Shown one piece after another: positions 1 through 64,000 of a stretch of DNA of 64,000 bases. Source of the stretch: Paenibacillus sp. V4I7 (GTDB lineage Bacteria; Bacillota; Bacilli; Paenibacillales; NBRC-103111); NCBI RefSeq assembly GCF_030817275.1, contig NZ_JAUSZD010000002.1:682001-746000 (forward strand), read 5' to 3'. The notes under the pieces are model-generated. The model was not told the origin of the DNA. It saw nothing but the letters and a program-made list of their open reading frames with translations, and did not search any database. Numbering within the stretch: position 1 is the first letter of the stretch; each line of letters starts with the position of its first letter. A program made the translations under genes and the position numbers.

Positions 1-133
1 GATCAAATGTTGGTTGCGTCGTATGTACTTGCTGAGCTTGCGACTTGCTCGTTCTTTCAAGCAGGATACTCAGTTGTTCTTCGAGTTCTTTGACCTTCAA
101 TTCCAGTGCCTCAACACGTGACTCCAAATGCAT
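1..133 (-). CDS. Small coiled-coil protein, N-terminal part (runs off left edge)
   Basis: An open frame of 44 codons runs leftwards from the ATG at 131-133 and leaves the window. The visible residues form a Leu/Glu/Lys heptad-like helix (LESRVEALELKVKELEEQL) followed by a polar Ser/Gln/Thr stretch, so the product looks like a short coiled coil. The start is well fixed by a ribosome site GGGAGGG at 139-145, five bases upstream. It is divergent from the germination cluster. I do not recognise the family, and the C-terminus is not visible. The strong ribosome site and amphipathic pattern argue that it is real despite its short visible length. Confidence 0.6.
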   Translation of the reverse strand, partial: MHLESRVEALELKVKELEEQLSILLERTSKSQAQQVHTTQPTFD

Positions 134-265
134 AAAAGCCCTCCCTTTTATCTATACTTTAATCCTAATCATGATGTGAAACAATTAGAAAATCCATATC
201 TTGTTAATGATTCTTGGGAATATGGGAATAGTATCATTAAATGGAATCACCAGGTGAGGGAATTT

Positions 266-1366
266 ATGTTGAAAGACGTTAAAATATCAGTACGCCAATT
301 TACTGTACTTGTGATTATCTATACGATTGGGACGACAATCCTGCTTATTCCATCGGGGCTTGCTGCTGATGCCAAACAAGATGCATGGCTCGCAGCTATA
401 TTGGGAGTTGTCCTAAATTTGTTAGTCGTTTGCTTATACAACAGGGTTAGTGATTCTTTTCCCGACATGACGTTAGTTCAATATAATGAAAAAGTGTTTG
501 GTAAATGGCTGGGAAAACTACTCTCCTTATTTTTTATTTTATTTTCTTTTGTCGGAGCAACTACAGTTTTGTTCGATCTAGGAAATTTTATTAACACGCA
601 AGTGATGCCTGATACGCCTATTCAAGCTATCAATATTATTTATGCTCTCGTTGTTGTGATGGGGGTGCGGCTTGGACTTGAAACCTTAATTCGTGCTGCA
701 GAGATTTTTTTTCCGTGGATCATAATGCTATTTATTATTTTGGTCCTATGTCTTTTACCGGAGGTTCGAATTGAAAAGCTGCAGCCCATGTTCACAACTG
801 GAGTAAAACCCTTGATAAAAGGAGCCTTATCGGTGGCGGGTACTGCTTCACTTCCTTTTATCGTTCTATTCATGGTGTTCCCTGCTCATGTCAATCAATA
901 TCGCAAAGCAAAAAAAGCTTTTCTGATTGCTACCTTACTAGGTGGAGTGTTCTTCGTCATTATCACCTTTTTATGCATATCGGTATTAGGAGTTCAAATG
1001 ACAGAAAGACATATGTATCCAAGCTATGCTTTGGCCAAACAGATCAGCATTGGTAATTTTTTGGAACGTGTTGAAATCCTTATAGCGGGAATATGGTTTC
1101 TAACTGTTTACTATAAGACAACCATCTATTTTTATGGTTTTGTTATAGGACTAGCACAATTTTTAAATATGGCAAATTATCGCCCGCTCGTTTTACCTTT
1201 AGGAATGATTCTGGTTGTTTATTCGCTTGTGGTCTATCCCAATGTTGCCTATTTGGCAGAATTTGATAACAAAATTTGGGTTCCCTACGCTCTAACCATG
1301 GGGCTCCTATACCCGGTTCTCATACTAGGGGTTGCCGCAATTCGAAAGTCACTAACAAAGAACTAA
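266..1366 (+). CDS. Spore germination permease, GerB (GerAB/GerKB) family
   Basis: Integral membrane B subunit of a GerA-type nutrient germinant receptor in the spore inner membrane. The 366-residue product is the usual length for the family and shows about ten hydrophobic segments, starting with ISVRQFTVLVIIYTIGTTIL. The longer frame opening at 128 is not used: its first 46 residues are unlike the family, it overlaps the leftward gene's start, and the ATG at 266 has GGTGAGGG five bases upstream. It is the first of five co-directional genes (B-A-C-D-B) and resembles the second permease at 4449 along its whole length (shared QDAWLAAILGV-, PDTP-, ERxE-type blocks). B subunits are related to APC-type amino acid transporters and are thought to bind the germinant. 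Confidence 0.9.
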   Translation: MLKDVKISVRQFTVLVIIYTIGTTILLIPSGLAADAKQDAWLAAILGVVLNLLVVCLYNRVSDSFPDMTLVQYNEKVFGKWLGKLLSLFFILFSFVGATTVLFDLGNFINTQVMPDTPIQAINIIYALVVVMGVRLGLETLIRAAEIFFPWIIMLFIILVLCLLPEVRIEKLQPMFTTGVKPLIKGALSVAGTASLPFIVLFMVFPAHVNQYRKAKKAFLIATLLGGVFFVIITFLCISVLGVQMTERHMYPSYALAKQISIGNFLERVEILIAGIWFLTVYYKTTIYFYGFVIGLAQFLNMANYRPLVLPLGMILVVYSLVVYPNVAYLAEFDNKIWVPYALTMGLLYPVLILGVAAIRKSLTKN

Positions 1367-1391
1367 GATCACTTGAATAGGGGGCGAATTC

Positions 1392-2960
1392 GTGGAGTTT
1401 ATTAAAAAAATTCTTAAGAATAATTATAACAACTCAACTGATGCTCGGTTCAATCAGAGTGGCTTCTCAATTTCAAAGGAATTACTCGAGGGGTCCCTTG
1501 ATCTTAACTTCGACAAAGTCAAGAAAGCCTTTGGAAATAGTAGCGATCTCATTACGCAGACCATACATCTGAATGACGCAGATCCGGTACAAATAGGAGT
1601 CATTTACATGAATGGACTGATTAGTCCAATCGCTATTCAAACCCTGCTTACCGAAAATCTAAAAGTTGATTCATGTGAGTTCCCGCTGGACGCTTTAAGA
1701 AGTTCAGTGAGCACCCTCGGTCAAGTTCGCGAAATTCCTGATTTTGATACCTTATATCAATCTATTTTATCGGGGTTAACGGTTATTTTACTGGATGGAT
1801 ATGTACAGGGGTTAGCGGCGAATACACAGGGCGGGGAACATCGTTCCGTTGAAGAACCAACGACTCAATCAGTCGTAAGGGGACCTCGGGAAGGGTTTAC
1901 TGAGCTGTTAAGCACCAACGCCGCGCTGATCAGACGTAAAATAAAAGACCCCAACTTATGGATGGAATCCATGACAATCGGGCGTGTGACGAAAACGGAC
2001 GTCGCCATCATGTATATGAATGGCATTGTGAATGACAAGTTGGTGGCGGAAGCAAGAATTCGGCTTGGGCGCATTGATATTGATGCGATTTTTGAAAGTG
2101 CCAATATTGAAGAGTTGATCCAAGACGAAACATACACCCCATTCCCTACTCTGTACAATACGGAACGCCCTGATGTTATTGCCGCAGGCTTAATGGAAGG
2201 ACGTATTGCTATTCTTGTCGATGGCACTCCCTTTGTGCTTATGGCACCTGCGTTATTCACTCAATTTTATCAATCTGCTGAGGATTATTACCAACGCGCG
2301 GATTTTGCAACACTCCTTCGTTTACTACGTTATGTATGTTTTTTCATCTCGTTGTTGGCTCCATCGCTATATATTGCCATAACCACCTTTCACCAAGAAC
2401 TGCTGCCTTCCTCACTTCTGATCAGTTTAGCCGCTCAAAGAGAAGGAATCCCTTTCCCAGCTTTTATCGAAGCGGTCGTCATGGAAATCACCTTCGAAAT
2501 CCTTCGAGAAGCCGGTGTGAGGTTGCCGAAGACTGTCGGACAAGCTGTTTCCATTGTAGGAGCACTAGTCATCGGGCAAGCCGCAGTAGAAGCAGGTTTG
2601 GTATCTCCGGCGATGGTTATCATCGTGGCCATCACGGCCATTTCCAATTTTGTCATTCCTTCATTCAATATGGGGATAACGATTCGAATTTTGAGATTTC
2701 TTTTAATGCTTATCGCGGCATCTTTTGGTTTATATGGCGTTACAGTGGGGCTTATCGCTATTGTTCTTCATTTGTGCAGTTTAAGGTCCTTCGGAATTCC
2801 GTATATGTCGCCAATGGCACCCTTTATCCTAGCGGATCAGAAAGATACGATTTTTCGTTTGCCGCAATGGGCATTACATGAAAGGCCTCGACTCATCAGT
2901 CAAAAAAATAACATTCGAGAGAACAATGCTTCTTCAAATAAGCCTGAACCCAGGCCCTAG
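1392..2960 (+). CDS. Spore germination protein, GerA (GerAA/GerKA) family
   Basis: A subunit of the germinant receptor. The 522-residue protein has a long hydrophilic N-terminal half (about residues 1-300, the cytosolic GerA domains) and a membrane half with several hydrophobic segments from about residue 310 to 465. The characteristic family block around residues 353-380 (PFPAFIEAVVMEITFEILRE) is intact. It starts with GTG 26 bases after the permease stop, with AGGGGGCG upstream. The C-terminal tail is charged. The family forms a cation-release channel that opens when amino acids or sugars are sensed. Expression is expected in the forespore (sigma-G), but I could not identify a convincing sigma-G promoter upstream of the cluster. 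Confidence 0.95.
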   Translation: MEFIKKILKNNYNNSTDARFNQSGFSISKELLEGSLDLNFDKVKKAFGNSSDLITQTIHLNDADPVQIGVIYMNGLISPIAIQTLLTENLKVDSCEFPLDALRSSVSTLGQVREIPDFDTLYQSILSGLTVILLDGYVQGLAANTQGGEHRSVEEPTTQSVVRGPREGFTELLSTNAALIRRKIKDPNLWMESMTIGRVTKTDVAIMYMNGIVNDKLVAEARIRLGRIDIDAIFESANIEELIQDETYTPFPTLYNTERPDVIAAGLMEGRIAILVDGTPFVLMAPALFTQFYQSAEDYYQRADFATLLRLLRYVCFFISLLAPSLYIAITTFHQELLPSSLLISLAAQREGIPFPAFIEAVVMEITFEILREAGVRLPKTVGQAVSIVGALVIGQAAVEAGLVSPAMVIIVAITAISNFVIPSFNMGITIRILRFLLMLIAASFGLYGVTVGLIAIVLHLCSLRSFGIPYMSPMAPFILADQKDTIFRLPQWALHERPRLISQKNNIRENNASSNKPEPRP

Positions 2961-2974
2961 ATAAAGGAGTCATC

Positions 2975-4174
2975 ATGCGAAGATGTGTCATGCTTTTCAT
3001 TGGTTTGTTTATTATGATTGGCTTACTCACGGGATGTTGGAGTCGGCGCGAGCTTAATGATATCGCCATATCGGTTGGAATGGGTTTTGATAAAAAAGAT
3101 GATCAAGTGCAGGTGACGATTCAAATTGTTAACCCTGCTGAAGTGGCTTCAAGTAAGGGCGGGGTCGGACTGGCTGCGCCTGTCAGCACTTTTCAAGCTA
3201 CATCCAAAACCATTTTTGAAGCATTAAGAAAAATTACCACACAGAGTCCAAGAAAGGTGTACTCTTCTCATCTTCGGATTCTTGTGATTAGCGAAGAATT
3301 GGCTAGAGAAGGGATTACGCCGATACTGGATGGGATTTCAAGGAATCATGAAATGCGAGCTGATTTCAATATTGTTGTAGCCAGAGGAACAACGGCTGCG
3401 AATATATTAAATATCCTTACACCTATTGAGAAAATTCCCTCAAATAAAATGTTTAAAACTTTAGAGTTGTCCGAACAGCTTTGGGCGCCTTCGGTTAAAG
3501 TAAAATTAAATACGTTAATTTCCGATCTGCAAACAGAAGGAAAAGATCCTGTATTAACAGGCATACAAATCAACGGAGATCCGAGTAAAAGTGAAAATAA
3601 AAGTAATGTGAATCGAACAGCCCCTTTTGCATTCTTGCAATATTCGGGTGTAGCCATTTTTAAAAAGGACAAACTTATCGGTTGGCTTAATGAAAAAGAA
3701 AGCAAAGGCTACAATTATATTTTAGACAACGTTAAGAGCACGATCGGACATATAACTTGTCCAACGGGCGGGATTATAGCCGTAGAAGTGGTACGAGCGA
3801 AAACGAGAATGAAAGGAAAAGTGGAGAACGGCAAGCCGCAAATTAATGTTGATGTTTTTGTTGAGCAGAATGTGGGTGAAGTCCAATGCAAGATCGATCT
3901 TCTCGATCCTCAGACCATTGAAGAACTGGAGAAATTATCGGAAAAAGAGGTGAAAACCATTATCGAATCGACGATTCAAAAAGCAAGAAAATATAATGTG
4001 GATATTTTCGGCTTTGGTGAAGCGATTTATCGCGCGGCCCCCAAATATTGGAATAAGAACAAAGACAAATGGAAGGAAGAATTCCATGATTTACCTGTAC
4101 ATGTGAATACAGATGTGAAGATTCGTCGCCTGGGCACCGTAAGTGATCCTCTGGTACAAAATTCAAAGGAATGA
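2975..4174 (+). CDS. Spore germination lipoprotein, GerC (GerAC/GerKC) family
   Basis: C subunit of the germinant receptor, a lipoprotein on the outer face of the spore inner membrane. The 399-residue product begins with a short charged N-terminus, a hydrophobic stretch and a lipobox LLTGC, with the lipidated Cys at residue 21. WSRRELNDI directly after the Cys is typical of the Ger(x)C family, as is the C-terminal segment with FGFGEAIYRAAPKYWNK. AAAGGAG lies just before the ATG, and only 14 bases separate it from the A subunit, so the genes are co-transcribed. Prelipoprotein diacylglyceryl transferase would be needed for maturation. Confidence 0.95.
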   Translation: MRRCVMLFIGLFIMIGLLTGCWSRRELNDIAISVGMGFDKKDDQVQVTIQIVNPAEVASSKGGVGLAAPVSTFQATSKTIFEALRKITTQSPRKVYSSHLRILVISEELAREGITPILDGISRNHEMRADFNIVVARGTTAANILNILTPIEKIPSNKMFKTLELSEQLWAPSVKVKLNTLISDLQTEGKDPVLTGIQINGDPSKSENKSNVNRTAPFAFLQYSGVAIFKKDKLIGWLNEKESKGYNYILDNVKSTIGHITCPTGGIIAVEVVRAKTRMKGKVENGKPQINVDVFVEQNVGEVQCKIDLLDPQTIEELEKLSEKEVKTIIESTIQKARKYNVDIFGFGEAIYRAAPKYWNKNKDKWKEEFHDLPVHVNTDVKIRRLGTVSDPLVQNSKE

Positions 4175-4180
4175 TCAAAA

Positions 4181-4414
4181 ATGTGGACAATCGCTATGAT
4201 ACTATTGGTCTCTACGGCTATCGCGATGCTGGAGATCCCAAAGCTTAGGAAGAAAAGGCAGTATAAAGAATTCTTTATTTTTTGTTGTTTATTATTGCTC
4301 GGTACATTCCTGAGCATTGCCCAAAGTTTGCGTGTGAAGCTGCCCAACCCTCTAGATTTGATCACCTTTGTTTTTCAACCTTTTAGTGAGTTCATACTAA
4401 GGCTTTTGCAATAA
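4181..4414 (+). CDS. Small two-helix membrane protein, germinant receptor D-subunit-like
   Basis: A 77-residue protein with two hydrophobic segments (about residues 1-18 and 29-48) separated by a strongly basic loop (KLRKKRQYK). It lies 6 bases after the C-subunit gene and 34 before the second permease, in the same direction. Small two-helix D proteins of this size and position are known in other ger operons and modulate germination rate. Assignment here rests on size, topology and position rather than on a recognised motif. The start is the first ATG after the gerC stop; the ribosome site is weak, suggesting translational coupling. Confidence 0.65.
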   Translation: MWTIAMILLVSTAIAMLEIPKLRKKRQYKEFFIFCCLLLLGTFLSIAQSLRVKLPNPLDLITFVFQPFSEFILRLLQ

Positions 4415-4448
4415 ATTAGATAGAACGAGAGGAGGGAACAATAAAGAA

Positions 4449-5534
4449 ATGGAAAATGGTATTATTGGTATCCGACAATTCACCATTCTAGTCACACTAT
4501 TTACGGTTGGAAGTTCCATATTAATATCTCCAGCAGGCCTCACCGTGGAAGCAAAGCAAGATGCATGGATAGCCGCCATTCTGGGAGTAAGTATTGGATT
4601 ACTGACAGTCTACTTATATAGTGCATTGGTAAGGCAATTTCCTAAGCAAACTTTGGTGGAGATGTGCGAGGCTATTTTCGGCATTTGGATAGGGAAAATA
4701 GTTACCTTACTTTATTTTAGCTTCTTTTTCCTCCTTGCTGCTCTTGTATTGCGAAACATTGGCGACTTTATGACAACTCAGGTTCTCCCAGATACACCGC
4801 TTCAGTTTACAATCATGATATTTCTCGCAGCTGTAATTATGGCAAATTGGCACGGTCTTGAAACCATTGCGCGTGCCGGGGAAATTTTTTTCCCTTGGGT
4901 TATGATTTTCTTTTGTGCTATGGTCATTTTTCTGCTGCCTCAGATCCGACTCGTTCAACTTGAACCTTATTTTGGCGGAGGCTTTAAGCCTATTATCAGA
5001 GCGAGCTTACCCTTTATCGGAACCCCATTTATGGAACTTATCGTATTATTGATGGTTATTCCTTATGTGAATTGCGCCCAAAAAGCTAATAAAGCATTTC
5101 TTATGGGAACGATGATCGCGGGAGTCATATTGATCATTATATCCCTGATATCGATTCTGGTTCTTGGTGCAGGCACGACTGCAAGGCAAATGTATCCAAG
5201 CTATGACTTGGCTAAAATGATCAGTATTGGAGGATTTTTGGAAAGATTGGAAGTCATTATGGCGGGAATCTGGTTTATCACAATATTCTTCAAGCTTACG
5301 ATTTGTTTTTATGCTTCAGCCCTTAGTCTCGCTCAAATTATGAAGATGAAAGAAATTCGTCCCCTGCTCTTCCCTTTAGGGATGATTATGATCGTTTTAT
5401 CCATTGTGTCATACCCAAATACAAGCTACTTTCTTAACTTTGTTTCTAAAATATGGTTTACCTACGCTTGCACATTTGGATTTCTGATACCTGTGTGTAT
5501 GATTGGTACAGCCGTCATACGAAAGAGAGTATAA
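4449..5534 (+). CDS. Second spore germination permease, GerB family
   Basis: A second B subunit of 361 residues with about ten predicted membrane helices, closely similar to the permease at 266 (shared IRQFTILVTLFTVGSSILI-type start, QDAWIAAILGV, QVLPDTPLQ, MYPSYDLAKMISIGGFLERLE). GGAGGG lies about 12 bases before the ATG. It ends the five-gene cluster. Having two paralogous B subunits in one receptor operon suggests alternative receptor complexes with different ligand specificities sharing one A and one C subunit, but that is inference. After the stop there are about 45 bases before the next gene's ribosome site and no clear terminator. Confidence 0.9.
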   Translation: MENGIIGIRQFTILVTLFTVGSSILISPAGLTVEAKQDAWIAAILGVSIGLLTVYLYSALVRQFPKQTLVEMCEAIFGIWIGKIVTLLYFSFFFLLAALVLRNIGDFMTTQVLPDTPLQFTIMIFLAAVIMANWHGLETIARAGEIFFPWVMIFFCAMVIFLLPQIRLVQLEPYFGGGFKPIIRASLPFIGTPFMELIVLLMVIPYVNCAQKANKAFLMGTMIAGVILIIISLISILVLGAGTTARQMYPSYDLAKMISIGGFLERLEVIMAGIWFITIFFKLTICFYASALSLAQIMKMKEIRPLLFPLGMIMIVLSIVSYPNTSYFLNFVSKIWFTYACTFGFLIPVCMIGTAVIRKRV

Positions 5535-5593
5535 TTAAAAACACGAGCAACTATGCTACAATATCATAAACAACCAATAGGAGATGACTTCAA

Positions 5594-5872
5594 ATGACTG
5601 AGCAATTAAACGAGCAAGAGCTTCTACAATTCATCGTAGAAAAAACGAAGGCTGATACTCAGCAAATTCAGCTAGTGTTGCAATATGAGAAAGCTTTTAT
5701 TAGTAAAGCAGAAGAAAATGCCAAAGGGGAAGTGGATATTGATAGCGATGAACTGATCGATCATATTCTGGGCAGACCCGATGTGAAATTGACAGAACTG
5801 ACGGTAGATACCATTTTGGAAGCTGAGATGGACTATTTAATGAAAAAGGGGTTTGCCGGATACATCGATTGA
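5594..5872 (+). CDS. Small acidic protein of unknown function
   Basis: A 92-residue, Glu/Asp-rich, apparently soluble protein with no Cys, no signal peptide and no hydrophobic segment. Helical amphipathic stretches cover most of it, with a run EVDIDSDELIDHILG in the middle. AATAGGAG precedes the ATG by 8-10 bases. It sits 59 bases after the second germination permease, has its own ribosome site and is followed by a terminator. I do not recognise the family. Its position might suggest a spore role, but nothing in the sequence shows it. Alternating helices and acidic character would suit a small protein-binding or nucleoid-associated factor. Confidence 0.6.
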   Translation: MTEQLNEQELLQFIVEKTKADTQQIQLVLQYEKAFISKAEENAKGEVDIDSDELIDHILGRPDVKLTELTVDTILEAEMDYLMKKGFAGYID

Positions 5873-5886
5873 ATATATGGTAAAAA

Positions 5887-5919
5887 AGAACGGACACCTT
5901 CGAAAGAGGTGTTCTTTTT
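5887..5919 (+). terminator. Rho-independent terminator after the small acidic protein gene
   Basis: Inverted repeat ACACCT / AGGTGT around a TCGAAAG loop, extended by AAGAA / TTCTT across a small bulge and followed by TTCTTTTT. It closes the germination cluster. Confidence 0.8.
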
Positions 5920-5926
5920 GCATTAC

Positions 5927-6018
5927 TTAAAAGTTAATTAAATAACGCATATTGACATTATGGGAGCTTGATATGATAATAATTTAAGAGTTATTTATGT
6001 TATTTAGTTAACTTTTAA
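5927..6018 (+). promoter_or_regulatory. Promoter of the GH2 gene flanked by twin palindromic operators
   Basis: TTGACA (5952-5957), a 17-base spacer and GATAAT (5975-5980) form a good sigma-A promoter. Two near-identical sites flank it in opposite orientation: TTAAAAGTTAATTAAATAAC on the left (5927-5946) and GTTATTTAGTTAACTTTTAA on the right (5999-6018). They are reverse complements with one mismatch. Each core GTTA-N6-TAAC is itself a palindrome. This is the arrangement expected for a dimeric repressor bound on both sides of a promoter. The regulator is not next to the gene. Confidence 0.7.
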
Positions 6019-6046
6019 ATTAATTATATGGAGGCAATGATGACCG

Positions 6047-7804
6047 ATGACCAACCAACCAAGAGCTGAGTACCCTAGACCTCAATTTGTAAGAGATAGC
6101 TGGATCAACCTGAATGGCGAATGGGAATTTGAATTCGATGATGATCGTGTGGGCAGTAAAGAGAAGTGGCATTTAGGGAATAGAAAGTTATCCAAGACCA
6201 TTCAAGTGCCATTCGCTTTTCAAAGTAAATTGAGCGGCATTGGGAGTAATGAGTTTCACGATGTTGTCTGGTACCGCCGAGACCTAACTTTACCCGAAGC
6301 TTTTCAGAATAAGCGGATTCTTCTTCACTTTGGAGCGGTGGATTACGAAGCTTCGGTTTGGGTGAATGGGGTGCTAGTTGCTAAGCACGAAGGTGGGCAT
6401 ACCCCTTTCCATGCTGACATCACGGATGCGCTTCAGGCTGGGACGAATAAACTGGTTGTCAAAGCGGTGGATTATAGCAAAGATGTTACGCTGCCGAGAG
6501 GAAAGCAATATTGGCATACGGATTCCGCAAGTATTTTCTATACAAGGACGACAGGCATTTGGCAAACCGTGTGGATGGAAGCGGTATCTGCCGACGGCTA
6601 CTTGGACAAAGTGAAAATTACCCCGGATATCGATGAGAAACAAGTGGAATTCCAATTCTTTATCCAGGGTTCTGACTCAAGTGCCAAGCTACAGCTCAAA
6701 GTAGAGATTTCATTTAATGGAGAACTCGTTTCGGAAGATACGTATGGGATGAGAAGCAGCTCCGGGGCGAGAAAAATTCGCCTGAATGATTTCAACGATC
6801 ATGGGCTCGGAGCTTGGTGGACACCTGATCATCCGAATTTATATGACGTCACATTCACGCTGCTGGTTGATAATCAAGCTGTAGATGTGGTAACGAGTTA
6901 TTTCGGCATGCGTAAGGTATCCATCGAAGACGGTAAATTATGCTTGAACAACCGCCCTTATTTTTTGAAAATGGTTCTGGATCAGGGATATTTTCCAGAT
7001 GGCAATTTGACGCCGCCTAGTGATGAAGCGATCAAGCAAGATGTCGAATTAACGAAGGCAATGGGCTTTAACGGTGCGAGGAAACATCAAAAGCTGGAGG
7101 ATCCAAGATTTCTATATTGGTGCGATAAACTCGGATTAGTCGTCTGGAGCGAGGCTGCTAATGCGTACGAATATACAGAGAAGTATGTTAGTCGATTTAC
7201 GAATGAGTGGATTGGCTCTATCGAGCGCGATTACAATCATCCTTCCATTATTGCCTGGGTGCCCCTGAATGAGAGCTGGGGAGTGCCTAATATTCAAATC
7301 GATAAATTGCAGCAGCAGCATGCCTTGACCATGTATCATTTGACTAAATCGCTTGATCCGATGCGTCCGGTTGTGTCTAACGATGGTTGGGAGCTAGTGA
7401 AAACGGATCTGTTCACCATTCATGACTATGAGTGGCGTGAAGGTGTGCTGGAAGAGCGCTACAGTTCTATCGATAAAGCTGTTCATGCGATGCCAGCGAA
7501 TCGCCGCTTATTTGTTGAAGGCTTCCCTTATGAAGATCAGCCGATTCTTGTTACCGAATTTGGCGGTATTGCTTACAAGAAAAGCGAATGGGAAGGTTGG
7601 GGATATTCCGGGGCGGATAATGACGAGGATTATGAGAAAAAGCTGCGCGCTGTCATACGTCCTCTGTTAAACTCAGGCGTTGTACAGGGATACTGTTACA
7701 CGCAGTTAACCGACGTTGAGCAGGAAATTAACGGCCTTCTAACCTATGATAGAAAGCCGAAAATTCCTGTAGAAATCATTAAAGCTATTAATGATCGCAA
7801 GTAA
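6047..7804 (+). CDS. Glycoside hydrolase family 2 protein (beta-galactosidase/beta-glucuronidase-like)
   Basis: A 585-residue cytosolic (no signal peptide) GH2 enzyme. The order is an N-terminal jelly-roll sugar-binding domain (about 1-180, opening with WINLNGEWEFEFDD), an immunoglobulin-like domain (about 185-285) and a TIM barrel (about 295-580). The catalytic pair is present: acid/base Glu409 in WVPLNESWG and nucleophile Glu504 in ILVTEFGG. The length matches the short, 600-residue GH2 class. Substrate cannot be read from sequence: beta-galactosides, glucuronides or mannosides are all possible. The ATG at 6047 lies 12 bases after GGAGG. The promoter has twin operators, so expression is probably induced by the substrate. 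Its terminator was split by the insertion sequence that follows. Confidence 0.88.
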   Translation: MTNQPRAEYPRPQFVRDSWINLNGEWEFEFDDDRVGSKEKWHLGNRKLSKTIQVPFAFQSKLSGIGSNEFHDVVWYRRDLTLPEAFQNKRILLHFGAVDYEASVWVNGVLVAKHEGGHTPFHADITDALQAGTNKLVVKAVDYSKDVTLPRGKQYWHTDSASIFYTRTTGIWQTVWMEAVSADGYLDKVKITPDIDEKQVEFQFFIQGSDSSAKLQLKVEISFNGELVSEDTYGMRSSSGARKIRLNDFNDHGLGAWWTPDHPNLYDVTFTLLVDNQAVDVVTSYFGMRKVSIEDGKLCLNNRPYFLKMVLDQGYFPDGNLTPPSDEAIKQDVELTKAMGFNGARKHQKLEDPRFLYWCDKLGLVVWSEAANAYEYTEKYVSRFTNEWIGSIERDYNHPSIIAWVPLNESWGVPNIQIDKLQQQHALTMYHLTKSLDPMRPVVSNDGWELVKTDLFTIHDYEWREGVLEERYSSIDKAVHAMPANRRLFVEGFPYEDQPILVTEFGGIAYKKSEWEGWGYSGADNDEDYEKKLRAVIRPLLNSGVVQGYCYTQLTDVEQEINGLLTYDRKPKIPVEIIKAINDRK

Positions 7805-7827
7805 TCTGGCTTACACAGATTAAGATG

Positions 7828-7845
7828 AAAGGGAATCCTTCGGGG
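7828..7845 (+). other. Left half of the GH2 terminator, broken by the IS element
   Basis: AAAGGGAATCCTTCGGGG ends exactly at the IS left end; the missing right arm TTCCCTTTTT lies beyond the IS at 9504-9513. Removing the IS and one copy of the 10-bp repeat restores an 11-bp stem AAAGGGAATCC / GGGTTCCCTTT with a TTCG tetraloop and a T tract, a classical terminator. Confidence 0.85.
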
Positions 7846-7886
7846 CAATGTCATTAAGTTAAGGCGAAAGGCCAAAATCAAGAAAA

Positions 7887-7923
7887 AGAGCAGGTTATCG
7901 AAAAGATAACCCGCTCTTTTTTT
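7887..7923 (+). terminator. Terminator-like hairpin upstream of the transposase, inside the IS
   Basis: AGAGCAGGTTATC / GATAACCCGCTCT with one A-C mismatch, a GAAAA loop and a run of seven T. Such hairpins inside insertion sequences stop outside transcription from entering the transposase. Here it would also terminate GH2 transcripts in place of the broken terminator. Confidence 0.75.
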
Positions 7924-8003
7924 ACGTCCAAAAGAAAAAAGAACTTGACAAGCAGTTGGAAATGTGTGGCGAAGCCCCTTGAAAAAACGAGGAGGTTACG
8001 CCA

Positions 8004-9326
8004 ATGGATGAGTACTCGAATTCGCTAAAAGAAACACTGACATCCCTCATACGAGAAATGTCAGCTGCACCAGCACCTTTTGTCAAAAACCCCGAAAAAG
8101 ATTTTACCCGAAAGAAAAAGCTTCCCTTTGAAACGGTTATGCAACTCCTGATCTCAATGGGGGGCAACAGCTTATATAAGGAACTCTTGAAATCGCAGGG
8201 CTATGACGTAAATACCGCAACCACCTCTGCATTTGTCCAACAGAGGAATAAAATCCTGCCATCTGCTGTGGAATTCTTGTTTCACGAATTTACGCAATCG
8301 TATACCGATATCAAGGACTACCGTGGGTATCGATTACTTGCCGTTGACGGTTCGGATTTGCATATCGCAACTGACTCTGCGGACACGGACACCTATTTTC
8401 AAAGTCAACCGAACACAAAAGGCTATAACCTTCTGCATTTGAACACAGCCTATGACTTGTGCAATAGACTTTATGTGGATGCGATTATTCAGCCACGAAG
8501 GTTGAGCAATGAGGGAAGGGCGCTGGCTGCTATGGTTGACCGTTCCCCCATCAAGGGCAAAACCATTGTTACTGCCGATAGAGGTTATGAAAGTTACAAC
8601 AATTTCGCTCATATTGAACGAAAAGGGTGGAATTATGTCATACGGGTAAAGGATTTGGATTCCAGTGGTATTCTTTCGGGCTTGCGTTTGCCCTCTGGCG
8701 GAGCGTTTGATCTGGACGTTCATCTGACACTCACCAAAAAACAAACCAAAGAGGTCAGGGCTCATCCCGAGATTTACAAGTTCGTCCCTTCCACGTCTAC
8801 CTTTGATTTTTTGGATTTGCATGAGAACTTGTTTTACCCGATTTCCTTTCGGGTTGTTCGTTTCGTCTTGCCAAATGGCGCTTATGAAACCGTCATTACG
8901 AATCTTTCTGCCGCTGATTTCCCATCCGATGAAATCAAGTCCATTTACAACATGCGATGGGGCATCGAAACCTCTTTCAGGGCATTAAAATACACGGTAG
9001 GTCTGACGAATTTTCACGCAAAGAGACAAGAGTCCATCACCCAAGAGATTTTCGCAAGAATGATCATGTACAATTTCGCTGAAATGATTACCTCGCACGT
9101 AGTCATTTCCCAAATGGATAAACGGCACCAATACCAAGTCAACTTCACAGTTGCCGTTCACGTTTGTAGACATTTCCTGCGCTCAAGGGACGATGAACCC
9201 CCGCCCGATGTTGAAGCACTGATTCGCAAAAACATTTTGCCGATTCGACCCATCCGCCCAGGACAGCAGAATACGCGCAAAATCCGCTACAAATCCGTTG
9301 TTAGCTTCGTCTACAGAGTAGCATAA
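8004..9326 (+). CDS. IS4-family DDE transposase
   Basis: A 440-residue transposase that catalyses cut-and-paste movement of the surrounding IS. The DDE triad is visible: Asp in LLAVDGSDLHI (about residue 116), Asp in TIVTADRGYES (about 193) and Glu in the IS4 signature YNMRWGIETSFRALK, which fits Y-x2-R-x3-E-x6-K (Glu about residue 322). The N-terminal region has the helical DNA-binding section typical of the family. The frame is open from the ATG, preceded by GAGGAGG. No frameshift is seen, so the enzyme is probably active. The C-terminal tail is Arg-rich. Confidence 0.95.
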   Translation: MDEYSNSLKETLTSLIREMSAAPAPFVKNPEKDFTRKKKLPFETVMQLLISMGGNSLYKELLKSQGYDVNTATTSAFVQQRNKILPSAVEFLFHEFTQSYTDIKDYRGYRLLAVDGSDLHIATDSADTDTYFQSQPNTKGYNLLHLNTAYDLCNRLYVDAIIQPRRLSNEGRALAAMVDRSPIKGKTIVTADRGYESYNNFAHIERKGWNYVIRVKDLDSSGILSGLRLPSGGAFDLDVHLTLTKKQTKEVRAHPEIYKFVPSTSTFDFLDLHENLFYPISFRVVRFVLPNGAYETVITNLSAADFPSDEIKSIYNMRWGIETSFRALKYTVGLTNFHAKRQESITQEIFARMIMYNFAEMITSHVVISQMDKRHQYQVNFTVAVHVCRHFLRSRDDEPPPDVEALIRKNILPIRPIRPGQQNTRKIRYKSVVSFVYRVA

Positions 9327-9410
9327 TTCGTTTCACATGAACATTTTTTTAAGCGGAAAGTTCATCCGCTTTGTTTGCTGTACGCTTTTTCCTTGCTGGC
9401 GCAAGAAAAC

Positions 9411-9442
9411 AAACGGCACAGGGCTTTTCCCATGCCGTTTTG
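9411..9442 (+). terminator. Hairpin downstream of the transposase, inside the IS
   Basis: AACGGCA-CA-GGG / CCC-A-TGCCGTT around a CTTTT loop, followed by TTTTGG. A smaller hairpin AAGCGG / CCGCTT precedes it at 9351-9372. Together they probably end transposase transcription. Confidence 0.6.
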
Positions 9443-9550
9443 GATTCTATTTTTATTCACGGTCTTGTCTTTGGGCCTAACTTAATGACATTGTCCTTCG
9501 GGGTTCCCTTTTTGCTTGTGACGATCTGCTGGCTGCAATGTGTAATCATG

Positions 9551-9609
9551 TTGACAGAAGCAAATAAAGGGAATAACATTAAGTTAAATTAAATATGTCT
9601 AGTAGACAT
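9551..9609 (+). promoter_or_regulatory. padR promoter with a perfect 15-bp palindromic operator
   Basis: TTGACA (9551-9556), 17 bases, TAACAT (9574-9579). Just downstream lies the perfect palindrome ATGTCTAGTAGACAT (9595-9609), with an overlapping half site ATGTCTAT after it. ATGT-spacer-ACAT palindromes are the usual PadR-family operators, so this is probably an autoregulatory site. Confidence 0.7.
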
Positions 9610-9639
9610 GTCTATTAGAAATAAAAGGAGGTATCCATC

Positions 9640-10194
9640 ATGCAGGACAAAATTATTCTGGGTTTGCTGCTGGACGGGGATAAATCGTCGTATGATCTTA
9701 AGAAAAGCATGGAGGCAAGCACCGGATTTTTCTATAATTCCAGCCAAGGGAGCATACAGCCTGCCTTAAAGAAACTCGTTCAGAATGGGCATGTTCATTT
9801 AACGGAGGTACGTCAGGGGGGGAGGAACAAGAAGGTTTACTCGATCACAGAGAAAGGAGAAAAGGAATTCCTGAGTTGGGCTGGTGAGCCGATCGCATTA
9901 GACAAACCAAGGGATCCCGCACTCGTCAAAATGTTCTTCTTCAACTACGTCGAAGAATCTAGAAAACTCGATATCATCGAAGCGTACTTGAATGAGATCG
10001 AAACGGTCCGGTCCACTTTGAAGATGTTTCAGCAAATGAATCGGGAACAACTAGGGAAAAACCAAGAGTTACTCAACAACCCGAAGGTGAGAAGCAGGCT
10101 GGATACTTTGGAATTCGGAAGTGATTATTATGATTTCTTGAAGGCGTGGTACGAGAAATATGTACACAAAATAAAAGAGGAGCTGAGACCTTGA
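9640..10194 (+). CDS. PadR-family transcriptional regulator
   Basis: A 184-residue PadR protein with an N-terminal winged helix-turn-helix (about 1-80: SYDLKKSMEASTGFFYNSS, then the wing GGRNKKVYSITEKG) and a C-terminal helical Vir_act_alpha_C-type dimerisation domain (about 95-180). The start follows AAAAGGAGG with good spacing. The gene overlaps the next one (protease) by four bases, so the two are translationally coupled, and an operator-like palindrome lies upstream. PadR proteins usually repress their own operon until a small molecule or membrane stress releases them. The ligand is unknown. Confidence 0.9.
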   Translation: MQDKIILGLLLDGDKSSYDLKKSMEASTGFFYNSSQGSIQPALKKLVQNGHVHLTEVRQGGRNKKVYSITEKGEKEFLSWAGEPIALDKPRDPALVKMFFFNYVEESRKLDIIEAYLNEIETVRSTLKMFQQMNREQLGKNQELLNNPKVRSRLDTLEFGSDYYDFLKAWYEKYVHKIKEELRP

Positions 10195-11030
10195 AAATGA
10201 CGGATAACAAAACGCTGCGGAATGTGATTATTTTTTCGCTTGTTGCGTTAAGCTGCGGCTGGATCGGACGGCTAGTTGATTTGCAGGCCGGTACGGATGA
10301 GAATGGCAGTCTGGGACAATTGATTTGGATTGTGTCTCCGCTTCTGACGATGGTCATTTTGCGCAGTTGGATGGGAGATGGGTGGAAAGATTTCGGCATC
10401 AGACCTCGGGTCAAAGGAAACGTATTTCTTTATATATTGAGCCTGTTATTCTTTCCTCTAATGACAATAGTGATTGTCGGAATCAGTTCAAGCTTGGGGT
10501 GGACGGATATGTCCCCAATGTCTTCGCACTATTTAACAGCAGTCGGTTTAGCTCTTGTACCAAGCCTCATCAAAAACATTTTTGAGGAATTTGCATGGAG
10601 AGGCTATTTGGCTCCAAAGCTTTATACGCTAGGTTATCATCGTTTTATCGTTCATATTGCTGTGGGGTTCATTTGGGGCGTGTGGCACTTCCCTTATTTA
10701 TTTCTATTCGTGGAGACCACGGAAAGCATGATCACCTTTATCCCTCGCATGATGCTTGGCATGATCGTCATGGCGGTTCTGTACGGTGAGATTCTGCTGA
10801 TGACTCGAAGCGTTTGGCCAGCCGTCTTCATGCACATGGCTGGAAATGCCTTCATTGATACATTGATTCTGAAAAAGTTCGTTCTTGTGAAAGCAGAATT
10901 TAGTTATTTGGCTATGCCCAGTCCGGAAGGAATCATCGCCATTGTCTTAACAGCACTTGCCGGTGTATGGATGTATAAAAGAAGAAAAAGAACGACACTT
11001 CGGCAAGGTCCTCCTGGATTCCCAACATAG
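10191..11030 (+). CDS. CPBP-family intramembrane glutamic endopeptidase
   Basis: A membrane protein of 279 residues with about eight hydrophobic segments and the CPBP/Abi protease motifs: EEFAWRGY with Glu132, Glu133 and Arg137 (EExxxR) and WGVWHFPYL with His166, plus a later MHMAGNAF block. Members cleave within membranes or act as immunity or stress proteins. I place the start at TTG 10191, overlapping the padR stop as TTGA and eight bases after GAGGAG. The alternative is ATG 10197. The longer frame from 10146 would overlap padR and lacks a ribosome site. Transcriptional and translational coupling to PadR suggests regulated expression. Confidence 0.85.
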   Translation: MKMTDNKTLRNVIIFSLVALSCGWIGRLVDLQAGTDENGSLGQLIWIVSPLLTMVILRSWMGDGWKDFGIRPRVKGNVFLYILSLLFFPLMTIVIVGISSSLGWTDMSPMSSHYLTAVGLALVPSLIKNIFEEFAWRGYLAPKLYTLGYHRFIVHIAVGFIWGVWHFPYLFLFVETTESMITFIPRMMLGMIVMAVLYGEILLMTRSVWPAVFMHMAGNAFIDTLILKKFVLVKAEFSYLAMPSPEGIIAIVLTALAGVWMYKRRKRTTLRQGPPGFPT

Positions 11031-11051
11031 CCGCAGCTCCCGGTTTAGAAT

Positions 11052-11100
11052 AAACAAATCGCCGTCACCTCGTTTAAGAGGCGAACGGCGATTTGTTTTA
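11052..11100. terminator. Bidirectional terminator between the protease gene and the ABC permease gene
   Basis: A perfect 14-bp stem AAACAAATCGCCGT / ACGGCGATTTGTTT with an inner CCTC/GAGG stem. It has a T tract on the plus strand and the matching A tract for leftward transcripts, so it serves the convergent genes on both sides. Confidence 0.85.
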
Positions 11101-11973
11101 CCCTTTGACAGCGCCAATCATGACGCCTTTGACGAAGTACTTTTGCACGAAGGGATACAAGATAAGAATTGGGACCGAAGCTACCATGATGGTTGCATAT
11201 TTAATCGTCTCCCCAATCTGGAATTGCTCTGCAGCATTAGCACCTGATGACATGGAATCGGTGTTATTCGCAATTAATATTTCCCGTAAGGTAAGCTGGA
11301 GCGGGTAGAGATCACGATCCTTTAGGAAGATGGAGGCATAGAACCAACCATTCCATTTCTCAACGGCATAGTACAAGATCATTACGGCAATAACAGGCAT
11401 GGAGAGTGGAATGATGATGCGAAAAAGAATCACAAAATGATTGGCCCCATCCATTTTAGCAGATTCCTCCAAGCTTTCTGGGACTGCCATGAAAGCTGTT
11501 CGCATGATGATCAGATTAAATGTGTTGACAGCAAAGGGTAAAATGGTCGCCCAAAGCGAGTCGATTAATCCAACGCCTTTTACAACGAGATAAAGAGGAA
11601 TAAGTCCACCGCTGAAAAACATCGTTAATACGACAACGAAGATGAATACACGGTTCCACATGACATTTTTACGAGAGAGAACATATGCGCCCAAAGCGGT
11701 TACAACTAGATTCGTAATGACACCGAAAAAGAGGATGAATATCGTATTTTTGTAACCGTTTAGAATAGCAGGGTTATTAAAAACGCTTTTATAAGCTTCA
11801 ATGCTGAAGCCCAGAGGCTTAATCAGGAACCCTTTATGCGTGATCAATTGGCCGGCGTCACTAAACGAAGCAAAGGTAACATAGAGAAGTGGATATAAGG
11901 TAACGACGACAAGCATGAGCAAGAGGACGTGGATGATCGTGACAAACACTTTGTCCGAATAGCTAGTATTCAC
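11098..11973 (-). CDS. Carbohydrate ABC transporter permease, LplC/YtcP (MalG-like) type
   Basis: The second membrane subunit of a sugar importer, 291 residues with six predicted helices. The EAA-type cytoplasmic loop that contacts the ATPase is present (ESAKMDGANHFVILFRIIIP). The start is the GTG at 11973 (VNTSYSDKVF): AAAGGAGG ends seven bases before it, and an ATG further upstream would overlap the preceding gene. It follows the LplB-like permease by 16 bases. No ATPase gene is present in the cluster; systems of this type commonly share a general MsmX-like ATPase encoded elsewhere. Confidence 0.9.
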   Translation of the reverse strand: MNTSYSDKVFVTIIHVLLLMLVVVTLYPLLYVTFASFSDAGQLITHKGFLIKPLGFSIEAYKSVFNNPAILNGYKNTIFILFFGVITNLVVTALGAYVLSRKNVMWNRVFIFVVVLTMFFSGGLIPLYLVVKGVGLIDSLWATILPFAVNTFNLIIMRTAFMAVPESLEESAKMDGANHFVILFRIIIPLSMPVIAVMILYYAVEKWNGWFYASIFLKDRDLYPLQLTLREILIANNTDSMSSGANAAEQFQIGETIKYATIMVASVPILILYPFVQKYFVKGVMIGAVKG

Positions 11974-11989
11974 TTCAGCACCTCCTTTC

Positions 11990-12919
11990 TCACCATAAGC
12001 TGTTTTCACTTATCCTTTTACTTATTTTGTTTGCTGCAATGAGTAAGGCTAGATTAATCACAGAATTGAACAAACCAACCGCTGAGCTGTAGCTCCAACC
12101 AAATTCTATAAGCCCTTTGCGATACACGAAAGAAGAGATGACGTCTGCCGTATCGTAGGTGCTGGGGTTATAGAGCAAAATAATTTTCTCAAAGCCAACG
12201 TTCAATAAATTTCCCATGCGTAAAATGAACATGATCGCAATGGTTGGGAGGATACCGGGTAGGGTAATATGCCAAATTTGTTTGATTCTGTTGGCCCCGT
12301 CCATTTTCGCCGCTTCGTACTGCTCCTGATCAATGCCCATGAGTGCAGCTAAATAAATAATCGATTCCCATCCGATTTTTTGCCAAATTTCAGATAAGAT
12401 ATAGATCGTTCGGAACAATTCTGGTTTCTGCAGCATAGCCGTATCATTGAAGCCAAAGTAAGTCAGAAAGTTATTAATTAAACCGCCGTTGTTCGTAAAA
12501 TCCTTGATCATTCCGGCTATTACGATCAGCGAAATAAAATACGGCATGTACGTGACCGTCTGCACGAAGCGTTGAAACCTTTTATTCGTTAGTTCATTAA
12601 TAAGAATCGCCAAAATAATGGGAGCAGGGAATTCAAAGCATAAGGAGTACAGTGAAATGATGACGGTATTCTTGAGAATTCGCCAGAAATAATAGCTGCT
12701 GAAGAAATCATTAAAGTGTTGGAAGCCAACCCACGAACTACCTAGAATACCTTTATTAGGGGTATACTCTTTGAACGCAATCAAGGCTCCATACATCGGC
12801 GCATAATGGAAAACAAAGTAGTAAGCCAGAACGGGAACCATCATCAGGTATAAATATTTATTCAGCAGAAAATCGCGCTTGAAGCGTATTTGAAAGGTTG
12901 TTTCCCCTGCTTTACGCAT
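11990..12919 (-). CDS. Carbohydrate ABC transporter permease, LplB/YtcP (MalF-like) type
   Basis: The first membrane subunit of the sugar importer, 309 residues, six predicted helices, with the family's N-terminal block YLMMVPVLAYYFVFHYAPMY and an EAA loop (YEAAKMDGANRIKQIWHITL). The ATG follows GGAGAGAT. LplB-type permeases in Paenibacillaceae typically move oligosaccharides from plant cell-wall polymers. The exact substrate cannot be read here. Between the binding protein gene and its partner permease, it is clearly in one leftward operon. Confidence 0.92.
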   Translation of the reverse strand: MRKAGETTFQIRFKRDFLLNKYLYLMMVPVLAYYFVFHYAPMYGALIAFKEYTPNKGILGSSWVGFQHFNDFFSSYYFWRILKNTVIISLYSLCFEFPAPIILAILINELTNKRFQRFVQTVTYMPYFISLIVIAGMIKDFTNNGGLINNFLTYFGFNDTAMLQKPELFRTIYILSEIWQKIGWESIIYLAALMGIDQEQYEAAKMDGANRIKQIWHITLPGILPTIAIMFILRMGNLLNVGFEKIILLYNPSTYDTADVISSFVYRKGLIEFGWSYSSAVGLFNSVINLALLIAANKISKRISENSLW

Positions 12920-12989
12920 GATATCTCTCCTTTCGCCATGGGATTCTAGTAAAGTAGGGAGAGCCGCAGCCCTCCCCTTGGCTTGTTAT

Positions 12990-14642
12990 CTATCTTTTGT
13001 TAAAACGATCTAAGGATGCCTTTTTGATTTCAATAGCACGACTTAGCTTAACGGATTTGAATTTCTCCAGGTATTTATCAAAGCTATCGACGGGCTCTGT
13101 TCCTAAAATAATTTTGAGCGTCATTTCGTCGACTAGTGTATTGAGGTCAGTCATGATTTTGGCAAGCTCTGTGCTTTCTTCTGGTGTAGCTGTAATAGGA
13201 GGCAATTTGTGTTTATCAACGTCCGTTTTCTGCCAAGTAGAAACGGCATCACGTTGTGTTTGCAAAGCCAGATATTGCTCGATATAGCGTTTATCCTGGA
13301 CGAATGGACCATTATAGTTACCGCGGACATAGAGAGACAGCGCTTGCGCAGGTGCCAATTTATCAGGATTTTTCATGACAAGGTCCGTATATTTCGGATA
13401 TCCGTTTTCCATTTTATACGAAACACCTTCGGTTCCAAAGTTGAAGTAATTATGGCCCTCTTCGGAGTAACCATAGTCAAGAAGCTTCGCTGCGGTCTCA
13501 ATATTTTTGGAAGAAGCTGTAATAGCAACCATACCTCCAGGCGAATTCGCTGGATCCTTCTGACCATACATTGCGATGTCACCTTTTTTGAGAACCGGAT
13601 ATGGAGCTCCGATGAGAACTCCTTTAGGATCTTTAGCCGTTATTAGCGGCTGCCATTTACCGATTCCGCCACCTGCATTTTGTACGGTAACACCTGTTGC
13701 GCCTGAGGCCATGTTAGCGTCTAAAGCCTTACCATCCGCCGTTGCGAAGTTTTTATCGATGAGTCCTTCTTCATACCATTTGTGAAAAGTAGCAAGGAAG
13801 TCTTTGTAGCCTTTCTCAGCTGGACCAAATTTAATTGTTCCATTATCGATGTAGAAATCACGTGTCACACCGAAGGCACCGGCGAAAGCGCCGTTTCCTA
13901 GCTCGTTGAAAGGTCTGGGAACACTTACGACAGAGAAAGCGGCTGTAGCGCCTTTTTTCTCCTTGAAGGCTTTAAGTGTTGTGTACCACTCATCAATGGT
14001 TTGAGGAACAGGCAGACCTAGATCATCAAGCCAATCTTTCCGAATGATAGGACCTTGGTACACACGCAGATAATCATCGCCGCGGATAAAAGGGAAGGAA
14101 TAATAGCTGCCATTATCGGTTTTTACTTGTTTATCAACATCAGGATGCTCTTTGAGGTATTTCTTTAAATTTGGAGCAAATTTATCAATCGTATCGTTCA
14201 GTTTCAGAATGTATCCGTCTTTGATCGCTTTTTCAGGCCCCCCGGGGAATGCTCCCTGCCAATCAAACTCAATCATATCGGGCAGATCACCTGATGCTAA
14301 CATAACGTTCAGAGCTTGAGCGCCTTGGTTCGTAGGTGGAGCTAGGAATTTCAATGGAACGCCTGTTTTCTTCTGCCAATCTTGGAAGAAGGGAACATCT
14401 GCATGGGCTGCTTTTACGCCAGTTAGGTTACCGGGAAGCTCGCCCCAGTAAGTTAATGTTTTGTCCGATTTGAGCGGATAAGTGACAGCAGTTGTGTTCG
14501 GAGCCGTCGTTCCCCCAGTAGTTGCTTTAGGACTTGCCGTATCAACTGCAGTCGGGGTGTTGGATGTACATGCGACAGTTAAGCTCCCCATCAATGATGT
14601 TGCAACCAGCATGGTGAACATTTTTTTTCTGTTCTTTTTCAT
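12990..14642 (-). CDS. Extracellular sugar-binding lipoprotein of the ABC importer
   Basis: A 550-residue solute-binding lipoprotein. The signal peptide (MKKNRKKMFTMLVATSLMGS) ends in the lipobox LTVAC, with the lipidated Cys at residue 25, followed by a Thr/Ala/Pro-rich linker (about 27-55) and a large two-lobed binding domain. Length and motifs fit the LipO/YtcQ class that partners LplB/LplC permeases. The ATG follows TTAGGAGGT. It is the first gene of the operon. The long leader upstream carries a tandem hairpin repeat, a candidate catabolite-repression site and AraC-type direct repeats. Confidence 0.92.
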   Translation of the reverse strand: MKKNRKKMFTMLVATSLMGSLTVACTSNTPTAVDTASPKATTGGTTAPNTTAVTYPLKSDKTLTYWGELPGNLTGVKAAHADVPFFQDWQKKTGVPLKFLAPPTNQGAQALNVMLASGDLPDMIEFDWQGAFPGGPEKAIKDGYILKLNDTIDKFAPNLKKYLKEHPDVDKQVKTDNGSYYSFPFIRGDDYLRVYQGPIIRKDWLDDLGLPVPQTIDEWYTTLKAFKEKKGATAAFSVVSVPRPFNELGNGAFAGAFGVTRDFYIDNGTIKFGPAEKGYKDFLATFHKWYEEGLIDKNFATADGKALDANMASGATGVTVQNAGGGIGKWQPLITAKDPKGVLIGAPYPVLKKGDIAMYGQKDPANSPGGMVAITASSKNIETAAKLLDYGYSEEGHNYFNFGTEGVSYKMENGYPKYTDLVMKNPDKLAPAQALSLYVRGNYNGPFVQDKRYIEQYLALQTQRDAVSTWQKTDVDKHKLPPITATPEESTELAKIMTDLNTLVDEMTLKIILGTEPVDSFDKYLEKFKSVKLSRAIEIKKASLDRFNKR

Positions 14643-14657
14643 AGGTTGACCTCCTAA

Positions 14658-14721
14658 GAGTTTTTCGCCAGAAAAACTGGCATCGAAAGCGTTACTGAGT
14701 TTTTCGCCAGAAAAACTGGCA
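14658..14721 (-). repeat. Tandem 25-bp hairpin repeat in the leader of the ABC operon
   Basis: The same 25 bases occur twice, at 14658-14682 and 14697-14721 (period 39). Each copy contains the inverted repeat GCCAG-AAAAA-CTGGC. A weaker third relative, GAGTTTCCCTGGAAAACGG, lies at about 14768-14786. They fall within the presumed 5' untranslated leader of the binding-protein gene. Confidence 0.75.
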
Positions 14722-14825
14722 GTGTAAGCATTGCCGAATTAAGAAAACGGGTCGCGAAGCGATAATGAGTTTCCCTGGAAAACGGTTTAAGCTTATGTTA
14801 GCCTAGGAGCCGTATGTCTGACCTA

Positions 14826-14942
14826 AGTATATGATAACGCTTCCATTTCAACTATCTGCAATATATCCAATTGCTTCTCGAATTCTGCGTGTAGAATCTA
14901 CAAAATATCCAATTGCTTCATCAAAATAGCCAATATTTGCTT
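14826..14942 (-). promoter_or_regulatory. Candidate activator-dependent promoter with cre and AraC-type direct repeats
   Basis: On the minus strand a -10 box TATACT lies at 14831-14826 with no good -35. Directly upstream is TGATAACGCTTCCA (14832-14845), one mismatch from the catabolite responsive element consensus. Further upstream, ATATCCAATTGCTTC occurs at 14863-14877 and again at 14905-14919 (42 bases, four helical turns), with a degenerate third copy at about 14926-14942. This is the expected layout for activation by the AraC-type regulator encoded next door, plus CcpA repression. Confidence 0.55.
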
Positions 14943-15054
14943 GAGGAACGGCAGAATATCGCAGCTGGTCAGGGGCAGGAACGTTGCAACTACCTTATAT
15001 GTGAAAAAAGGGGCACCGCGGCTGTCTTAACTAACAGTAATTACGTCATATCAT

Positions 15055-17424
15055 TTATTTTTCGATCAGCTCTTTGTATTTCCCTGGTGTGATGCCCTCC
15101 ACCTTTTTGAAAACCCGAATAAAAGCATTAATATCATTGAAGCCTACCCCGTAAGCTGCATCGCCTACCGATTGTTCTTGCTGCCCCAGCAGCTGCTTGG
15201 ACTTTTCGATTCTGACCTTATTAATGCGATCGAGCAGCCCCTCTCCCACATAATCCTTGAATAGCTTCGATAGGTAGGTGGCTTTGCGGTTAAAGTGGAT
15301 GCCAATCATCGTGACATTCAGATTGGCATCTGTATAATTATGTTCGATGTAGGCCGTTACTTCATTTACTAATTGCTGCAGTGCTTTCTGTCGTGTATGT
15401 GAAATCGTATGCTGCCGTTTAGCGGACGTGTAAGCACATACTTGCTCGAGCATCTCACTGAGCTGGAGCTGCATGTCTTGAACGGTTTTACTGCATAGAA
15501 GTCGGTCGAGCAGTTTAGGGTTGCGGATAAAAAAGCTTTCCTGAATATCTCCGGTTTCGCTAATACTTTTCATCATGGTGGTTACTAAGTTGAGCATGAG
15601 GCACTTCGTTAGGGAGACCGAAATGCCAGGATTATCAAAGTTTTTATTCATAATCTCGGTAAGAATCAGCTGTGCTTCTTCAAGCTCCCCCAGCTTCACG
15701 GCATACATGAATTGCTGCTCAATCTGCGTTGGATAATAATAGCCAGTATTAGACTCGCAAGTGACATTTGCTTGCAAATCATCATATGATAGAATCTCTG
15801 GTCCACCCATAACAAGCTTGAAGGCCATGGAATCTAGGGCTTCTAAGAAAGCTTGAGGTACATTAGCGATGCGTTCGTGGATACTACTAATTGAAATTGT
15901 AAGATGAATGTCATAGGTCGATGAGAGGAAAGTTTGCGCTTTGTCTGCGATTCTAAGTAACTCCAGCTTGGAGCTATATCCATCCTCCATGGTTAAATTG
16001 ACTAAACAAGCAAGGGTATCGTCAATTTCGGCTGCATAACCGCGGTGCCGCTCCGATAACAGCTCCTCCACGACATTCATAATAATAAATTGAAGAAGTT
16101 TCCATTTGTCCCCTTCGGGCGTATGGTTAATTCGTTCAAAAAAGGGTTCACTCTTATCGACAACAAATAGCATGACGGCAAAATCCTGCCGGTCTAGTTT
16201 CATTTCAAAGGTTGTTAAGGCCTCATCGATAGGAATTTGGCTGTCTAGTTTTCCTTTCAGCAGCTTTTCGATAAAGTGGGAGCGGACAATATGCCGCTGC
16301 TGCTCCATTTTACTCTTGAAATCGGCAATTTCGATTAATGTATTGTCCACGGCTTCTTGTATGAAATGAAATTCATTATATCTTCGACGGGATTGTAGGG
16401 TCTGTTTTTTGGAAAATGCTTGAACCAACCGACGTACTGGATTGTAATTCCTTCTTAGAAATACGTAGGTCAGGATACCCCCACCAAGCAAACTGATCGC
16501 CATGCTCGTATAAGTCAGGTTGCGGATGTGAGAGGCTTTTTTCCAATACACAGTGCTGGGCATCATAGACACATATTTTAGTTTGGAACGAGGTGACTGA
16601 ATATTGAAAACTTCATATTTCTCGCCACTAGAATCGGTGTAATAGAAGTTAGACGAGCTCTCTAATTTATCAAAAGGAAAATCGGCAGGAAGTGAATCTG
16701 TGGAGTTGGAAGCTAAAATTTGATTTTCATTATTTAGGATAAGTACGTGACCTTTGTTGAAAATTTCCATATTTTGAATGGCGCCAATAATACGTGACTG
16801 ATCGACCATAATGACATTGGTAGCCAGTGGTTTATTATGCTCTTGTGGGTATGTGCTGATGTAAGCTACCGTTTTTTGCAGCTTGTTATCGTCACCAATC
16901 CGGTACATGGGAATAAAGCCTTTGAAATTGCTTCGGGTCACAATATCTTGCCAGGAAGAGAAAGAGAAAGCATCGCTCATATGTAAAGTTTCATAGGCAA
17001 AGTTTTTTGTTCTAACGGTGGTAGGAAGAATAGCGGATTGATCTTTATTCAAATAAATATAGAAAGAATCAATTAGCGGGTAGGAGGTTTTGTACATGGA
17101 AAGGACACGTGAGATTTGATAAGCATCATATCTATATTCTTTGGGAAATGCTTCATATTTATTCGAATAGAGCAGCTCCTGGACGCCTACATTCCACGTA
17201 ATCTCGAAGTTCAGTTGTTCCATGGCTTTAAACTGATTGTCCATAATTTCCCGAACTTGTTTTAAAAGAGAATCATTGGCTTGCTGAATTTCTTCCTTCA
17301 GTGTTTTACTGGATTCCATGTACAATAATAAGCCGATCGCCACAGGTAAAAGTAGAATGACGATATAGGAAATCATCCACGTTAAGACGATACTTTGTCC
17401 ATTAAAGAAGATTTTATTCCGCAT
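15055..17424 (-). CDS. Membrane-bound AraC-family regulator with extracellular sensor domain
   Basis: A 789-residue one-component regulator. A membrane helix near residues 12-38, an extracellular sensor region of about 250 residues and a second helix near 300-320 precede a cytoplasmic region. The C-terminal 100 residues are an AraC-type double helix-turn-helix (IGIHFNRKATYLSKLFKDY, then VGFNDINAFIRVFKKVEGIT). The ATG at 17424 is used: GAGGGG lies eight bases upstream, while the TTG two codons earlier is too close. It lies upstream of and co-directional with the sugar ABC operon, with 412 bases between. Proteins of this class normally activate the adjacent transporter when they sense the extracellular sugar, often with the binding protein. 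Confidence 0.9.
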   Translation of the reverse strand: MRNKIFFNGQSIVLTWMISYIVILLLPVAIGLLLYMESSKTLKEEIQQANDSLLKQVREIMDNQFKAMEQLNFEITWNVGVQELLYSNKYEAFPKEYRYDAYQISRVLSMYKTSYPLIDSFYIYLNKDQSAILPTTVRTKNFAYETLHMSDAFSFSSWQDIVTRSNFKGFIPMYRIGDDNKLQKTVAYISTYPQEHNKPLATNVIMVDQSRIIGAIQNMEIFNKGHVLILNNENQILASNSTDSLPADFPFDKLESSSNFYYTDSSGEKYEVFNIQSPRSKLKYVSMMPSTVYWKKASHIRNLTYTSMAISLLGGGILTYVFLRRNYNPVRRLVQAFSKKQTLQSRRRYNEFHFIQEAVDNTLIEIADFKSKMEQQRHIVRSHFIEKLLKGKLDSQIPIDEALTTFEMKLDRQDFAVMLFVVDKSEPFFERINHTPEGDKWKLLQFIIMNVVEELLSERHRGYAAEIDDTLACLVNLTMEDGYSSKLELLRIADKAQTFLSSTYDIHLTISISSIHERIANVPQAFLEALDSMAFKLVMGGPEILSYDDLQANVTCESNTGYYYPTQIEQQFMYAVKLGELEEAQLILTEIMNKNFDNPGISVSLTKCLMLNLVTTMMKSISETGDIQESFFIRNPKLLDRLLCSKTVQDMQLQLSEMLEQVCAYTSAKRQHTISHTRQKALQQLVNEVTAYIEHNYTDANLNVTMIGIHFNRKATYLSKLFKDYVGEGLLDRINKVRIEKSKQLLGQQEQSVGDAAYGVGFNDINAFIRVFKKVEGITPGKYKELIEK

Positions 17425-17543
17425 AAGCAAATCCCCTCACAATCGATCATCGATAATGAGCACTAGGATATAGAAATGAATGCGCTCTCAAGTATTGTAT
17501 TTCCTTTCCATCGTTCAAGTCAACGATAGAAAGAAGCAATTTT

Positions 17544-18809
17544 TTATGCGGATTCATCAACGGGTTTAAACCGATTTTTTCCGAAAAAGAAGTAGAATAA
17601 ATAGGAGATTACTGTATAGACTACAGCTGTGATGCAGAAAGCATACGCGTATCCGTAGTAAGAGCCATAGTGGAAAACAAGGCCTGTACTTAGGGGAGAA
17701 GCAAGGAACCAACCTAGATGAAAAACCGCTTCCCCTGAGCTGGATGCTAATCCCCGGAGTGATCGGTTGACGTAGCTCATTTTGATCGAATTATAAAAAG
17801 GATTAGCGGCGTTCATTAAGGCTTGTCGGAACAAGTATCCACCCGATGATAAGTAAAAGTTAGCAGAAAAAGCGGTTAGGAGGAGAAATGGAATTGAACA
17901 TAACTGCAGGTATACGACAGATTTAACTTCTCCAAATCTTTTTACAATCATGGGTCCAATGAGAAAAGCAATCGCGGTTGCGGCTTGACCTAAAGCTACG
18001 ACGATGCCAATTGCGGATTTGGAAGCGTCAAAGCGATCTTCAAAATACACATTTAAATAGGGGACAATCATGCCCCCACCCATGGATGACAACAAGCCTA
18101 ATAAACAAAAAATACCAATAACCTGTATGGATGGTTTATGTACGCTCCACACTTGTTTCCATTTTAGTGATTCGCTGCGCGGCTGTATTTCTTGCTCACT
18201 TTTCTCGAAAAAAGCCATAGGTATAAAGCCAAGTGCTGCGATACCGACTCCAATTAATAATGTAAATCTCAAGCTTTGAATTTCGTCTAAACCGATAATG
18301 AATTGAAAAAGGTCACAGAGAACGCCCCCCAGTGCAATACCAACTACATTCGCTAGCATGACAAGAGCCATGTTAAAGCTGAACAGGTGAACGCGCTGTT
18401 GTGGGGTAGAGTTGTTGGCCATAAACGGAAGAATGGTTGCAGAAACAACAGCAAGAGCCATACCGCCTAAGAATGACGATATGAGCATCCCCTCATTGGC
18501 TTCAATAAGGGAACGAGCAGTCAATGTTATGATGGTAAAAATGAGTCCAAATGTAATGACACGCTTAGGCCCGAAACGATCATTCATTAGGCCCGCGGGA
18601 ATAAGAATAATGGCCGCGGCCAGAGACGCCATGCCAACCATGCTGCCAACAGTCGTTTGGTCATAGCCGAGACTTCTAACATAAAGGTTATAAACGAGAC
18701 CAAACATACCTAAACCTAAGTTCCATACAAAATTAAACCAAAAGAATAGTAGAATATTTCGGCTGTAACCATGAAATTGTGACTTCCATTCACGTAGTAA
18801 GTTTGTCAT
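17544..18809 (-). CDS. Major facilitator superfamily transporter
   Basis: A 421-residue MFS protein with 12 predicted membrane segments. The loop-2/3 motif is recognisable (GLMNDRFGPKRVI, about residues 78-90). A second half-motif is present near residue 275 (VKRFGEVKSV). The ATG follows AGGTAGGA. It stands alone, leftward, about 115 bases upstream of the AraC regulator gene and could be part of that transcription unit. The substrate is unknown; an exporter or sugar carrier are both possible. Confidence 0.85.
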   Translation of the reverse strand: MTNLLREWKSQFHGYSRNILLFFWFNFVWNLGLGMFGLVYNLYVRSLGYDQTTVGSMVGMASLAAAIILIPAGLMNDRFGPKRVITFGLIFTIITLTARSLIEANEGMLISSFLGGMALAVVSATILPFMANNSTPQQRVHLFSFNMALVMLANVVGIALGGVLCDLFQFIIGLDEIQSLRFTLLIGVGIAALGFIPMAFFEKSEQEIQPRSESLKWKQVWSVHKPSIQVIGIFCLLGLLSSMGGGMIVPYLNVYFEDRFDASKSAIGIVVALGQAATAIAFLIGPMIVKRFGEVKSVVYLQLCSIPFLLLTAFSANFYLSSGGYLFRQALMNAANPFYNSIKMSYVNRSLRGLASSSGEAVFHLGWFLASPLSTGLVFHYGSYYGYAYAFCITAVVYTVISYLFYFFFGKNRFKPVDESA

Positions 18810-18965
18810 TTAAAATTCCTACCTTTGTATTCTGTGTCTAAATTGCAACCGCCTTTTCTATTCTACCATCGGTAAATAAGTTTGAACACGAGAAAGACTT
18901 GATATTCGATCTGATCTGTATAATAATAAGTAGTCTAATCTACGAAGCAGGGAGCACATAACTGA

Positions 18966-19199
18966 ATGTCAACACCAACAAGTACCGTGACGGAAGAACA
19001 AAAGCCAGAAGTCGAACAGATTGAAATTTGGAAATGTAAAGAGACAGATTGTAAAGCGTGGGTTCGCAAAGAATTCGTTACGGAAGCTTTACCGACTTGT
19101 CCATTATGTAAAAATCAGATGGTGCGCAGCTATAAGCATGTGCCTGTGACAGTTAAAAAAGGAAATAAAAAGTTTTTAGTTGGGAAAAAACGTTTCTAG
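18966..19199 (+). CDS. Cold-inducible YdjO-like zinc-ribbon protein
   Basis: A 77-residue basic protein with four cysteines arranged as a zinc ribbon: CKETDC (Cys-x4-Cys) and CPLC (Cys-x2-Cys). The IWKCKETDCKAWVRKEF block, the PLCKNQM block and the Lys-rich tail resemble the YdjO family of Bacillus, which is annotated as cold-inducible. The ATG is preceded by GGGAG at about 11 bases. It is a single gene divergent from the MFS transporter and followed by a strong terminator. Nucleic-acid binding is likely from the zinc ribbon and basic tail, but this is inference. Confidence 0.75.
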   Translation: MSTPTSTVTEEQKPEVEQIEIWKCKETDCKAWVRKEFVTEALPTCPLCKNQMVRSYKHVPVTVKKGNKKFLVGKKRF

Positions 19200-19207
19200 T
19201 AAAATTT

Positions 19208-19266
19208 AAAAGATCAATAGCATCTTCGCCCTAGCGTGAAGAGAGATGCTGCTGGTCTTTTTTTTT
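19208..19266 (+). terminator. Rho-independent terminator after the YdjO-like gene
   Basis: An interrupted stem AAAGATC...AGCATCTTC / GAAGAGAGATGCT...GGTCTTT followed by a long run of T. Confidence 0.8.
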
Positions 19267-19317
19267 GGAAAGAATAGCAGTGACCAAGCATAAGATGCTA
19301 GAGAGGGGGAATGCGTT

Positions 19318-19761
19318 ATGCAATGGCCTGAACTTAATCTAAGTGACGATGCGATCAAGATACTCTACAAACTTCGGGATAGGAAGCAGGAATGGGACAA
19401 GCTCAAAGATACGCAACCTTTATTCGCCATTCTAACAGGTGGCCTGATTCTTTATTTCATTATCTCTTTCTATCGAAAGGTTTTATTAGTTTCAGGCGGC
19501 AATGCATTAGCCATCCTAGATTTGCTTATTTCTAATAGGCTTCTATCGGGTTCGCTCCTTGCTTGTATCTCTTTGTTCCTATTTACAAGAAATCGTGTGA
19601 CTAGAATTGAAAAAGCGAAGTCGAAATACGAGAATTTAAGAATGGAAGTCATCGATAAGTTGGACGCATCCTGGTTAAAGGACGTGAAGTCGGAATCTCG
19701 GGATCAAATTTCTAGCTTTCTACATAACGAGTATGATATTAATATTGTGTACAAGAGTTAA
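19318..19761 (+). CDS. Membrane protein, DUF2663 (YpbF)-like
   Basis: A 147-residue protein with an N-terminal amphipathic region, two predicted membrane helices (about 38-57 and 78-96) and a charged C-terminal helical tail. The length and layout match the DUF2663/YpbF family of Bacillus, whose function is unknown. GAGAGGGGG precedes the ATG. The next gene starts 13 bases downstream, so the two may be co-transcribed. The family call is by overall resemblance and is moderately certain. Confidence 0.6.
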   Translation: MQWPELNLSDDAIKILYKLRDRKQEWDKLKDTQPLFAILTGGLILYFIISFYRKVLLVSGGNALAILDLLISNRLLSGSLLACISLFLFTRNRVTRIEKAKSKYENLRMEVIDKLDASWLKDVKSESRDQISSFLHNEYDINIVYKS

Positions 19762-19773
19762 TAGGGAGCGAGG

Positions 19774-20463
19774 ATGACGGAACGGATGAGATATGAATGT
19801 CGCTATATCGATGCAGAGAACGGGATACGGAAGTGGGAAGATATTGAGGTTGAGGCCCCTTATTTAAGGGAAGTTGTAACGGGAGAGAAGCCGCGGCTCA
19901 AGACTCGCTTTCGCGCGTGTTGGACAACTGATGCTTTGCATATACGATTCGAATGCGAGGATGATCACGTCGTGGCAACGATGGAGCGACGAGATGATCC
20001 TATTTATTTGGAAGATGTGGTTGAGGTTTTTATTGATAAAAGCGGTACCGGAGCGGTTTATTACGAGTTCGAAGTGAGTCCGCGCAACGTCGTATTCGAT
20101 GCTTTGATCCATTATAACGGTGGGGATAAAGAGATAGATGTTGCATGGGATGCGAAGGGAATGCATACCGAGGTTTTGGACGGGGCTGATGGGTGGAAGA
20201 CTTATGATCTGCGAATTCCTTTTGCAGATTTGGATCGGGAGCGGGGGCAGGAGCAAAAGCTGGAGCAAGAGCAGGAGCAAAAGCAAGAGCAAGAGCATGG
20301 GGGAAACCGGACACCTCAGCATGGCGCTGAATGGCGTTGGAATTTATATAGAATTGATGATGATATAGAAGGAAATCGACATTACTGGGCTTGGTCCCCC
20401 ACAGGGAAAGTCGATTTCCATATGCCGCATCGATTCGGGACCCTTGTTTTTGTGAAAGAATAG
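19774..20463 (+). CDS. Carbohydrate-binding family 9-like protein with a Glu/Gln repeat
   Basis: A 229-residue protein without a signal peptide. Its beta-rich sequence (RFRACWTTDALHIRFECEDD, then VVEVFIDKSG and YYEFEVSPRN) matches the CBM9-like domain found alone in many Paenibacillaceae, where it accompanies glycan metabolism. Between about residues 156 and 175 a low-complexity insertion of alternating Glu and Gln/Lys interrupts the domain near its C-terminal strand, encoded by repeated GAGCAA/GAGCAG/AAGCAA units at 20239-20296. Function is unknown; binding of a sugar or a cofactor-like glycoside is plausible. The start is the first ATG after a GGGAGCGAGG ribosome site. Confidence 0.75.
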   Translation: MTERMRYECRYIDAENGIRKWEDIEVEAPYLREVVTGEKPRLKTRFRACWTTDALHIRFECEDDHVVATMERRDDPIYLEDVVEVFIDKSGTGAVYYEFEVSPRNVVFDALIHYNGGDKEIDVAWDAKGMHTEVLDGADGWKTYDLRIPFADLDRERGQEQKLEQEQEQKQEQEHGGNRTPQHGAEWRWNLYRIDDDIEGNRHYWAWSPTGKVDFHMPHRFGTLVFVKE

Positions 20464-20514
20464 AAACAGAATCCTGCGGAATCGGTTGGCGGGAAGGGGT
20501 ATAGAATAGTGGGG

Positions 20515-20646
20515 GTGCTGTAACGATGTTTATCATTGTTAAAGTGGTGGTGGCGCGCGAATGTGGTCTGTAACGATGTTTTTCATCGCTAAAGTGGCAG
20601 AGGTGCGCAAAGGGTGACTCGCTAACGATGAAAAACATTCTTAAAG
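20515..20646. repeat. Three intergenic palindromic repeat units (REP-like)
   Basis: Two near-identical units TGTAACGATGTTT(A/T)TCAT(T/C)G(C/T)TAAAGTGG lie at 20515-20563 and 20567-20613, each followed by a similar GGTGCGC stretch. A third, with the palindrome in the other polarity (CTAACGATGAAAAACATT), lies at about 20620-20646. Each core can form a hairpin, AACGATG / CATCGYT. They sit between convergent genes. Confidence 0.7.
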
Positions 20647-20648
20647 CA

Positions 20649-20688
20649 AAGCCCTCCAGCTTCAACAAAAGCTAGAGGGCTTATTTTT
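20649..20688. terminator. Terminator between the CBM9-like gene and rocD
   Basis: AAGCCCTC-C-AGCTT / AAGCT-A-GAGGGCTT with a CAACAA loop, then TATTTTTG. The stem has A-rich and T-rich flanks and lies between convergent genes, so it probably works in both directions. Confidence 0.8.
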
Positions 20689-20707
20689 GCTTATTATTCT
20701 TGATGAG

Positions 20708-21907
20708 CTAAGCCTCATTCAGCACGTCATTTACTTGCTGCCAAGCCCAATCGAGCTCTTCCTTCGTAATCGTAAGGGGCGGAGCCAAGCGAATGATGTG
20801 CTCGTGTGTCTCCTTGCACAGTAGACCTTTCGCTTTCAGCTCTTCACAGAACGGACGCGCTGAAACCTTAAGGTCAATGCCGATGAACAGCCCACGACCG
20901 CGAATCTCCGTAATCTGCGGAGATTGGATTTCCTGAAGCCGCTTCAGGAAATAAGCGCCAAGCTCATCCGAGCGCTCTGCGAGGCGCTCGTTCAGGGTGA
21001 CCTCCAGCGCCGCGATCGCGACGGCGCAGCCGAGCGGATTACCCCCGAACGTCGAGCCGTGGGAACCCGGCTCGAAAACATCAAGAACCTCTCGATCTCC
21101 GGCGACCGCCGAGATCGGGAACACGCCGCCGCCGAGGGCCTTGCCCATGATGTACAGGTTCGGCGTTACATCTTCCCAGTCGCAAGCGAAGCGGCGACCC
21201 GTACGGCCGAATCCCGTCTGGATTTCGTCCGCGACGAACAATACCTTATTCGCCTGACATAGCTCATAACATTCCCGCAGGTAACCGGCCTGCGGAATCA
21301 CAATACCAGCCTCGCCTTGAATAGGCTCGAACAGGAACCCCGCCGTGTTCGGCCCGATGGCTTCACGAAGCGCCGCCGCATCCCCGTAGGGAATGATGCG
21401 GAATCCCGGCGTAAAAGGCCCGAAGCCGCGTTGATATTCCGGCGACGATGAGAAGGAAGTGATCGTGACTGTCCGTCCGTGGAAATTCCCTTCACAGACA
21501 ATAATTTCAGCTTGATCGGCGGGGATCCCTTTCACTTCATAGCCCCAACGACGAACAGCCTTAACTGCGGTTTCGACCGCTTCGGCACCGGTATTCATCG
21601 GTAAAATCATCGGCTTACCGGTGTAATTCGCTAATTTTTCATAAAACGAACCTAACGTCTCGCTATGGAAAGCTCTAGATGTTAATGTAACCTTCTCGGC
21701 TTGCTCATGAAGCGCTCTCAGAATGTGAGGATGACGATGTCCTTGATTTAAGGCGGAGTAAGCGCTAAGCATATCCATGTAGCGGTTGCCTTCCGGATCC
21801 TCGACCCATACGCCTTCCGCTCTCGATATTACGATTGGCAGCGGATGGTAATTGCGAGCCCCGTATTTTTCCGTTTTTTCAATAATCATCGAACTTGTCG
21901 TATCCAT
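20708..21907 (-). CDS. rocD: Ornithine aminotransferase
   Basis: A 399-residue class-III PLP aminotransferase that converts ornithine and 2-oxoglutarate to glutamate semialdehyde and glutamate, the second step of the arginase pathway. The PLP lysine is Lys256 in [12 protein letters not shown]. Asp227 in [14 protein letters not shown] contacts the pyridine ring, and [13 protein letters not shown] and the N-terminal [14 protein letters not shown] are typical of ornithine transaminases. The ATG follows GGGAGGAA. The arginase gene rocF lies about 6.6 kb to the right on the same strand, separated by other genes. A central stretch (about 20900-21300) is visibly richer in G+C than its surroundings. 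Confidence 0.93.
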
Positions 21908-22312
21908 AACAATTCCTCCCTGACGTGCAGCTTGTAAGCCAAGCTCGCCGGCATTCTCTGTAACTTTCTGAAGGTCTCACAAAGCGAGCTTGTTTAATCC
22001 ATTGTATTCATCAACTCATGAACGTGGCAATATAAATCCTATGAGGTAAATCCCCTATGCGGTTGTGCTTCTCCTAGCATATATAAATACATTGCTTTAG
22101 ACAGTGATACAAGTCTTCACGAAATTGGCCAAGTTCAATCATTATGTGCAAATCCTTATGTAATGTTGCAACATGTGAAGACTTGAAATGTCAAAATAGG
22201 AAATATTATTAGAAGCGGGCTAAATTGATCAGTGGTCAAAAATTTATTACAGGACGTGTCAGATATGTGCAGGATTCTTGAAAGCGGTCGCGAATTCTTC
22301 AGATGAGCGCTT
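21908..22312. promoter_or_regulatory. Divergent region between rocD and aspA with a long inverted repeat
   Basis: This 400-base gap contains CAAGTCTTCAC (22110-22120) and its exact reverse complement GTGAAGACTTG (22175-22185). Just inside the right arm lies the perfect palindrome ATGTTGCAACAT (22163-22174). These look like protein-binding sites for control of rocD and/or aspA. I found no convincing sigma-L -24/-12 element, which rocD carries in B. subtilis. Confidence 0.4.
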
Positions 22313-22489
22313 ATGAATGCCATGCACGGCGTTCAGCAAGTATCTCATCAATCGAAAGATGATGCTAAGGAAATCGCGGCTTCTTGTCGAGAGCTTAATG
22401 GGGGAAATGAAAGACATAGGTCTAGCGGCACTGAGATAGAAGGATTTTCGGAACACCTACTTCGCAACATCGAGCAATATACTTTGTAG
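22313..22489 (+). pseudogene. Possible remnant of a methyl-accepting chemotaxis protein
   Basis: A 58-codon frame ending just before aspA. Its segment VQQVSHQSKDDAKEIAASCR resembles the coiled-coil signalling domain of chemoreceptors (repeated Ser/Gln/Glu with EIAAS). No ribosome site or upstream domains exist, so it would be a relic. The resemblance is short and could be chance. Confidence 0.25.
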
Positions 22490-22497
22490 AAAAAGGA

Positions 22498-23928
22498 ATG
22501 GTGTGTACGATGACTCATCGCATTGAAAAAGACTTTATAGGTGAAAAACAAGTTCCATCCCAAGCATATTACGGCATTCAAACGATGCGCGCATTAGAGA
22601 ATTTTCCAATTACGGGAGTTAAAATTCACGCAGAACTCATTACAGCTCTGGCAGAAGTAAAAAGGGCGGCTGCATTAGCGAATATGGAAACACACATGCT
22701 GCCCAAAAAAATCGGTGAACAATTAGTCAAAGCCGCTGAAGAAGTAAGACAAGGTCAGTTGCTTGAGGAGTTTATTGTTGATTCTATTCAAGGCGGAGCG
22801 GGAACCTCCATCAATATGAACATGAACGAAGTGCTTGCTAACCGGACGTTGGAGCTGCTTGGCGAGGAAAAGGGCAATTATTTCCATTGTAATCCGAATA
22901 ATCATGTCAACATGTCGCAATCCACAAACGACGTTATCCCTACCGCCATCAAAATTGCCGCGTACCGTTTATCTGAACAATTGATAGAGACGATGATTTC
23001 ACTCCAGAGTGCTTTTGCACGTAAGGAAACGGAATTTGATGATGTTATTAAAATGGGACGAACGCATCTCCAGGATGCAGTTCCTATTCGTATGGGCCAA
23101 GAATTCGGCGCTTATGCACGTGTCCTCCAGCGTGATATCAATCGTATCCGTCATGCTTCTAAGGGGCTTTTGACCGTTAATATGGGGGCTACTGCTGTAG
23201 GAACAGGGCTTAATGCGAAACCTGAGTATGTGGAACGCGTTATGTTTCATCTAAAAGGGCAGGTAGGCATACCCATTGAACTAGCCGAGCATTTGGTCGA
23301 CGGCACCCAAAACATGGATGCCTACACGGAGCTATCCGCTTCCCTGAAAGTATGCGCCGTGAACCTTTCAAAAATATGCAATGATATTCGATTAATGGCT
23401 TCAGGTCCTCGCGTAGGCTTAGGGGAACTGAAACTGCCGCCGAGACAACCAGGATCTTCCATTATGCCGGGTAAAGTAAACCCTGTTATGCCGGAGGTTG
23501 TGAATCAAGTGGCGTTCCAAGTCATTGGCAACGACCATACCATCTGCTTGGCCTGCGAAGCAGGTCAATTCGAACTTAACGTAATGGGCCCCGTACTTGC
23601 GTTCAACCTTCTACAATCGCTGAAAATACTGCGGAACGCGGCTGACGTGTTCGAGCGCTTTGCGATTGAGGGCTTGGAAGCCGACCGCGAGCGCTGCGCG
23701 ACTTATGTCGAGCAAAGTTTTGGCATCGTCACAGCCTTGAACCCGCATCTCGGCTACGAAGTCGCCGCGCAATTAGTGAAAGAAGCTGTTCGCACTGGTA
23801 TGACGCTCAAAGAGCTCATCCTAGAGCGTGGGCTGCTTACACCTGAGGAGATTGAAGAAATCCTCAATCCCATACAGATGACCACGCCGGGCATCGCTGG
23901 TGATAGATTGCTGCAACCTGCCGATTAG
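22498..23928 (+). CDS. aspA: Aspartate ammonia-lyase
   Basis: A cytosolic enzyme that splits L-aspartate to fumarate and ammonia. The 476-residue protein follows Bacillus AspA throughout: IEKDFIGEKQVPSQAYYGIQ at the N-terminus, the substrate-binding GGAGTSINMNMNEV, NVNMSQSTNDV-type and KMGRTHLQDAVP blocks. The fumarase/aspartase signature GSSIMPGKVNPV contains the catalytic serine loop. The start is uncertain: ATG 22498 has AAAAAGG too close, while ATG 22510 (MTHRIEKDF) is better spaced and may be the true start. With rocD and rocF it forms an amino-acid catabolic group. A terminator follows. Confidence 0.93.
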   Translation: MVCTMTHRIEKDFIGEKQVPSQAYYGIQTMRALENFPITGVKIHAELITALAEVKRAAALANMETHMLPKKIGEQLVKAAEEVRQGQLLEEFIVDSIQGGAGTSINMNMNEVLANRTLELLGEEKGNYFHCNPNNHVNMSQSTNDVIPTAIKIAAYRLSEQLIETMISLQSAFARKETEFDDVIKMGRTHLQDAVPIRMGQEFGAYARVLQRDINRIRHASKGLLTVNMGATAVGTGLNAKPEYVERVMFHLKGQVGIPIELAEHLVDGTQNMDAYTELSASLKVCAVNLSKICNDIRLMASGPRVGLGELKLPPRQPGSSIMPGKVNPVMPEVVNQVAFQVIGNDHTICLACEAGQFELNVMGPVLAFNLLQSLKILRNAADVFERFAIEGLEADRERCATYVEQSFGIVTALNPHLGYEVAAQLVKEAVRTGMTLKELILERGLLTPEEIEEILNPIQMTTPGIAGDRLLQPAD

Positions 23929-23993
23929 GGCATCTGGGTGAAGGAAGCTTTGCAGTCTACGACATCTGGCTAAAGCCTGCTCATAAAACGAGC

Positions 23994-24032
23994 GCCCCCG
24001 ACCCATCGGTAGATGAGTTGGGGGCATTTTTT
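23994..24032 (+). terminator. Rho-independent terminator after aspA
   Basis: GCCCCCGAC / GTTGGGGGC, nine base pairs including one G-T, followed by ATTTTTTA. Confidence 0.8.
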
Positions 24033-24065
24033 ACATCATCTTCCTGGACTACAGCCTGCGAGGTC

Positions 24066-24455
24066 TTAATCCATATGGTCTTTTAACGGTTCATAAAAAG
24101 TCAGCTTATTCCCGAACGGATCCGTGACGCAGACTTCTTTGGTATGCCACGGGCTGGTTTCTATACCGGGGCGAGAATATCTATATTTTTTATTTATCAA
24201 GCTAGAATGAAATGCTTCTATGTCCACGATTTCTATTCGAACCGCTGCACCCGGGCTGCAATCCCCATAATGCTCAGATAAGTGTAATTTACATTCACCT
24301 AAACTGACCTCCATATAAAGGGGCATATCACTCTCAAAACGATGCTCCCACCCTAACGAAAAACCCAAGTAATCTATGTAGAATTCCTTTGCCTTCCTCT
24401 CATCGAACATTCTGAAAATGGGCGTGACACCTTTAATGGTTGTAATAACAATCAT
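24066..24455 (-). CDS. Glyoxalase/VOC superfamily protein
   Basis: A 129-residue single-domain VOC protein with the usual paired beta-alpha-beta-beta-beta modules: VTPIFRMFDERKAKEFYIDY, FSLGWEHRF, and a C-terminal VCVTDPFGNKLTFYEP. It resembles the group often annotated as bleomycin-resistance-like glyoxalase family proteins. The substrate is unknown. Its ATG overlaps the stop of the DUF1361 gene (ATGA), and the AAGGAG ribosome site directly abuts the ATG, so translation probably depends on coupling to the upstream gene. Confidence 0.8.
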   Translation of the reverse strand: MIVITTIKGVTPIFRMFDERKAKEFYIDYLGFSLGWEHRFESDMPLYMEVSLGECKLHLSEHYGDCSPGAAVRIEIVDIEAFHSSLINKKYRYSRPGIETSPWHTKEVCVTDPFGNKLTFYEPLKDHMD

Positions 24456-25159
24456 CTCCTTGTTTTATCGTTTATGTATGTACTTGAGTTTCTTGAACTG
24501 CCTAAGCCATTTACGAGTACATAAAAGGTTACGTAAACCGTCATGATAACAAATCCGACTAATAAGCAGAAAATGATGGCATCTTGATGCAGAGTTTCTC
24601 GTAGGATTTCCAGTATGCCGTTATTGCGTAAAGCGTCCCAACTGTTTAAGCGATATTCTCTTCCCAAAAGTATGCCGTACCCGGATAGAAGCGCGGTCAT
24701 TGCGATGATCAGCCATGAAACAACATGATTGAATCGCTCTTTCCAAATCTTTTGAATCATGTACATGGAGCTGCACCCTAGCAATAGACCGTTCCATGCA
24801 AATAAGAAGATGATGAAAAAATCATACCAATAGGCAAAGGAGAATGCTCCTTTTTGGACATATGAGTCCTTCAAAATCGTTAAATGTATAAAATCGGTTA
24901 TGACATACGGAGAGTTTGGCAGGAATAACAACCAGGCTAAACCGACCACGATTAAAATGAACTTTCTGAAGATCGTAGATTTTCGGGTATGTATAAAATA
25001 GGCTGCCGCAGCAAGGATGTACGGAATCCATGCGAGGAATAAGTTCCAAAGAAGAAACTCAAAATAGGTTTGGTTTTTGAACAAAAAATAGACCCCAACT
25101 GTGGAAGAAGAGAGTAGGATCAGGAAGAGATTCAGGTACCAATGATTTAAGGTTTTCAT
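24452..25159 (-). CDS. DUF1361 membrane protein
   Basis: A 235-residue protein with six or seven predicted membrane helices. The block LLFLPNSPYVITDFIHL (about residues 79-95) is the hallmark of the DUF1361 family, whose function is unknown. I start it at the ATG at 25159, which has GTGGAG six bases upstream. The longer frame adds 26 residues with no ribosome site. It is translationally coupled to the VOC protein gene downstream by a 4-base overlap. Confidence 0.8.
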   Translation of the reverse strand: MKTLNHWYLNLFLILLSSSTVGVYFLFKNQTYFEFLLWNLFLAWIPYILAAAAYFIHTRKSTIFRKFILIVVGLAWLLFLPNSPYVITDFIHLTILKDSYVQKGAFSFAYWYDFFIIFLFAWNGLLLGCSSMYMIQKIWKERFNHVVSWLIIAMTALLSGYGILLGREYRLNSWDALRNNGILEILRETLHQDAIIFCLLVGFVIMTVYVTFYVLVNGLGSSRNSSTYINDKTRR

Positions 25160-25319
25160 TGTATTCTCCACGTTTGGTTTGTATTTTGGTAGTGATGCCT
25201 GTCCAAGATTGTGTCTCCATTTTACCTTTATTTGCAAACTACAACAAGCAAAAACTGTAGCATGAGGGGATTGGATGGGAAGACGGCTTTGAGATTTACT
25301 GCTATTCTCCGTAACTTTA

Positions 25320-25691
25320 TTAGAATCTCCGATTTAAAATCAGAAGTATACAAAAATGATGTTTAACGAGACCTGATAATATCTTTTCAAGCTCGTTAGC
25401 TTCCTCATAGGTTGCAACAGAGCGAACAAAAAGAATCCACTCATTCGTTTCCATACAATTTAAGAGGCGTTGAATACGACGATTATATTTATCCTTATAT
25501 TGTGGAAATGAAGTTGGGGTATTTGCAGCTGCCAGAAAATCGTGTACGGAATCTATATGATAAAATATTCCGGTTATGCTTGAACATTTGGCCAATCATA
25601 AGTGCCGATGTAGTCTGGTTTAATCCAGCGTGAGTGTTTCGTCAGGCCTATCATAAATTTCATGGGCTGTAGTGTTGTACATGTGCTCCAT
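25320..25691 (-). pseudogene. Broken DUF1796 (putative papain-like cysteine peptidase) gene
   Basis: A 91-codon frame (25320-25595) carries the sequence SSITGIFYHIDSVHDFLAAA and NEWILFVRSVATYEEANELE, typical of the C-terminal part of DUF1796 proteins. Upstream, YIGTYDWPNVQ reads in another frame, indicating a frameshift near 25590. A 23-codon piece beginning MEHMYNTTAHEIYDRPDE (25620-25691), overlapping the stop of the neighbouring glycosyltransferase remnant as TGATG, may be its original start. The middle of the gene and the catalytic region are missing, so it cannot be functional. Confidence 0.65.
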
Positions 25692-26636
25692 CAGTTTGAA
25701 TCCATTATTTGATGGATTAATGAGTAATACTCGCCCGCAACCTCGGACCATTTCCGTTGTAGTACATTACTTATAGCGAGCTTTTGCCTAGGCAATAAGG
25801 TTGTTTTGTGCATCCAGAGGTCGTGGATTGCTTTTTCGATTTCACACACAGAATAAGGGTCGAAAGTTATAAAGGCATCCATTTCTGCAATAACTTCTTC
25901 AGTAACCTCAATTCTACCTATTGCAACCGAGGTATCCATTGCCAAAGACTCCAATATGGGGAAGGGACAGCTCCCCTCAAAGAGCGTAGGCACAATCGTG
26001 GCTATAGCATATTTATAGAGTGACGGAAGATCACTTGATGGTAGTCTATCTAGAAAAATAACACTGTTACGGGCCTCTATATCGTTACATCCGTTTAGTA
26101 TTCCGGAAATTTCTGCTGATTTAGGGCTATGCAGATACGGAGCTGTAAATACTAAAGTATGACGCATACTCTTCAACAGGAGCAGTTAAGCGAATAACCT
26201 TTGTCTTTTTCATATTTAATGTAAGATGGTTCAGTCCATCGGTATTGCGAATATGGTTGGAAGGGAAGACGACTGCAGCTGCGTTTCCCACAACATTATG
26301 AACGATACCATCCAATCTATAACAAAAGTCTGGATACAATGCATAATAAAGCTCCTTAAAGTGTAGATATACCAAATCATGTAAGCATAGAATATAGGGC
26401 GTCTGGAATTGGATGGCTGATTCTAAGCCGACATAAGGGACGATCCATACGTGTACTGGAATATTCTCATTAATCCAGACCATATCATCCGATATTTTTA
26501 TGATTAGTGAACTCGGATACTTAATTAATAGTCGTTCAAATATTCGCTCAACCTCTAAAGAATTTTCCTGTATTGCCGTCACATAAATAGCCGTATCATT
26601 ACTTCTCAATAGTAAACCTTCCGATACCTTCTCCAT
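25691..26636 (-). pseudogene. Frameshifted, internally deleted GT4-type glycosyltransferase
   Basis: The N-terminal half (26636 down to about 26160) reads LRSNDTAIYVTAIQENSLEV and PYILCLHDLVYLHFKELYYA in one frame. The C-terminal half (26176 down to 25691) reads HTLVFTAPYLHSPKSAE and the nucleotide-sugar-binding FEGSCPFPILESLAMDTSVA in another frame. The two halves join with a frameshift near 26160. The expected linker with the KNL-type motif between the lobes is absent, so about 40-50 residues are deleted as well. Both changes make this a dead gene of a former surface-glycan cluster. Confidence 0.75.
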
Positions 26637-26707
26637 CCATGCTCACTCTTCCAGAATATCCAAGATAAATTCCTATATGTGTTTTAGAACTGTCGTCCAT
26701 ACATGTC

Positions 26708-27154
26708 GTTAGAACCCGAACCTTCAATCATACGGGACCCCGCAGAGGTGAGAACTTCGTCACATCTAATTTTGCCAAGCAAATTGCCGATATTGAAAAG
26801 GGTAAACAAGAGCCAATCTTACGTGTAGGCAATCTTACGGCTAAGAGAGACTTTACGGATGTCAGGGATGTCGTGCGAGCCTATTGGGATGCTCTTGAAA
26901 AAGGAGAAGCAGGAGAGTGTTACAATATCGCTTCCGGAACCTGTTATACCATCAAGGAAATGTTGAACCAATTATTATCATTTAGCACGGTTAATATTGA
27001 GATCCGGGAGGACTCTGCCCGTTTGTGCCCTTCGGATGTAGAGATTCTGCTAGGTGACTACAGCGTATTTCATCAACAAACCGGTTGGAAACCAGAAATT
27101 CCATTTGAACAAACAATGAAAGATTTATTGAACTATTGGCGGGCGCAGACATAA
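26708..27154 (+). pseudogene. C-terminal fragment of a GDP-mannose 4,6-dehydratase-like epimerase
   Basis: About 148 codons in one open frame read RTRTFNHTGPRRGENFVTSN, the RDFTDVRDVVRAYWDAL block and GDYSVFHQQTGWKPEIPFEQ, all typical of the C-terminal half of GDP-mannose 4,6-dehydratase and related SDR sugar epimerases. The Rossmann half with the NAD motif and the catalytic Tyr-x3-Lys is missing; sequence upstream of 26708 is unrelated. With the neighbouring relics it marks a decayed GDP-sugar pathway. Confidence 0.75.
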
Positions 27155-27192
27155 ATTCAGCATGAGCTGCCGAGTAAGAATCTGATTTATAC

Positions 27193-27230
27193 AGCCTTAG
27201 TCCTTTTGAATTTAGGACTAGGGCTATTGC
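27193..27230. terminator. Hairpin between the dehydratase relic and cysC
   Basis: AGCCTTAGTCCT / AGGACTAGGGCT, 12 base pairs with one G-T and a nine-base loop. Its T tract is weak, but it lies between convergent reading frames. Confidence 0.5.
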
Positions 27231-27232
27231 CT

Positions 27233-27757
27233 TTATACATAGTGATTACGCGCCAAATAAGCCATGATGATCGCAGCGCTCTCTTGCGGGGTTTCAACCC
27301 CTGTTTCAACGACAACATCGGGGTTCATCGGTTCTTCAAAGTGATCCGTAATTCCGGTGAAATGCGAAATTTCCCCTTTCAGTGCCTTTTTATAGAGTCC
27401 TTTCACATCCCTACTGATACATTCCTCTAAGGGGCATTTAACAAACACCTCAATGAAAGAACCGATCTCCTTCCGACAATAATCCCTCATCTCCTGATAC
27501 GGGGATATAAAGGACGCAAGAACAATAATATCGTTTCTGGTAAGCAGCGTCGCCACATAGGCCACTCTTTGTATGTTTGTAAATCGATCCTCTTTAGAAA
27601 AACCAAGATCAGCCGTTAAGTTCCTTCGCACAACATCGCCGTCCAGTGCTTCCACCTTTTTGCCCGATTGCCTAAGCTCCGCTTCTACTAAGCCGCTGAT
27701 TGTTGTTTTCCCAGCACCTGAAAGCCCTGTAAACCAAACAGTAACACCTTTTTGCAA
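27233..27757 (-). CDS. cysC: Adenylylsulfate kinase
   Basis: A 174-residue P-loop kinase that phosphorylates adenylylsulfate to PAPS. The Walker A motif GLSGAGKTT starts near residue 11. The APS-kinase blocks DGDVVRRNLTADLGF and RDYCRKEIGSFIEVFVKCPL and the lid region KGLYKKALKGEI are intact. It starts with TTG after GGGAGGG (eight bases). It is a little shorter than the usual 195-200 residues because the N-terminus begins close to the P-loop. It appears intact although it is surrounded by broken glycan genes. No sulfurylase or reductase gene is adjacent, so it may have served sulfation or nucleotide-sugar chemistry in the lost cluster. Confidence 0.85.
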   Translation of the reverse strand: MQKGVTVWFTGLSGAGKTTISGLVEAELRQSGKKVEALDGDVVRRNLTADLGFSKEDRFTNIQRVAYVATLLTRNDIIVLASFISPYQEMRDYCRKEIGSFIEVFVKCPLEECISRDVKGLYKKALKGEISHFTGITDHFEEPMNPDVVVETGVETPQESAAIIMAYLARNHYV

Positions 27758-27849
27758 TAGGTTTTCCCTCCCAATCCGTTATGGTAACTTTCGATATCGT
27801 ATGAGTAAAAGGCTTATCCTGAAACGGACAAACAAGGAGCAGACAAAAG

Positions 27850-28431
27850 TTGGACGCGGAAAATGAAGGCGTCCATGTCAAAAATACAATCGAATCCGCA
27901 CTGCGTGTAAAAACGGCATACCCATTCGAAATCATCGTAGTGGATGACGGCTCTTCTGACGGTTGCTGTGATTTTATCGCATCTAATCTGTATGGCGGGC
28001 AAGTAAGAGTGATCCAAACCGATGGTATAGGTGCGGCGATGGCAAGAAATAAGGGGGCAGATCAGGCTATAGGCAAGTATTTCTATTCTGCGATGCCCAT
28101 CTATTCTTTGGAGATCTATGGATAGACCGCTTGCTTAAACCGATCTTATCCGGACATTCGGATGCCGTATCGCGGGGAATCGTATGTTCACATGCGCCTT
28201 TGCTCATTGGTTATGGCCAGACACTGAATAAGCATATGGCAGTTAAATGGAGGAGGTGGCGGGAGACCGTATTTCCAGCCCCGATCTTGCCTGGTGCTTG
28301 TTTGGCGCTGGAGAGGAGTACTTTTTTTTGATGTGGACGGCTTTGATCGAGGATTTAATGTTTGGGGATTCGAAGATATCGAACTGTCGATTAAGCTTTG
28401 GCTGCACGGTTACAGATGCAGTGTGCAGTAA
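27850..28431 (+). pseudogene. Frameshifted GT2-type glycosyltransferase
   Basis: Three frames together give a family-2 glycosyltransferase: EIIVVDDGSSDGCCDFIAS (frame from 27850), then CDAHLFFGDLWIDRLLKPI (second frame from about 28087), then FDVDGFDRGFNVWGFEDIEL (third frame after an eight-T run near 28321). The DDGSSD and ED(I)ELS motifs of the GT2 fold are recognisable. The N-terminal strand is eroded, the C-terminal part is missing, and at least two frameshifts lie between. A stop at 28429 ends it. Confidence 0.75.
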
Positions 28432-28481
28432 ACAAGACATTGATCCTAAGTGAACTCACGAGGATCAATGTCTTGTTTTTG
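28432..28481. terminator. Strong terminator hairpin downstream of rocF
   Basis: A perfect 16-bp stem ACAAGACATTGATCCT / AGGATCAATGTCTTGT with a 13-base loop and a T tract on the plus strand. Lying between rocF and the GT2 relic, it probably terminates both directions. Confidence 0.75.
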
Positions 28482-28489
28482 TTTTCATT

Positions 28490-29407
28490 CTATAAAATTT
28501 GTTTGCCCAGCAAGGAGCTAATTAAGCCAACGACTAAGTGGGATGTTTTGTTATTGTCGTCAAGAAGAGGATTCACCTCAACGAATTCGGCTGAGGTCAC
28601 AATGCCTGCTTCATGCAGCATCTCAACAGCTAAGTGAGCTTCGCGGTAATGAAGTCCACCTTTTACAATCGTGCCAGTTCCAGGTGCTTCAATCGGATCC
28701 AGAGAATCGACGTCAAAACTAACATGCACGCCGTCCGTTTTACTGCTTATATAGTCAATGGCATCTTGCATAATGTAAGCCATTCCTTTGCGATCTATAT
28801 CATACATGGTATAGCATTTGATTCCCAAAGAACGAATGAGTTTCTTCTCGCCCTCATCGAGGGAGCGTGCTGCAATAAGGACGATATTCTCCGCTTTCAC
28901 TTTGTCATGACTGCCCATAATGCTTGTCAATAAGGGATGCCCCATCCCTAGACTGACGGCCAATGACATCCCATGAATATTACCGGATGGACTTGTATCT
29001 GCTGAATTTAGGTCCGAATGAGCATCGATCCAAATGATACCTAAGTTTTGATAATGGCCGGATAATCCAGCTAATGTACCGATAGCTATGCTATGATCGC
29101 CGCCAATGACGAGAGGAAAGCGTCCTTGTTCCACGACCTGAGAGACTTGCTTAGCCAGTAGTGTATTTACCTCGATAGCCTCAGCCAAATACTTGAGGTT
29201 GGTTTGATCAACTTCAGCTGCCAAGGGAGTTGCTTTATCGTCCGGTAGACGAATATCAGCAATATGATCGATTGTGATATCCATTTGCTGTAGACCTCGA
29301 ATTAGACCTGCTTGTAAAATGGCTTTCGGTCCTTTGCTGGCTCCGCGTCGACCTGCTCCAAGATCAAATGGCACAGTAATCGCAGCAATAGTCGGTTTGG
29401 TACTCAT
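28490..29407 (-). CDS. rocF: Arginase
   Basis: Hydrolyses arginine to ornithine and urea, feeding RocD. The 305-residue product has all manganese-binding motifs of the ureohydrolase family: GGDHSIA, DAHSDLNSAD and SFDVDSLDP, with a C-terminal SAEFVEVNPLLDD block. The N-terminus IAAITVPFDLGAGRRGASKG is typical of arginase rather than agmatinase. The ATG follows AGAGGAG. It stands alone, divergent from a GntR-type regulator gene, with a 357-base region between. In B. subtilis rocF belongs to a roc operon; here it is separated from rocD. Confidence 0.93.
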   Translation of the reverse strand: MSTKPTIAAITVPFDLGAGRRGASKGPKAILQAGLIRGLQQMDITIDHIADIRLPDDKATPLAAEVDQTNLKYLAEAIEVNTLLAKQVSQVVEQGRFPLVIGGDHSIAIGTLAGLSGHYQNLGIIWIDAHSDLNSADTSPSGNIHGMSLAVSLGMGHPLLTSIMGSHDKVKAENIVLIAARSLDEGEKKLIRSLGIKCYTMYDIDRKGMAYIMQDAIDYISSKTDGVHVSFDVDSLDPIEAPGTGTIVKGGLHYREAHLAVEMLHEAGIVTSAEFVEVNPLLDDNNKTSHLVVGLISSLLGKQIL

Positions 29408-29764
29408 GCGATCAGCTCCTCTTGTTTGGGCTTCAGATAAAGCTTCGTTTGTAATTAGATTATCATAACCCAGCTCATAATTGGAGATTTTAATTTGGTT
29501 CCTGTGGCAATTGCTGCCGTAAGCAACAGCTTAACTCTTTTATAAGAGGGTATGTAAGAAAATATAACATCGTATGAACAAAAATATAATAAATGCAAGT
29601 GTAAATAGCCATTTTTTATCATCGAAAACAAAGTTAACGTGATATATTGTTTGTTATTCTAAAAGATGAGGCTTTTAGTGTTATGTATATTGACATGAAA
29701 TCTTATTTTCATTACGATCATGGTGAATTAAACAATTCATCAGGGGATTGGAGAACAGGTCCTT
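29408..29764. promoter_or_regulatory. Divergent promoter region between rocF and the GntR regulator gene
   Basis: A/T-rich region. On the plus strand TTGACA (29690-29695), 17 bases and TACGAT (29713-29718) form a plausible sigma-A promoter for the regulator. No further gene or repeat stands out. Confidence 0.45.
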
Positions 29765-30454
29765 ATGTTACAAGCAAATGAACTAGACATGTATACCGCA
29801 ATTAAGGATGCCATTATCGAACAAAAGCTTCGTCCCAATATGCAGTTAGTCGAAGAAGTGCTGGCAGAATCTTTTGGAGTGAGCCGCACACCTGTACGCA
29901 ATGTACTCCGCCGACTGGCGAGTGAGAAGTTAGTAACCGTCATTCCTTACAAAGGTACTTTTGTTGCTTGCCCATCCACACATGAGGCTAAAGAAGTGTT
30001 CGAAATGCGCAGAGTGATTGAAGCGGCGGCGATCCGTAAAGTGTGTGGTACGTTGACAGACGATCAGTTTCAACAATTAAAAATAATGCTGGATGATGAG
30101 CATGAAGCGCATAAGCAGGGTGATCTACTGGGAGCTCTACGAATTACGGGTGATTTCCACCTCCGCATTGCTGAATTAGCGAGCAATTATTACTACTATC
30201 ATTATTTGGAAGAATTGATTGCACTCACTTATGTGATTATCGCCTTTTATGGGATGAAGAAAAATAGGTATTGCCATGATCATGAGCAAATTTTAGCGGC
30301 CATTAAGTTAGGGGATGCGGATTTAGCTGAACGATTGATGGTTGAACATTTAAGCGAGATTGAAGCATCTTTGGATTTCGAAGAACATGGTGTGAAGCCG
30401 CATTCACTTACAGATATTTTTAAGTCCAGAAGTTATGCAACCGTCAAAAGATAA
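29765..30454 (+). CDS. GntR-family regulator with FCD ligand domain
   Basis: A 229-residue FadR-subfamily regulator. The N-terminal winged helix-turn-helix (about 8-72: LAESFGVSRTPVRNVLRRL) is followed by an all-helical FCD domain (about 80-215) with the Asp/His metal-site pattern (MRRVIEAAAIRK; FHLRIAELASN; DHEQILAAIKLGD). AGG lies five bases before the ATG. It heads a rightward run that continues with an ABC transporter and an allantoinase, which makes it the likely local regulator of ureide use. The effector is unknown but is probably a small carboxylic or ureide metabolite. Confidence 0.9.
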   Translation: MLQANELDMYTAIKDAIIEQKLRPNMQLVEEVLAESFGVSRTPVRNVLRRLASEKLVTVIPYKGTFVACPSTHEAKEVFEMRRVIEAAAIRKVCGTLTDDQFQQLKIMLDDEHEAHKQGDLLGALRITGDFHLRIAELASNYYYYHYLEELIALTYVIIAFYGMKKNRYCHDHEQILAAIKLGDADLAERLMVEHLSEIEASLDFEEHGVKPHSLTDIFKSRSYATVKR

Positions 30455-30576
30455 ATGAGTTGTGCCCATTTTTTTACGAGAGATTGTATACAATCTTGTG
30501 TGTGATGTTGAGCGTTAATTGCATACAACATGCAAATGCTTCGAACAAAGTTGAGAGCTATGGAAGGGGCGAGGGA

Positions 30577-31320
30577 ATGAAATTAACGGCGAAGCAAGTG
30601 GGGAAGAGCTTTGGAGATCGCGTCGTGCTTAAACAAGTTGACTTAACGGTGAATTCTCATGAATTTATTTGTATCTTAGGGCATAGCGGTTGCGGTAAAT
30701 CAACACTTCTGAATATGGTGGCCGGATATTTGCTCCCTGATGAAGGTGAAATAAAGGTCGATGGTGAGATGATAAAAGGCCCATCGAAATCAAGGGGAAT
30801 GGTCTTTCAGGATCATGCTTTGTTCCCTTGGTACAATGTTCTCGAAAACATTTCATTTGGGCCTGAAGTACAAGGCGCGTCCAAGGCGAAAGCCAAAGAA
30901 ATCGGCAAGGAATTCCTGAGTCTGGTTGGACTTGAAGCCTATGCGAATCATTATCCAGCCGAATTATCTGGCGGTATGAAGCAGCGAGTAGGAATTGCTA
31001 GAGCACTTGCGAGCTCACCAGAAATTTTGTTGATGGATGAACCATTCGGTGCTCTCGATATTTTGACCAGGGACATGATGCGTAGAGAGCTTAGGCGCAT
31101 ATGTGCAAAGCTTAGACCGACTATCCTATTCGTTACTCACAGTATTAGCGAAGCAGTCTATCTAGCTGATCGGGTGGTTGTGATGAAGGATGGCGAAATT
31201 GCAGAGACGTTTTCCATCGAAATTGAGCATCCACGCACGTTTGAATCTCCTGGATTTAGTAAAGCGATGCGCAGCATCGAGCGGATTTTGATGGAAGATG
31301 AAACAGAGGAGGCAATCTGA
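30577..31320 (+). CDS. ABC transporter ATPase, nitrate/sulfonate/taurine (SsuB/TauB-like) type
   Basis: A 247-residue ATPase of a small-molecule importer. Walker A is GHSGCGKST, the Q-loop lies in FQDHALFPW, the signature is LSGGMKQR, Walker B is ILLMDEPFGALD, and a switch His follows in FVTHSISEA. I start it at the ATG at 30577 (MKLTAKQVGKSFG), with GGAAGGGG about seven bases upstream. The longer frame adds 39 residues unlike the family. Its stop overlaps the permease start (TGATG). The substrate is inferred from the allantoinase gene downstream. Confidence 0.9.
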   Translation: MKLTAKQVGKSFGDRVVLKQVDLTVNSHEFICILGHSGCGKSTLLNMVAGYLLPDEGEIKVDGEMIKGPSKSRGMVFQDHALFPWYNVLENISFGPEVQGASKAKAKEIGKEFLSLVGLEAYANHYPAELSGGMKQRVGIARALASSPEILLMDEPFGALDILTRDMMRRELRRICAKLRPTILFVTHSISEAVYLADRVVVMKDGEIAETFSIEIEHPRTFESPGFSKAMRSIERILMEDETEEAI

Positions 31321-32201
31321 TGAGTGAAACATCGGTAACGGTCGTTGCTGACAGTGATTTGCTTCCAACTGGGACTAAGCGTGTAGAGCAGCTGAAGAAG
31401 CGCAAAGGGTACAAAGAAAGTTTTATGCAGAGATGGAACATCATGCCGTTCGTTACCTTTTTCGTCCTTTGGGAAGTGTTTTCTCAGTTAAATGAGAGAT
31501 TTGCTTGGTTTAATCCGATATTCCTACCTCCACCAACCCTGATTGTGTCGGATGCCTGGGTACTGGCGAAGACGGGGATCGTGTTAGAAAGTTTAGTTTC
31601 CAGTTCAATTCGTATTGCTTTGGGATTCGTCATTGGTTGCTTATTCGCTGTATTGTTCGGAGTGTTAATGAGCAAATTCCGAACGTTTGAACGATGGATG
31701 TCTCCAATCCTCAATCTCGTAAGTCCGATTCCAGCCTTGGCTTTGCTGCCGCTATTCATCATCTGGTTCGGTATCGGAGAGTTTCCCAAAGTTCTGCTAA
31801 TAGCTTGGACAACATTCGTTCCTGTACTTGTTTATACAGTTGACGGTTTTAAGTCAGTGCCATCTACACTCATTCGATCTGCCCTTAGTTTAGGCGCTTC
31901 AGAGCGGCAAATCTTTACCCGGGTTATGATTCCATCGGCGATTCCAAATTTTATTGTAGGTGCGCGGGTCAGTCTGGGTCTGTCTTTCTCGGCTTTAATT
32001 GTCTCTGAAATGATGGGCGCGAAATCAGGGCTTGGTTATATCATCGTGGATGCCAGAAATTATTTCAAAATTTCCAACATGTTTGTCGCCATTATTTTAA
32101 TTGGCTTGTCATACAGTTTGTTTTCAGGCTTAGTGAAAATTTTGGAAAGGAGGGTCTTGGCGTGGCGTAAGGGTGGCATGAGAGATGCTGTTGAGAAATA
32201 G
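31320..32201 (+). CDS. ABC transporter permease, SsuC/TauC-like
   Basis: A 293-residue membrane subunit with about six helices after a hydrophilic N-terminal 35 residues. The EAA-type loop SALSLGASERQIFTRVMIPS, about residue 180, docks with the ATPase. It overlaps the ATPase stop by one base and has GAGGAGG eight bases upstream, so it is translationally coupled. It belongs to the NitT/TauT class that includes transporters for sulfonates, pyrimidine precursors and ureides. Confidence 0.9.
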   Translation: MSETSVTVVADSDLLPTGTKRVEQLKKRKGYKESFMQRWNIMPFVTFFVLWEVFSQLNERFAWFNPIFLPPPTLIVSDAWVLAKTGIVLESLVSSSIRIALGFVIGCLFAVLFGVLMSKFRTFERWMSPILNLVSPIPALALLPLFIIWFGIGEFPKVLLIAWTTFVPVLVYTVDGFKSVPSTLIRSALSLGASERQIFTRVMIPSAIPNFIVGARVSLGLSFSALIVSEMMGAKSGLGYIIVDARNYFKISNMFVAIILIGLSYSLFSGLVKILERRVLAWRKGGMRDAVEK

Positions 32202-32249
32202 AAGCAAATGATGACCCGAAAAAAGAGAAAGAAAAGTGGAGGGAAACAC

Positions 32250-33368
32250 ATGAAAAACAAAAGAATATGGGCTCAATCTTTCTTGGTATTCGTAACGGCA
32301 GCTATGGTAGTGACAGCATGTAGTTCCAAACAAACGACGACAAGTACAACGGCTCCCGCAGCAACAACAGCTGTTGCAGCGACAACAACAACACCTGCAG
32401 CTACGGCTGCCGCGGCGGCAGTTCCGGAAATGAAAGATATTACGTTAGTCGGCGTACGTGATGCACAGATTTCCTCTCAACAAATTATTGCAGATAAGCT
32501 TGGCTATTTCAAAGAAACTGGATTAAATGTGACCAGTCAACTGATTGAAAGCGGACCGGATATCGGACCGATGGTTGCCGGCGGCAGCGCGCCACTCTCG
32601 ATTCAAACGAATTTTATGGACATTATTCTAAAATCATCGAACGTTCCTGTGAAAATTGTTACACCCCTAGCGCAAATTGCGGGTACGCAAGCTGTCGTCG
32701 GTTCCAAGAAATTAGAACTGAAGACATCCAAAGACTTAGAAGGCAAGACAATTGGGATCCCCAACGGAGCAGACGTGAAGATCGCAATTGATAATATGGG
32801 TAAAGAGCTTGGTGTGGATGTAAGCAAAATAAAATACGTCAATATAGCGCCAAGTGATGCGGTAATTGCTTTGCAAAAAGGTGATATTGATGCCCTGGCT
32901 TGTTGGGAACCGTTTATTACCAAAGCGATTCAAGGTGGAGGCAAGTTCTTGTTCAGCGGAACGAAGAGTGAGCTGCCTGACAAAAAAGGCGATGTGAAAT
33001 GGATGAGCGTTCATACAACGATGCAGGTTTCAGACGATTTTATTAAGAAAAATCCGAATACGATTAAAGCCGTGCTTGCTGGTCTCAAAAAGGCGACGGA
33101 TTATATTAACAAGAACCGCGATGAAGCGATCAAGATTCTTGCTCCTGAGCTTCACTTAAGTGTTGAAGAGCTGACGCAAATCATGAGCCGAAATGTATAC
33201 TCGATGGAAGTAGATGATACTTACGTAAATGGCAGTAACGGTGCGGCCGTAGGTGAATATCTAAAAGCTGTAGGTAATATTAAAACCATTCCGAAACCAG
33301 ATACTTACCATGATTTGAGCTTGTTGAAAGCTGTAGATTCATCACTTGTAAAAGTTGAATTCAAATAA
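32250..33368 (+). CDS. ABC transporter substrate-binding lipoprotein, NMT1/SsuA-like
   Basis: A 372-residue solute-binding lipoprotein. A signal peptide ends in VVTAC, with the lipidated Cys at residue 24, followed by a Thr/Ala-rich linker (about 28-62) and a two-lobed NMT1/SsuA-type domain (DITLVGVRDAQISSQQIIAD, DLEGKTIGIPNGAD, DALACWEPFITKA). I start it at the ATG at 32250, after GGAGGG; the frame from 32208 adds 14 unlikely residues. It is the third gene of the importer and lies just before the allantoinase gene. Confidence 0.9.
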   Translation: MKNKRIWAQSFLVFVTAAMVVTACSSKQTTTSTTAPAATTAVAATTTTPAATAAAAAVPEMKDITLVGVRDAQISSQQIIADKLGYFKETGLNVTSQLIESGPDIGPMVAGGSAPLSIQTNFMDIILKSSNVPVKIVTPLAQIAGTQAVVGSKKLELKTSKDLEGKTIGIPNGADVKIAIDNMGKELGVDVSKIKYVNIAPSDAVIALQKGDIDALACWEPFITKAIQGGGKFLFSGTKSELPDKKGDVKWMSVHTTMQVSDDFIKKNPNTIKAVLAGLKKATDYINKNRDEAIKILAPELHLSVEELTQIMSRNVYSMEVDDTYVNGSNGAAVGEYLKAVGNIKTIPKPDTYHDLSLLKAVDSSLVKVEFK

Positions 33369-33450
33369 GTAAGTTCATGTTCAGGGTCGAGACAGCATGC
33401 TTATTTCGGTCCTGAAGATTATGAATGTAAGTACAGTCGAGGTGAACAGG

Positions 33451-34851
33451 GTGAGCGAATTATTAGATGTGATCATTCGAAACGGCTCCGTTGTTTTGCG
33501 AGATGAAGTCCGTTTTTTGGATATAGGTATTAAGAATGGCAAGATTTCGCGATTGGATGAGCGGATTACGCTGGAAGCAGAGCAAGTTGTTGATGCTTCC
33601 GGCATGGTCATCATGGCTGGTATGATTGATGTCCATGTCCACTTGAATGAACCCGGAATGGGGGACTGGGAAGGATTTGCCACGGGTTCTGCCGCATTAG
33701 CCGCAGGCGGATGTACCACATACATCGACATGCCGCTTAACGGCGTTCCGCCAACAGTTACCGTCTCCGCGATGGAGATGAAGCTGGAAGCTGCTCGCGA
33801 ACAATCATCGGTCGATTACGCCATATGGGGTGGACTGGTGCCGGGGCATCTGGATGATTTGGAGCCCATGAGCGAAGCTGGTGTCATTGGTTTCAAAGCT
33901 TTCATGTCTTCGCCGGGTGACCCGGGAGAGGAAGCATTTCGTGAGGTAGATGACCTCACCTTGTGGGAAGGGATGAAGAGCATTGCGCGAATGAACCGAG
34001 TGCTGGCGCTTCATGCTGAAAGCGAGTCACTTGTTTCACGCTTAGGACGGGAGAAACAGGCAGAAGGCAAAGTCACGGCGAAAGACTATACGTCCACACG
34101 CCCGATTCTTGCTGAGCTCGAAGCGGTGAATCGAGCACTCTTTTATGCAGAGCAGACAGGGTGTCCCCTGCATTTCGTTCATATCAGCAGCGAGGCTGCT
34201 GTGAAGATCATTATGGATGCGAAGAGGCGCGGGGTTAACGTGACGCTGGAGACTTGTCCGCACTATTTAATCCTAACGGAGGATGACTTAGAACGAATAG
34301 GGCCTACGGCCAAATGTGCGCCTCCACTGCGTAGTGAAGATGAGAAGGAACGGTTGTGGGAGGCTTTGCGCCTTGGTTATATTGATATGATTTCATCGGA
34401 TCATTCCCCTAGTCCAAGCACATTGAAGGAATCTAGCAATTACTTTGAAGCATGGGGTGGCATATCGGGAGCACAAAGCTCACTAGAACTTATGATTGAT
34501 GAAGGACACTTGAAGCGGGGGATCGGGCTTAGTCAGTTAAGTCATATGCTGTCCTACGCGCCGGCTGAGCGATTCGGTCTTCTTCCTAACAAAGGAGATA
34601 TCCGCCTAGGCGCCGATGCAGATCTTGTCATGATTTCATTGAATGCCCCATATGTGCTGCAAACAGAACACTTATTGTATCGTCATAAGCATAGTCCTTA
34701 TGTAGGAAAGGAACTGGGGTGTAAAGTGCGGGCTACCTGGAGCAGAGGGAATCTTGTCTATGAAGAAGCGAAGGGGATCAGTGCTGTGAAGGCTGGCAAA
34801 TGGTGTCCAAATAAGAATAAAGTAGGTACGTTGCAATACGAAGGTGAGTGA
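33451..34851 (+). CDS. allB: Allantoinase
   Basis: A cyclic amidohydrolase that opens the hydantoin ring of allantoin to allantoate. The GTG at 33451 gives 466 residues, with GAGGTG six bases upstream. Metal-binding motifs are complete: IDVHVHLNEPG, the carbamylated Lys149 in GFKAFMS, LHAESES, FVHISS and SSDHSP. The stretch GDWEGFATGSAALAAGGCTT and DMPLNGVPPTV are characteristic of allantoinases rather than dihydropyrimidinases or dihydroorotases. It closes the GntR-ABC module, suggesting uptake and use of allantoin as nitrogen source. No allantoate amidohydrolase gene is visible here. A hydantoinase activity is the main alternative. Confidence 0.85.
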   Translation: MSELLDVIIRNGSVVLRDEVRFLDIGIKNGKISRLDERITLEAEQVVDASGMVIMAGMIDVHVHLNEPGMGDWEGFATGSAALAAGGCTTYIDMPLNGVPPTVTVSAMEMKLEAAREQSSVDYAIWGGLVPGHLDDLEPMSEAGVIGFKAFMSSPGDPGEEAFREVDDLTLWEGMKSIARMNRVLALHAESESLVSRLGREKQAEGKVTAKDYTSTRPILAELEAVNRALFYAEQTGCPLHFVHISSEAAVKIIMDAKRRGVNVTLETCPHYLILTEDDLERIGPTAKCAPPLRSEDEKERLWEALRLGYIDMISSDHSPSPSTLKESSNYFEAWGGISGAQSSLELMIDEGHLKRGIGLSQLSHMLSYAPAERFGLLPNKGDIRLGADADLVMISLNAPYVLQTEHLLYRHKHSPYVGKELGCKVRATWSRGNLVYEEAKGISAVKAGKWCPNKNKVGTLQYEGE

Positions 34852-34853
34852 AC

Positions 34854-35183
34854 TTGACATTCAATGAAGTTGATGTAAAAATGAATTAACTGAGTGTTCT
34901 TAATTCATGTAAATTCATTGACGAGTACGAGTACGCTAATCCCCTTGATTTCCAGAGAGTTGGCCTTGCGCTGAAAGCCAACATTCAAGACTTAGCCGAA
35001 AATCCCCTCTGAGAAGGAAAGCTGAAGGAATTCTAGTAAGCTGACCCGGGATCCCGCCGTTACAAGGGCCGCGTATGATAGTACGTAGAACGAGAGCTAT
35101 CATGATCATATCTTTATGATCATGATGGAACTAGGGTGGTATCGCGAGATGTAATCTCGTCCCTTACGGGACGGGATTTTTTT
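34854..35183 (+). promoter_or_regulatory. T-box riboswitch leader of ileS
   Basis: The canonical T-box core GGAACTAGGGTGGTATCGCG is at 35128-35147, followed by the terminator TCGTCCC-TTAC-GGGACGG with seven T (35155-35178). The T-box bulge TGGT pairs with a tRNA ending ACCA. Stem I features lie at about 34920-35010 (AGAGAG and GCTGAAAGCC at 34956-34980), and an ATC at 35002-35004 is a candidate isoleucine specifier codon. A perfect 12-bp hairpin ATCATGATCATA / TATGATCATGAT (35097-35126) precedes the core. A possible promoter TTGACA lies at 34854-34859. Uncharged tRNA-Ile should allow readthrough into ileS. Confidence 0.9.
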
Positions 35184-35245
35184 GTTTTCTGTAAATCGTT
35201 TCATGGTTAGCCCCTATCATTTTAATAGAGGAGTGTGTATGACAC

Positions 35246-38200
35246 ATGAGAAAAATTGATGTGAAAGAAAAAGCGAGAACCCGCGAATTGCGTGTTCTTG
35301 AGCAATGGAGATTGAATGATACATTCCGCAAATCCATCGAAAGCCGCAAAGGTAAAGCGAACTTCGTCTTTTACGAAGGACCGCCAACGGCAAATGGATC
35401 ACCCCATATCGGACACGTGCTTGGTCGTGTTGTGAAAGATTTCATCTGCCGCTATAAAACAATGTCTGGGTACCAAGTCATCCGCAAAGCTGGTTGGGAC
35501 ACACATGGCTTGCCCGTCGAGCTTGGTGTGCAGAAGCAGCTTGGTATCTCTGGAAAGCAAGAGATTGAAAAATACGGAGTAGCCGAATTTGTTGAGAAAT
35601 GCAAAAGCAGCGTATTTGAATATGAAAAGCAATGGCGTGAACTGACGGAAGCAATCGCATACTGGACGGATATGGATAACCCCTATGTTACGTTGGATAA
35701 CGACTATATCGAGAGTGTTTGGCATATTTTATCCGAAATCCATAACAAAGGGCTATTATACAATGGGCACCGTGTAAGCCCTTATTGTCCGGATTGTCAA
35801 ACAACGCTCAGTTCTCACGAAGTGGCTCAAGGCTATGAAGATGTGAAAGATTTAAGTGCCACAGTAAAATTCAGGAGTAGAAACGGACAGGAAATCTTTC
35901 TGGCTTGGACGACGACGCCATGGACACTACCTGCGAACGTAGCGTTGGCCGTAAATAAAGACATCGATTATGTTAAAGTGAAACAAAAAGGTGAAGTTTA
36001 CATCGTCGCGAAAAATCTCGCGGAAAAAGTATTCAAACAAGACTACGAAATCTTATCTGTGCATAAAGGATTGGAATTCGTCGGCACTGCCTACGAGCCT
36101 CCTTTTGGGTATATTAGCCCCACCAAAGGACATATCGTCGTAGACGCAGACTATGTTATGGATACGAGTGGTACGGGTATCGTTCATATTGCTCCGGCGC
36201 ATGGTGAAGATGATTACCGAACAGCCCGTCGACACGAACTGGATTTTGTGAATGTAGTGAACTTGGCAGGACGTTACAATGATCAGATCACTGACTTCGC
36301 TGGACGCTTCGTCAAAGATTGTGACGTCGATATCGTGAAAAACTTGTCTGAACGCAGCCTGCTATTTTCCAAAGAGCGCTATGAGCATAGTTACCCTTTC
36401 TGCTGGCGCTGTAAATCCCCGCTGCTCTATTATGCGATGGAGAGCTGGTTTATCAAAACGACCGCAATTAAAGAGCAATTGATCGAAAACAACAGTAAAA
36501 TCGACTGGTACCCTTCCCACATCCGTGAAGGGCGCTTCGGCAAGTTCCTTGAAGAGCTTGTCGATTGGAACATCAGCCGTAATCGTTATTGGGGGACCCC
36601 GCTTAACGTTTGGTTATGTGGGGATTGCGGAGTGGAGTATGCACCGGGAAGCCACAAAGATTTGCGAGAAAAATCAGTAAAGCCAATTGACGAAAGCTTG
36701 GAGCTGCATAAGCCCTACATCGATGAAGTGAAACTGCGCTGCTCTTGTGGAGGCATCATGGAGAGAACCCCTGAGGTGATCGACGTCTGGTTCGATAGCG
36801 GTTCAATGCCTTTTGCGCAGTATCATCATCCATTCGGAGATGAGACGTTGTTTAATGAGCAGTACCCAGCGGATATGATCTGCGAAGGGATTGACCAAAC
36901 AAGGGGCTGGTTCTTCAGTCTGCTTGCTGTTTCAACGTTGTATAATGGCAAATCGCCTTACAAAGCCGTTCTTTCTACCGGACATGTACTGGACGAGAAC
37001 GGACAAAAAATGTCTAAAAGCAAAGGTAACGGCATCGATCCATGGGAAATCATCGATGAATTTGGGACAGATGCGTTTCGATGGGCCCTGCTGTCAGACA
37101 GCGCACCTTGGAACAGCAAACGGTTCTCTAAGCAAATTGTTGCCGAAGCGAAATCCAAAGTGGTCGATACGATCAATAACACACATGCTTTTTATGCGTT
37201 ATATGCAACGATTGACCAGTATAAGCACGAAGACCATCCGGTTCAAAAGCACGCGAACGAATTGGATCGCTGGATATTATCAAGACTAAACAGCACACTG
37301 CAAAATGTCAGTAAGGGCTTGGAAATTAACGACTTTCTAAACCCGGCGAAGCAAATCGAAATGTTTGTCGACGAGCTGAGCAACTGGTACATCCGTCGTT
37401 CTCGCGATCGTTTCTGGGGCAGTGAAATGACCGTTGATAAAGTGTCAGCGTATCAAACACTGCGTGAAGTGCTGCTGACACTCTCGCGGATGATAGCGCC
37501 ATATGCGCCGCTCATTGCCGAGGACATTTACGGTAACCTCGGCGGAGAAGGCAGCGTTCATCTGGCTGATTACCCAACAGTGATGCAATCAGCTATCGAT
37601 ATAAAGCTCGAGAATGACATGGAAACCGCAAGGCAGATCGTTGAGTTGGCTCGAACTATTCGGAATGATACAGGTATCAAGACACGCCAGCCTCTCTCCG
37701 AGTTGATCGTTTCGCTCGATAACAACTTCGATCTAAGTCGTTTTGAGGAAATCATTAAAGATGAGATAAACATTAAAAAAATCCGTGTAGAACAAAGCGA
37801 CAGCGGGTTTGTTGACTTCAATGTGAAGCTGAATCTTAAGGTAGCTGGGAAAAAGTACGGTAAATTCGTTGGCCCCCTGCAAAACCATTTGAAGCAATTG
37901 TCTACTTCAGAAACCAAACAAGCGGTCGATAACGGTTTTCTCGAAGTAACGATCGAGGGAGAGGAACTCCATCTCACACTGGATGAGTTGCTTGTGGAAA
38001 AACAAGCGAAAGAAGGGTTTGCTTCAGCTTCCAGTAACCAGATCACGGCAGCTTTAAATACATCCATAACGGAAGAATTGGAACAGGAAGGTCTTGTACG
38101 AGAAATCATACGTGCCATTCAGGATTATCGTAAAAAGCTGGAGCTGCCTATTGATAAACGAGTTGATCTTGTTCTCGATGTCAATCTGGTGTTGAAAGAG

Positions 38201-38326
38201 GCGTTGGAGCGTTTTGATCATGTTCTGCAAGAGAACGTCCTGCTTTCCAGTGTAAGATACGCTATTGAAGAAAACATGGAATCCATCTTAATTGGGGACA
38301 ACAATCTCCGCTTGCTTATAGAGTAA
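35246..38326 (+). CDS. ileS: Isoleucyl-tRNA synthetase, long (IleRS2-like) form
   Basis: A class-I synthetase that charges tRNA-Ile. The 1026-residue protein is about 100 residues longer than the housekeeping Bacillus IleS. HIGH is His54-His57 in GSPHIGHVLGR, the editing domain lies at about 190-400 (LAWTTTPWTLPANVALAVN), and KMSKS is 588-592. Cysteine pairs near residues 461-505 (CGDCG; CSCGG) suggest a zinc-ribbon insertion. The C-terminal domain is the extended eukaryote-like type seen in IleRS2/MupA-like enzymes, which are less sensitive to mupirocin. The HIGH motif is standard, without the residue swap linked to very high resistance. GAGGAG lies 12 bases before the ATG. Controlled by the T-box upstream. 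Confidence 0.93.
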   Translation: MRKIDVKEKARTRELRVLEQWRLNDTFRKSIESRKGKANFVFYEGPPTANGSPHIGHVLGRVVKDFICRYKTMSGYQVIRKAGWDTHGLPVELGVQKQLGISGKQEIEKYGVAEFVEKCKSSVFEYEKQWRELTEAIAYWTDMDNPYVTLDNDYIESVWHILSEIHNKGLLYNGHRVSPYCPDCQTTLSSHEVAQGYEDVKDLSATVKFRSRNGQEIFLAWTTTPWTLPANVALAVNKDIDYVKVKQKGEVYIVAKNLAEKVFKQDYEILSVHKGLEFVGTAYEPPFGYISPTKGHIVVDADYVMDTSGTGIVHIAPAHGEDDYRTARRHELDFVNVVNLAGRYNDQITDFAGRFVKDCDVDIVKNLSERSLLFSKERYEHSYPFCWRCKSPLLYYAMESWFIKTTAIKEQLIENNSKIDWYPSHIREGRFGKFLEELVDWNISRNRYWGTPLNVWLCGDCGVEYAPGSHKDLREKSVKPIDESLELHKPYIDEVKLRCSCGGIMERTPEVIDVWFDSGSMPFAQYHHPFGDETLFNEQYPADMICEGIDQTRGWFFSLLAVSTLYNGKSPYKAVLSTGHVLDENGQKMSKSKGNGIDPWEIIDEFGTDAFRWALLSDSAPWNSKRFSKQIVAEAKSKVVDTINNTHAFYALYATIDQYKHEDHPVQKHANELDRWILSRLNSTLQNVSKGLEINDFLNPAKQIEMFVDELSNWYIRRSRDRFWGSEMTVDKVSAYQTLREVLLTLSRMIAPYAPLIAEDIYGNLGGEGSVHLADYPTVMQSAIDIKLENDMETARQIVELARTIRNDTGIKTRQPLSELIVSLDNNFDLSRFEEIIKDEINIKKIRVEQSDSGFVDFNVKLNLKVAGKKYGKFVGPLQNHLKQLSTSETKQAVDNGFLEVTIEGEELHLTLDELLVEKQAKEGFASASSNQITAALNTSITEELEQEGLVREIIRAIQDYRKKLELPIDKRVDLVLDVNLVLKEALERFDHVLQENVLLSSVRYAIEENMESILIGDNNLRLLIE

Positions 38327-38330
38327 CTGA

Positions 38331-38386
38331 AAAAAGGGCAGCACCTAGAGGCATGGTTATCATGACTCTCGGTACTACCCTTTTTA
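38331..38386. terminator. Terminator between ileS and the M29 aminopeptidase gene
   Basis: A long interrupted stem AAAAAGGG-CAG-ACC-AGAG-CATG / CATG-CTCT-GGT-CTA-CCCTTTTT. Flanking A and T runs allow use in both directions. Confidence 0.75.
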
Positions 38387-38390
38387 ATTT

Positions 38391-39623
38391 CTAGAATGCC
38401 CAATTCCCCTTGCGGAAAATGGGTTCTATCGTGCCATCTGCATGTTCGCCGTCAATATCCATCTCGGCAGAGCCGATCATAAAGTCAACATGAATCAGAC
38501 TGTTGTTAAGGCCCGCTTTCTCTTGGTCTTCCTTGGACATCGAAGTCCCGCCTTCGATGCATGTAGGGAAGGCTCTTCCAAGGGCCAAATGATTAGAGGC
38601 ATTCTCATCATACAGCGTATTAAAGAAGATCAAGTTGGAGTTCGAAATTGGCGATACGTGCGGAACGAGTGCGATTTCACCCAGATAATGTGCTCCTTCA
38701 TCCATATCGATCATCGCTTGTAGCGACTCAAAGCCTTGTTCTGCCGTGTAGTCAACAACACGTCCGTTATCGAAGGTGATCGTGAAATTGTTGATCAAAT
38801 TACCATGATAGCTCAATGGTTTCGTGCTGCGCACTATACCTTGAGTACCCATTCGATGAGGAGAAATAAAGACTTCTTCCGTCGGGATATTCGGGTTGAA
38901 ATCGAAGCCTCCCGTTCCGTTGGTGGCGGAACCGCCTCGCCAAATATGATTAGCAGGCAGCTCGACAGTTAGTTCTGTGCCTGGGGCGCGGTAATGGATT
39001 CTACGGAATTGCTTCTCGTTAAGCTGCAATCTTTTACTCCGAAGTGTCGCGTTGTGATCGATCCAAGTCTGGATTGGATCTTCTTGATCTACGCGTGTGG
39101 CTTGAAAAATGGCGTCCCATAGAGCGCTGATTGCGGCTTCCTCTTCCATATGAGGAAACACTTTCTTCGCCCAAGCAGAAGAAGGCGCGGCGATGATCGA
39201 CCATGTCATCTGATAGGAGGACATGCTTTCTCTCCACTTAACTAATTTAGCGCCTGCGGCTTTGGAGTTTGCGGAAATGCGGCTTGGGTCAATATCCTTC
39301 AGCAATTCAGGATCATCGGCATCAATCCATAAATAGGCGCCGTTATGATCAGCTAACTCTTCCAGCGCTTGCGCTCTCCAAGATGGATACTCATGGAATG
39401 CTTCATCAGGCGCGTAGGTATATTTGATTTGTGTGCAGATTTCATCCTGCCATTCAATATGTACGTGTTTGGCTCCAGCTTGATAAGCTTTACGGGCAAT
39501 AAGTCGAACGATTTCGGGATGATGAATGGGTGCATGAATCCAAAGCGATTGGCCGGATTGAATGTTCAGAGCGACGCGGACGGTTAGCTCCGCATATTTA
39601 TCAAGATTACTTTCAAAAGACAT
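38391..39623 (-). CDS. Aminopeptidase of family M29
   Basis: A cytosolic metallo-aminopeptidase of 410 residues, the normal length for M29 (AmpS/AmpT/PepS). Family blocks are present: YAELTVRVALNIQSGQ at the N-terminus, then VEWQD-like HIEWQD, NIPTEEVFISPHRMGTQG and GEIALVPHVSPISNSNLIFF, which hold the Glu, His and Asp metal ligands. I start it at the ATG at 39623 after GAGGAGG. The longer frame begins 21 codons upstream without a ribosome site. It removes N-terminal residues from peptides; specificity is unknown. Convergent with ileS. Confidence 0.9.
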   Translation of the reverse strand: MSFESNLDKYAELTVRVALNIQSGQSLWIHAPIHHPEIVRLIARKAYQAGAKHVHIEWQDEICTQIKYTYAPDEAFHEYPSWRAQALEELADHNGAYLWIDADDPELLKDIDPSRISANSKAAGAKLVKWRESMSSYQMTWSIIAAPSSAWAKKVFPHMEEEAAISALWDAIFQATRVDQEDPIQTWIDHNATLRSKRLQLNEKQFRRIHYRAPGTELTVELPANHIWRGGSATNGTGGFDFNPNIPTEEVFISPHRMGTQGIVRSTKPLSYHGNLINNFTITFDNGRVVDYTAEQGFESLQAMIDMDEGAHYLGEIALVPHVSPISNSNLIFFNTLYDENASNHLALGRAFPTCIEGGTSMSKEDQEKAGLNNSLIHVDFMIGSAEMDIDGEHADGTIEPIFRKGNWAF

Positions 39624-39693
39624 AGGAATCCTCCTCTTTTTTTCTAATCTTGCTTGCAGTTTATCCTGCCGACAGTCAACTGTCAAATAAATT

Positions 39694-40473
39694 TTACCGT
39701 CGTTCTTTCATGAATGTACTTGGGTTCATGCCATACCATTTGCGGAACTGATTGGTGAAGTGATTATAGTTTTGAAAGCCTACATCATAACAAACCTCCG
39801 AAGCGCTCCGTCCGGTATGCTCTAGCATTAGCACGGCTTGTTGTATCCGCATCCGATTGAGCGTATCGATAATGGAATATCCTGTGCTGGCTTTGAAAAG
39901 ATGGGACAGTCTCGAAGGGGAGAGCCCGACAGTCTGAGCCAAATCCTCAATCCGAATAGGTTGACGCATCTGTTGGGAGAGCAGGTGGAGAACCTCCTCA
40001 ATTCGCGCATCGACTTTTTTGTTTGTTTTCTGAGCCATGATAAGGAGGATTTCCCGCAAAGAGCTGCAGCACAGTTCGAACCAATATTCACCGCGCTCTC
40101 GGGAATCCTCCAGTATGCGTGTGAAAGCTCGGTGGATGCGTTCGCGAATCGACTCACTTTCGATGGTAAGGATAAGCTGATCTTCATCCGGCAGCAGATT
40201 GGTTTCTGTGAAGATCGAGGGGAAGTGTACCCAGTCAAAATGCCAAGTATGATCTTTCTTCGTACCGTAGTGCTGCGGTATTCCTGGTTTCAGCAGGGTG
40301 AGATCACCAGGTTTGCAGCTTCGTTCATTGCCTGAGTTATTAAAGAAGCCTTCACCTTCAAGTGTGAAAGTAAGGAGCCAATCGTTTCGTCCCTGCGGCC
40401 GCTTGGTTACATACGTATCTTGCTCTATAAAATGCCCGGCTAAAAAGGTGAAGTCATCGAATATCATGGTCAT
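39694..40473 (-). CDS. AraC-family transcriptional regulator
   Basis: A 259-residue one-component regulator. An N-terminal cupin sensor domain (about 1-140, LTFTLEGEGFFNNSGNERSC) is followed by an AraC double helix-turn-helix (about 160-258: LAQTVGLSPSRLSHLFKAST, then VGFQNYNHFTNQFRKWYGM). AAAGGA lies five bases before the ATG. It diverges from the PhyH-type dioxygenase gene and probably controls it. The cupin domain suggests a sugar or small-molecule ligand. Confidence 0.88.
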   Translation of the reverse strand: MTMIFDDFTFLAGHFIEQDTYVTKRPQGRNDWLLTFTLEGEGFFNNSGNERSCKPGDLTLLKPGIPQHYGTKKDHTWHFDWVHFPSIFTETNLLPDEDQLILTIESESIRERIHRAFTRILEDSRERGEYWFELCCSSLREILLIMAQKTNKKVDARIEEVLHLLSQQMRQPIRIEDLAQTVGLSPSRLSHLFKASTGYSIIDTLNRMRIQQAVLMLEHTGRSASEVCYDVGFQNYNHFTNQFRKWYGMNPSTFMKERR

Positions 40474-40636
40474 GTAGTTCCTTTCATCATCTGCAGCAAT
40501 TTACTACAAGTATATCAGGAAATAGCAGGATTGTATGAGTAATTAGCATCATTCTTACTTCAATGTCTGTGGAGCTTTCGATATGATTATGTCATAAGGA
40601 AGTACGATCTTAAACTTACTCATGGAGGGGACCGAC

Positions 40637-41446
40637 ATGTCACGGACACTGCTTAAGCTTTCAAATGAACAAAAACAGCAATTCGAATCAGAAGGTTATT
40701 TAATCGTAAAAGGATTGTTTACTGATCAAAATTTGGCTGAAATTGATGATACCTTTGAGGAGATTAGCCACCATACGGTACCAGGATTATTTGAACCGGA
40801 TTTACAAGCGGATGGATCTGATCCGTTAAAAAGATTTCCGCGAGTTATGCATCCACATCGCTTTAGTGAGACAGCAAAGAAATATATGCTGCACCAGCCG
40901 GTTATGGATGTATTAGCAGATTTGTATGACGAAGAGGCGCTAGCCGCGCAAAGCATGTTTTATTACAAGCCGCCGGGCTCTCGCGGCCAAGCGCTTCATC
41001 AGGATAATTTCTATCTGCAGGTCGAACCTGGTAATTGCATAGCAGCGTGGACGGCCATTGATGCTGCAGATGATGAAAATGGCGGCTTACTCGTTGTGCC
41101 CAAAACGAATACATTCGAAATTGCCTGTCCGGACATCGCTGATGACAAAGAATCATTTACGACTCACTATGTGAAGCCGCCGAAAGATGAAAAAGCGATG
41201 CCAGTTATCATGCAGCGAGGCGACGTTCTCTTTTTTAACGGGAATCTCATCCATGGCTCTTACCGAAATAAAACGAAGGATCGATTCCGTCGGGCGTTCA
41301 TTTGTCATTATGTAAACGAATCGGCAACCCATATTAGCAACCACTATCGACCATTGCATCGGCAGAATGGAACGACCGTTGATTTAGAGGTTAACCCTAA
41401 TGGGGGACCGTGCGGCGAAGAATTCCAAGCCGTGTATCCGCACTAA
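40637..41446 (+). CDS. Phytanoyl-CoA dioxygenase (PhyH)-family oxygenase
   Basis: A 269-residue Fe(II)/2-oxoglutarate-dependent oxygenase. The iron-binding HxD is in ALHQDNFYLQV (about residues 118-120), the distal His in LIHGSYRNKTKDRFR (about 199), and the Arg of the latter block binds 2-oxoglutarate. The N-terminal SEGYLIVKGLFTDQN is typical of PhyH proteins. The substrate is unknown; bacterial members hydroxylate varied small molecules. I start at the ATG at 40637, six bases after GGAGGGG. The ATG at 40622 lies inside that ribosome site. Its divergent AraC neighbour is probably its regulator. Confidence 0.88.
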   Translation: MSRTLLKLSNEQKQQFESEGYLIVKGLFTDQNLAEIDDTFEEISHHTVPGLFEPDLQADGSDPLKRFPRVMHPHRFSETAKKYMLHQPVMDVLADLYDEEALAAQSMFYYKPPGSRGQALHQDNFYLQVEPGNCIAAWTAIDAADDENGGLLVVPKTNTFEIACPDIADDKESFTTHYVKPPKDEKAMPVIMQRGDVLFFNGNLIHGSYRNKTKDRFRRAFICHYVNESATHISNHYRPLHRQNGTTVDLEVNPNGGPCGEEFQAVYPH

Positions 41447-41466
41447 TCTTTCATATTGCCATAAGG

Positions 41467-41509
41467 GATCGGTCTGACATCTATGGATGTTGGCCGGTTC
41501 TTTTTTTTG
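41467..41509 (+). terminator. Rho-independent terminator after the PhyH gene
   Basis: GATCGGTCTGACATC / GATGTTGGCCGGTTC with several G-T pairs, a TATG loop and eight T. Confidence 0.8.
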
Positions 41510-41610
41510 ATGCTGTGGACTCCTGAACTTTCGAACGAAACAGGTATCCCATTTTACATAGTATGGAATCTTTTCAATTGTTTACACTAGAGGAGGGGGT
41601 GATAGCGTTT

Positions 41611-42543
41611 ATGAGTTATAGTTGGATACTGGGTTTGTTGCTTCTTGCGCAGCAGAGTGAAGTGCCCTTTCGAATAACGAATGACAATATGGGTCATAGC
41701 ATAGCAAATGTGCAGCGGGAATCGTATACAGTCAATCTTCTTGATATGCCGATCGTTGATAAGGAACGAGTAGACCGGCTTACGGACGTGATCGATAAGA
41801 ATATATATCGTAAGCCGATTAATGCAACCATTAATGATGAGGGAAGAATCGTGAAGGAGATTGCAGGCGCAAGACTGAATCGTCAGGCTTTTGTTGAGCA
41901 ATTTTATGAGCATTACTATCGAGAGGGTCCGATGAAATTTGAAGTGCCTCTGTTATCTGTTTATCCCAAAGTAGACAGCGAACTGCTAGCGAGTATTCGT
42001 GTGCGTCCCATTGGTTATTATGTTACCTATTTTAATTCGAATAATAAATATCGTTATACGAACATCAAGCTTGCAGCTCAAGCTATTAATAATTATGTCG
42101 TTCAACCAAATGAAACATTTTCCTTCAATCGTGTTGTTGGCGTTCGGACGCGAGGGAAGGGGTATATGCCGGCAAAGATCATTGTAAGGGGAGAATTCTC
42201 TGAAGGGATTGGCGGAGGTATTTGCCAAATTTCTTCTACTTTGTTTAACGCGGTAGATCGTGCTGGTCTCAAAATTGTAGAAAGATATTCGCACAGCAGA
42301 TCTGTCCCCTATGTTCCGTCAGGTAGGGATGCTACAGTGAATTGGGGAGGTCCTGACTTCACCTTTAAAAACAACTACAATCAGCCTATTTTGATAAGGG
42401 CTCAGGCTTTACCTGGCCGTGTCTACGTTAGTATTTCGTCTTCCGATGTCATTAATTATAAGCCGCGGCATGTTCCGAGTGCATCCGATGATCTGCCAGA
42501 TGAAATACAAGCGGGAACAAATGTAGGTCAGCCTGTTCCGTAA
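41611..42543 (+). CDS. VanW-family protein
   Basis: A 310-residue protein whose C-terminal half is a VanW domain (about 135-290): NETFSFNRVVGVRTRGKGYM, GEFSEGIGGGICQISSTLFNA and VPYVPSGRDATVNWGGPDFT are all family hallmarks. The N-terminal half is a less conserved region preceded by a short hydrophobic stretch (ILGLLLLAQ), which could be a signal or anchor. Relatives such as B. subtilis YoaR lie outside the membrane; their function is unknown, but a cell-wall link is suspected from VanW. The start at 41611 follows GGAGGGGG by 11 bases; the frame from 41563 lacks a ribosome site. Confidence 0.85.
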   Translation: MSYSWILGLLLLAQQSEVPFRITNDNMGHSIANVQRESYTVNLLDMPIVDKERVDRLTDVIDKNIYRKPINATINDEGRIVKEIAGARLNRQAFVEQFYEHYYREGPMKFEVPLLSVYPKVDSELLASIRVRPIGYYVTYFNSNNKYRYTNIKLAAQAINNYVVQPNETFSFNRVVGVRTRGKGYMPAKIIVRGEFSEGIGGGICQISSTLFNAVDRAGLKIVERYSHSRSVPYVPSGRDATVNWGGPDFTFKNNYNQPILIRAQALPGRVYVSISSSDVINYKPRHVPSASDDLPDEIQAGTNVGQPVP

Positions 42544-42548
42544 ATGAT

Positions 42549-42590
42549 AAGCTCCGTTCCAACGTGATGGTTGGTGTATGGGGCTTTTTG
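42549..42590 (+). terminator. Rho-independent terminator after the VanW-family gene
   Basis: AAGCTCC-GTT-CCAAC / GTTGG-TGTAT-GGGGCTT followed by TTTTG. Confidence 0.7.
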
Positions 42591-42736
42591 TTTGTCAGAG
42601 GCAGAGTCATGCCGGAGATGAGGTCAATATATGCATATTTTACAAAATGAAAGCAAAAAATCACAAGATTTTCGGGTCACCTTTCGCTAGAATAGAGGGC
42701 AGATCATTCAGCTTGAGAAGGGTGGAATTTAGCTTT

Positions 42737-44137
42737 ATGAAAACATTTTTAGATGAGAATTTTATGCTTACCAACGATACCGCAGTTCATCTATTCCACG
42801 AATTTGCCAAAGATCTGCCGATTATTGATTATCACTGCCACCTAAGTCCTAAGGAAATTTATGAAAATAAACAATTCAATAACATAACGGAAGCTTGGCT
42901 GTATGGCGACCATTATAAGTGGAGAATGATGCGTGCCAACGGTGTGGAGGAAGCAAAAGTCACCGGTGAAGCTAGTGATTACGATCGCTTCTTAGCATGG
43001 GCTGGAACGGTTCCTATGGCTATTGGCAACCCGCTGTACCACTGGTCTCATATGGAGCTTCGAACATATTTCGGGGTTCATGACATTATTAACGAGCAGA
43101 ACGCGCCTGCCATCTGGGAAAAAGTGAACGCAAAGCTCGCAGAAGGCGGTTCCCGCGCTAGAGATCTCATTACGAATTCGAAAGTAACGGTCATTTGCAC
43201 AACAGACGATCCGGTGGATTCACTGGAATATCACATCAAAATTAAAGAGATCAAAGATTTTAATACGCAAGTCCTGCCTTCATACCGGCCTGACAAAGCG
43301 CTTGAAATCAATCGCGCCACTTTCCTGCCATGGATCGCCCAATTGGAGCAATCCGCTGGCATTATGATCAGCTCCTACGATGACCTGCTGGCAGGATTAG
43401 AGAGCAGAGCGCAGTTTTTTGATTCAGTTGGTTGTAAAGTGTCTGATCATGCTTTGGATTATGTGCCGTACGCTGCAGCAACCAAAGAAGAAGTGGATCA
43501 GATTTTTAAAACGGCTCTAGCTGGCAACGCGGTTAGTTTGGAAGAAGAAAAAAAATATAAAGCGCACACCTTGCTGTTCTTAGGGGGCGTGTACAAGAAG
43601 CTGGATTGGGCGATGCAGTATCATATTAATGCTTCCCGTAATAATAACGGACGAGCTTTCGCGAAGCTGGGCCCGGACACCGGATTCGACTCTGTTAATG
43701 ATAGCCCGGTAGCGAGCGCTTTAACAGGTTTGTTATCCTCTCTTGCTGTTGCTGATTCGCTGCCTAGGACGATTCTGTACTCCTTAAATGCACGTGATAA
43801 TGAAATTCTCGCTTCCCTCATGGGCAGCTTCCAAGGCGATGGTATTCCCGGCAAAATTCAATTAGGATCCGCTTGGTGGTTCAATGATACCAAAGATGGT
43901 ATGGTTTCGCAGATGAAATCGCTAGCGAATTTTGGACTGCTTGGCCGATTCGTAGGGATGTTGACAGATTCCAGAAGCTTCTTGTCCTACACAAGACATG
44001 ACTACTTCCGCAGAATCCTCTGTAACATGTTAGGCGAATGGGTCGAAGCGGGAGAATTCCCTTACGATGAACAGCTGTTGAAACAGCTGGTTCAAGGGAT
44101 TTCGTATAATAATGCTAAGCAATATTTCGGCTTCTAA
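42737..44137 (+). CDS. uxaC: Glucuronate isomerase
   Basis: Converts D-glucuronate to fructuronate and galacturonate to tagaturonate. The 466-residue protein follows UxaC throughout: MKTFLDENFMLTNDTAVHLF, the metal-binding IDYHCHLSPKEI, LYGDHYKWRMMRANGV, CTTDDPVD and the C-terminal SFLSYTRHDYFRRILCNMLG. The start is the ATG at 42737, after GGTGG; the longer frame from 42578 adds 53 residues unlike the family. It is a single gene here: no uxuA, uxuB or kdgK genes are adjacent, so the rest of the uronate pathway must be elsewhere. It could process glucuronate released by the GH2 enzyme at 6047 if that enzyme is a glucuronidase. Confidence 0.93.
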   Translation: MKTFLDENFMLTNDTAVHLFHEFAKDLPIIDYHCHLSPKEIYENKQFNNITEAWLYGDHYKWRMMRANGVEEAKVTGEASDYDRFLAWAGTVPMAIGNPLYHWSHMELRTYFGVHDIINEQNAPAIWEKVNAKLAEGGSRARDLITNSKVTVICTTDDPVDSLEYHIKIKEIKDFNTQVLPSYRPDKALEINRATFLPWIAQLEQSAGIMISSYDDLLAGLESRAQFFDSVGCKVSDHALDYVPYAAATKEEVDQIFKTALAGNAVSLEEEKKYKAHTLLFLGGVYKKLDWAMQYHINASRNNNGRAFAKLGPDTGFDSVNDSPVASALTGLLSSLAVADSLPRTILYSLNARDNEILASLMGSFQGDGIPGKIQLGSAWWFNDTKDGMVSQMKSLANFGLLGRFVGMLTDSRSFLSYTRHDYFRRILCNMLGEWVEAGEFPYDEQLLKQLVQGISYNNAKQYFGF

Positions 44138-44142
44138 AATAG

Positions 44143-44186
44143 AAAACTTTCGTGTGGGGTTGTTGCCTGCGCGAAGGTTTTTTTCT
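44143..44186 (+). terminator. Terminator after uxaC
   Basis: AAACTTTCGTG / CGCGAAGGTTT around a 15-base loop, followed by a T run. Confidence 0.65.
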
Positions 44187-44233
44187 TTATGAAGCAGCCT
44201 AGCGTTAGTTGCTGAGGGTAGTGGGTGTAAGGG

Positions 44234-45055
44234 TCATATATTATGGCGCATCAATTTGCGGCATTCAAGCGGCGTCTGTGTAGTCACTTGTTTGAACACA
44301 CGGCCGAAGTGAGCGACGCTATCGAAGCCGGATTGCTCGGCAATGTGGATGACTTTTAACTTCGTTTCTCGCAGCAGCCGCTGAGCCTCTCGGATTCGAA
44401 CATTGTTCAAGTATTCGATGAACGAAAAGCCGGTCGTTTCTTTGAAAGAACGGCAAAAGTAGCTTGGGCTAATATAAAAGCTTTCGGAGATCGAAGCTAA
44501 CGTCAAACGGTTTCTATATTGTTCGTTGATATAAGCGACGATTTCGAATATTTTGGGATTGTGTGTTTGCGGGAGTTCCTGAGCAGAGCTTAACTTATCT
44601 GTGAGACGCGAGCAGAAGATGAGTAGTTGCGTGAGCAGGGCTTTGCTGTTCAGCTGCCAGCCGCTTAGGGTCTGCTGCTGCTCGCGCAATAAGCTGAATA
44701 GAAGGTTCTCAACAAAAGTGCGATTCGTACCTGTTAGGGAAAAGATATGCTGTTTCTGTTGAAAAGGAACGAGTAAATGTGTAGATGCATCCTCATCAAT
44801 AGAACGTATCCAACTATCATCAAAGCTAAGCAGAATGCGCTCGTGATGAAGGGTATCCGTGTTTCGTGTTTTATGAAGCTCGTTTTTATCGATAAAGACG
44901 AGGTCGCCTTCTTGAATCAGGTAGGAACGGTCCTGTACGAAATAGTAGCGTTTCCCGCTGAGTAAATAATAAATTTCATAGTGATCATGAAAATGATTCA
45001 CTGTCATAGAGTAGGGGCGATCTCTGCGCAGTCTTTCAATTTCGTAGAGTACCAT
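44234..45055 (-). CDS. AraC-family transcriptional regulator
   Basis: A 273-residue regulator with an N-terminal cupin domain (about 15-95: NHFHDHYEIYYLLSGKRYYF) and a C-terminal AraC double helix-turn-helix (about 170-270: ISESFYISPSYFCRSFKETT, then SGFDSVAHFGRVFKQVT). I start it at the ATG at 45055 after GAGGTG. The longer frame adds a hydrophobic 42-residue N-terminus with no ribosome site and is not used. It diverges from the Gfo/Idh-hydrolase pair and is probably their activator. Confidence 0.88.
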   Translation of the reverse strand: MVLYEIERLRRDRPYSMTVNHFHDHYEIYYLLSGKRYYFVQDRSYLIQEGDLVFIDKNELHKTRNTDTLHHERILLSFDDSWIRSIDEDASTHLLVPFQQKQHIFSLTGTNRTFVENLLFSLLREQQQTLSGWQLNSKALLTQLLIFCSRLTDKLSSAQELPQTHNPKIFEIVAYINEQYRNRLTLASISESFYISPSYFCRSFKETTGFSFIEYLNNVRIREAQRLLRETKLKVIHIAEQSGFDSVAHFGRVFKQVTTQTPLECRKLMRHNI

Positions 45056-45096
45056 AAGTGGACACCTCTTCGTTCGTTCTTTTATAACTATTATAT

Positions 45097-45137
45097 AGCA
45101 AGATATGCAAGGAATAAAAGTCAATAAGCAAGATTTG
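45097..45137. promoter_or_regulatory. Direct repeats between the AraC and oxidoreductase genes
   Basis: AGCAAGATATG (45097-45107) and AGCAAGATTTG (45127-45137), 30 bases apart in the same orientation. Paired direct repeats in a divergent AraC intergenic region suggest AraC-protein half sites. Confidence 0.4.
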
Positions 45138-45224
45138 ATTAGAAACACAACAAATATTGTATTAATCTTGAGGTAGGACATTTGAAACTAAAGACATATT
45201 CATACTCGAGAGGGGTTCACTTTT

Positions 45225-46508
45225 ATGAAAAAACGTTATGCACTAGTCGGTACCGGAGGAAGAGCGGAATTTTTCTATGGCGCCATTGTAAAGGATTTTC
45301 AAGAAACGTCAGAGCTAGTTGCGATTTGCGATATAAATCAAACGAGAATGAATTTTACAAATGGCTTACTCGTCAATAAATATGAATATAACGCTGTTCC
45401 CACGTATAAAGCGGATCAGTTCGAGGAAATGATTCGTAAAGAAAAGCCTGATTATGTCATTGTTACCTCCGTTGATCGTACGCATCATACGTATATTATC
45501 AAGGCGATGGAGCTTGGTTGCGATGTTATTTCGGAAAAACCGATGACTGTGGATGAAGAGAAATGTCAAGAAATTCTCGATACGATTAAACGTACAGGGC
45601 GGCAGCTTCGTGTGACATTCAATTACCGTTACGCTCCGCATAATACGAAAATTCGTGAGTTAATCATGGATGGGACGATTGGAGATGTTCATTCCGTACA
45701 TTTTGAGTGGTTGCTGAATACTGAGCATGGCGCGGATTATTTCCGTAGATGGCATAGAGATAAGCGCAATGGCGGGGGCTTGCTTGTACACAAATCAACG
45801 CATCATTTTGATCTTGTGAACTTCTGGTTAGGGACGCGTCCGGAGACGGTTTTTGCGATGGGCGGCTTGATGTTTTATGGCAGGGAAAATGCCGAAAAGC
45901 GCGGTGTGACCAAATTTTATCAACGTGCGACAGGGAATGAAAACGCGATAGGTGATCCTTTTGCGCTTCATTTAGATAAAAATAAAAACCTCAAGGGTCT
46001 ATATTTAGATGCGGAACACGAAGATGGCTACCAACGCGATCAGAGCGTTTTCGGCGATGGAATTAGTATTGAAGATACAATGGGCGTTATGGTCCGATAT
46101 AAAAACAAAGCCATTCTCACCTACTCGCTTAATGCTTATATGCCTTGGGAAGGCTTTAATGTGCAAATCAATGGCAGCAAGGGTCGTATCGAGATGAGAG
46201 TTGTCGAGAAATCGTACGTCAATTCCGGTGGTCGGAAAGACGAAGAAGGTGCTTTGAAAGAAAAGACGATCAGGGTATTTCCGATGTTCGAGGCTCCTTA
46301 CAGAGTGCAAATAGAAGAAGGTGTTGGCGGACATGGCGGCGGTGACCCTGTTCTCCTAAAGGATATTTTTGATAAACCATCAGAGGATCGCTTCGAGCGA
46401 GCGGCTTCTCACGTGGATGGGGCGATGTCGATTTTGACCGGTATTGCCGGGAATATTTCTCTGCGTACGGGGCAACCGGTTGCAGTGGATAAATTGGTTA
46501 CTTTTTAA
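45225..46508 (+). CDS. Gfo/Idh/MocA-family oxidoreductase
   Basis: A 427-residue NAD(P)-dependent oxidoreductase with an N-terminal Rossmann fold (RYALVGTGGRAEFFYGAIVK, residues 3-22; KPDYVIVTSVDRTHH; DVISEKPMTVDEEKC, where the EKP lysine is catalytic) and a C-terminal substrate domain with GGGLLVHKSTHHFDLVNFW. GAGAGGGG precedes the ATG. The EKP and H-x-x-D-type motifs are complete. Family members oxidise sugars or inositols. It pairs with the alpha/beta hydrolase that follows after 24 bases, and both probably serve breakdown of a substituted sugar. Confidence 0.9.
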   Translation: MKKRYALVGTGGRAEFFYGAIVKDFQETSELVAICDINQTRMNFTNGLLVNKYEYNAVPTYKADQFEEMIRKEKPDYVIVTSVDRTHHTYIIKAMELGCDVISEKPMTVDEEKCQEILDTIKRTGRQLRVTFNYRYAPHNTKIRELIMDGTIGDVHSVHFEWLLNTEHGADYFRRWHRDKRNGGGLLVHKSTHHFDLVNFWLGTRPETVFAMGGLMFYGRENAEKRGVTKFYQRATGNENAIGDPFALHLDKNKNLKGLYLDAEHEDGYQRDQSVFGDGISIEDTMGVMVRYKNKAILTYSLNAYMPWEGFNVQINGSKGRIEMRVVEKSYVNSGGRKDEEGALKEKTIRVFPMFEAPYRVQIEEGVGGHGGGDPVLLKDIFDKPSEDRFERAASHVDGAMSILTGIAGNISLRTGQPVAVDKLVTF

Positions 46509-46532
46509 AAGGTAGACGGAGGTGGGAATTAC

Positions 46533-47558
46533 TTGTGGAATCCAGATTCAATCATGGAAAATCTCTATCTCTCCTATGAGAATAAACGTCTGCAGCAGAA
46601 ACGGGCCGAGAACGCCGAACAGACCAAGATTAGATTGAAGCGGCGCCTGGTCAAGTCTCTAGATATAGCTTTGGAAGAACAAGATGAGCTTCGTCCTGTT
46701 CTCCTAGAGCGCACCGAGCTTGAAGATCATATTCGTGAGCGTATCGAGTTCGGTACGGTCTGGGGGTTTCGAGTTCCCGCCTATGTGCTGTTACCAAAAA
46801 GGATGACCAAACGAACAGCAGCGGTGCTGGCTTTGCACGGACATGGCTACGGTAGTCGGCAGATTGTTGGACTCCATCCGGATGGGACTGAAAACACAGG
46901 TAAGCCGGATCTTCACGGCAATTATGCCTTGGAATTGGTGAAGCGCGGATTCATAGTGGTCGTACCTGAGATCATCGGATTCGGAGATCGAAGACTCGCT
47001 GCGGATCAGAATGATGGGCAAGTCGGAAATTCTTCCTGTCAAACACTTGCGTCACATCTGCTTTTATATGGCATATCGTTGGCAGGATTGCGTGTGCAAG
47101 AGGCGCGGCGGGCGCTCGATTATGTGTTGTCACGCGAGGATGTGGATCCAGCAAGTGTGGGATGCTTCGGTTTCTCGGGTGGCGGACTTGTCGCCGCATA
47201 TACAGCAGCGATAGATGAACGAATCAAAGCCACGGTACTGTGCGCCTTTGTGAATACATTCAAAGGAAGCATTATGCAGATCCGCCACTGCATCGACAAT
47301 TACTTGCCAGGTGTTTTGGAATATTCGGAGCTCCCCGAATTACTCGGGTTACTTGTTCCTCGTCCGCTGTTCATTGAATCTGGCCAGCAGGATCCTATTT
47401 TTCCGATAAAAACAGTGGAAGTGGCGATTCAGTATTTGCGTCAAGTGTACGCTGAAGCGGGTGCGGGTGAAAAGTTAGGGGTTCATCTCTTTGAAGGTGT
47501 TCATGAAGTGAATGGGAGTCAGGCCTACCCTTGGCTGGTTGAGGCTTTGGGATCTTAA
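46533..47558 (+). CDS. Alpha/beta hydrolase, acetyl-esterase/dienelactone hydrolase-like
   Basis: A 341-residue alpha/beta hydrolase. The N-terminal 75 residues are helical and charged. The core then shows VLALHGHGYGSRQ (oxyanion region, about 95), the nucleophile elbow GCFGFSGGG (Ser about residue 214), the acid Asp in ESGQQDPIFP (about 288) and His in EGVHEVNG (about 325). It starts with TTG, eight bases after GGAGGTG, 24 bases behind the oxidoreductase gene. The family includes sugar-acetyl esterases. Removal of an ester from the substrate later oxidised by the neighbour is plausible. Confidence 0.82.
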   Translation: MWNPDSIMENLYLSYENKRLQQKRAENAEQTKIRLKRRLVKSLDIALEEQDELRPVLLERTELEDHIRERIEFGTVWGFRVPAYVLLPKRMTKRTAAVLALHGHGYGSRQIVGLHPDGTENTGKPDLHGNYALELVKRGFIVVVPEIIGFGDRRLAADQNDGQVGNSSCQTLASHLLLYGISLAGLRVQEARRALDYVLSREDVDPASVGCFGFSGGGLVAAYTAAIDERIKATVLCAFVNTFKGSIMQIRHCIDNYLPGVLEYSELPELLGLLVPRPLFIESGQQDPIFPIKTVEVAIQYLRQVYAEAGAGEKLGVHLFEGVHEVNGSQAYPWLVEALGS

Positions 47559-47571
47559 TGATATAGAAAAA

Positions 47572-47594
47572 GAAGAGCTGCGGCTCTTCCTTTT
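47572..47594 (+). terminator. Terminator after the hydrolase gene
   Basis: GAAGAGC-TGCG-GCTCTTC followed by CTTTTG; compact and preceded by an A run. Confidence 0.7.
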
Positions 47595-47681
47595 GCTGTA
47601 TTTGTACATTAAAGCTTTCTTTATATCGAGGCGTAACTATGCTAACCTGATAGGTAGAGTCAACAAGGTGGTGTACCTCTT

Positions 47682-48299
47682 TTGAAACGAGTCTTAATAA
47701 CGGGTTATAAAGCATCTGAGCTGGGCATTTTTTCTTTAAAGCACCCAGGCATTCCGATTATCAAAAAAGCGATCAAAAAGAGACTCATCGCACTTATGGA
47801 TGAAGGATTAGAATGGGTCGTTGTGAGTGGACAATGGGGGGTCGAATTGTGGGCGGCTGAGGCTGTGCTTGAACTCCGAGGAGGAGCCTACCCAGAGCTG
47901 AAATTAGCTGTCGTTACCCCTTTTCTTGAGCAAGAAGAAAAATGGAGCGATGATAAGAAAAATAGCTATAACAGTGTCATGGAACGCGCGAATTACGTGA
48001 ACAGCGTGACAAAAACCAAATATGAAGGACCTTGGCAGTTCAAGGAACGAGATAAGTTTCTGCTCCGTAATTCGGACGGCATCATTCTTGTTTATGATGA
48101 AGATACAGAGGGCTCTCCAAAATTCATGAAACAACAGGCAGTACAGATAGCGACGAATCATGCTTACCCGATTATCACAATTAATGCCTATGATTTGCAA
48201 AATATCGCCGAAGATGAACAGGGTGACCAGTCGGGAGATCTGGCTGGAGACTTCGATTTCGCCGACGCCGGCAACCCTACGGATTTTGAAGAAATATAA
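47682..48299 (+). CDS. YpsA (DUF1273)-like SLOG superfamily protein
   Basis: A 205-residue cytosolic protein with a Rossmann-like SLOG fold: MKRVLITGYKASELGIF at the N-terminus, VVVSGQWGVELWAAEAVLEL and SDGIILVYDEDTEGSPKFM match YpsA. YpsA proteins bind nucleotide-like ligands and affect cell division and cell shape in Firmicutes; the mechanism is unclear. It begins with TTG about eight bases after AAGGTGG. The C-terminal 35 residues form an acidic, Asp/Gly-rich tail (DEQGDQSGDLAGDFDFADAG) beyond the usual length of the family. Confidence 0.75.
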   Translation: MKRVLITGYKASELGIFSLKHPGIPIIKKAIKKRLIALMDEGLEWVVVSGQWGVELWAAEAVLELRGGAYPELKLAVVTPFLEQEEKWSDDKKNSYNSVMERANYVNSVTKTKYEGPWQFKERDKFLLRNSDGIILVYDEDTEGSPKFMKQQAVQIATNHAYPIITINAYDLQNIAEDEQGDQSGDLAGDFDFADAGNPTDFEEI

Positions 48300-48304
48300 A
48301 CAAT

Positions 48305-48347
48305 AAATAGCCGTTCAAAAGGTTATAGACCTTGTGAGACGGCTATT
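48305..48347. terminator. Hairpin after the YpsA-like gene
   Basis: AATAGCCGT...AAGGTT-ATA-GACCTT...ACGGCTATT, a two-part stem with a poor T tract. It may be a weak terminator or an mRNA end structure. Confidence 0.5.
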
Positions 48348-48483
48348 GATATTTGACTCAGGGCATCACATGTTGTAATTTCTAATCTTCAAACAATATG
48401 ATAAAATATACATAATGTAGCATGGTTATCGGGAGAACTTTGTATGTGGTCGTTCAGTCATCAAGCATCAGGGGGTAAAACAC

Positions 48484-49689
48484 TTGGCATTTTCCTGGAA
48501 ACGTAATCTCATCACTTTATGGATTGGTGTATTTTTCTGCGGAATGGCGTATACGATCTCTGTTCCTTTCTTACCTATCTTTCTGCACACGGAGCTTGGC
48601 ATTGATAAAGGGCTGGAAGCATGGTCGGGTATTACGTTTGGCATCACCTTTTTGGCTAGCGCGCTAATCGCGCCTTTTTGGGGCTCTTTGGCGGATAAGT
48701 ATGGCCGCAAACCGATGCTGATTCGCTCAGGCTTCAGCCTAAGCGTTCTTTATTTTGCGACCTTTTTCGTCCATGATCCTTACGTATTTCTGGTCGTTCG
48801 GATTCTTCAGGGGTTGCTTGCCGGTTTTGTACCTGCTTCCATTGCCTTAATAGCCACGAACACGCCTGAAAAAGAAGTTGGTTATGCGCTGGGGGTTATG
48901 TCAACGGCAGGAGCCGCCGGAAGTGTCATCGGTCCGCTGGTAGGCGGATTCGTCAGCCACTGGGTGGGAAACCGAGAATCGTTCCTAGTCTCGGGGTGTG
49001 TCGTCTTAATTGCAGCCTTCATCGGGCTGTTTGGGGCTAAGGAAACGAACTTTAACCGCTCGGCTGCGAGATCGAGTGTTATGGATGATTTGAAGTCAGC
49101 TGCTCATAACCGCCCATTCATGATGATTCTAGGTGTCACCATGTTGGTGGCAACTTCGGTCATGATTGTCGAGCCGCTGCTTACCATCTATGTGCTGCAA
49201 ATGGGCGGCAGCCAAAGCTCAGCTTCGCTGAGTTCAGGCATTATTTTCTCAGCGGTGGGAGTCGCAACCGTCATTGCAGCACCGAGATGGGGGAAACTCG
49301 GACAGAAAATCACCTACTCCAAAACATTGTTCATCGGCCTAATTGGCGGAGGAATAGGGAATCTACTTCAGTTGGGCACTCACCATTTGCTGGCCTTTGG
49401 TATTCTGAGGTTTAGCTATGGGTTATTTTTTGCTGCCGTCTACCCGGCATTAAACGCACTTATTGTGAAATTTACGGATTCCAGCTTTAGAGGCCGAGCG
49501 TTTAGCTTAAATCAATCCGCTACACAGCTTGGAACCATGAGCGGTCCGATTATCGGTGGCTTTTTGGGCGGCTGGTTCGGTATTCCGCTTGTTTTTGCCA
49601 TCAACGGTTTGGCGCTTATCTGTGTGGCCTTCTTCTTCAAATATCGCGGTCCCAAAGTGGTGGCCGTTCCATCATCTTCACCAGAGTAA
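48484..49689 (+). CDS. MFS drug/sugar exporter (DHA1 type)
   Basis: A 401-residue MFS protein with 12 predicted helices. The loop 2/3 motif GSLADKYGRKPMLI (about residues 68-81) and the helix-5 exporter motif (GAAGSVIGPLVGGF, about 141-154) place it with proton-coupled drug antiporters of the DHA1 group. It begins with TTG, seven bases after GGGGGT. The substrate is unknown. It is convergent with the GDP-mannose pyrophosphorylase gene downstream. Confidence 0.85.
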   Translation: MAFSWKRNLITLWIGVFFCGMAYTISVPFLPIFLHTELGIDKGLEAWSGITFGITFLASALIAPFWGSLADKYGRKPMLIRSGFSLSVLYFATFFVHDPYVFLVVRILQGLLAGFVPASIALIATNTPEKEVGYALGVMSTAGAAGSVIGPLVGGFVSHWVGNRESFLVSGCVVLIAAFIGLFGAKETNFNRSAARSSVMDDLKSAAHNRPFMMILGVTMLVATSVMIVEPLLTIYVLQMGGSQSSASLSSGIIFSAVGVATVIAAPRWGKLGQKITYSKTLFIGLIGGGIGNLLQLGTHHLLAFGILRFSYGLFFAAVYPALNALIVKFTDSSFRGRAFSLNQSATQLGTMSGPIIGGFLGGWFGIPLVFAINGLALICVAFFFKYRGPKVVAVPSSSPE

Positions 49690-49696
49690 GGGCAGG

Positions 49697-50776
49697 CTAA
49701 ATATACTCAGTCATTCCTTTTTCCTTCAGCAGGTCAACGATATCTTTAACAGATTGTGCTTTGTCTTTGGGACATATCAAAAGTGCATCCCCAGTATCCG
49801 CTATAATGAAGCCGTCTACGCCAATTGTCGTGATTAGTCTGCCATTTCCGTATATGATCGAATTTCGTGTATCTATGCCCATATGATTTGCTTTAATAAT
49901 GTTTCCCGATGGATCCGGTGGGAAGATCGCGCCGAGCGCATCCCAGCTGCCGATATCATTCCAGCCAAATTGACCAGACAGAACAACGACTTCATCAGAG
50001 CGCTCAAGGATCCCGTAATCAATCGAAATGTTTTGAAGCGTCGGATAGATGTTATTAATGATTTCCTCTGCCTGATCCGTGCCCAGATAATCGCTGATTG
50101 GAAGCATTGTCTTATAGAGCCGAGGCAGGTAACGTTTGAAATTATCAATAATGACGGAAGTTTTCCAAATGAAAATGCCGCTATTCCATAAATAATTACC
50201 TGATGACAGATAGCCTTGCGCTTTCTGAAAGTTCGGTTTTTCTACAAATTCAGCTACTTCGTATACGGCAACAGGATTTGAAGAGATAGGTTCTTTATCA
50301 AAGGCGATATAACCGTACCCAGTCGATGGAAATGTCGGTTTAATTCCGATGGTAACGATTTTGTCCGTCTTCATCGCAACCGTACAGGCTTCGTCTAACG
50401 TAAGCCGAAATTGTTCTTCATCGGTTATATAATGATCGGAAGGCAAGACGACCATTAAGGAATCACCGTATGATTTTTCTATAGATAACGCCGCGAAAAG
50501 TATGCTTGCAGCCGTGTTTCTGGCAACGGGCTCGATCAAAATGTTGCTTTTCGAAACACTGCTATGCATGATGCTCTCCAGCAGAACCGCTTGAGAACGA
50601 TTCGTAACAATAACGGTATTTTCTTGTGGGATAATGCCTTTGAATCGTTCGATTGTATCGTTTAGCATAATATCATTTCCGCTTATGTTTAGAAGCTGCT
50701 TCGGAATCTCTTGTCTAGACAGCGGCCAGAAGCGAGTTCCGCCCCCGCCAGCAAGGATGGTAGCAAATTTATTCAT
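49697..50776 (-). CDS. manC: Mannose-1-phosphate guanylyltransferase
   Basis: Makes GDP-mannose from mannose-1-phosphate and GTP. The 359-residue enzyme has the nucleotidyltransferase signature ILAGGGGTRFWPLSRQEIPK at the N-terminus, LIEPVARNTAASI, VLPSDHYI, FVEKP and SGIFIWK, all typical of ManC/type-II GDP-mannose pyrophosphorylases without the isomerase extension. Its start overlaps the stop of the upstream alpha/alpha-barrel gene by eight bases, so it is the last gene of a three-gene leftward operon that includes a GT4 glycosyltransferase. The operon presumably consumes its GDP-mannose. Confidence 0.9.
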   Translation of the reverse strand: MNKFATILAGGGGTRFWPLSRQEIPKQLLNISGNDIMLNDTIERFKGIIPQENTVIVTNRSQAVLLESIMHSSVSKSNILIEPVARNTAASILFAALSIEKSYGDSLMVVLPSDHYITDEEQFRLTLDEACTVAMKTDKIVTIGIKPTFPSTGYGYIAFDKEPISSNPVAVYEVAEFVEKPNFQKAQGYLSSGNYLWNSGIFIWKTSVIIDNFKRYLPRLYKTMLPISDYLGTDQAEEIINNIYPTLQNISIDYGILERSDEVVVLSGQFGWNDIGSWDALGAIFPPDPSGNIIKANHMGIDTRNSIIYGNGRLITTIGVDGFIIADTGDALLICPKDKAQSVKDIVDLLKEKGMTEYI

Positions 50777-51875
50777 GATGCATCACCAAATGGGCAATGG
50801 AGAAGGAAATGATGCTCTCAGAGCCTTGATTAAGGTTCAGCCCTGTGGCATGGATGCCATCGTAACAAGCTCCAGTTTGAGGGTCAATGAGAGAGATTTT
50901 TAATGAATTATGGCCTAAATACCATTCATAGCATAAGGCTGCTATCTTCAGATAAGCTGGGTCATGGAGCACGATCGCGGCTTCTTTACAAGCAAGAAGC
51001 ATTTCACAGGCCTCAATCGGCTGTTCGTCGTAGAGAGCGGCCTTTTCACCTCGCAACTGCCAGCCATGGCTGCCAATCGGCTTATAATAACCTTCTTTAG
51101 CAAAGGTTTTGGATACTAGAAAATCCAGGCTTTCCTTAGCAGTTTCCTTCAAACTAATGTTTTCCGAGATATGTGATGCTTTTAAAAGTGCCCATGGCAG
51201 CATGGAGTTTCCGTAGGTAAGGCTGTCTTCAAACCAATTCCAACCGTTACCCTTATTGTGAATATATTGATTGTGCAGTCGGACCGCTATTTTTTCGATC
51301 ACATTGATGATGAATGCTCTTGGTAGAAAAGCCTTTTCTTCTGCGGTGCTTGGGGTGTGGAGATAGGGGAAGGAGTAAGTTAAAGCATCAGGGGTTTCTA
51401 TTAAATAACTTAGACCGATTATCGCATAGGCTCCAGCACGAGGAGAACCTAGCTTCTCAATATGCGGTAATGCCTGATTGATTAAATAACGGCAGGTATT
51501 AAGTACATTATCAGGCAGAAAGGAGGAATGGGCGAGCGCGAATCCTAATGCCCATAGTGTGCGTCCTTGACAATCCTCAGAGCCGCTATCCTCCATGAAT
51601 GAACGGTTATAATCCATGAAGTTTCTAAAATTTCCATCTGTATTCTGTGCGTGGTGAATGAAGGAAACATAAGTATGAATGAGGTCTAACGTGCTGGAGT
51701 CTTTTTGGCTGCTATACAATAAAACGGCTGCGATTAATGCTCGTGCGTTATCATCCGTCGTATAACCTTTCGACCGGTCAGGTACTCCAAACTTGGTATG
51801 TTGAAAAATGCCTGTATCATCCGTTATCCTGCGCATGTAATCGGACTTAAACTGCAGTATCGTTTGTACTTGCAT
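50769..51875 (-). CDS. Predicted (alpha/alpha)6-barrel protein linked to glycosyltransferase
   Basis: A 368-residue soluble, helix-rich protein without signal peptide. Repeated helical pairs and aromatic/acidic clusters (NGWNWFEDSLTYGNSMLPWA, GRTLWALGFALAH, YDEQPIEACEMLLA) suggest a six-hairpin alpha/alpha barrel as found in several glycoside hydrolases, phosphorylases and epimerases. I recognise no named family with certainty; homologues are often encoded next to or fused to GT4 glycosyltransferases. It overlaps the GT4 stop by one base (TAATG) and the manC start by eight bases, so the three proteins are made together. The acidic residues in NWFED and DEQP are candidate catalytic residues. 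Confidence 0.7.
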   Translation of the reverse strand: MQVQTILQFKSDYMRRITDDTGIFQHTKFGVPDRSKGYTTDDNARALIAAVLLYSSQKDSSTLDLIHTYVSFIHHAQNTDGNFRNFMDYNRSFMEDSGSEDCQGRTLWALGFALAHSSFLPDNVLNTCRYLINQALPHIEKLGSPRAGAYAIIGLSYLIETPDALTYSFPYLHTPSTAEEKAFLPRAFIINVIEKIAVRLHNQYIHNKGNGWNWFEDSLTYGNSMLPWALLKASHISENISLKETAKESLDFLVSKTFAKEGYYKPIGSHGWQLRGEKAALYDEQPIEACEMLLACKEAAIVLHDPAYLKIAALCYEWYLGHNSLKISLIDPQTGACYDGIHATGLNLNQGSESIISFSIAHLVMHHE

Positions 51876-53095
51876 TAAATCACTCCTAAGTGTTTTACTT
51901 TAGCAAAGCTGGCATCGTAAGGATTTACTTTAGTTGACCCTGAATCTAGTGTTTTTTCTTGGAAGATAGCGGCATAGGTTTTGGCAATTTCGTTCCACAG
52001 CATGGTTTTTCCGAGTTCGAGCGTACGATTTTCCATTTCCGTTATTCTAGTAGGATCATTCAGTAATTGAAGGATGCAAGCTTCCAAGGAGGCTGAATCG
52101 CGGAAGTTGGCCAGTAAGCCCCTGCCCTCTGCCAGCATTTCCTCGGCATAACGGTATGGTGTGGAGACAATAACCCTTCCATAACCAACTCCGTATGCCA
52201 ATGTTCCGCTAACAGCTTGATCCTTTCCTAAATAAGGAGTCATATAAATATCTGACATGACCAGGGATTGAATGACTTCATCCTGCGTTAGTAGCTTGTC
52301 GACGAAGCGAACGTTACGCGTTAAATCAAATTCTTCCACAAGACACATCAGCTTTTGTCTGTATACCTCGCCTGTTTCTTGTTTAACGACCGGATGTGTT
52401 TTCCCCCAAATGATATAGAGAGAATCCGGGTGCTGTTTGACCACTCCGCGCATGGCCTCAATGCTGTATTCAATTCCTTTACCAGGGCTTAAAAAGCCAA
52501 AGGTGGATAAAATTTTCCGATCTGCAAAGCCATATTGCTCTTTGAGTTCTGATCTTGAACCGGTTTGGACATGGGGGACGCCATGGTGAATGAAAGCGAT
52601 TTTGGCGGCATCAACGCCATAAATGGAGATTAAATCGGTTACTGTAGATTGCGCCATCGTGACAACTTTAACACTTAGCTCTGCAACTCGATTCATGATG
52701 TGACGCTGCTTGGCAGAAGGTTTCGTTAACACGGTATGAAAAATGACGACAAACGGTATAGTCAGCCTCTCGACGAATGGAATCAAGTATTCTCCACTTT
52801 CTCCGCCGTATATACCGAATTCATGCTGGATAACGAGAAGATCAACGTCTGACGAGTTAAGATAATCGGCTGTTTCTATATAATCTGATAGCTTATGTTG
52901 GTCAATTTCCCTCATCACTTGCTCATGATAGTCATAAGTTTCGTTGTTATTGATTGCAATGATACGAGGCTTGTTAAAGCCTTTGATGTGCTGTAGTTCA
53001 TCTAATAAATCTTGAGTAAATGTAGCTATGCCGCATTCTCTCGGCAGGCTGGTGCCAAGAAAAACGATATTCCGATTGCTGCTTGTATACTTCAT
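51875..53095 (-). CDS. GT4-family glycosyltransferase
   Basis: A 406-residue GT-B glycosyltransferase. The N-terminal domain starts IVFLGTSLPRECGIATFTQD, and the C-terminal nucleotide-sugar domain has FGFLSPGKGIEYSIEAMRGV, DIYMTPYLGKDQAVSGTLAY and a YRYAEEMLAEGRG block in place of the usual E-x7-E. The ATG at 53095 lies eight bases after GGAGG; the longer frame from 53134 is not needed. The adjacent manC gene points to GDP-mannose as donor. There is no signal peptide, so the reaction is cytosolic. It leads the leftward operon and diverges from the HTH-DUF1861 pair. Confidence 0.88.
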   Translation of the reverse strand: MKYTSSNRNIVFLGTSLPRECGIATFTQDLLDELQHIKGFNKPRIIAINNNETYDYHEQVMREIDQHKLSDYIETADYLNSSDVDLLVIQHEFGIYGGESGEYLIPFVERLTIPFVVIFHTVLTKPSAKQRHIMNRVAELSVKVVTMAQSTVTDLISIYGVDAAKIAFIHHGVPHVQTGSRSELKEQYGFADRKILSTFGFLSPGKGIEYSIEAMRGVVKQHPDSLYIIWGKTHPVVKQETGEVYRQKLMCLVEEFDLTRNVRFVDKLLTQDEVIQSLVMSDIYMTPYLGKDQAVSGTLAYGVGYGRVIVSTPYRYAEEMLAEGRGLLANFRDSASLEACILQLLNDPTRITEMENRTLELGKTMLWNEIAKTYAAIFQEKTLDSGSTKVNPYDASFAKVKHLGVI

Positions 53096-53246
53096 ATAAT
53101 GAGCCTCCATGTTGGTTTGCGATTTTTGGAACACAAAAAAAAGAATCTAAAGATAGGTCTTTAATTCTTTGGGGGGGAGGGGTATTTTATTTTCAGAAAA
53201 TTCCAAATTATTTCCTGTTTTCACTATAACATGACCATTTTTTCTT

Positions 53247-53295
53247 GTCAATTTATTGACTCACCCTTGCATACCCTATATATTTATGGAGGAGG
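53247..53295 (+). promoter_or_regulatory. Promoter and palindromic operator of the HTH-DUF1861 operon
   Basis: TTGACT (53256-53261), 17 bases, TATATT (53279-53284). The -35 box overlaps the perfect palindrome GTCAAT-TT-ATTGAC (53247-53260). The ribosome site GGAGGAGG (53288-53295) follows so closely that the mRNA leader would be only a few bases. The overlap of palindrome and -35 suggests repression, perhaps by the HTH protein itself. Confidence 0.5.
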
Positions 53296-53302
53296 TGTAT
53301 GT

Positions 53303-53596
53303 GTGTCAGTCATACGCAGTAAACTAAAAGAAGTCATGGAAAATCACGACCCCAAATTATCTATACGTAAGCTCGCTAAAGAGATTAACTATCACTTTGA
53401 CTCCGTTCGGCGTATGTATAAGGATGAGATGGTACAGTATCCTAGGGATTTATTGCTGAAGCTTTGTCTGTATTTTAATGTCCAGCCTGGGCAGCTCATT
53501 GGCATCGAAATGGATGTGGAAAGTGATTGGACGATAGATGCATCGATGCATTATCAGGAGGACGTCAATGACAAGGAAATCGATAACAACAGATAG
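53303..53596 (+). CDS. Small XRE-type helix-turn-helix regulator
   Basis: A 97-residue protein. Residues 1-65 form a Cro/C1-type helix-turn-helix of the YozG-like kind (IRKLAKEINYHFDSVRRMYK, then PRDLLLKLCLYFNVQPGQLI). An acidic tail follows. It starts with GTG, seven bases after GGAGGAGG. It overlaps the DUF1861 gene by 29 bases and diverges from the GT4-barrel-manC operon, so it is the obvious candidate regulator of both units. A palindrome overlaps its own promoter. Confidence 0.8.
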   Translation: MSVIRSKLKEVMENHDPKLSIRKLAKEINYHFDSVRRMYKDEMVQYPRDLLLKLCLYFNVQPGQLIGIEMDVESDWTIDASMHYQEDVNDKEIDNNR

Positions 53597-54509
53597 CTGT
53601 AAACAGCTTCTGGAAACCTTTTATGCAAACCCCAGATTAACAAAAGTGCAAAAACTAGTGTTCTCTGGGGTTGGAAATCGCGATGTATACAATATAACGG
53701 CCCCGTTTCAGTACGACGGGGAGGAATTCATCTTAGGAAGAGTTGAGGAACGGGATAGTGAGTTCTCTCAAGTCTTCTTTTTTACATGCAAAAATCAGGT
53801 TTGGAGTCCCCGAATACATACACACACTTATAACTTGCAAGATCCATGTATGACCATCATCAAAGGTGAATTAATAGTTGGCGGAGTTGAAGTCATCACG
53901 GCTGTCGATAATCCGAATAAGATTGTATCGTGGGTTACCCAATTTTATCGTGGGTTTCAAATAGATTCATTATGTCACTTCTCGTCTGGACCCGGTACGA
54001 TGAAGGATATTCGTCTAATTGAGCTTAACGATGGTAGAGTAGGTGTCTTTACTAGACCGCAAGGAGCAAGAGGTGGAAGAGGGCAAATCGGATTTACAAT
54101 CATCAACTCGCTGGAAGAGCTCAATGAGCAAACCTTCATAAATGCGGAAATTCTTAGAGAACAATTTGTCTCCGAAGAATGGGGCGGTGCGAACGAAGCG
54201 CATTTACTGGGGAATGGTCATATAGGCGTTCTGGGACATATAGCTTGCTTTGATACCGTAGGAAACAAGCACTATTATTCCATGGTCTTTTCGATAAACC
54301 CTGAGACCTGTGAAAAAACACCCATGAAAATTATTGCGGCAAGAAGTGATTTTCCAAGAGGCCCTGGCAAACGGCCTGATCTTGAAGATGTTATTTTTAG
54401 CGGTGGGCTTATACGGTTAGGCAATGGGCGAGCCGTACTTTCTGTTGGCGTTAGTGATGCTGAGGCTTATCAGATTGAGATCCCTGATCCATTTATGGAA
54501 TATGAATAG
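53568..54509 (+). CDS. DUF1861 protein, GH130-like beta-propeller
   Basis: A 313-residue cytosolic protein of the DUF1861 family. The repeats YNITAPFQYDGEEFILGRVE and GTMKDIRLIELNDGRVGVFT resemble the five-bladed propeller of GH130 mannoside phosphorylases, in which a KDPRI-like block and an early Asp lie in the active site. Activity of DUF1861 itself is, to my knowledge, not established. The ATG at 53568 follows AGGAGG by six bases and overlaps the HTH gene end by 29 bases. Facing a GDP-mannose-making and mannosyl-transferring operon, it may degrade or phosphorolyse the mannoside that operon makes. Confidence 0.75.
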   Translation: MTRKSITTDSCKQLLETFYANPRLTKVQKLVFSGVGNRDVYNITAPFQYDGEEFILGRVEERDSEFSQVFFFTCKNQVWSPRIHTHTYNLQDPCMTIIKGELIVGGVEVITAVDNPNKIVSWVTQFYRGFQIDSLCHFSSGPGTMKDIRLIELNDGRVGVFTRPQGARGGRGQIGFTIINSLEELNEQTFINAEILREQFVSEEWGGANEAHLLGNGHIGVLGHIACFDTVGNKHYYSMVFSINPETCEKTPMKIIAARSDFPRGPGKRPDLEDVIFSGGLIRLGNGRAVLSVGVSDAEAYQIEIPDPFMEYE

Positions 54510-54532
54510 AAACGAGTGGGTTTTCATCAAAG

Positions 54533-54586
54533 TTTGACTAGATTTTATGGTCATGTTATACTCATTTTGACAAGAATTTATGGTCA
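54533..54586 (+). promoter_or_regulatory. rplY promoter within a 21-bp direct repeat
   Basis: TTTGACTAGATTTTATGGTCA (54533-54553, key core TTTGAC-AGA-TTTATGGTCA) recurs at 54566-54586 with two mismatches, 33 bases downstream. The first copy supplies the -35 TTGACT (54534-54539), and TATACT at 54557-54562 after 17 bases is the -10. The second copy covers the likely transcription start. Confidence 0.65.
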
Positions 54587-54607
54587 AAGAGAGCGGGAAA
54601 CAAACAA

Positions 54608-55177
54608 ATGAGTAAATTTATTCAATTGAACAAGCGCACTGGTGAAACAAAGTCCCACATGAATCAAGCAAGAAAACAGGGACGCATCCCGGCTGTGTTA
54701 TATGGGATTGGTAAAGATACTTTATCATTAGAAGTAAATGAAAAAGAAATGCTGGATATTTTGAAAAAAAATCCTCGAGCTATTCTACAAGGCAATACAG
54801 CCGATGAAAAGGTAATTCCGGTCGTTGTTCAGAGCGTTCAAAAAGATGCCATGTCTGGCAATCTGCTGCATATCGACTTTCATCATGTAAACATGACTGA
54901 AATCATGGACAGCAAAGTGACTATTCAGTTTTCTGGAGAGGCAATTGGCATTAAATCTGGCGGGGTACTGCAAATCGAAATCTATGAAGTAGAAGTTCGT
55001 TGTATGCCTGGTGATTTGCCGACTTCAATGGAAGTGGATATTAGTGGTCTTGATGCTGGCGACAAGCTTCTCGTTTCCGACCTGATTTTCAAAGATGGCA
55101 TTGAAGTGTTGACGGATCCGAATACGGTTATGATTCAAATTAAAACCGTGCATGAGGAAGTCGAAGCAACAGCCTAG
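54608..55177 (+). CDS. rplY: Ribosomal protein L25 / general stress protein Ctc
   Basis: The 189-residue long form of bL25 (TL5/Ctc type), which binds 5S rRNA through its N-terminal domain (about 1-90: GRIPAVLYGIGKDTLSLEVN) and carries an extra beta-barrel C-terminal domain (about 95-180: VDISGLDAGDKLLVSDLIF). In B. subtilis ctc is a sigma-B stress gene. Here a sigma-A-type promoter with a direct repeat is seen instead. The ribosome site is weak (GAGCGGG). It stands alone and ends in a very long terminator. Confidence 0.93.
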   Translation: MSKFIQLNKRTGETKSHMNQARKQGRIPAVLYGIGKDTLSLEVNEKEMLDILKKNPRAILQGNTADEKVIPVVVQSVQKDAMSGNLLHIDFHHVNMTEIMDSKVTIQFSGEAIGIKSGGVLQIEIYEVEVRCMPGDLPTSMEVDISGLDAGDKLLVSDLIFKDGIEVLTDPNTVMIQIKTVHEEVEATA

Positions 55178-55217
55178 AAGAAATCAATCAAACATTAAAT
55201 ATAGATAGAATGGTTAC

Positions 55218-55292
55218 ATCCCCTTACGGCAGGAAGTGTCTAAGTTCATAGATTTATGAACTCAGGCACTTCTGCTTGCAAGGGGATTTTTT
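55218..55292 (+). terminator. Long stem terminator after rplY
   Basis: A nearly continuous stem of about 30 pairs: ATCCCCTT-GGCAGGAAGTG...AGTTCATA / TGAACT...CACTTCTGC-AAGGGGAT, with TTTTTT after it. Confidence 0.85.
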
Positions 55293-55564
55293 GCTTTCCT
55301 TCATTTATGCCAGAGAGGCAGAATAGAGAATTTTATCCCTACAGTCTCGAAATGACAGACCTGTGGTTTTTTGCTTTTGTTCATATGTTAGTTTTAAAGT
55401 CCGTTATGCTTTGGTTTTTCTTTGAAACAAAAATAAAAATAAGTATTCAAAAATAAACAAAGATGTGATACGATGAATCCATCAAGAACAAACACATACT
55501 CATGGGATGTAAAGAGGAGAGACTTTGAGCTACGCTCAAAGATCCCTATATTAGGAGGGTATTT
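55293..55564 (+). promoter_or_regulatory. Promoter and leader of the rhamnose operon with a 19-bp palindrome
   Basis: TTCAAA (55446-55451), 17 bases, TACGAT (55469-55474) is the best sigma-A promoter. In the leader lies the perfect palindrome CTTTGAGC-TAC-GCTCAAAG (55523-55541), about 25 bases before the ribosome site AGGAGGG. It is a candidate site for the DeoR-type regulator encoded at the operon's end, or a leader hairpin. The stretch before 55440 is A/T-rich with no other feature. Confidence 0.55.
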
Positions 55565-57634
55565 ATGGTTGCGAATTTGTGGGAAGCGGAAAAAGCGAAT
55601 GCAGTATCAAAAGGCGTAGAGGAACTGGTGTACCGTTCCAATTTATTAGGGACAGATCGTGCAGTTGCCAACTGGGGCGGCGGTAACACATCGTACAAAA
55701 CAATCGAGAAGGATTTCCGCGGTCGTGATGTAGAAGTGATGTGGGTAAAGGGCAGCGGTTCAGACCTTGCTACAATGAAAGCAAAGAATTTCACAGGTCT
55801 TCGAATGGAAGACATTCGTCCGTTGTTCGAGAGAGATGAAATGTCCGACGAAGAAATGGTTGCTTACCTTGTGAATTGTATGATCGACAGCAAACATCCG
55901 CGTGCTTCTATTGAGACGCTTTTACATGCATTTTTGCCTTTCAAAAACGTTGACCATACGCATCCTGATGCGATTATCGGTCTCTGCTGTGCACATAACG
56001 GACGTGAGTTGGCGAAAGAAATTTACGGTGACCGTTTTGTATGGGTACCTTATGTTCGTCCTGGTTTTACACTATCCAAAATGATCGCGGAAGGCGTTAG
56101 AAACAATCCAAAGGCTGAGCTTGTATTGATGGAGAAGCATGGTCTGGTTACTTGGGGCGAAACGTCGGAAGAGAGCTACCTCAAGACTTTGGCTATCATT
56201 CAAGAAGCAGAAAGTTTCATTGAAGCTCGTGTGAACGAGAGCAGCCTTTATGGCGGAGCGAAGTACGAGTCCCTTTCCGAGTCCGAGCAAAAAGATATTT
56301 TGGCACAAGTCCTGCCTATCGTTCGCGGAGCAGTGAGCAATGAGAAGAAAATGATCCTGACTACTGACAGCGCGGATGATGTTCTGAAGTTCGTTAATAG
56401 TAAAGATGCAGCTGTGTTATCCCAAGTAGGTGCGGCTTGCCCGGATCACTTGGTTCATACGAAAATGAAGCCTCTTTATATTGATTGGAATCCCAATTCC
56501 CGTGATGTGACTTCCTTAATTGAAGCTTTGAACGCTGGAATCGCGGCTTATAAAGAAGAGTACAAAGCTTATTTTGACCGCAACAAAAATGAAGGCGACG
56601 TCATGAACGAAGCGGCACCTCGCGTTATCCTGATACCAGGTATCGGGATGATCAACACAGGTAAAAGCTGGTCCAATGCACAAGTAAGCGGAGCTCTCTA
56701 TCACCGTGCGATTGCCGTAATGAGAGGCGCAACAGCTCTCGGAACGTTCGTTTCCTTAAGCGAAAATGAATCTTTTAATGTGGAGTACTGGCCTCTTGAA
56801 CTTTATAAACTAACTTTGGCTCCGGCTGAAGCGGAATTCTCTCGTAAAATTGCTTTCATCACAGGCGGCGCAGGTGGAATCGGAAGCGTAACGGCTCGTC
56901 AATTTTTAAAAGAAGGCGCACATGTCGTTCTAGCTGACCTGAATCTGGAAGGCGCACAAAAATTAGCAGACGAACTGAACGGGCAGTATGGCGAAAACAG
57001 AGCCATTGCCGTTAAAATGGATGTAACGAAAGAAGAGGAAGTGGAAGCCGCTTACCGCGAATCGATTCTCAGCTATGGCGGTATCGATATTATCGTGAAT
57101 AACGCAGGCCTTGCGACTTCTAGTCCTTTTGACGAAACATCACTTAAAGAGTGGAACCTGAACATGAACGTGCTCAGTACGGGTTACTTCCTCGTAGCTA
57201 GAGAAGCTTTTAAAATTATGAAAAAACAAAGCATCGGCGGCAGCATGGTATTCGTCGGCTCCAAAAACTCGGTATTCGCAGGCAAAAATGCCTCTGCCTA
57301 CTCGACAGCCAAAGCGGCTGAAATTCACTTAGCACGCTGTATCGCTGCTGAGGGCGGAGAGTTCGGCATTCGCGTGAACTCGGTATTGCCAGATGCGATT
57401 CTTCAAGGCTCCGCGATTTGGAATTCCGGCTGGCGCAATGAACGGGCTGCAGCTTACGGTATTGAACCGGATCAACTGGAAGAGCACTACCGCAAAAGAA
57501 CAACGCTGCTCGTTAACATTTTCCCGAAAGATGTTGCGGAAGCTATCGTATACTTCGCTTCTTCCAAAGCAGACAAAACGACAGGTTGTATGATCACAGT
57601 TGACGGTGGCGTTCCGGCTGCCTTCACTCGCTAA
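55565..57634 (+). CDS. rhaEW: Bifunctional rhamnulose-1-phosphate aldolase / lactaldehyde dehydrogenase
   Basis: A fusion of 689 residues. Residues 1 to about 415 are a class-II aldolase (zinc-binding HTHPDAI, catalytic Glu region and KHGLVTWG) that splits L-rhamnulose-1-phosphate to dihydroxyacetone phosphate and L-lactaldehyde. Residues about 430-689 are a short-chain dehydrogenase (AFITGGAGGIGSVTARQF, NNAG, catalytic Tyr-x3-Lys in YSTAKAAE) that oxidises lactaldehyde to lactate. This is the same layout and length as B. subtilis RhaEW (YuxG). It is the first gene of the operon, starting after AGGAGGG. Lactate made here could be taken up by the lut pathway encoded just downstream. Confidence 0.93.
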   Translation: MVANLWEAEKANAVSKGVEELVYRSNLLGTDRAVANWGGGNTSYKTIEKDFRGRDVEVMWVKGSGSDLATMKAKNFTGLRMEDIRPLFERDEMSDEEMVAYLVNCMIDSKHPRASIETLLHAFLPFKNVDHTHPDAIIGLCCAHNGRELAKEIYGDRFVWVPYVRPGFTLSKMIAEGVRNNPKAELVLMEKHGLVTWGETSEESYLKTLAIIQEAESFIEARVNESSLYGGAKYESLSESEQKDILAQVLPIVRGAVSNEKKMILTTDSADDVLKFVNSKDAAVLSQVGAACPDHLVHTKMKPLYIDWNPNSRDVTSLIEALNAGIAAYKEEYKAYFDRNKNEGDVMNEAAPRVILIPGIGMINTGKSWSNAQVSGALYHRAIAVMRGATALGTFVSLSENESFNVEYWPLELYKLTLAPAEAEFSRKIAFITGGAGGIGSVTARQFLKEGAHVVLADLNLEGAQKLADELNGQYGENRAIAVKMDVTKEEEVEAAYRESILSYGGIDIIVNNAGLATSSPFDETSLKEWNLNMNVLSTGYFLVAREAFKIMKKQSIGGSMVFVGSKNSVFAGKNASAYSTAKAAEIHLARCIAAEGGEFGIRVNSVLPDAILQGSAIWNSGWRNERAAAYGIEPDQLEEHYRKRTTLLVNIFPKDVAEAIVYFASSKADKTTGCMITVDGGVPAAFTR

Positions 57635-57666
57635 TTACTTCCATAACCAAAAGGAGATATAATCCG

Positions 57667-58887
57667 ATGAGCGATAAAGCATACGCCTTGTTCGAAGAGC
57701 TACAAACAAATAGAGGCATTGATCTAGCAGCTGTTAAAGCTAAGCTAAAAGCCCTCAAAGTAGAAACCCCTTCATGGGGCTACGGGGATTCTGGAACTCG
57801 CTTCAAAGTCTATAAGCAAAACGGTGTTCCGCGCAATCCCTTCGAGAAATTCGAAGACGCTGCGCAGGTCCATAAACTGACGGGTGTTTGCCCGTCGGTT
57901 GCTATCCATATTCCTTGGGACAAAGTGGACGATTACGCAAAGCTGAGACAGCACGCAAGTGATCTCGGTGTTTCAATCGGAGCTGTAAACCCTAACCTTT
58001 TTCAAGAGGATGATTACATCTTTGGCAGTGTGACGAATTCTAACGAAGCTATTCGCCGCAAAGCGACGGATCACTTGCTAGAGTGTGTAGACATTGCTAA
58101 GACAGTAGGTTCTGATGTGTTGAGCCTTTGGTTCGCTGACGGTTCCAACTACCCTGGGCAAGTCGATATTCGAGCTCGTAAAACATGGATGTATGAAGCG
58201 CTTAAAGAAATGTACGGAGCCATGACGCCTACCATGCGTATGCTGATTGAATATAAGTTCTATGAGCCTGCGTTTTATCACACGGATCTTGCGGACTGGG
58301 GGATGGCATTCAATTTGGCGAACAAATTGGGGCCTCAAGCTGAAGTGCTTGTTGATACAGGGCATCACCCGCAAGGAACGAACATTGAGCATATCGTGAC
58401 TTACTTGTTAGATGAAAATAAACTGGGCGGCTTCCACTTCAACTCCCGCAAATATGGGGATGATGATCTGATCGTGGGGTCAGTCAATCCGTATGAGTTG
58501 TTCCTGATTTTCTACCAAATCATTGATGCAGCGAACGATAAAAATCCACAAATCCGTCAGGCTGCTGACAATATTGCCTATATGATTGATCAAAGCCATA
58601 ATATCGAGCGTAAAATTCCAGCGATGCTGCGTTCTGTACTTAACGTGCAAACACAGTATGCAAAAGCTTTGCTGATCAACCTCGATGAAGTTAGAGACGC
58701 TCAAGAACGCCAAGACGTTCTTGGCGCAGAAGATGCTGTTCGTAAAGCATTCGAATTCGATGTTACTCCGCTTCTGCAAGCCGTCCGTGAAGAGATCGGT
58801 GTACCTGTAGATCCGATGAAAGCTTACCTAGAAAGCGGCTACGACGAAAGCATTAATGCTCGTGGCAAAGGCGGTGCCAGCTGGTGA
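57667..58887 (+). CDS. rhaA: L-rhamnose isomerase
   Basis: Converts L-rhamnose to L-rhamnulose. The 406-residue protein is of the TIM-barrel isomerase group related to RhaI: GVCPSVAIHIPWDKVDDY, DVLSLWFADGSNYPGQ, MLIEYKFYEPAFYHTD and VLVDTGHHPQGTNIEHI carry the Glu, Asp and His metal ligands. AAGGAG lies before the ATG, 32 bases after rhaEW. It overlaps the kinase gene by four bases. Confidence 0.92.
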   Translation: MSDKAYALFEELQTNRGIDLAAVKAKLKALKVETPSWGYGDSGTRFKVYKQNGVPRNPFEKFEDAAQVHKLTGVCPSVAIHIPWDKVDDYAKLRQHASDLGVSIGAVNPNLFQEDDYIFGSVTNSNEAIRRKATDHLLECVDIAKTVGSDVLSLWFADGSNYPGQVDIRARKTWMYEALKEMYGAMTPTMRMLIEYKFYEPAFYHTDLADWGMAFNLANKLGPQAEVLVDTGHHPQGTNIEHIVTYLLDENKLGGFHFNSRKYGDDDLIVGSVNPYELFLIFYQIIDAANDKNPQIRQAADNIAYMIDQSHNIERKIPAMLRSVLNVQTQYAKALLINLDEVRDAQERQDVLGAEDAVRKAFEFDVTPLLQAVREEIGVPVDPMKAYLESGYDESINARGKGGASW

Positions 58888-60383
58888 GTAAGCCCTCCTG
58901 CGTACTGGCCTTTGATTTGGGAGCAAGCAGCGGCAGAGCGATCGTCGGACGACTTGATTCCGAAGCGGGCATCGTTACGATCGAGGAAATTCACCGCTTC
59001 TCGAATGATCCGGTGAAGGTGGGAAACCACCTTCATTGGGACATTTTGAGATTGTTTCATGAATTGAAACAAGGTATTTTACAAATGAAGCATCTGGGTT
59101 ATACGGACATCGAAAGCCTGGCGATAGATTCATGGGCGGTAGATTTCGGGCTGCTTGCAGCAAATGGTGAGCTTCTCGGTAATCCCTACCACTATCGGGA
59201 CCATCAAACGGATCATGTCATGGATAAGGTTATTGACCTTGTTGGTCGTGAAAAGCTGTATGCCAAAACAGGTCTTCAGTTCCTTCAATTTAATTCGATT
59301 TTTCAACTATATGCGTTAAAAGAAAGAAATCCAGAGCTTCTGCAGCGGGCAGATACGTTCTTGATGATTCCTGATTTGCTCAGATACTTCTTAACCGGAG
59401 AAAAACATAGCGAGTACACTAATTCCACAACGACGCAACTTTTTAATGCGACAACGCAGACGTGGGACACGGAGCTCATAGATCAGCTTGGCCTTCCTGG
59501 TGAACTACTACTGAAACCGGTTTCGTCAGGGACTAGAGTCGGCGCGTTAACCAAAGAGATTTGTGATGAACTTGATGTTCCTTCGATTCCTGTCATTGCC
59601 GTAGGCGAACATGATACAGCATCTGCTGTAGTCGCGGTTCCTGCTTTAGAAGAAGATTTCGCTTTCTTAAGCTGCGGTACATGGTCACTTCTCGGAACGG
59701 AGACGTTGGCGCCGGTACTAAGTGAACAGGCATTAGCTTGGAATTTCACCAATGAAGGCGGCGTTTATGGTACGAACCGATTGCTTAAGAATATCATGGG
59801 CTTATGGTTAGTTCAGGAATGCAAGCGTACATGGGACAAGGAAGGCAAGAATATCAGCTTTGCTGAGTTAGTCAAGCTTGCCGAGCAGGTGAAGCCTTTC
59901 CAATGCTTCATCGATCCGGATGACGACATGTTCTTGAATCCTGAGCATATGCCGAAGCAAATTCAGCAATACTGCCGGGAAACGGAACAGGTTGTACCGC
60001 AAACGGAAGGTGAAATTGTTCGTTGCATGTTGGAAAGCCTGGCTTTGAAGTATCGGTTTATTCTAGAAAGAACAGAACAGCTATCGGGGAAGAAGTATCA
60101 AGGTCTTCACATCGTTGGTGGCGGCATCCAGAACGAGCTGCTTTGTCAATTCACGTCAAATGCTACACTGCGCGAGGTTTGGGCGGGTCCTGTTGAGGGT
60201 AGTGCCTTAGGTAACCTTGTAGTACAATGGATATCACTAGGGTATATTGCGAATTTGCGCGAAGCCAGAAAGCTGATTCGGAATTCGTTTCCGGTCAAAA
60301 CGTACCTCCCTCAGGATGGAGCGGGTTGGCAGGCAGCGTATGCAGCATTTTGTCAGGTGGCGTCCCGATCGACGGTGAAATGA
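58884..60383 (+). CDS. rhaB: Rhamnulokinase
   Basis: A FGGY-family sugar kinase of 499 residues that phosphorylates L-rhamnulose. The N-terminal ATPase motif VLAFDLGASSGRAIVGRL and the C-terminal GLHIVGGGIQNELLCQF block are intact, as are SCGTWSLLGTE and the catalytic Asp in VGEHDTASAV. It starts with GTG overlapping the rhaA stop (GTGA), so translation is coupled. It is followed at 10 bases by the regulator gene. Confidence 0.93.
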   Translation: MSKPSCVLAFDLGASSGRAIVGRLDSEAGIVTIEEIHRFSNDPVKVGNHLHWDILRLFHELKQGILQMKHLGYTDIESLAIDSWAVDFGLLAANGELLGNPYHYRDHQTDHVMDKVIDLVGREKLYAKTGLQFLQFNSIFQLYALKERNPELLQRADTFLMIPDLLRYFLTGEKHSEYTNSTTTQLFNATTQTWDTELIDQLGLPGELLLKPVSSGTRVGALTKEICDELDVPSIPVIAVGEHDTASAVVAVPALEEDFAFLSCGTWSLLGTETLAPVLSEQALAWNFTNEGGVYGTNRLLKNIMGLWLVQECKRTWDKEGKNISFAELVKLAEQVKPFQCFIDPDDDMFLNPEHMPKQIQQYCRETEQVVPQTEGEIVRCMLESLALKYRFILERTEQLSGKKYQGLHIVGGGIQNELLCQFTSNATLREVWAGPVEGSALGNLVVQWISLGYIANLREARKLIRNSFPVKTYLPQDGAGWQAAYAAFCQVASRSTVK

Positions 60384-60392
60384 GGGAATACG

Positions 60393-61160
60393 ATGCTGGT
60401 AGCGGAAAGATGGCAGAGAATCGTTCAGTTGGTGAATGAAAGAGGAAGTATTCGCGTAACGGAGCTCAGCGAGCTGTGCCAAGTAACGGAAGAAACGATA
60501 CGACGTGATCTGGATCGGTTAGAAAGCGAAGGCAAGCTGATGCGCAGCCATGGCGGCGCTGTCAGTGTGAAGGAAGCGCAGTCGGAAGTTCCCTTCATGG
60601 AAAGGGAAACGGCGCATGCGGATTTCAAGAACAGCATCGCGAAGGAAGCGGTATCGCATATTCGAGAGCATGATCGGATCATTCTAGATGCAAGTACAAC
60701 GGCTTGGTATATGGCCAAAATTATTCCCGATATGCCGCTGACGATCATCACGAATTCGATGAAGGTAGCCCTTGAGGTTAGTGGTAAGGAGAAAATCCAA
60801 GTCATTTCCACTGGAGGACTTCTTTCTCCTAAGTCGTTGTCCTATGTAGGGCCACTAGCGGAAAGGTCCTTGGATATGTACCATGTTCATAAGCTATTCT
60901 TATCTTGCAAAGGGGTTCATATCCAGCGTGGAATTAGCGAATCTAACGAGCTGCAAGCGCTTATTAAACGCAAAATGATCAGTATTGCTGATGAAACTTA
61001 CCTACTTGCTGATCATAGTAAATTCGGCATGCAATCTTTGACGCAGGTCGCAGGATGGCCTGAAATCAAGCATGTCATTACAGATGGGCAAACCAATAAG
61101 GAAGACGTGGAACGGATTCGCGAACTTGGCGTGCATGTCCTTCAATTAGATAAAAGTTAA
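60393..61160 (+). CDS. rhaR: DeoR-family regulator of rhamnose catabolism
   Basis: A 255-residue DeoR protein. The N-terminal helix-turn-helix (about 1-57: LSELCQVTEETIRRDLDRLE, with the following HGGAV) precedes a sugar-phosphate-binding DeoRC domain (about 75-230: DASTTAWYMAKIIPD, ITNSMKVALEV, LLADHSKFGMQ). It is the last gene of the rhamnose operon, as in B. subtilis where RhaR controls this pathway, and it probably binds rhamnulose-1-phosphate. The palindrome at 55523 is a candidate target. Confidence 0.9.
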   Translation: MLVAERWQRIVQLVNERGSIRVTELSELCQVTEETIRRDLDRLESEGKLMRSHGGAVSVKEAQSEVPFMERETAHADFKNSIAKEAVSHIREHDRIILDASTTAWYMAKIIPDMPLTIITNSMKVALEVSGKEKIQVISTGGLLSPKSLSYVGPLAERSLDMYHVHKLFLSCKGVHIQRGISESNELQALIKRKMISIADETYLLADHSKFGMQSLTQVAGWPEIKHVITDGQTNKEDVERIRELGVHVLQLDKS

Positions 61161-61174
61161 AATCATTGTTCCTT

Positions 61175-61216
61175 CCATCACCAGTATGTTCTCTCTCGTA
61201 CTGAGGATGGTTTTTT
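61175..61216 (+). terminator. Terminator of the rhamnose operon
   Basis: CCATC-ACC-AGTA / TACT-GAG-GATGG with a 12-base loop and six T. Confidence 0.75.
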
Positions 61217-61272
61217 GTATAACCAAATGCCTCTGAGGAGGGAACGATTAAGGAAGGGAGTTAGCTGCAATC

Positions 61273-62016
61273 ATGAAAGTATCCTTGTTTATTACGTGCT
61301 TAAGCGACCTTGTGTATCCCAAGGTTGGCGAATCTATGGTTCACTTACTTGCAAAATACGGAGTCAAGCTGGACTTCCCTGCGACTCAAACATGCTGCGG
61401 TCAACCTGCCTTCAATAGTGGCTATTGGGATGAGGCGCGAGGTTCCGCGATGACACTGCTTCAAGCATTTGAAGACAGTGATTTTGTGATATCACCTTCG
61501 GGTTCATGCACAAGTATGATTCATCATTATTATCCGAAGCTGTTTGAAAATGATCCTATCAATCTAGCAAGAGCTAATCACTTAGTCGAAAAAACATATG
61601 AATTCACGCAGTTCCTCGTGCAAGTATTGGGTGTTACTGATTTGGGGGCCGTGTTCCCTCACAAAGTGACCTATCATCCGTCCTGCCACGGCAGTCGACT
61701 GTTAGGTGTTAAAGAGGAACCGATGCAGCTGATGCAAAATATCCGTGATTTGGAGCTTGTACCCCTTCCTCATGCGGAGGATTGCTGTGGATTTGGCGGG
61801 ACTTTTGCGGTGAAAATGTGTGATATTTCAGGTGCTATGGTATCTGAGAAGTCGGATCACGTGCTGGAAACAGAAGCAGAAGTGTTAGTTGGACTCGATA
61901 TGGGATGTTTAATGAATATAGCAGGTAATTTATCCTATCGTGGAAAACCCGTGAAGGTCATGCATCTAGCGGAATTATTGGCAGAGGGAGTGAAGCTGGC
62001 GCATGAGCGATCATAA
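61273..62016 (+). CDS. lutA: L-lactate oxidation complex subunit LutA
   Basis: A cytosolic iron-sulfur protein of 247 residues with two CCG domains: TCCGQPAFNSGYWDEA (Cys41-Cys42) and EDCCGFGGTFAVK (about residues 174-176), which hold the unusual iron-sulfur cluster of the LutA/GlpC-type subunits. LutABC together oxidise L-lactate to pyruvate. The ATG follows GAAGGGAG. It overlaps lutB by 14 bases. Confidence 0.92.
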   Translation: MKVSLFITCLSDLVYPKVGESMVHLLAKYGVKLDFPATQTCCGQPAFNSGYWDEARGSAMTLLQAFEDSDFVISPSGSCTSMIHHYYPKLFENDPINLARANHLVEKTYEFTQFLVQVLGVTDLGAVFPHKVTYHPSCHGSRLLGVKEEPMQLMQNIRDLELVPLPHAEDCCGFGGTFAVKMCDISGAMVSEKSDHVLETEAEVLVGLDMGCLMNIAGNLSYRGKPVKVMHLAELLAEGVKLAHERS

Positions 62017-63520
62017 ACCTAGTGGGACCGTCAAGGAAAGATCCAAAGTCGCACTGAACAATGACTTTCTTCGCAATGCGGTTAAGTTCACGACCGAACG
62101 GCTTAAAAACGGTAAACTAGGCGCCTCCGAAGAGCTTGGGAACTGGGAAGAATGGCGTGAGCGAGGCAGGCAAATTAGGCTGCATACGATTGCACACTTG
62201 GACTATTATCTTGGCAAATTCGTTGAAAATGCGAGAGCGCAGGGCGTGCATGTTCACTTCGCAGCAGATAGCGCAGACGCTGTTCGTTTGACGATGCAAA
62301 TCGCCGAGCACAAGAAGGCGAAAAGTGTAGTTAAGTCCAAGTCGATGGTTTCCGAAGAATTGCATATCAACCATGCGCTTGAGCAAATCGGTGTCGAGGC
62401 GATTGAAACGGACCTTGGCGAATATATTATTCAGCTGGCAGGCGAGACGCCTTCGCATATTATTATTCCGGCGATTCACAAAAATCGCTATCAGATCGCC
62501 GATCTGCTTTCTGAGGATGCTGGCGAGAAACTTGAGCCGGACACAGGGATATTGGCTGGCTATGTTCGAAGAAAACTGCGTGAGAAGTTTCTTGAAGCTG
62601 ACATTGGGATGACGGGCTGTAATTTTGCTATTGCGGATACGGGATCTATCGTTCTTTTTGAAAATGAAGGCAATGCGCGGATGGTTAGTACCATCCCTAA
62701 GACACAAATCACATTCATGGGCATGGAGCGAATCATTCCTACATTGGACGATCTCGAAGTCATGGCGACCCTGCTGCCGCGATCGGCTACAGGACAGAAA
62801 CTAACTGTGTACATGTCTGTGATTTCTGGACCGCAGCGACAACAGGATGGCGATGGACCCGAAGAAATGCACGTCATCATTTTGGATAATGGACGTTCCT
62901 TGCAGCTAGGAGATCCGCAATTCCAGGAATTGCTGAACTGTATTCGCTGTGGGGCATGCTTAAATGCTTGCCCAGTTTACCGCCATATCGGCGGTCACGC
63001 CTACGGCGGTGTATATAGTGGTCCGATCGGCGCTGTGCTTACGCCGGCACTTAATAAAAATGTCGACCAATGGGACGATATTGCAAGTGCTTCAAGCCTG
63101 TGCGGTGCCTGTTATGAGGCATGCCCAGTGAAGATACCGCTGCATGATATGCTCATTTATCTCCGTCAACGCAAAGTGGAACGCGGGGCGACGGATTTTG
63201 TTGAGAAGGTCGGCATGAAAGGCTTTAATTTCTTGATGTCCGACGCAAAGCGGGTTAAAGCGTTAATTAAACTCGGCCGTATTGGGCAGAAATTGTTAGT
63301 TCGAGATGGTCATATCAAAGCGAAGATAGGTCCGTTGAAAGGTTGGAATTCCTACCGTTATGCGCCAAGCATGGCGAAGAAGACATTCCGTGAATCGTGG
63401 AAAGACATCGAGCAGGGATTAGAAGGCACCTTCCCTGAACTTGATTCTGTGATGAAAGCCCGCATGGAGAAGCTTGTGGCAGATCGTAAAGACGGCGGAG
63501 GAGGACATCATCATGGCTAA
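62003..63520 (+). CDS. lutB: L-lactate oxidation complex subunit LutB
   Basis: A 505-residue protein with an N-terminal LUD domain and a C-terminal ferredoxin-type segment carrying two 4Fe-4S motifs: CIRCGACLNACPVYRHIGG (about residues 313-331) and CGACYEACPVKIPLHDML (about 368-385). It transfers electrons between LutA and LutC and the respiratory chain. It overlaps lutA by 14 bases and lutC by eight bases. The His/Gly-rich C-terminal end (GGGGHHHG) is unremarkable for the family. Confidence 0.92.
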   Translation: MSDHKPSGTVKERSKVALNNDFLRNAVKFTTERLKNGKLGASEELGNWEEWRERGRQIRLHTIAHLDYYLGKFVENARAQGVHVHFAADSADAVRLTMQIAEHKKAKSVVKSKSMVSEELHINHALEQIGVEAIETDLGEYIIQLAGETPSHIIIPAIHKNRYQIADLLSEDAGEKLEPDTGILAGYVRRKLREKFLEADIGMTGCNFAIADTGSIVLFENEGNARMVSTIPKTQITFMGMERIIPTLDDLEVMATLLPRSATGQKLTVYMSVISGPQRQQDGDGPEEMHVIILDNGRSLQLGDPQFQELLNCIRCGACLNACPVYRHIGGHAYGGVYSGPIGAVLTPALNKNVDQWDDIASASSLCGACYEACPVKIPLHDMLIYLRQRKVERGATDFVEKVGMKGFNFLMSDAKRVKALIKLGRIGQKLLVRDGHIKAKIGPLKGWNSYRYAPSMAKKTFRESWKDIEQGLEGTFPELDSVMKARMEKLVADRKDGGGGHHHG

Positions 63521-64000
63521 ATCAGATGCAGCATTTCTCCAGAAGCTTCAACAAGAAGCCCTTAAGGATCAGGAGGCCTTCTTTGCTAATATTTCGAATC
63601 GGCTAGGCAGAGCAAAGCCAATGCAAACAGCCCCCGCGCACCCTATGAAGGGGGCTCCTGAATTCTGGGGGCAGGTGGATCTCCCACTTGAAGAGCGTAT
63701 TCATTTGTTCATGGCGAACTGGCAGAAGGCCGGAGGTCATACCCAGCGTTTGAAGGGGATGGAAGAGGCGCAAGCCTTCATTGCCGACTTTATCGGCAAG
63801 ACACAAGCGAAGCACTTGATCATTCAGGATCAAGCTGAGCTAGAGCCCCTTCGTGCTGCGCTTGCTGACACGGAAACCGACATCACTGTGTGGAACGCAG
63901 AAGGTGCTGATCCTGCTGCCAAAGATGAGCTTGTCGCGAAGGCCGCTGGAGCGGACATCGGCATCGTGGCCGTCGAACACGCTGTCGCGTACACAGGTTC
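63513..64000 (+). CDS. lutC: L-lactate oxidation complex subunit LutC, N-terminal part (cut by window end)
   Basis: The open frame begins at ATG 63513, after GGAGGAGG, overlaps the lutB stop by eight bases and runs off the right edge after about 162 codons. The sequence (FFANISNRLGRAKPMQ, then a LUD-type domain with DIGIVAVEHAVAYTGS at the edge) matches the LutC family, usually about 240 residues. The last third is not visible. It completes the lutABC operon. Confidence 0.88.
   Translation, partial: MAKSDAAFLQKLQQEALKDQEAFFANISNRLGRAKPMQTAPAHPMKGAPEFWGQVDLPLEERIHLFMANWQKAGGHTQRLKGMEEAQAFIADFIGKTQAKHLIIQDQAELEPLRAALADTETDITVWNAEGADPAAKDELVAKAAGADIGIVAVEHAVAYTG

What the first reader, a model, noticed from the sequence alone, without database searches (positions are those of the whole stretch)
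49697..54509. Divergent mannosyl-transfer / GH130-like module with its own small regulator
Seen: manC, an alpha/alpha-barrel protein and a GT4 glycosyltransferase are joined by 1- and 8-base overlaps in one leftward operon. Divergent from it, a small HTH gene overlaps a DUF1861 gene by 29 bases. Known: ManC makes GDP-mannose; GT4 enzymes use such donors; DUF1861 looks like the GH130 phosphorylase fold. Inference: one arm builds a cytosolic mannoside or mannan-like compound and the other arm degrades or phosphorolyses it, switched by the HTH protein. That would be a self-contained glycan storage, osmolyte or signalling cycle. No flippase, exporter or signal peptide is present, which favours a cytosolic product.
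Basis: partly seen in the sequence, partly recalled or inferred. Interest (0 to 1): 0.68.

Follow-up and report, generated by a model that had tools for sequence, protein, structure and literature searches.

The report
Bacterial mannogen-type mannose gene module
A tightly kept gene set in soil Paenibacillus bacteria pairs a GDP-mannose builder with a relative of the Leishmania enzyme that makes and breaks the mannose storage polymer mannogen, which suggests an unrecognised mannose-polymer cycle inside bacterial cells.

Summary
Genes, overlaps and orientations are as described. DUF1861 is a clear sequence relative of the Leishmania mannogen transferase/phosphorylases (CAZy GT108; E 1e-43 to 1e-52) and keeps the Asp mutated in MPT-2 D94N. 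The five genes stay together in 15 of 15 genomes (own included) whose barrel gene is at least 65% identical, in two gene orders, while most flanks change. Elsewhere the GT4-like + barrel pair travels with GH130 phosphorylases: of 80 loci, DUF1861 27, GH130 37, both 0, neither 16. In an even Bacillota sample, 47 of 48 genomes with a full barrel have GH130 or DUF1861, against 25 of 151 others. The HTH gene goes with a 20-bp site (40 of 40 loci; 1 of 57 without the HTH) placed before the GT4 operon and the neighbouring L25 gene. Not supported: opposed 'build' and 'break' arms. In one lineage DUF1861 is the last gene of the GT4 operon; GT108 enzymes are reversible and inverting, GT4 enzymes retaining, and this GT4-like family lacks a canonical EX7E. 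Best reading: cytosolic beta-mannoside synthesis and turnover that returns Man-1-P to GDP-mannose. Donor, linkage, product and purpose are untested.

The parts
49697..50776 (-). manC: monofunctional mannose-1-phosphate guanylyltransferase (359 aa)
   Evidence: PF00483, PF22640 above cut-off; TIGR01479 330.6 bits, below its cut-off of 372.95, which is for the longer bifunctional enzyme; two further ManC-type genes at 30% identity elsewhere in the genome
50769..51875 (-). (alpha/alpha)6 barrel protein (368 aa), no Pfam family above cut-off
   Evidence: model pLDDT 92.5; best PDB match 7tem YPO2471 Z 37.8, then cellobiose/AGE-type epimerases about 28-29, GH76 27.5, MmpH 25.7
51875..53095 (-). GT4-like GT-B glycosyltransferase (406 aa from ATG 53095; open frame to 53134)
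   Evidence: PF00534 above cut-off; model matches HepE Z 36.2, PimA 34.3, PimB' 33.6, ManT 32.7; start; no EX7E
53303..53596 (+). small Cro/C1-type HTH regulator (97 aa from GTG 53303; open frame from 53231)
   Evidence: HTH_26; shorter open frames in relatives; co-occurs with the 20-bp site in 40 of 40 loci
53568..54509 (+). DUF1861 = GT108-type mannosyltransferase/phosphorylase relative (313 aa); Asp 92 (102 in the long frame) aligned with Asp94 of MPT-2
   Evidence: PF08950 385.3 bits; 2b4w, 6q50, 6q4w, 6q4x, 6q4z; Asp in 53 of 53 rows
53232..53251 (-). 20-bp site TTGACAAGAAAAAATGGTCA overlapping the leftward promoter
53223..53251 (-). leftward sigma-A-like promoter of the GT4 operon, TTGACA-N17-TATAGT
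   Evidence: coordinates; match to consensus by eye
53140..53170 (-). A+T-rich hairpin with T-run in the GT4 leader, attenuator-like
   Evidence: seen by eye in the aligned leaders (18, 17); weak alone: z -1.78, 13 of 200 shuffles fold as well
54534..54553 (+). 20-bp site before the L25 gene, copy 1, overlapping a TTGACT-N17-TATACT promoter (by eye)
54567..54586 (+). 20-bp site before the L25 gene, copy 2
54608..55177 (+). ribosomal protein L25/CTC-type gene, conserved neighbour that shares the site
   Evidence: PF01386 and PF14693 above cut-off; 13 of 14 and 23 of 32 loci

Best explanation
A regulated cytosolic mannoside cycle. ManC makes GDP-mannose from Man-1-P; the GT4-like enzyme with its (alpha/alpha)6 partner makes, or primes and trims, a mannose-containing acceptor; the DUF1861/GT108 protein adds and removes beta-linked (most likely beta-1,2) mannose units on it, releasing Man-1-P that ManC turns back into GDP-mannose. 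The HTH protein sets expression of the GT4 operon, and of the neighbouring L25 gene, through a dedicated site. Shown: homology, the kept catalytic Asp, the conserved set, GH130 standing in for DUF1861 elsewhere, HTH-site co-occurrence. Inferred: donor, linkage, polymer, use as a reserve, direction of flux, binding of the site by the HTH.
For: DUF1861 relation to Leishmania MPTs and the Asp; GT108 acts on beta-1,2-mannan with alpha-Man-1-P (PMC8950772, passages). Module kept in 15 of 15 genomes with the barrel at >=65% identity, in two orders. Module-linked DUF1861 genes form two clades; one clade rejected, AU p 0.019. GT4-like + barrel together in 80 of 80 loci, with DUF1861 27, GH130 37, both 0, neither 16. 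Thermoanaerobacter locus L109: both GH130s exceed the cut-off of the beta-1,2-mannobiose phosphorylase equivalog (545.4 and 543 v 450). Even sample of 199 Bacillota: 47 of 48 v 25 of 151; 33 of 49 barrels within 8 kb of a phosphorylase gene. 3 of 7 loci fetched from that sample carry a phosphoglucomutase/phosphomannomutase-family gene. In G008 the GT4 operon and DUF1861 are both lost while HTH, sites and L25 are kept.
Against: No chemistry is known for the GT4-like or barrel protein; EX7E absent in 76 of 76 testable rows. Five of 32 named Paenibacillaceae-type loci have no DUF1861 at the locus (L084, L100, L101, L105, L117); L084/L188 keeps the synthetic genes with a 47-residue DUF1861 remnant. 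2 of 15 genomes searched have neither phosphorylase family. DUF1861 is not exclusive to the module: 11 of the 26 relatives that hold it lack the full set, and of 6 Bacillota genomes with it in the even sample only 2 have it beside a barrel. 16 of 49 barrels in that sample have no phosphorylase gene within 8 kb (7 on the same contig further off, 9 with none on the contig). Counts include relatives, and at least four named loci are the same contigs as relative loci.
Confidence: 0.58

Rival explanations
1. Salvage: beta-mannosides taken from outside are phosphorolysed by DUF1861 to Man-1-P, which ManC turns into GDP-mannose for the GT4-like enzyme, which makes some other glycoconjugate (the scheme proposed for Thermoanaerobacter).
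For: Chiku et al. proposed this for a GT4-guanylyltransferase-GH130 cluster with an ABC importer (PMC4264767, passages); ManC sits in the operon; some other DUF1861 genes sit with solute-binding proteins and permeases (L066, L070) and with GH130 (L070).
Against: No transporter is conserved beside the Paenibacillus module; the importer-linked DUF1861 genes looked at fall in other clades; 3 of 7 loci elsewhere carry a phosphoglucomutase/phosphomannomutase-family gene, whose sugar is not shown, so Man-1-P may be made de novo.
Confidence: 0.2
2. Methylmannose-polysaccharide-like scheme: the GT4-like enzyme makes an alpha-mannan, the barrel is an endo-hydrolase that cuts it into primers (as ManT/MmpH do), and DUF1861 caps or trims it.
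For: GT4 model near ManT (Z 32.7, rank 16), barrel model near MmpH (Z 25.7, rank 31); ManT is a GT4 enzyme and MmpH an alpha-endomannosidase of one gene cluster (PMC9883506, abstract and passages); seven invariant carboxylates in 48 barrel rows.
Against: Fold-level resemblance only; neither is the closest match; the Glu that matters in ManT (Glu313) is not part of an EX7E here; no methyltransferase was looked for.
Confidence: 0.2
3. Precursor supply for a surface glycan: the module mannosylates a lipid, protein or wall precursor and DUF1861 edits it.
For: Many GT4 enzymes act this way (recalled); an MFS gene lies next to manC in the window.
Against: No flippase, polymerase or exporter is conserved; the MFS gene is found in 5 of 14 and 2 of 32 loci only; no hydrophobic start is seen in the five proteins (by eye, no predictor run).
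Confidence: 0.1

Closest known systems
Leishmania mannogen enzymes MTP/MPT (CAZy GT108; PDB 6q4w, 6q4x, 6q4z, 6q50; 2b4w, its organism recalled)
   Same: DUF1861 is a sequence relative over about 300 residues with the same catalytic Asp.
   Different: Bacterial operon with ManC, a GT4-like enzyme, a barrel protein and a small HTH; activity untested.
Thermoanaerobacter Teth514_1786-1789 cluster (GT4, guanylyltransferase, two GH130 beta-1,2-mannoside phosphorylases; PMC4264767, passages)
   Same: Same logic: Man-1-P guanylyltransferase + GT4-like + phosphorylase; the three Thermoanaerobacter loci found here (L109, L111, L113) also carry the barrel.
   Different: GT108 in place of GH130; another guanylyltransferase type in L109; no ABC importer conserved beside the Paenibacillus module; own HTH, site and L25 neighbour.
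Mycobacterial ManT/MmpH (methylmannose polysaccharide; PMC9883506, abstract and passages)
   Same: GT-B mannosyltransferase paired with an (alpha/alpha)6-fold hydrolase; folds match at Z 32.7 and 25.7.
   Different: The barrel profile has no sequence match to MmpH at E<=1; no EX7E here; the mycobacterial cluster has methyltransferases and, as far as I recall, no phosphorylase.
YPO2471 (PDB 7tem)
   Same: Closest solved relative of the barrel: Z 37.8, profile E 2.5e-19.
   Different: Named a putative exported protein in the PDB; no function given there.

Membership tests
CAZy GT108 (PF08950/DUF1861) | sequence homology to the Leishmania MTPs | tested here: met
   E 2.7e-52 to 1.5e-43 over about 300 residues
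CAZy GT108 (PF08950/DUF1861) | catalytic Asp (D94 of MPT-2) | tested here: met
   aligned to D102 of the long frame; invariant in 53 of 53 rows, 4 short rows dropped
CAZy GT108 (PF08950/DUF1861) | five-bladed beta-propeller | not tested
   inferred from homology to solved members; no model was made of this protein
CAZy GT108 (PF08950/DUF1861) | dual GDP-Man transferase and Man-1-P phosphorylase activity on beta-1,2-mannan | not testable with these tools
   needs enzyme assay
GH130 (PF04041) | match to PF04041 | tested here: not met
   DUF1861 matched PF08950 alone at E<=0.1
GT4 | GT-B fold and PF00534 | tested here: met
   PF00534 41 v 26.4 bits; model Z 36.2 to HepE
GT4 | EX7E motif in the C-terminal domain | tested here: not met
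   0 of 76 rows with an SGT landmark, of 80 (3 of the other 4 read SGA with the same Gln and Tyr, 1 is cut short); Gln with Tyr/Phe eight on in 76 of 76. The alignment here is unsure: HMMER puts the first Glu two residues earlier, where many Bacteroidota rows have Glu; the second Glu is missing in either register. Hence 'GT4-like'
GT4 | retaining transfer, here from GDP-mannose | not testable with these tools
   needs enzyme assay
AGE/cellobiose 2-epimerases (barrel) | catalytic histidines (recalled) | tested here: inconclusive
   fold similar (Z about 28-29); H26 is the only His kept in at least 43 of 48 rows, but no residue-level superposition was made
GH76 / MmpH-like hydrolases (barrel) | catalytic carboxylate pair | tested here: inconclusive
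   D19, D20, D41, D42, E216, D339, E353 invariant in 48 of 48; positions not mapped onto a solved active site
Mannose-1-phosphate guanylyltransferase (ManC) | NTP_transferase plus ManC beta-helix domains | tested here: met
   PF00483 and PF22640 above cut-off
Mannogen-type system | intracellular beta-1,2-mannan | not testable with these tools
   needs glycan analysis

The most novel reading that the evidence does not exclude
A so far unrecognised cytosolic beta-mannan system, a bacterial counterpart of mannogen, is widespread in Bacillota (full barrel in 48 of 199 evenly drawn genomes) and present in Bacteroidota and some archaeal records: a GT4-like/(alpha/alpha)6 pair builds or primes the polymer, and GH130 or, by replacement in Paenibacillaceae, GT108 elongates and phosphorolyses it. 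In Paenibacillus it is wired by a private operator to a ribosomal L25/CTC gene, tying mannan turnover to translation or stress.
Probability: 0.35. Interest if true: 0.85.

Novelty: new variant of a known kind. Interest (0 to 1): 0.6.

Why it matters
Mannogen is known from Leishmania and related protozoa. A bacterial operon that joins GDP-mannose synthesis to the same enzyme family, with GH130 in its place elsewhere, would give a physiological setting to many GH130 and DUF1861 genes of unknown role, offer a bacterial parallel for the parasite enzymes, and make a concrete test possible: look for intracellular beta-mannan in a harmless soil Paenibacillus.

Tried and rejected
Epimerase reading of the barrel: fold fits, conserved-His pattern does not, residue mapping not done. 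Lanthionine-cyclase reading: LANC_like is below its cut-off (17.2 v 23.2 bits) and 6wq1 reaches only E 0.72. Two opposed arms: contradicted by the co-directional order. Profile comparison with ordinary GT4 genes to place EX7E: one alignment did not reach the region, the other was doubtful there, so the statement rests on HMMER alignments and the landmark count. Leader hairpin as a proven attenuator: not shown, z -1.78. N-terminal part of the 1,200-residue GH130 fusions: no PDB match at E<=1 for the one tested and only Pfam matches far below cut-off for the three tested. Paper searches: in the listings shown (20 of 53, 20 of 28) I saw no study of a bacterial GT108 or of this GT4-barrel pair apart from the Thermoanaerobacter cluster; the library lacks most subscription papers, the Sernee 2019 mannogen-enzyme paper among them.

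Limits: the clade test was run after a quick tree had been seen, on 44 of 53 rows (9 near-copies left out). GH130 in the 80 loci was called with a model of 5 seeds. In one search, 20 genomes whose barrel matches were partial and of E 5e-17 or weaker were counted with the 151. After rechecking I call the mutase a phosphoglucomutase/phosphomannomutase-family gene, not a proven phosphomannomutase, and lowered the main reading from 0.6 to 0.58 for that.
Full report
What is there. The window lies in an 8.5-Mb genome held as G000; the closest named matches of its barrel gene are Paenibacillus. The HTH most likely starts at GTG 53303 and GT4 at ATG 53095, each behind a good ribosome-binding site. ManC is a monofunctional guanylyltransferase; two other ManC-type genes at 30% identity exist in the genome, so this is an additional copy.

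DUF1861 is a GT108 relative. phmmer finds five distinct PDB sequences at E<=1: 2b4w (organism recalled as Leishmania), 6q50 (MPT-4), 6q4w (MPT-1), 6q4x (MPT-2) and 6q4z (its D94N mutant), E 2.7e-52 to 1.5e-43. The letter that differs between 6q4x and 6q4z aligns with Asp 102 of the long frame, 92 of the short, which is Asp in 53 of 53 bacterial rows (4 rows under 280 residues dropped). The review PMC8950772 (passages) says that the characterised GT108 enzymes are inverting dual glycosyltransferase-phosphorylases acting on mannogen, a beta-1,2-mannan reserve, with the fold and a similar mechanism to GH130. The original paper is not held.

The set is kept. In 60 genomes (own included) DUF1861 occurs in 26 and the barrel in 17. 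All 15 genomes with a barrel of 65% identity or more have manC, barrel, GT4-like and DUF1861 side by side: 11 in the divergent order, 4 as GT4-barrel-manC-DUF1861 on one strand. The other two (G040, G042; 32 and 38%) have barrel and GT4-like without the rest nearby. So 11 of the 26 genomes with DUF1861 lack the full set. The HTH is found in all 15 and in 3 of the other 45. Over 14 relative loci and 32 named loci, presence is manC 14 and 29, barrel 14 and 32, GT4-like 14 and 32, DUF1861 14 and 27, HTH 13 and 21 by frame calling, L25 13 and 23, each other flanking gene at most 5 and 2.

Repeated association. In a maximum-likelihood tree of 44 DUF1861 proteins the module-linked ones form two supported clades (each 100/99), the window's and a co-directional one, with GH130-linked and other genes between them; holding them as one clade costs 14.4 log units, AU p 0.019. 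Two gains, or one gain and an escape, both remain possible.

Beyond Paenibacillaceae. The GT4-like partner is present in 80 of 80, fused to the barrel in 30; DUF1861 is in 27, GH130 in 37, both in none, neither in 16. DUF1861 stands only in the Paenibacillaceae-type loci, so the swap follows lineage. Of the 16, 15 genomes could be searched: 13 have GH130 and 6 DUF1861 somewhere, 2 have neither. In Thermoanaerobacter locus L109 the two adjacent GH130s exceed the cut-off for beta-1,2-mannobiose phosphorylase, and beside them stands a nucleotidyltransferase whose best match is mannose-1-phosphate guanylyltransferase, below that model's cut-off (278.6 v 440); this is the cluster type of PMC4264767 (passages).

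Even sample. In 199 Bacillota genomes a full or long barrel match (E 3e-41 or better) occurs in 48 genomes (49 genes); 20 further genomes have only partial matches of E 5e-17 or weaker and were counted with the rest. GH130 or DUF1861 occurs in 47 of the 48 and in 25 of 151 others (Fisher p 5e-26, not corrected for kinship). 33 of 49 barrels lie within 8 kb of one (31 GH130, 2 DUF1861); 7 have one further off on the contig, 9 none on the contig. DUF1861 itself is rare here: 6 of 199 genomes, 2 of them beside a barrel. Of seven loci fetched from this sample, three (L243, L245, L249) carry a phosphoglucomutase/phosphomannomutase-family gene with the GT4-like, barrel and GH130 genes and a nucleotidyltransferase, which would fit de novo supply of Man-1-P and so synthesis; its sugar is not shown.

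The two enzymes of unknown chemistry. The barrel model (pLDDT 92.5) is an (alpha/alpha)6 fold nearest to YPO2471 (Z 37.8), then 2-epimerases, GH76 mannanases and the mannan hydrolase MmpH (Z 25.7). The GT4-like model (pLDDT 85) is GT-B, nearest to HepE, with PimA, PimB' and ManT close behind. Yet no EX7E motif is found: 0 of 76 rows that hold the SGT landmark, Gln and Tyr/Phe standing at the likely places. The register is unsure, and many Bacteroidota rows have a Glu two residues before the Gln; the second Glu is missing either way. PMC9883506 (abstract and passages) reports that the Ala variant of Glu313, the matching first Glu of ManT, has drastically reduced activity. So 'GT4 using GDP-mannose' is a fair guess from the company it keeps, not a finding.

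Regulation. A 20-bp site, TTGACNAGANNNNATGGTCA, occurs exactly three times in each of 8 of 30 genomes searched, once in one more, in none of the other 21, and its reversed control nowhere. In the window one copy lies inside the leftward GT4 promoter and two before the L25 gene. In nine co-directional loci the only near-matches at up to 4 mismatches are two per locus, between GT4 and L25 and pointing to each (about 0.1 expected per locus by simple shuffling). Of 97 loci (at least five repeated), 40 of 40 with the HTH have a site at 3 mismatches or fewer, and 56 of 57 without it have none; the exception is L147. The HTH is thus very probably the binder, and L25 its second target. The leader also carries a hairpin with a T-run seen in the aligned relatives, weak by itself.

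Natural losses. In G008 neither barrel nor DUF1861 is found in the genome; at the locus only the first 17 residues of the long GT4 frame and pieces of DUF1861 are recognisable, while HTH, all three sites and L25 remain. In L084/L188 only DUF1861 is lost, leaving 47 recognisable residues. The first supports coupling of the two parts, the second shows that it is not strict.

Judgement. The module is real and well kept, and DUF1861 is a mannogen-type enzyme by sequence. I favour cytosolic beta-mannoside synthesis and turnover with Man-1-P recycling (0.58). Storage, osmolyte or signalling use cannot be told apart. The claim of two opposed arms should be dropped.

Noticed in passing
window 54534-55177: A ribosomal protein L25/CTC-type gene is a conserved neighbour of the module in both gene orders and shares the private 20-bp site; whether it is the genome's only L25 gene was not checked.
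   Followed up: partly
window 53140-53170 (-): A+T-rich hairpin followed by a T-run in the about 120-nt leader of the GT4 operon, seen in the aligned relatives; attenuator-like.
   Followed up: partly
L187 8355-9003 (G008): Decayed copy of the module: GT4 operon and DUF1861 lost, HTH, sites and L25 kept.
   Followed up: yes
L243 2216-5824, L244 8069-11560, L246 7018-10566, L249 369-3929: GH130 domains at the C-terminal end of about 1,200-residue proteins; the about 860-residue N-terminal part has no Pfam match above cut-off (three tested). It begins with an IGIPFYNE stretch that looks like a GT-A transferase by eye, and one of the three matched Glycos_transf_2 at E 0.17 only.
   Followed up: partly
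L066 7674-8618 (own genome, G000:C2:6771691): Second DUF1861 of the genome, outside the module, near a solute-binding protein, a permease, an AraC-type regulator, a carbon-nitrogen hydrolase and a peptidyl-arginine-deiminase-family gene.
   Followed up: partly
L139 10232-11245, L131 5424-6458: A second, ordinary GT4 gene with an EX7E motif stands beside the fused GT4-barrel gene and GH130; frames of similar size recur in other Bacteroidota loci but were not all tested.
   Followed up: partly
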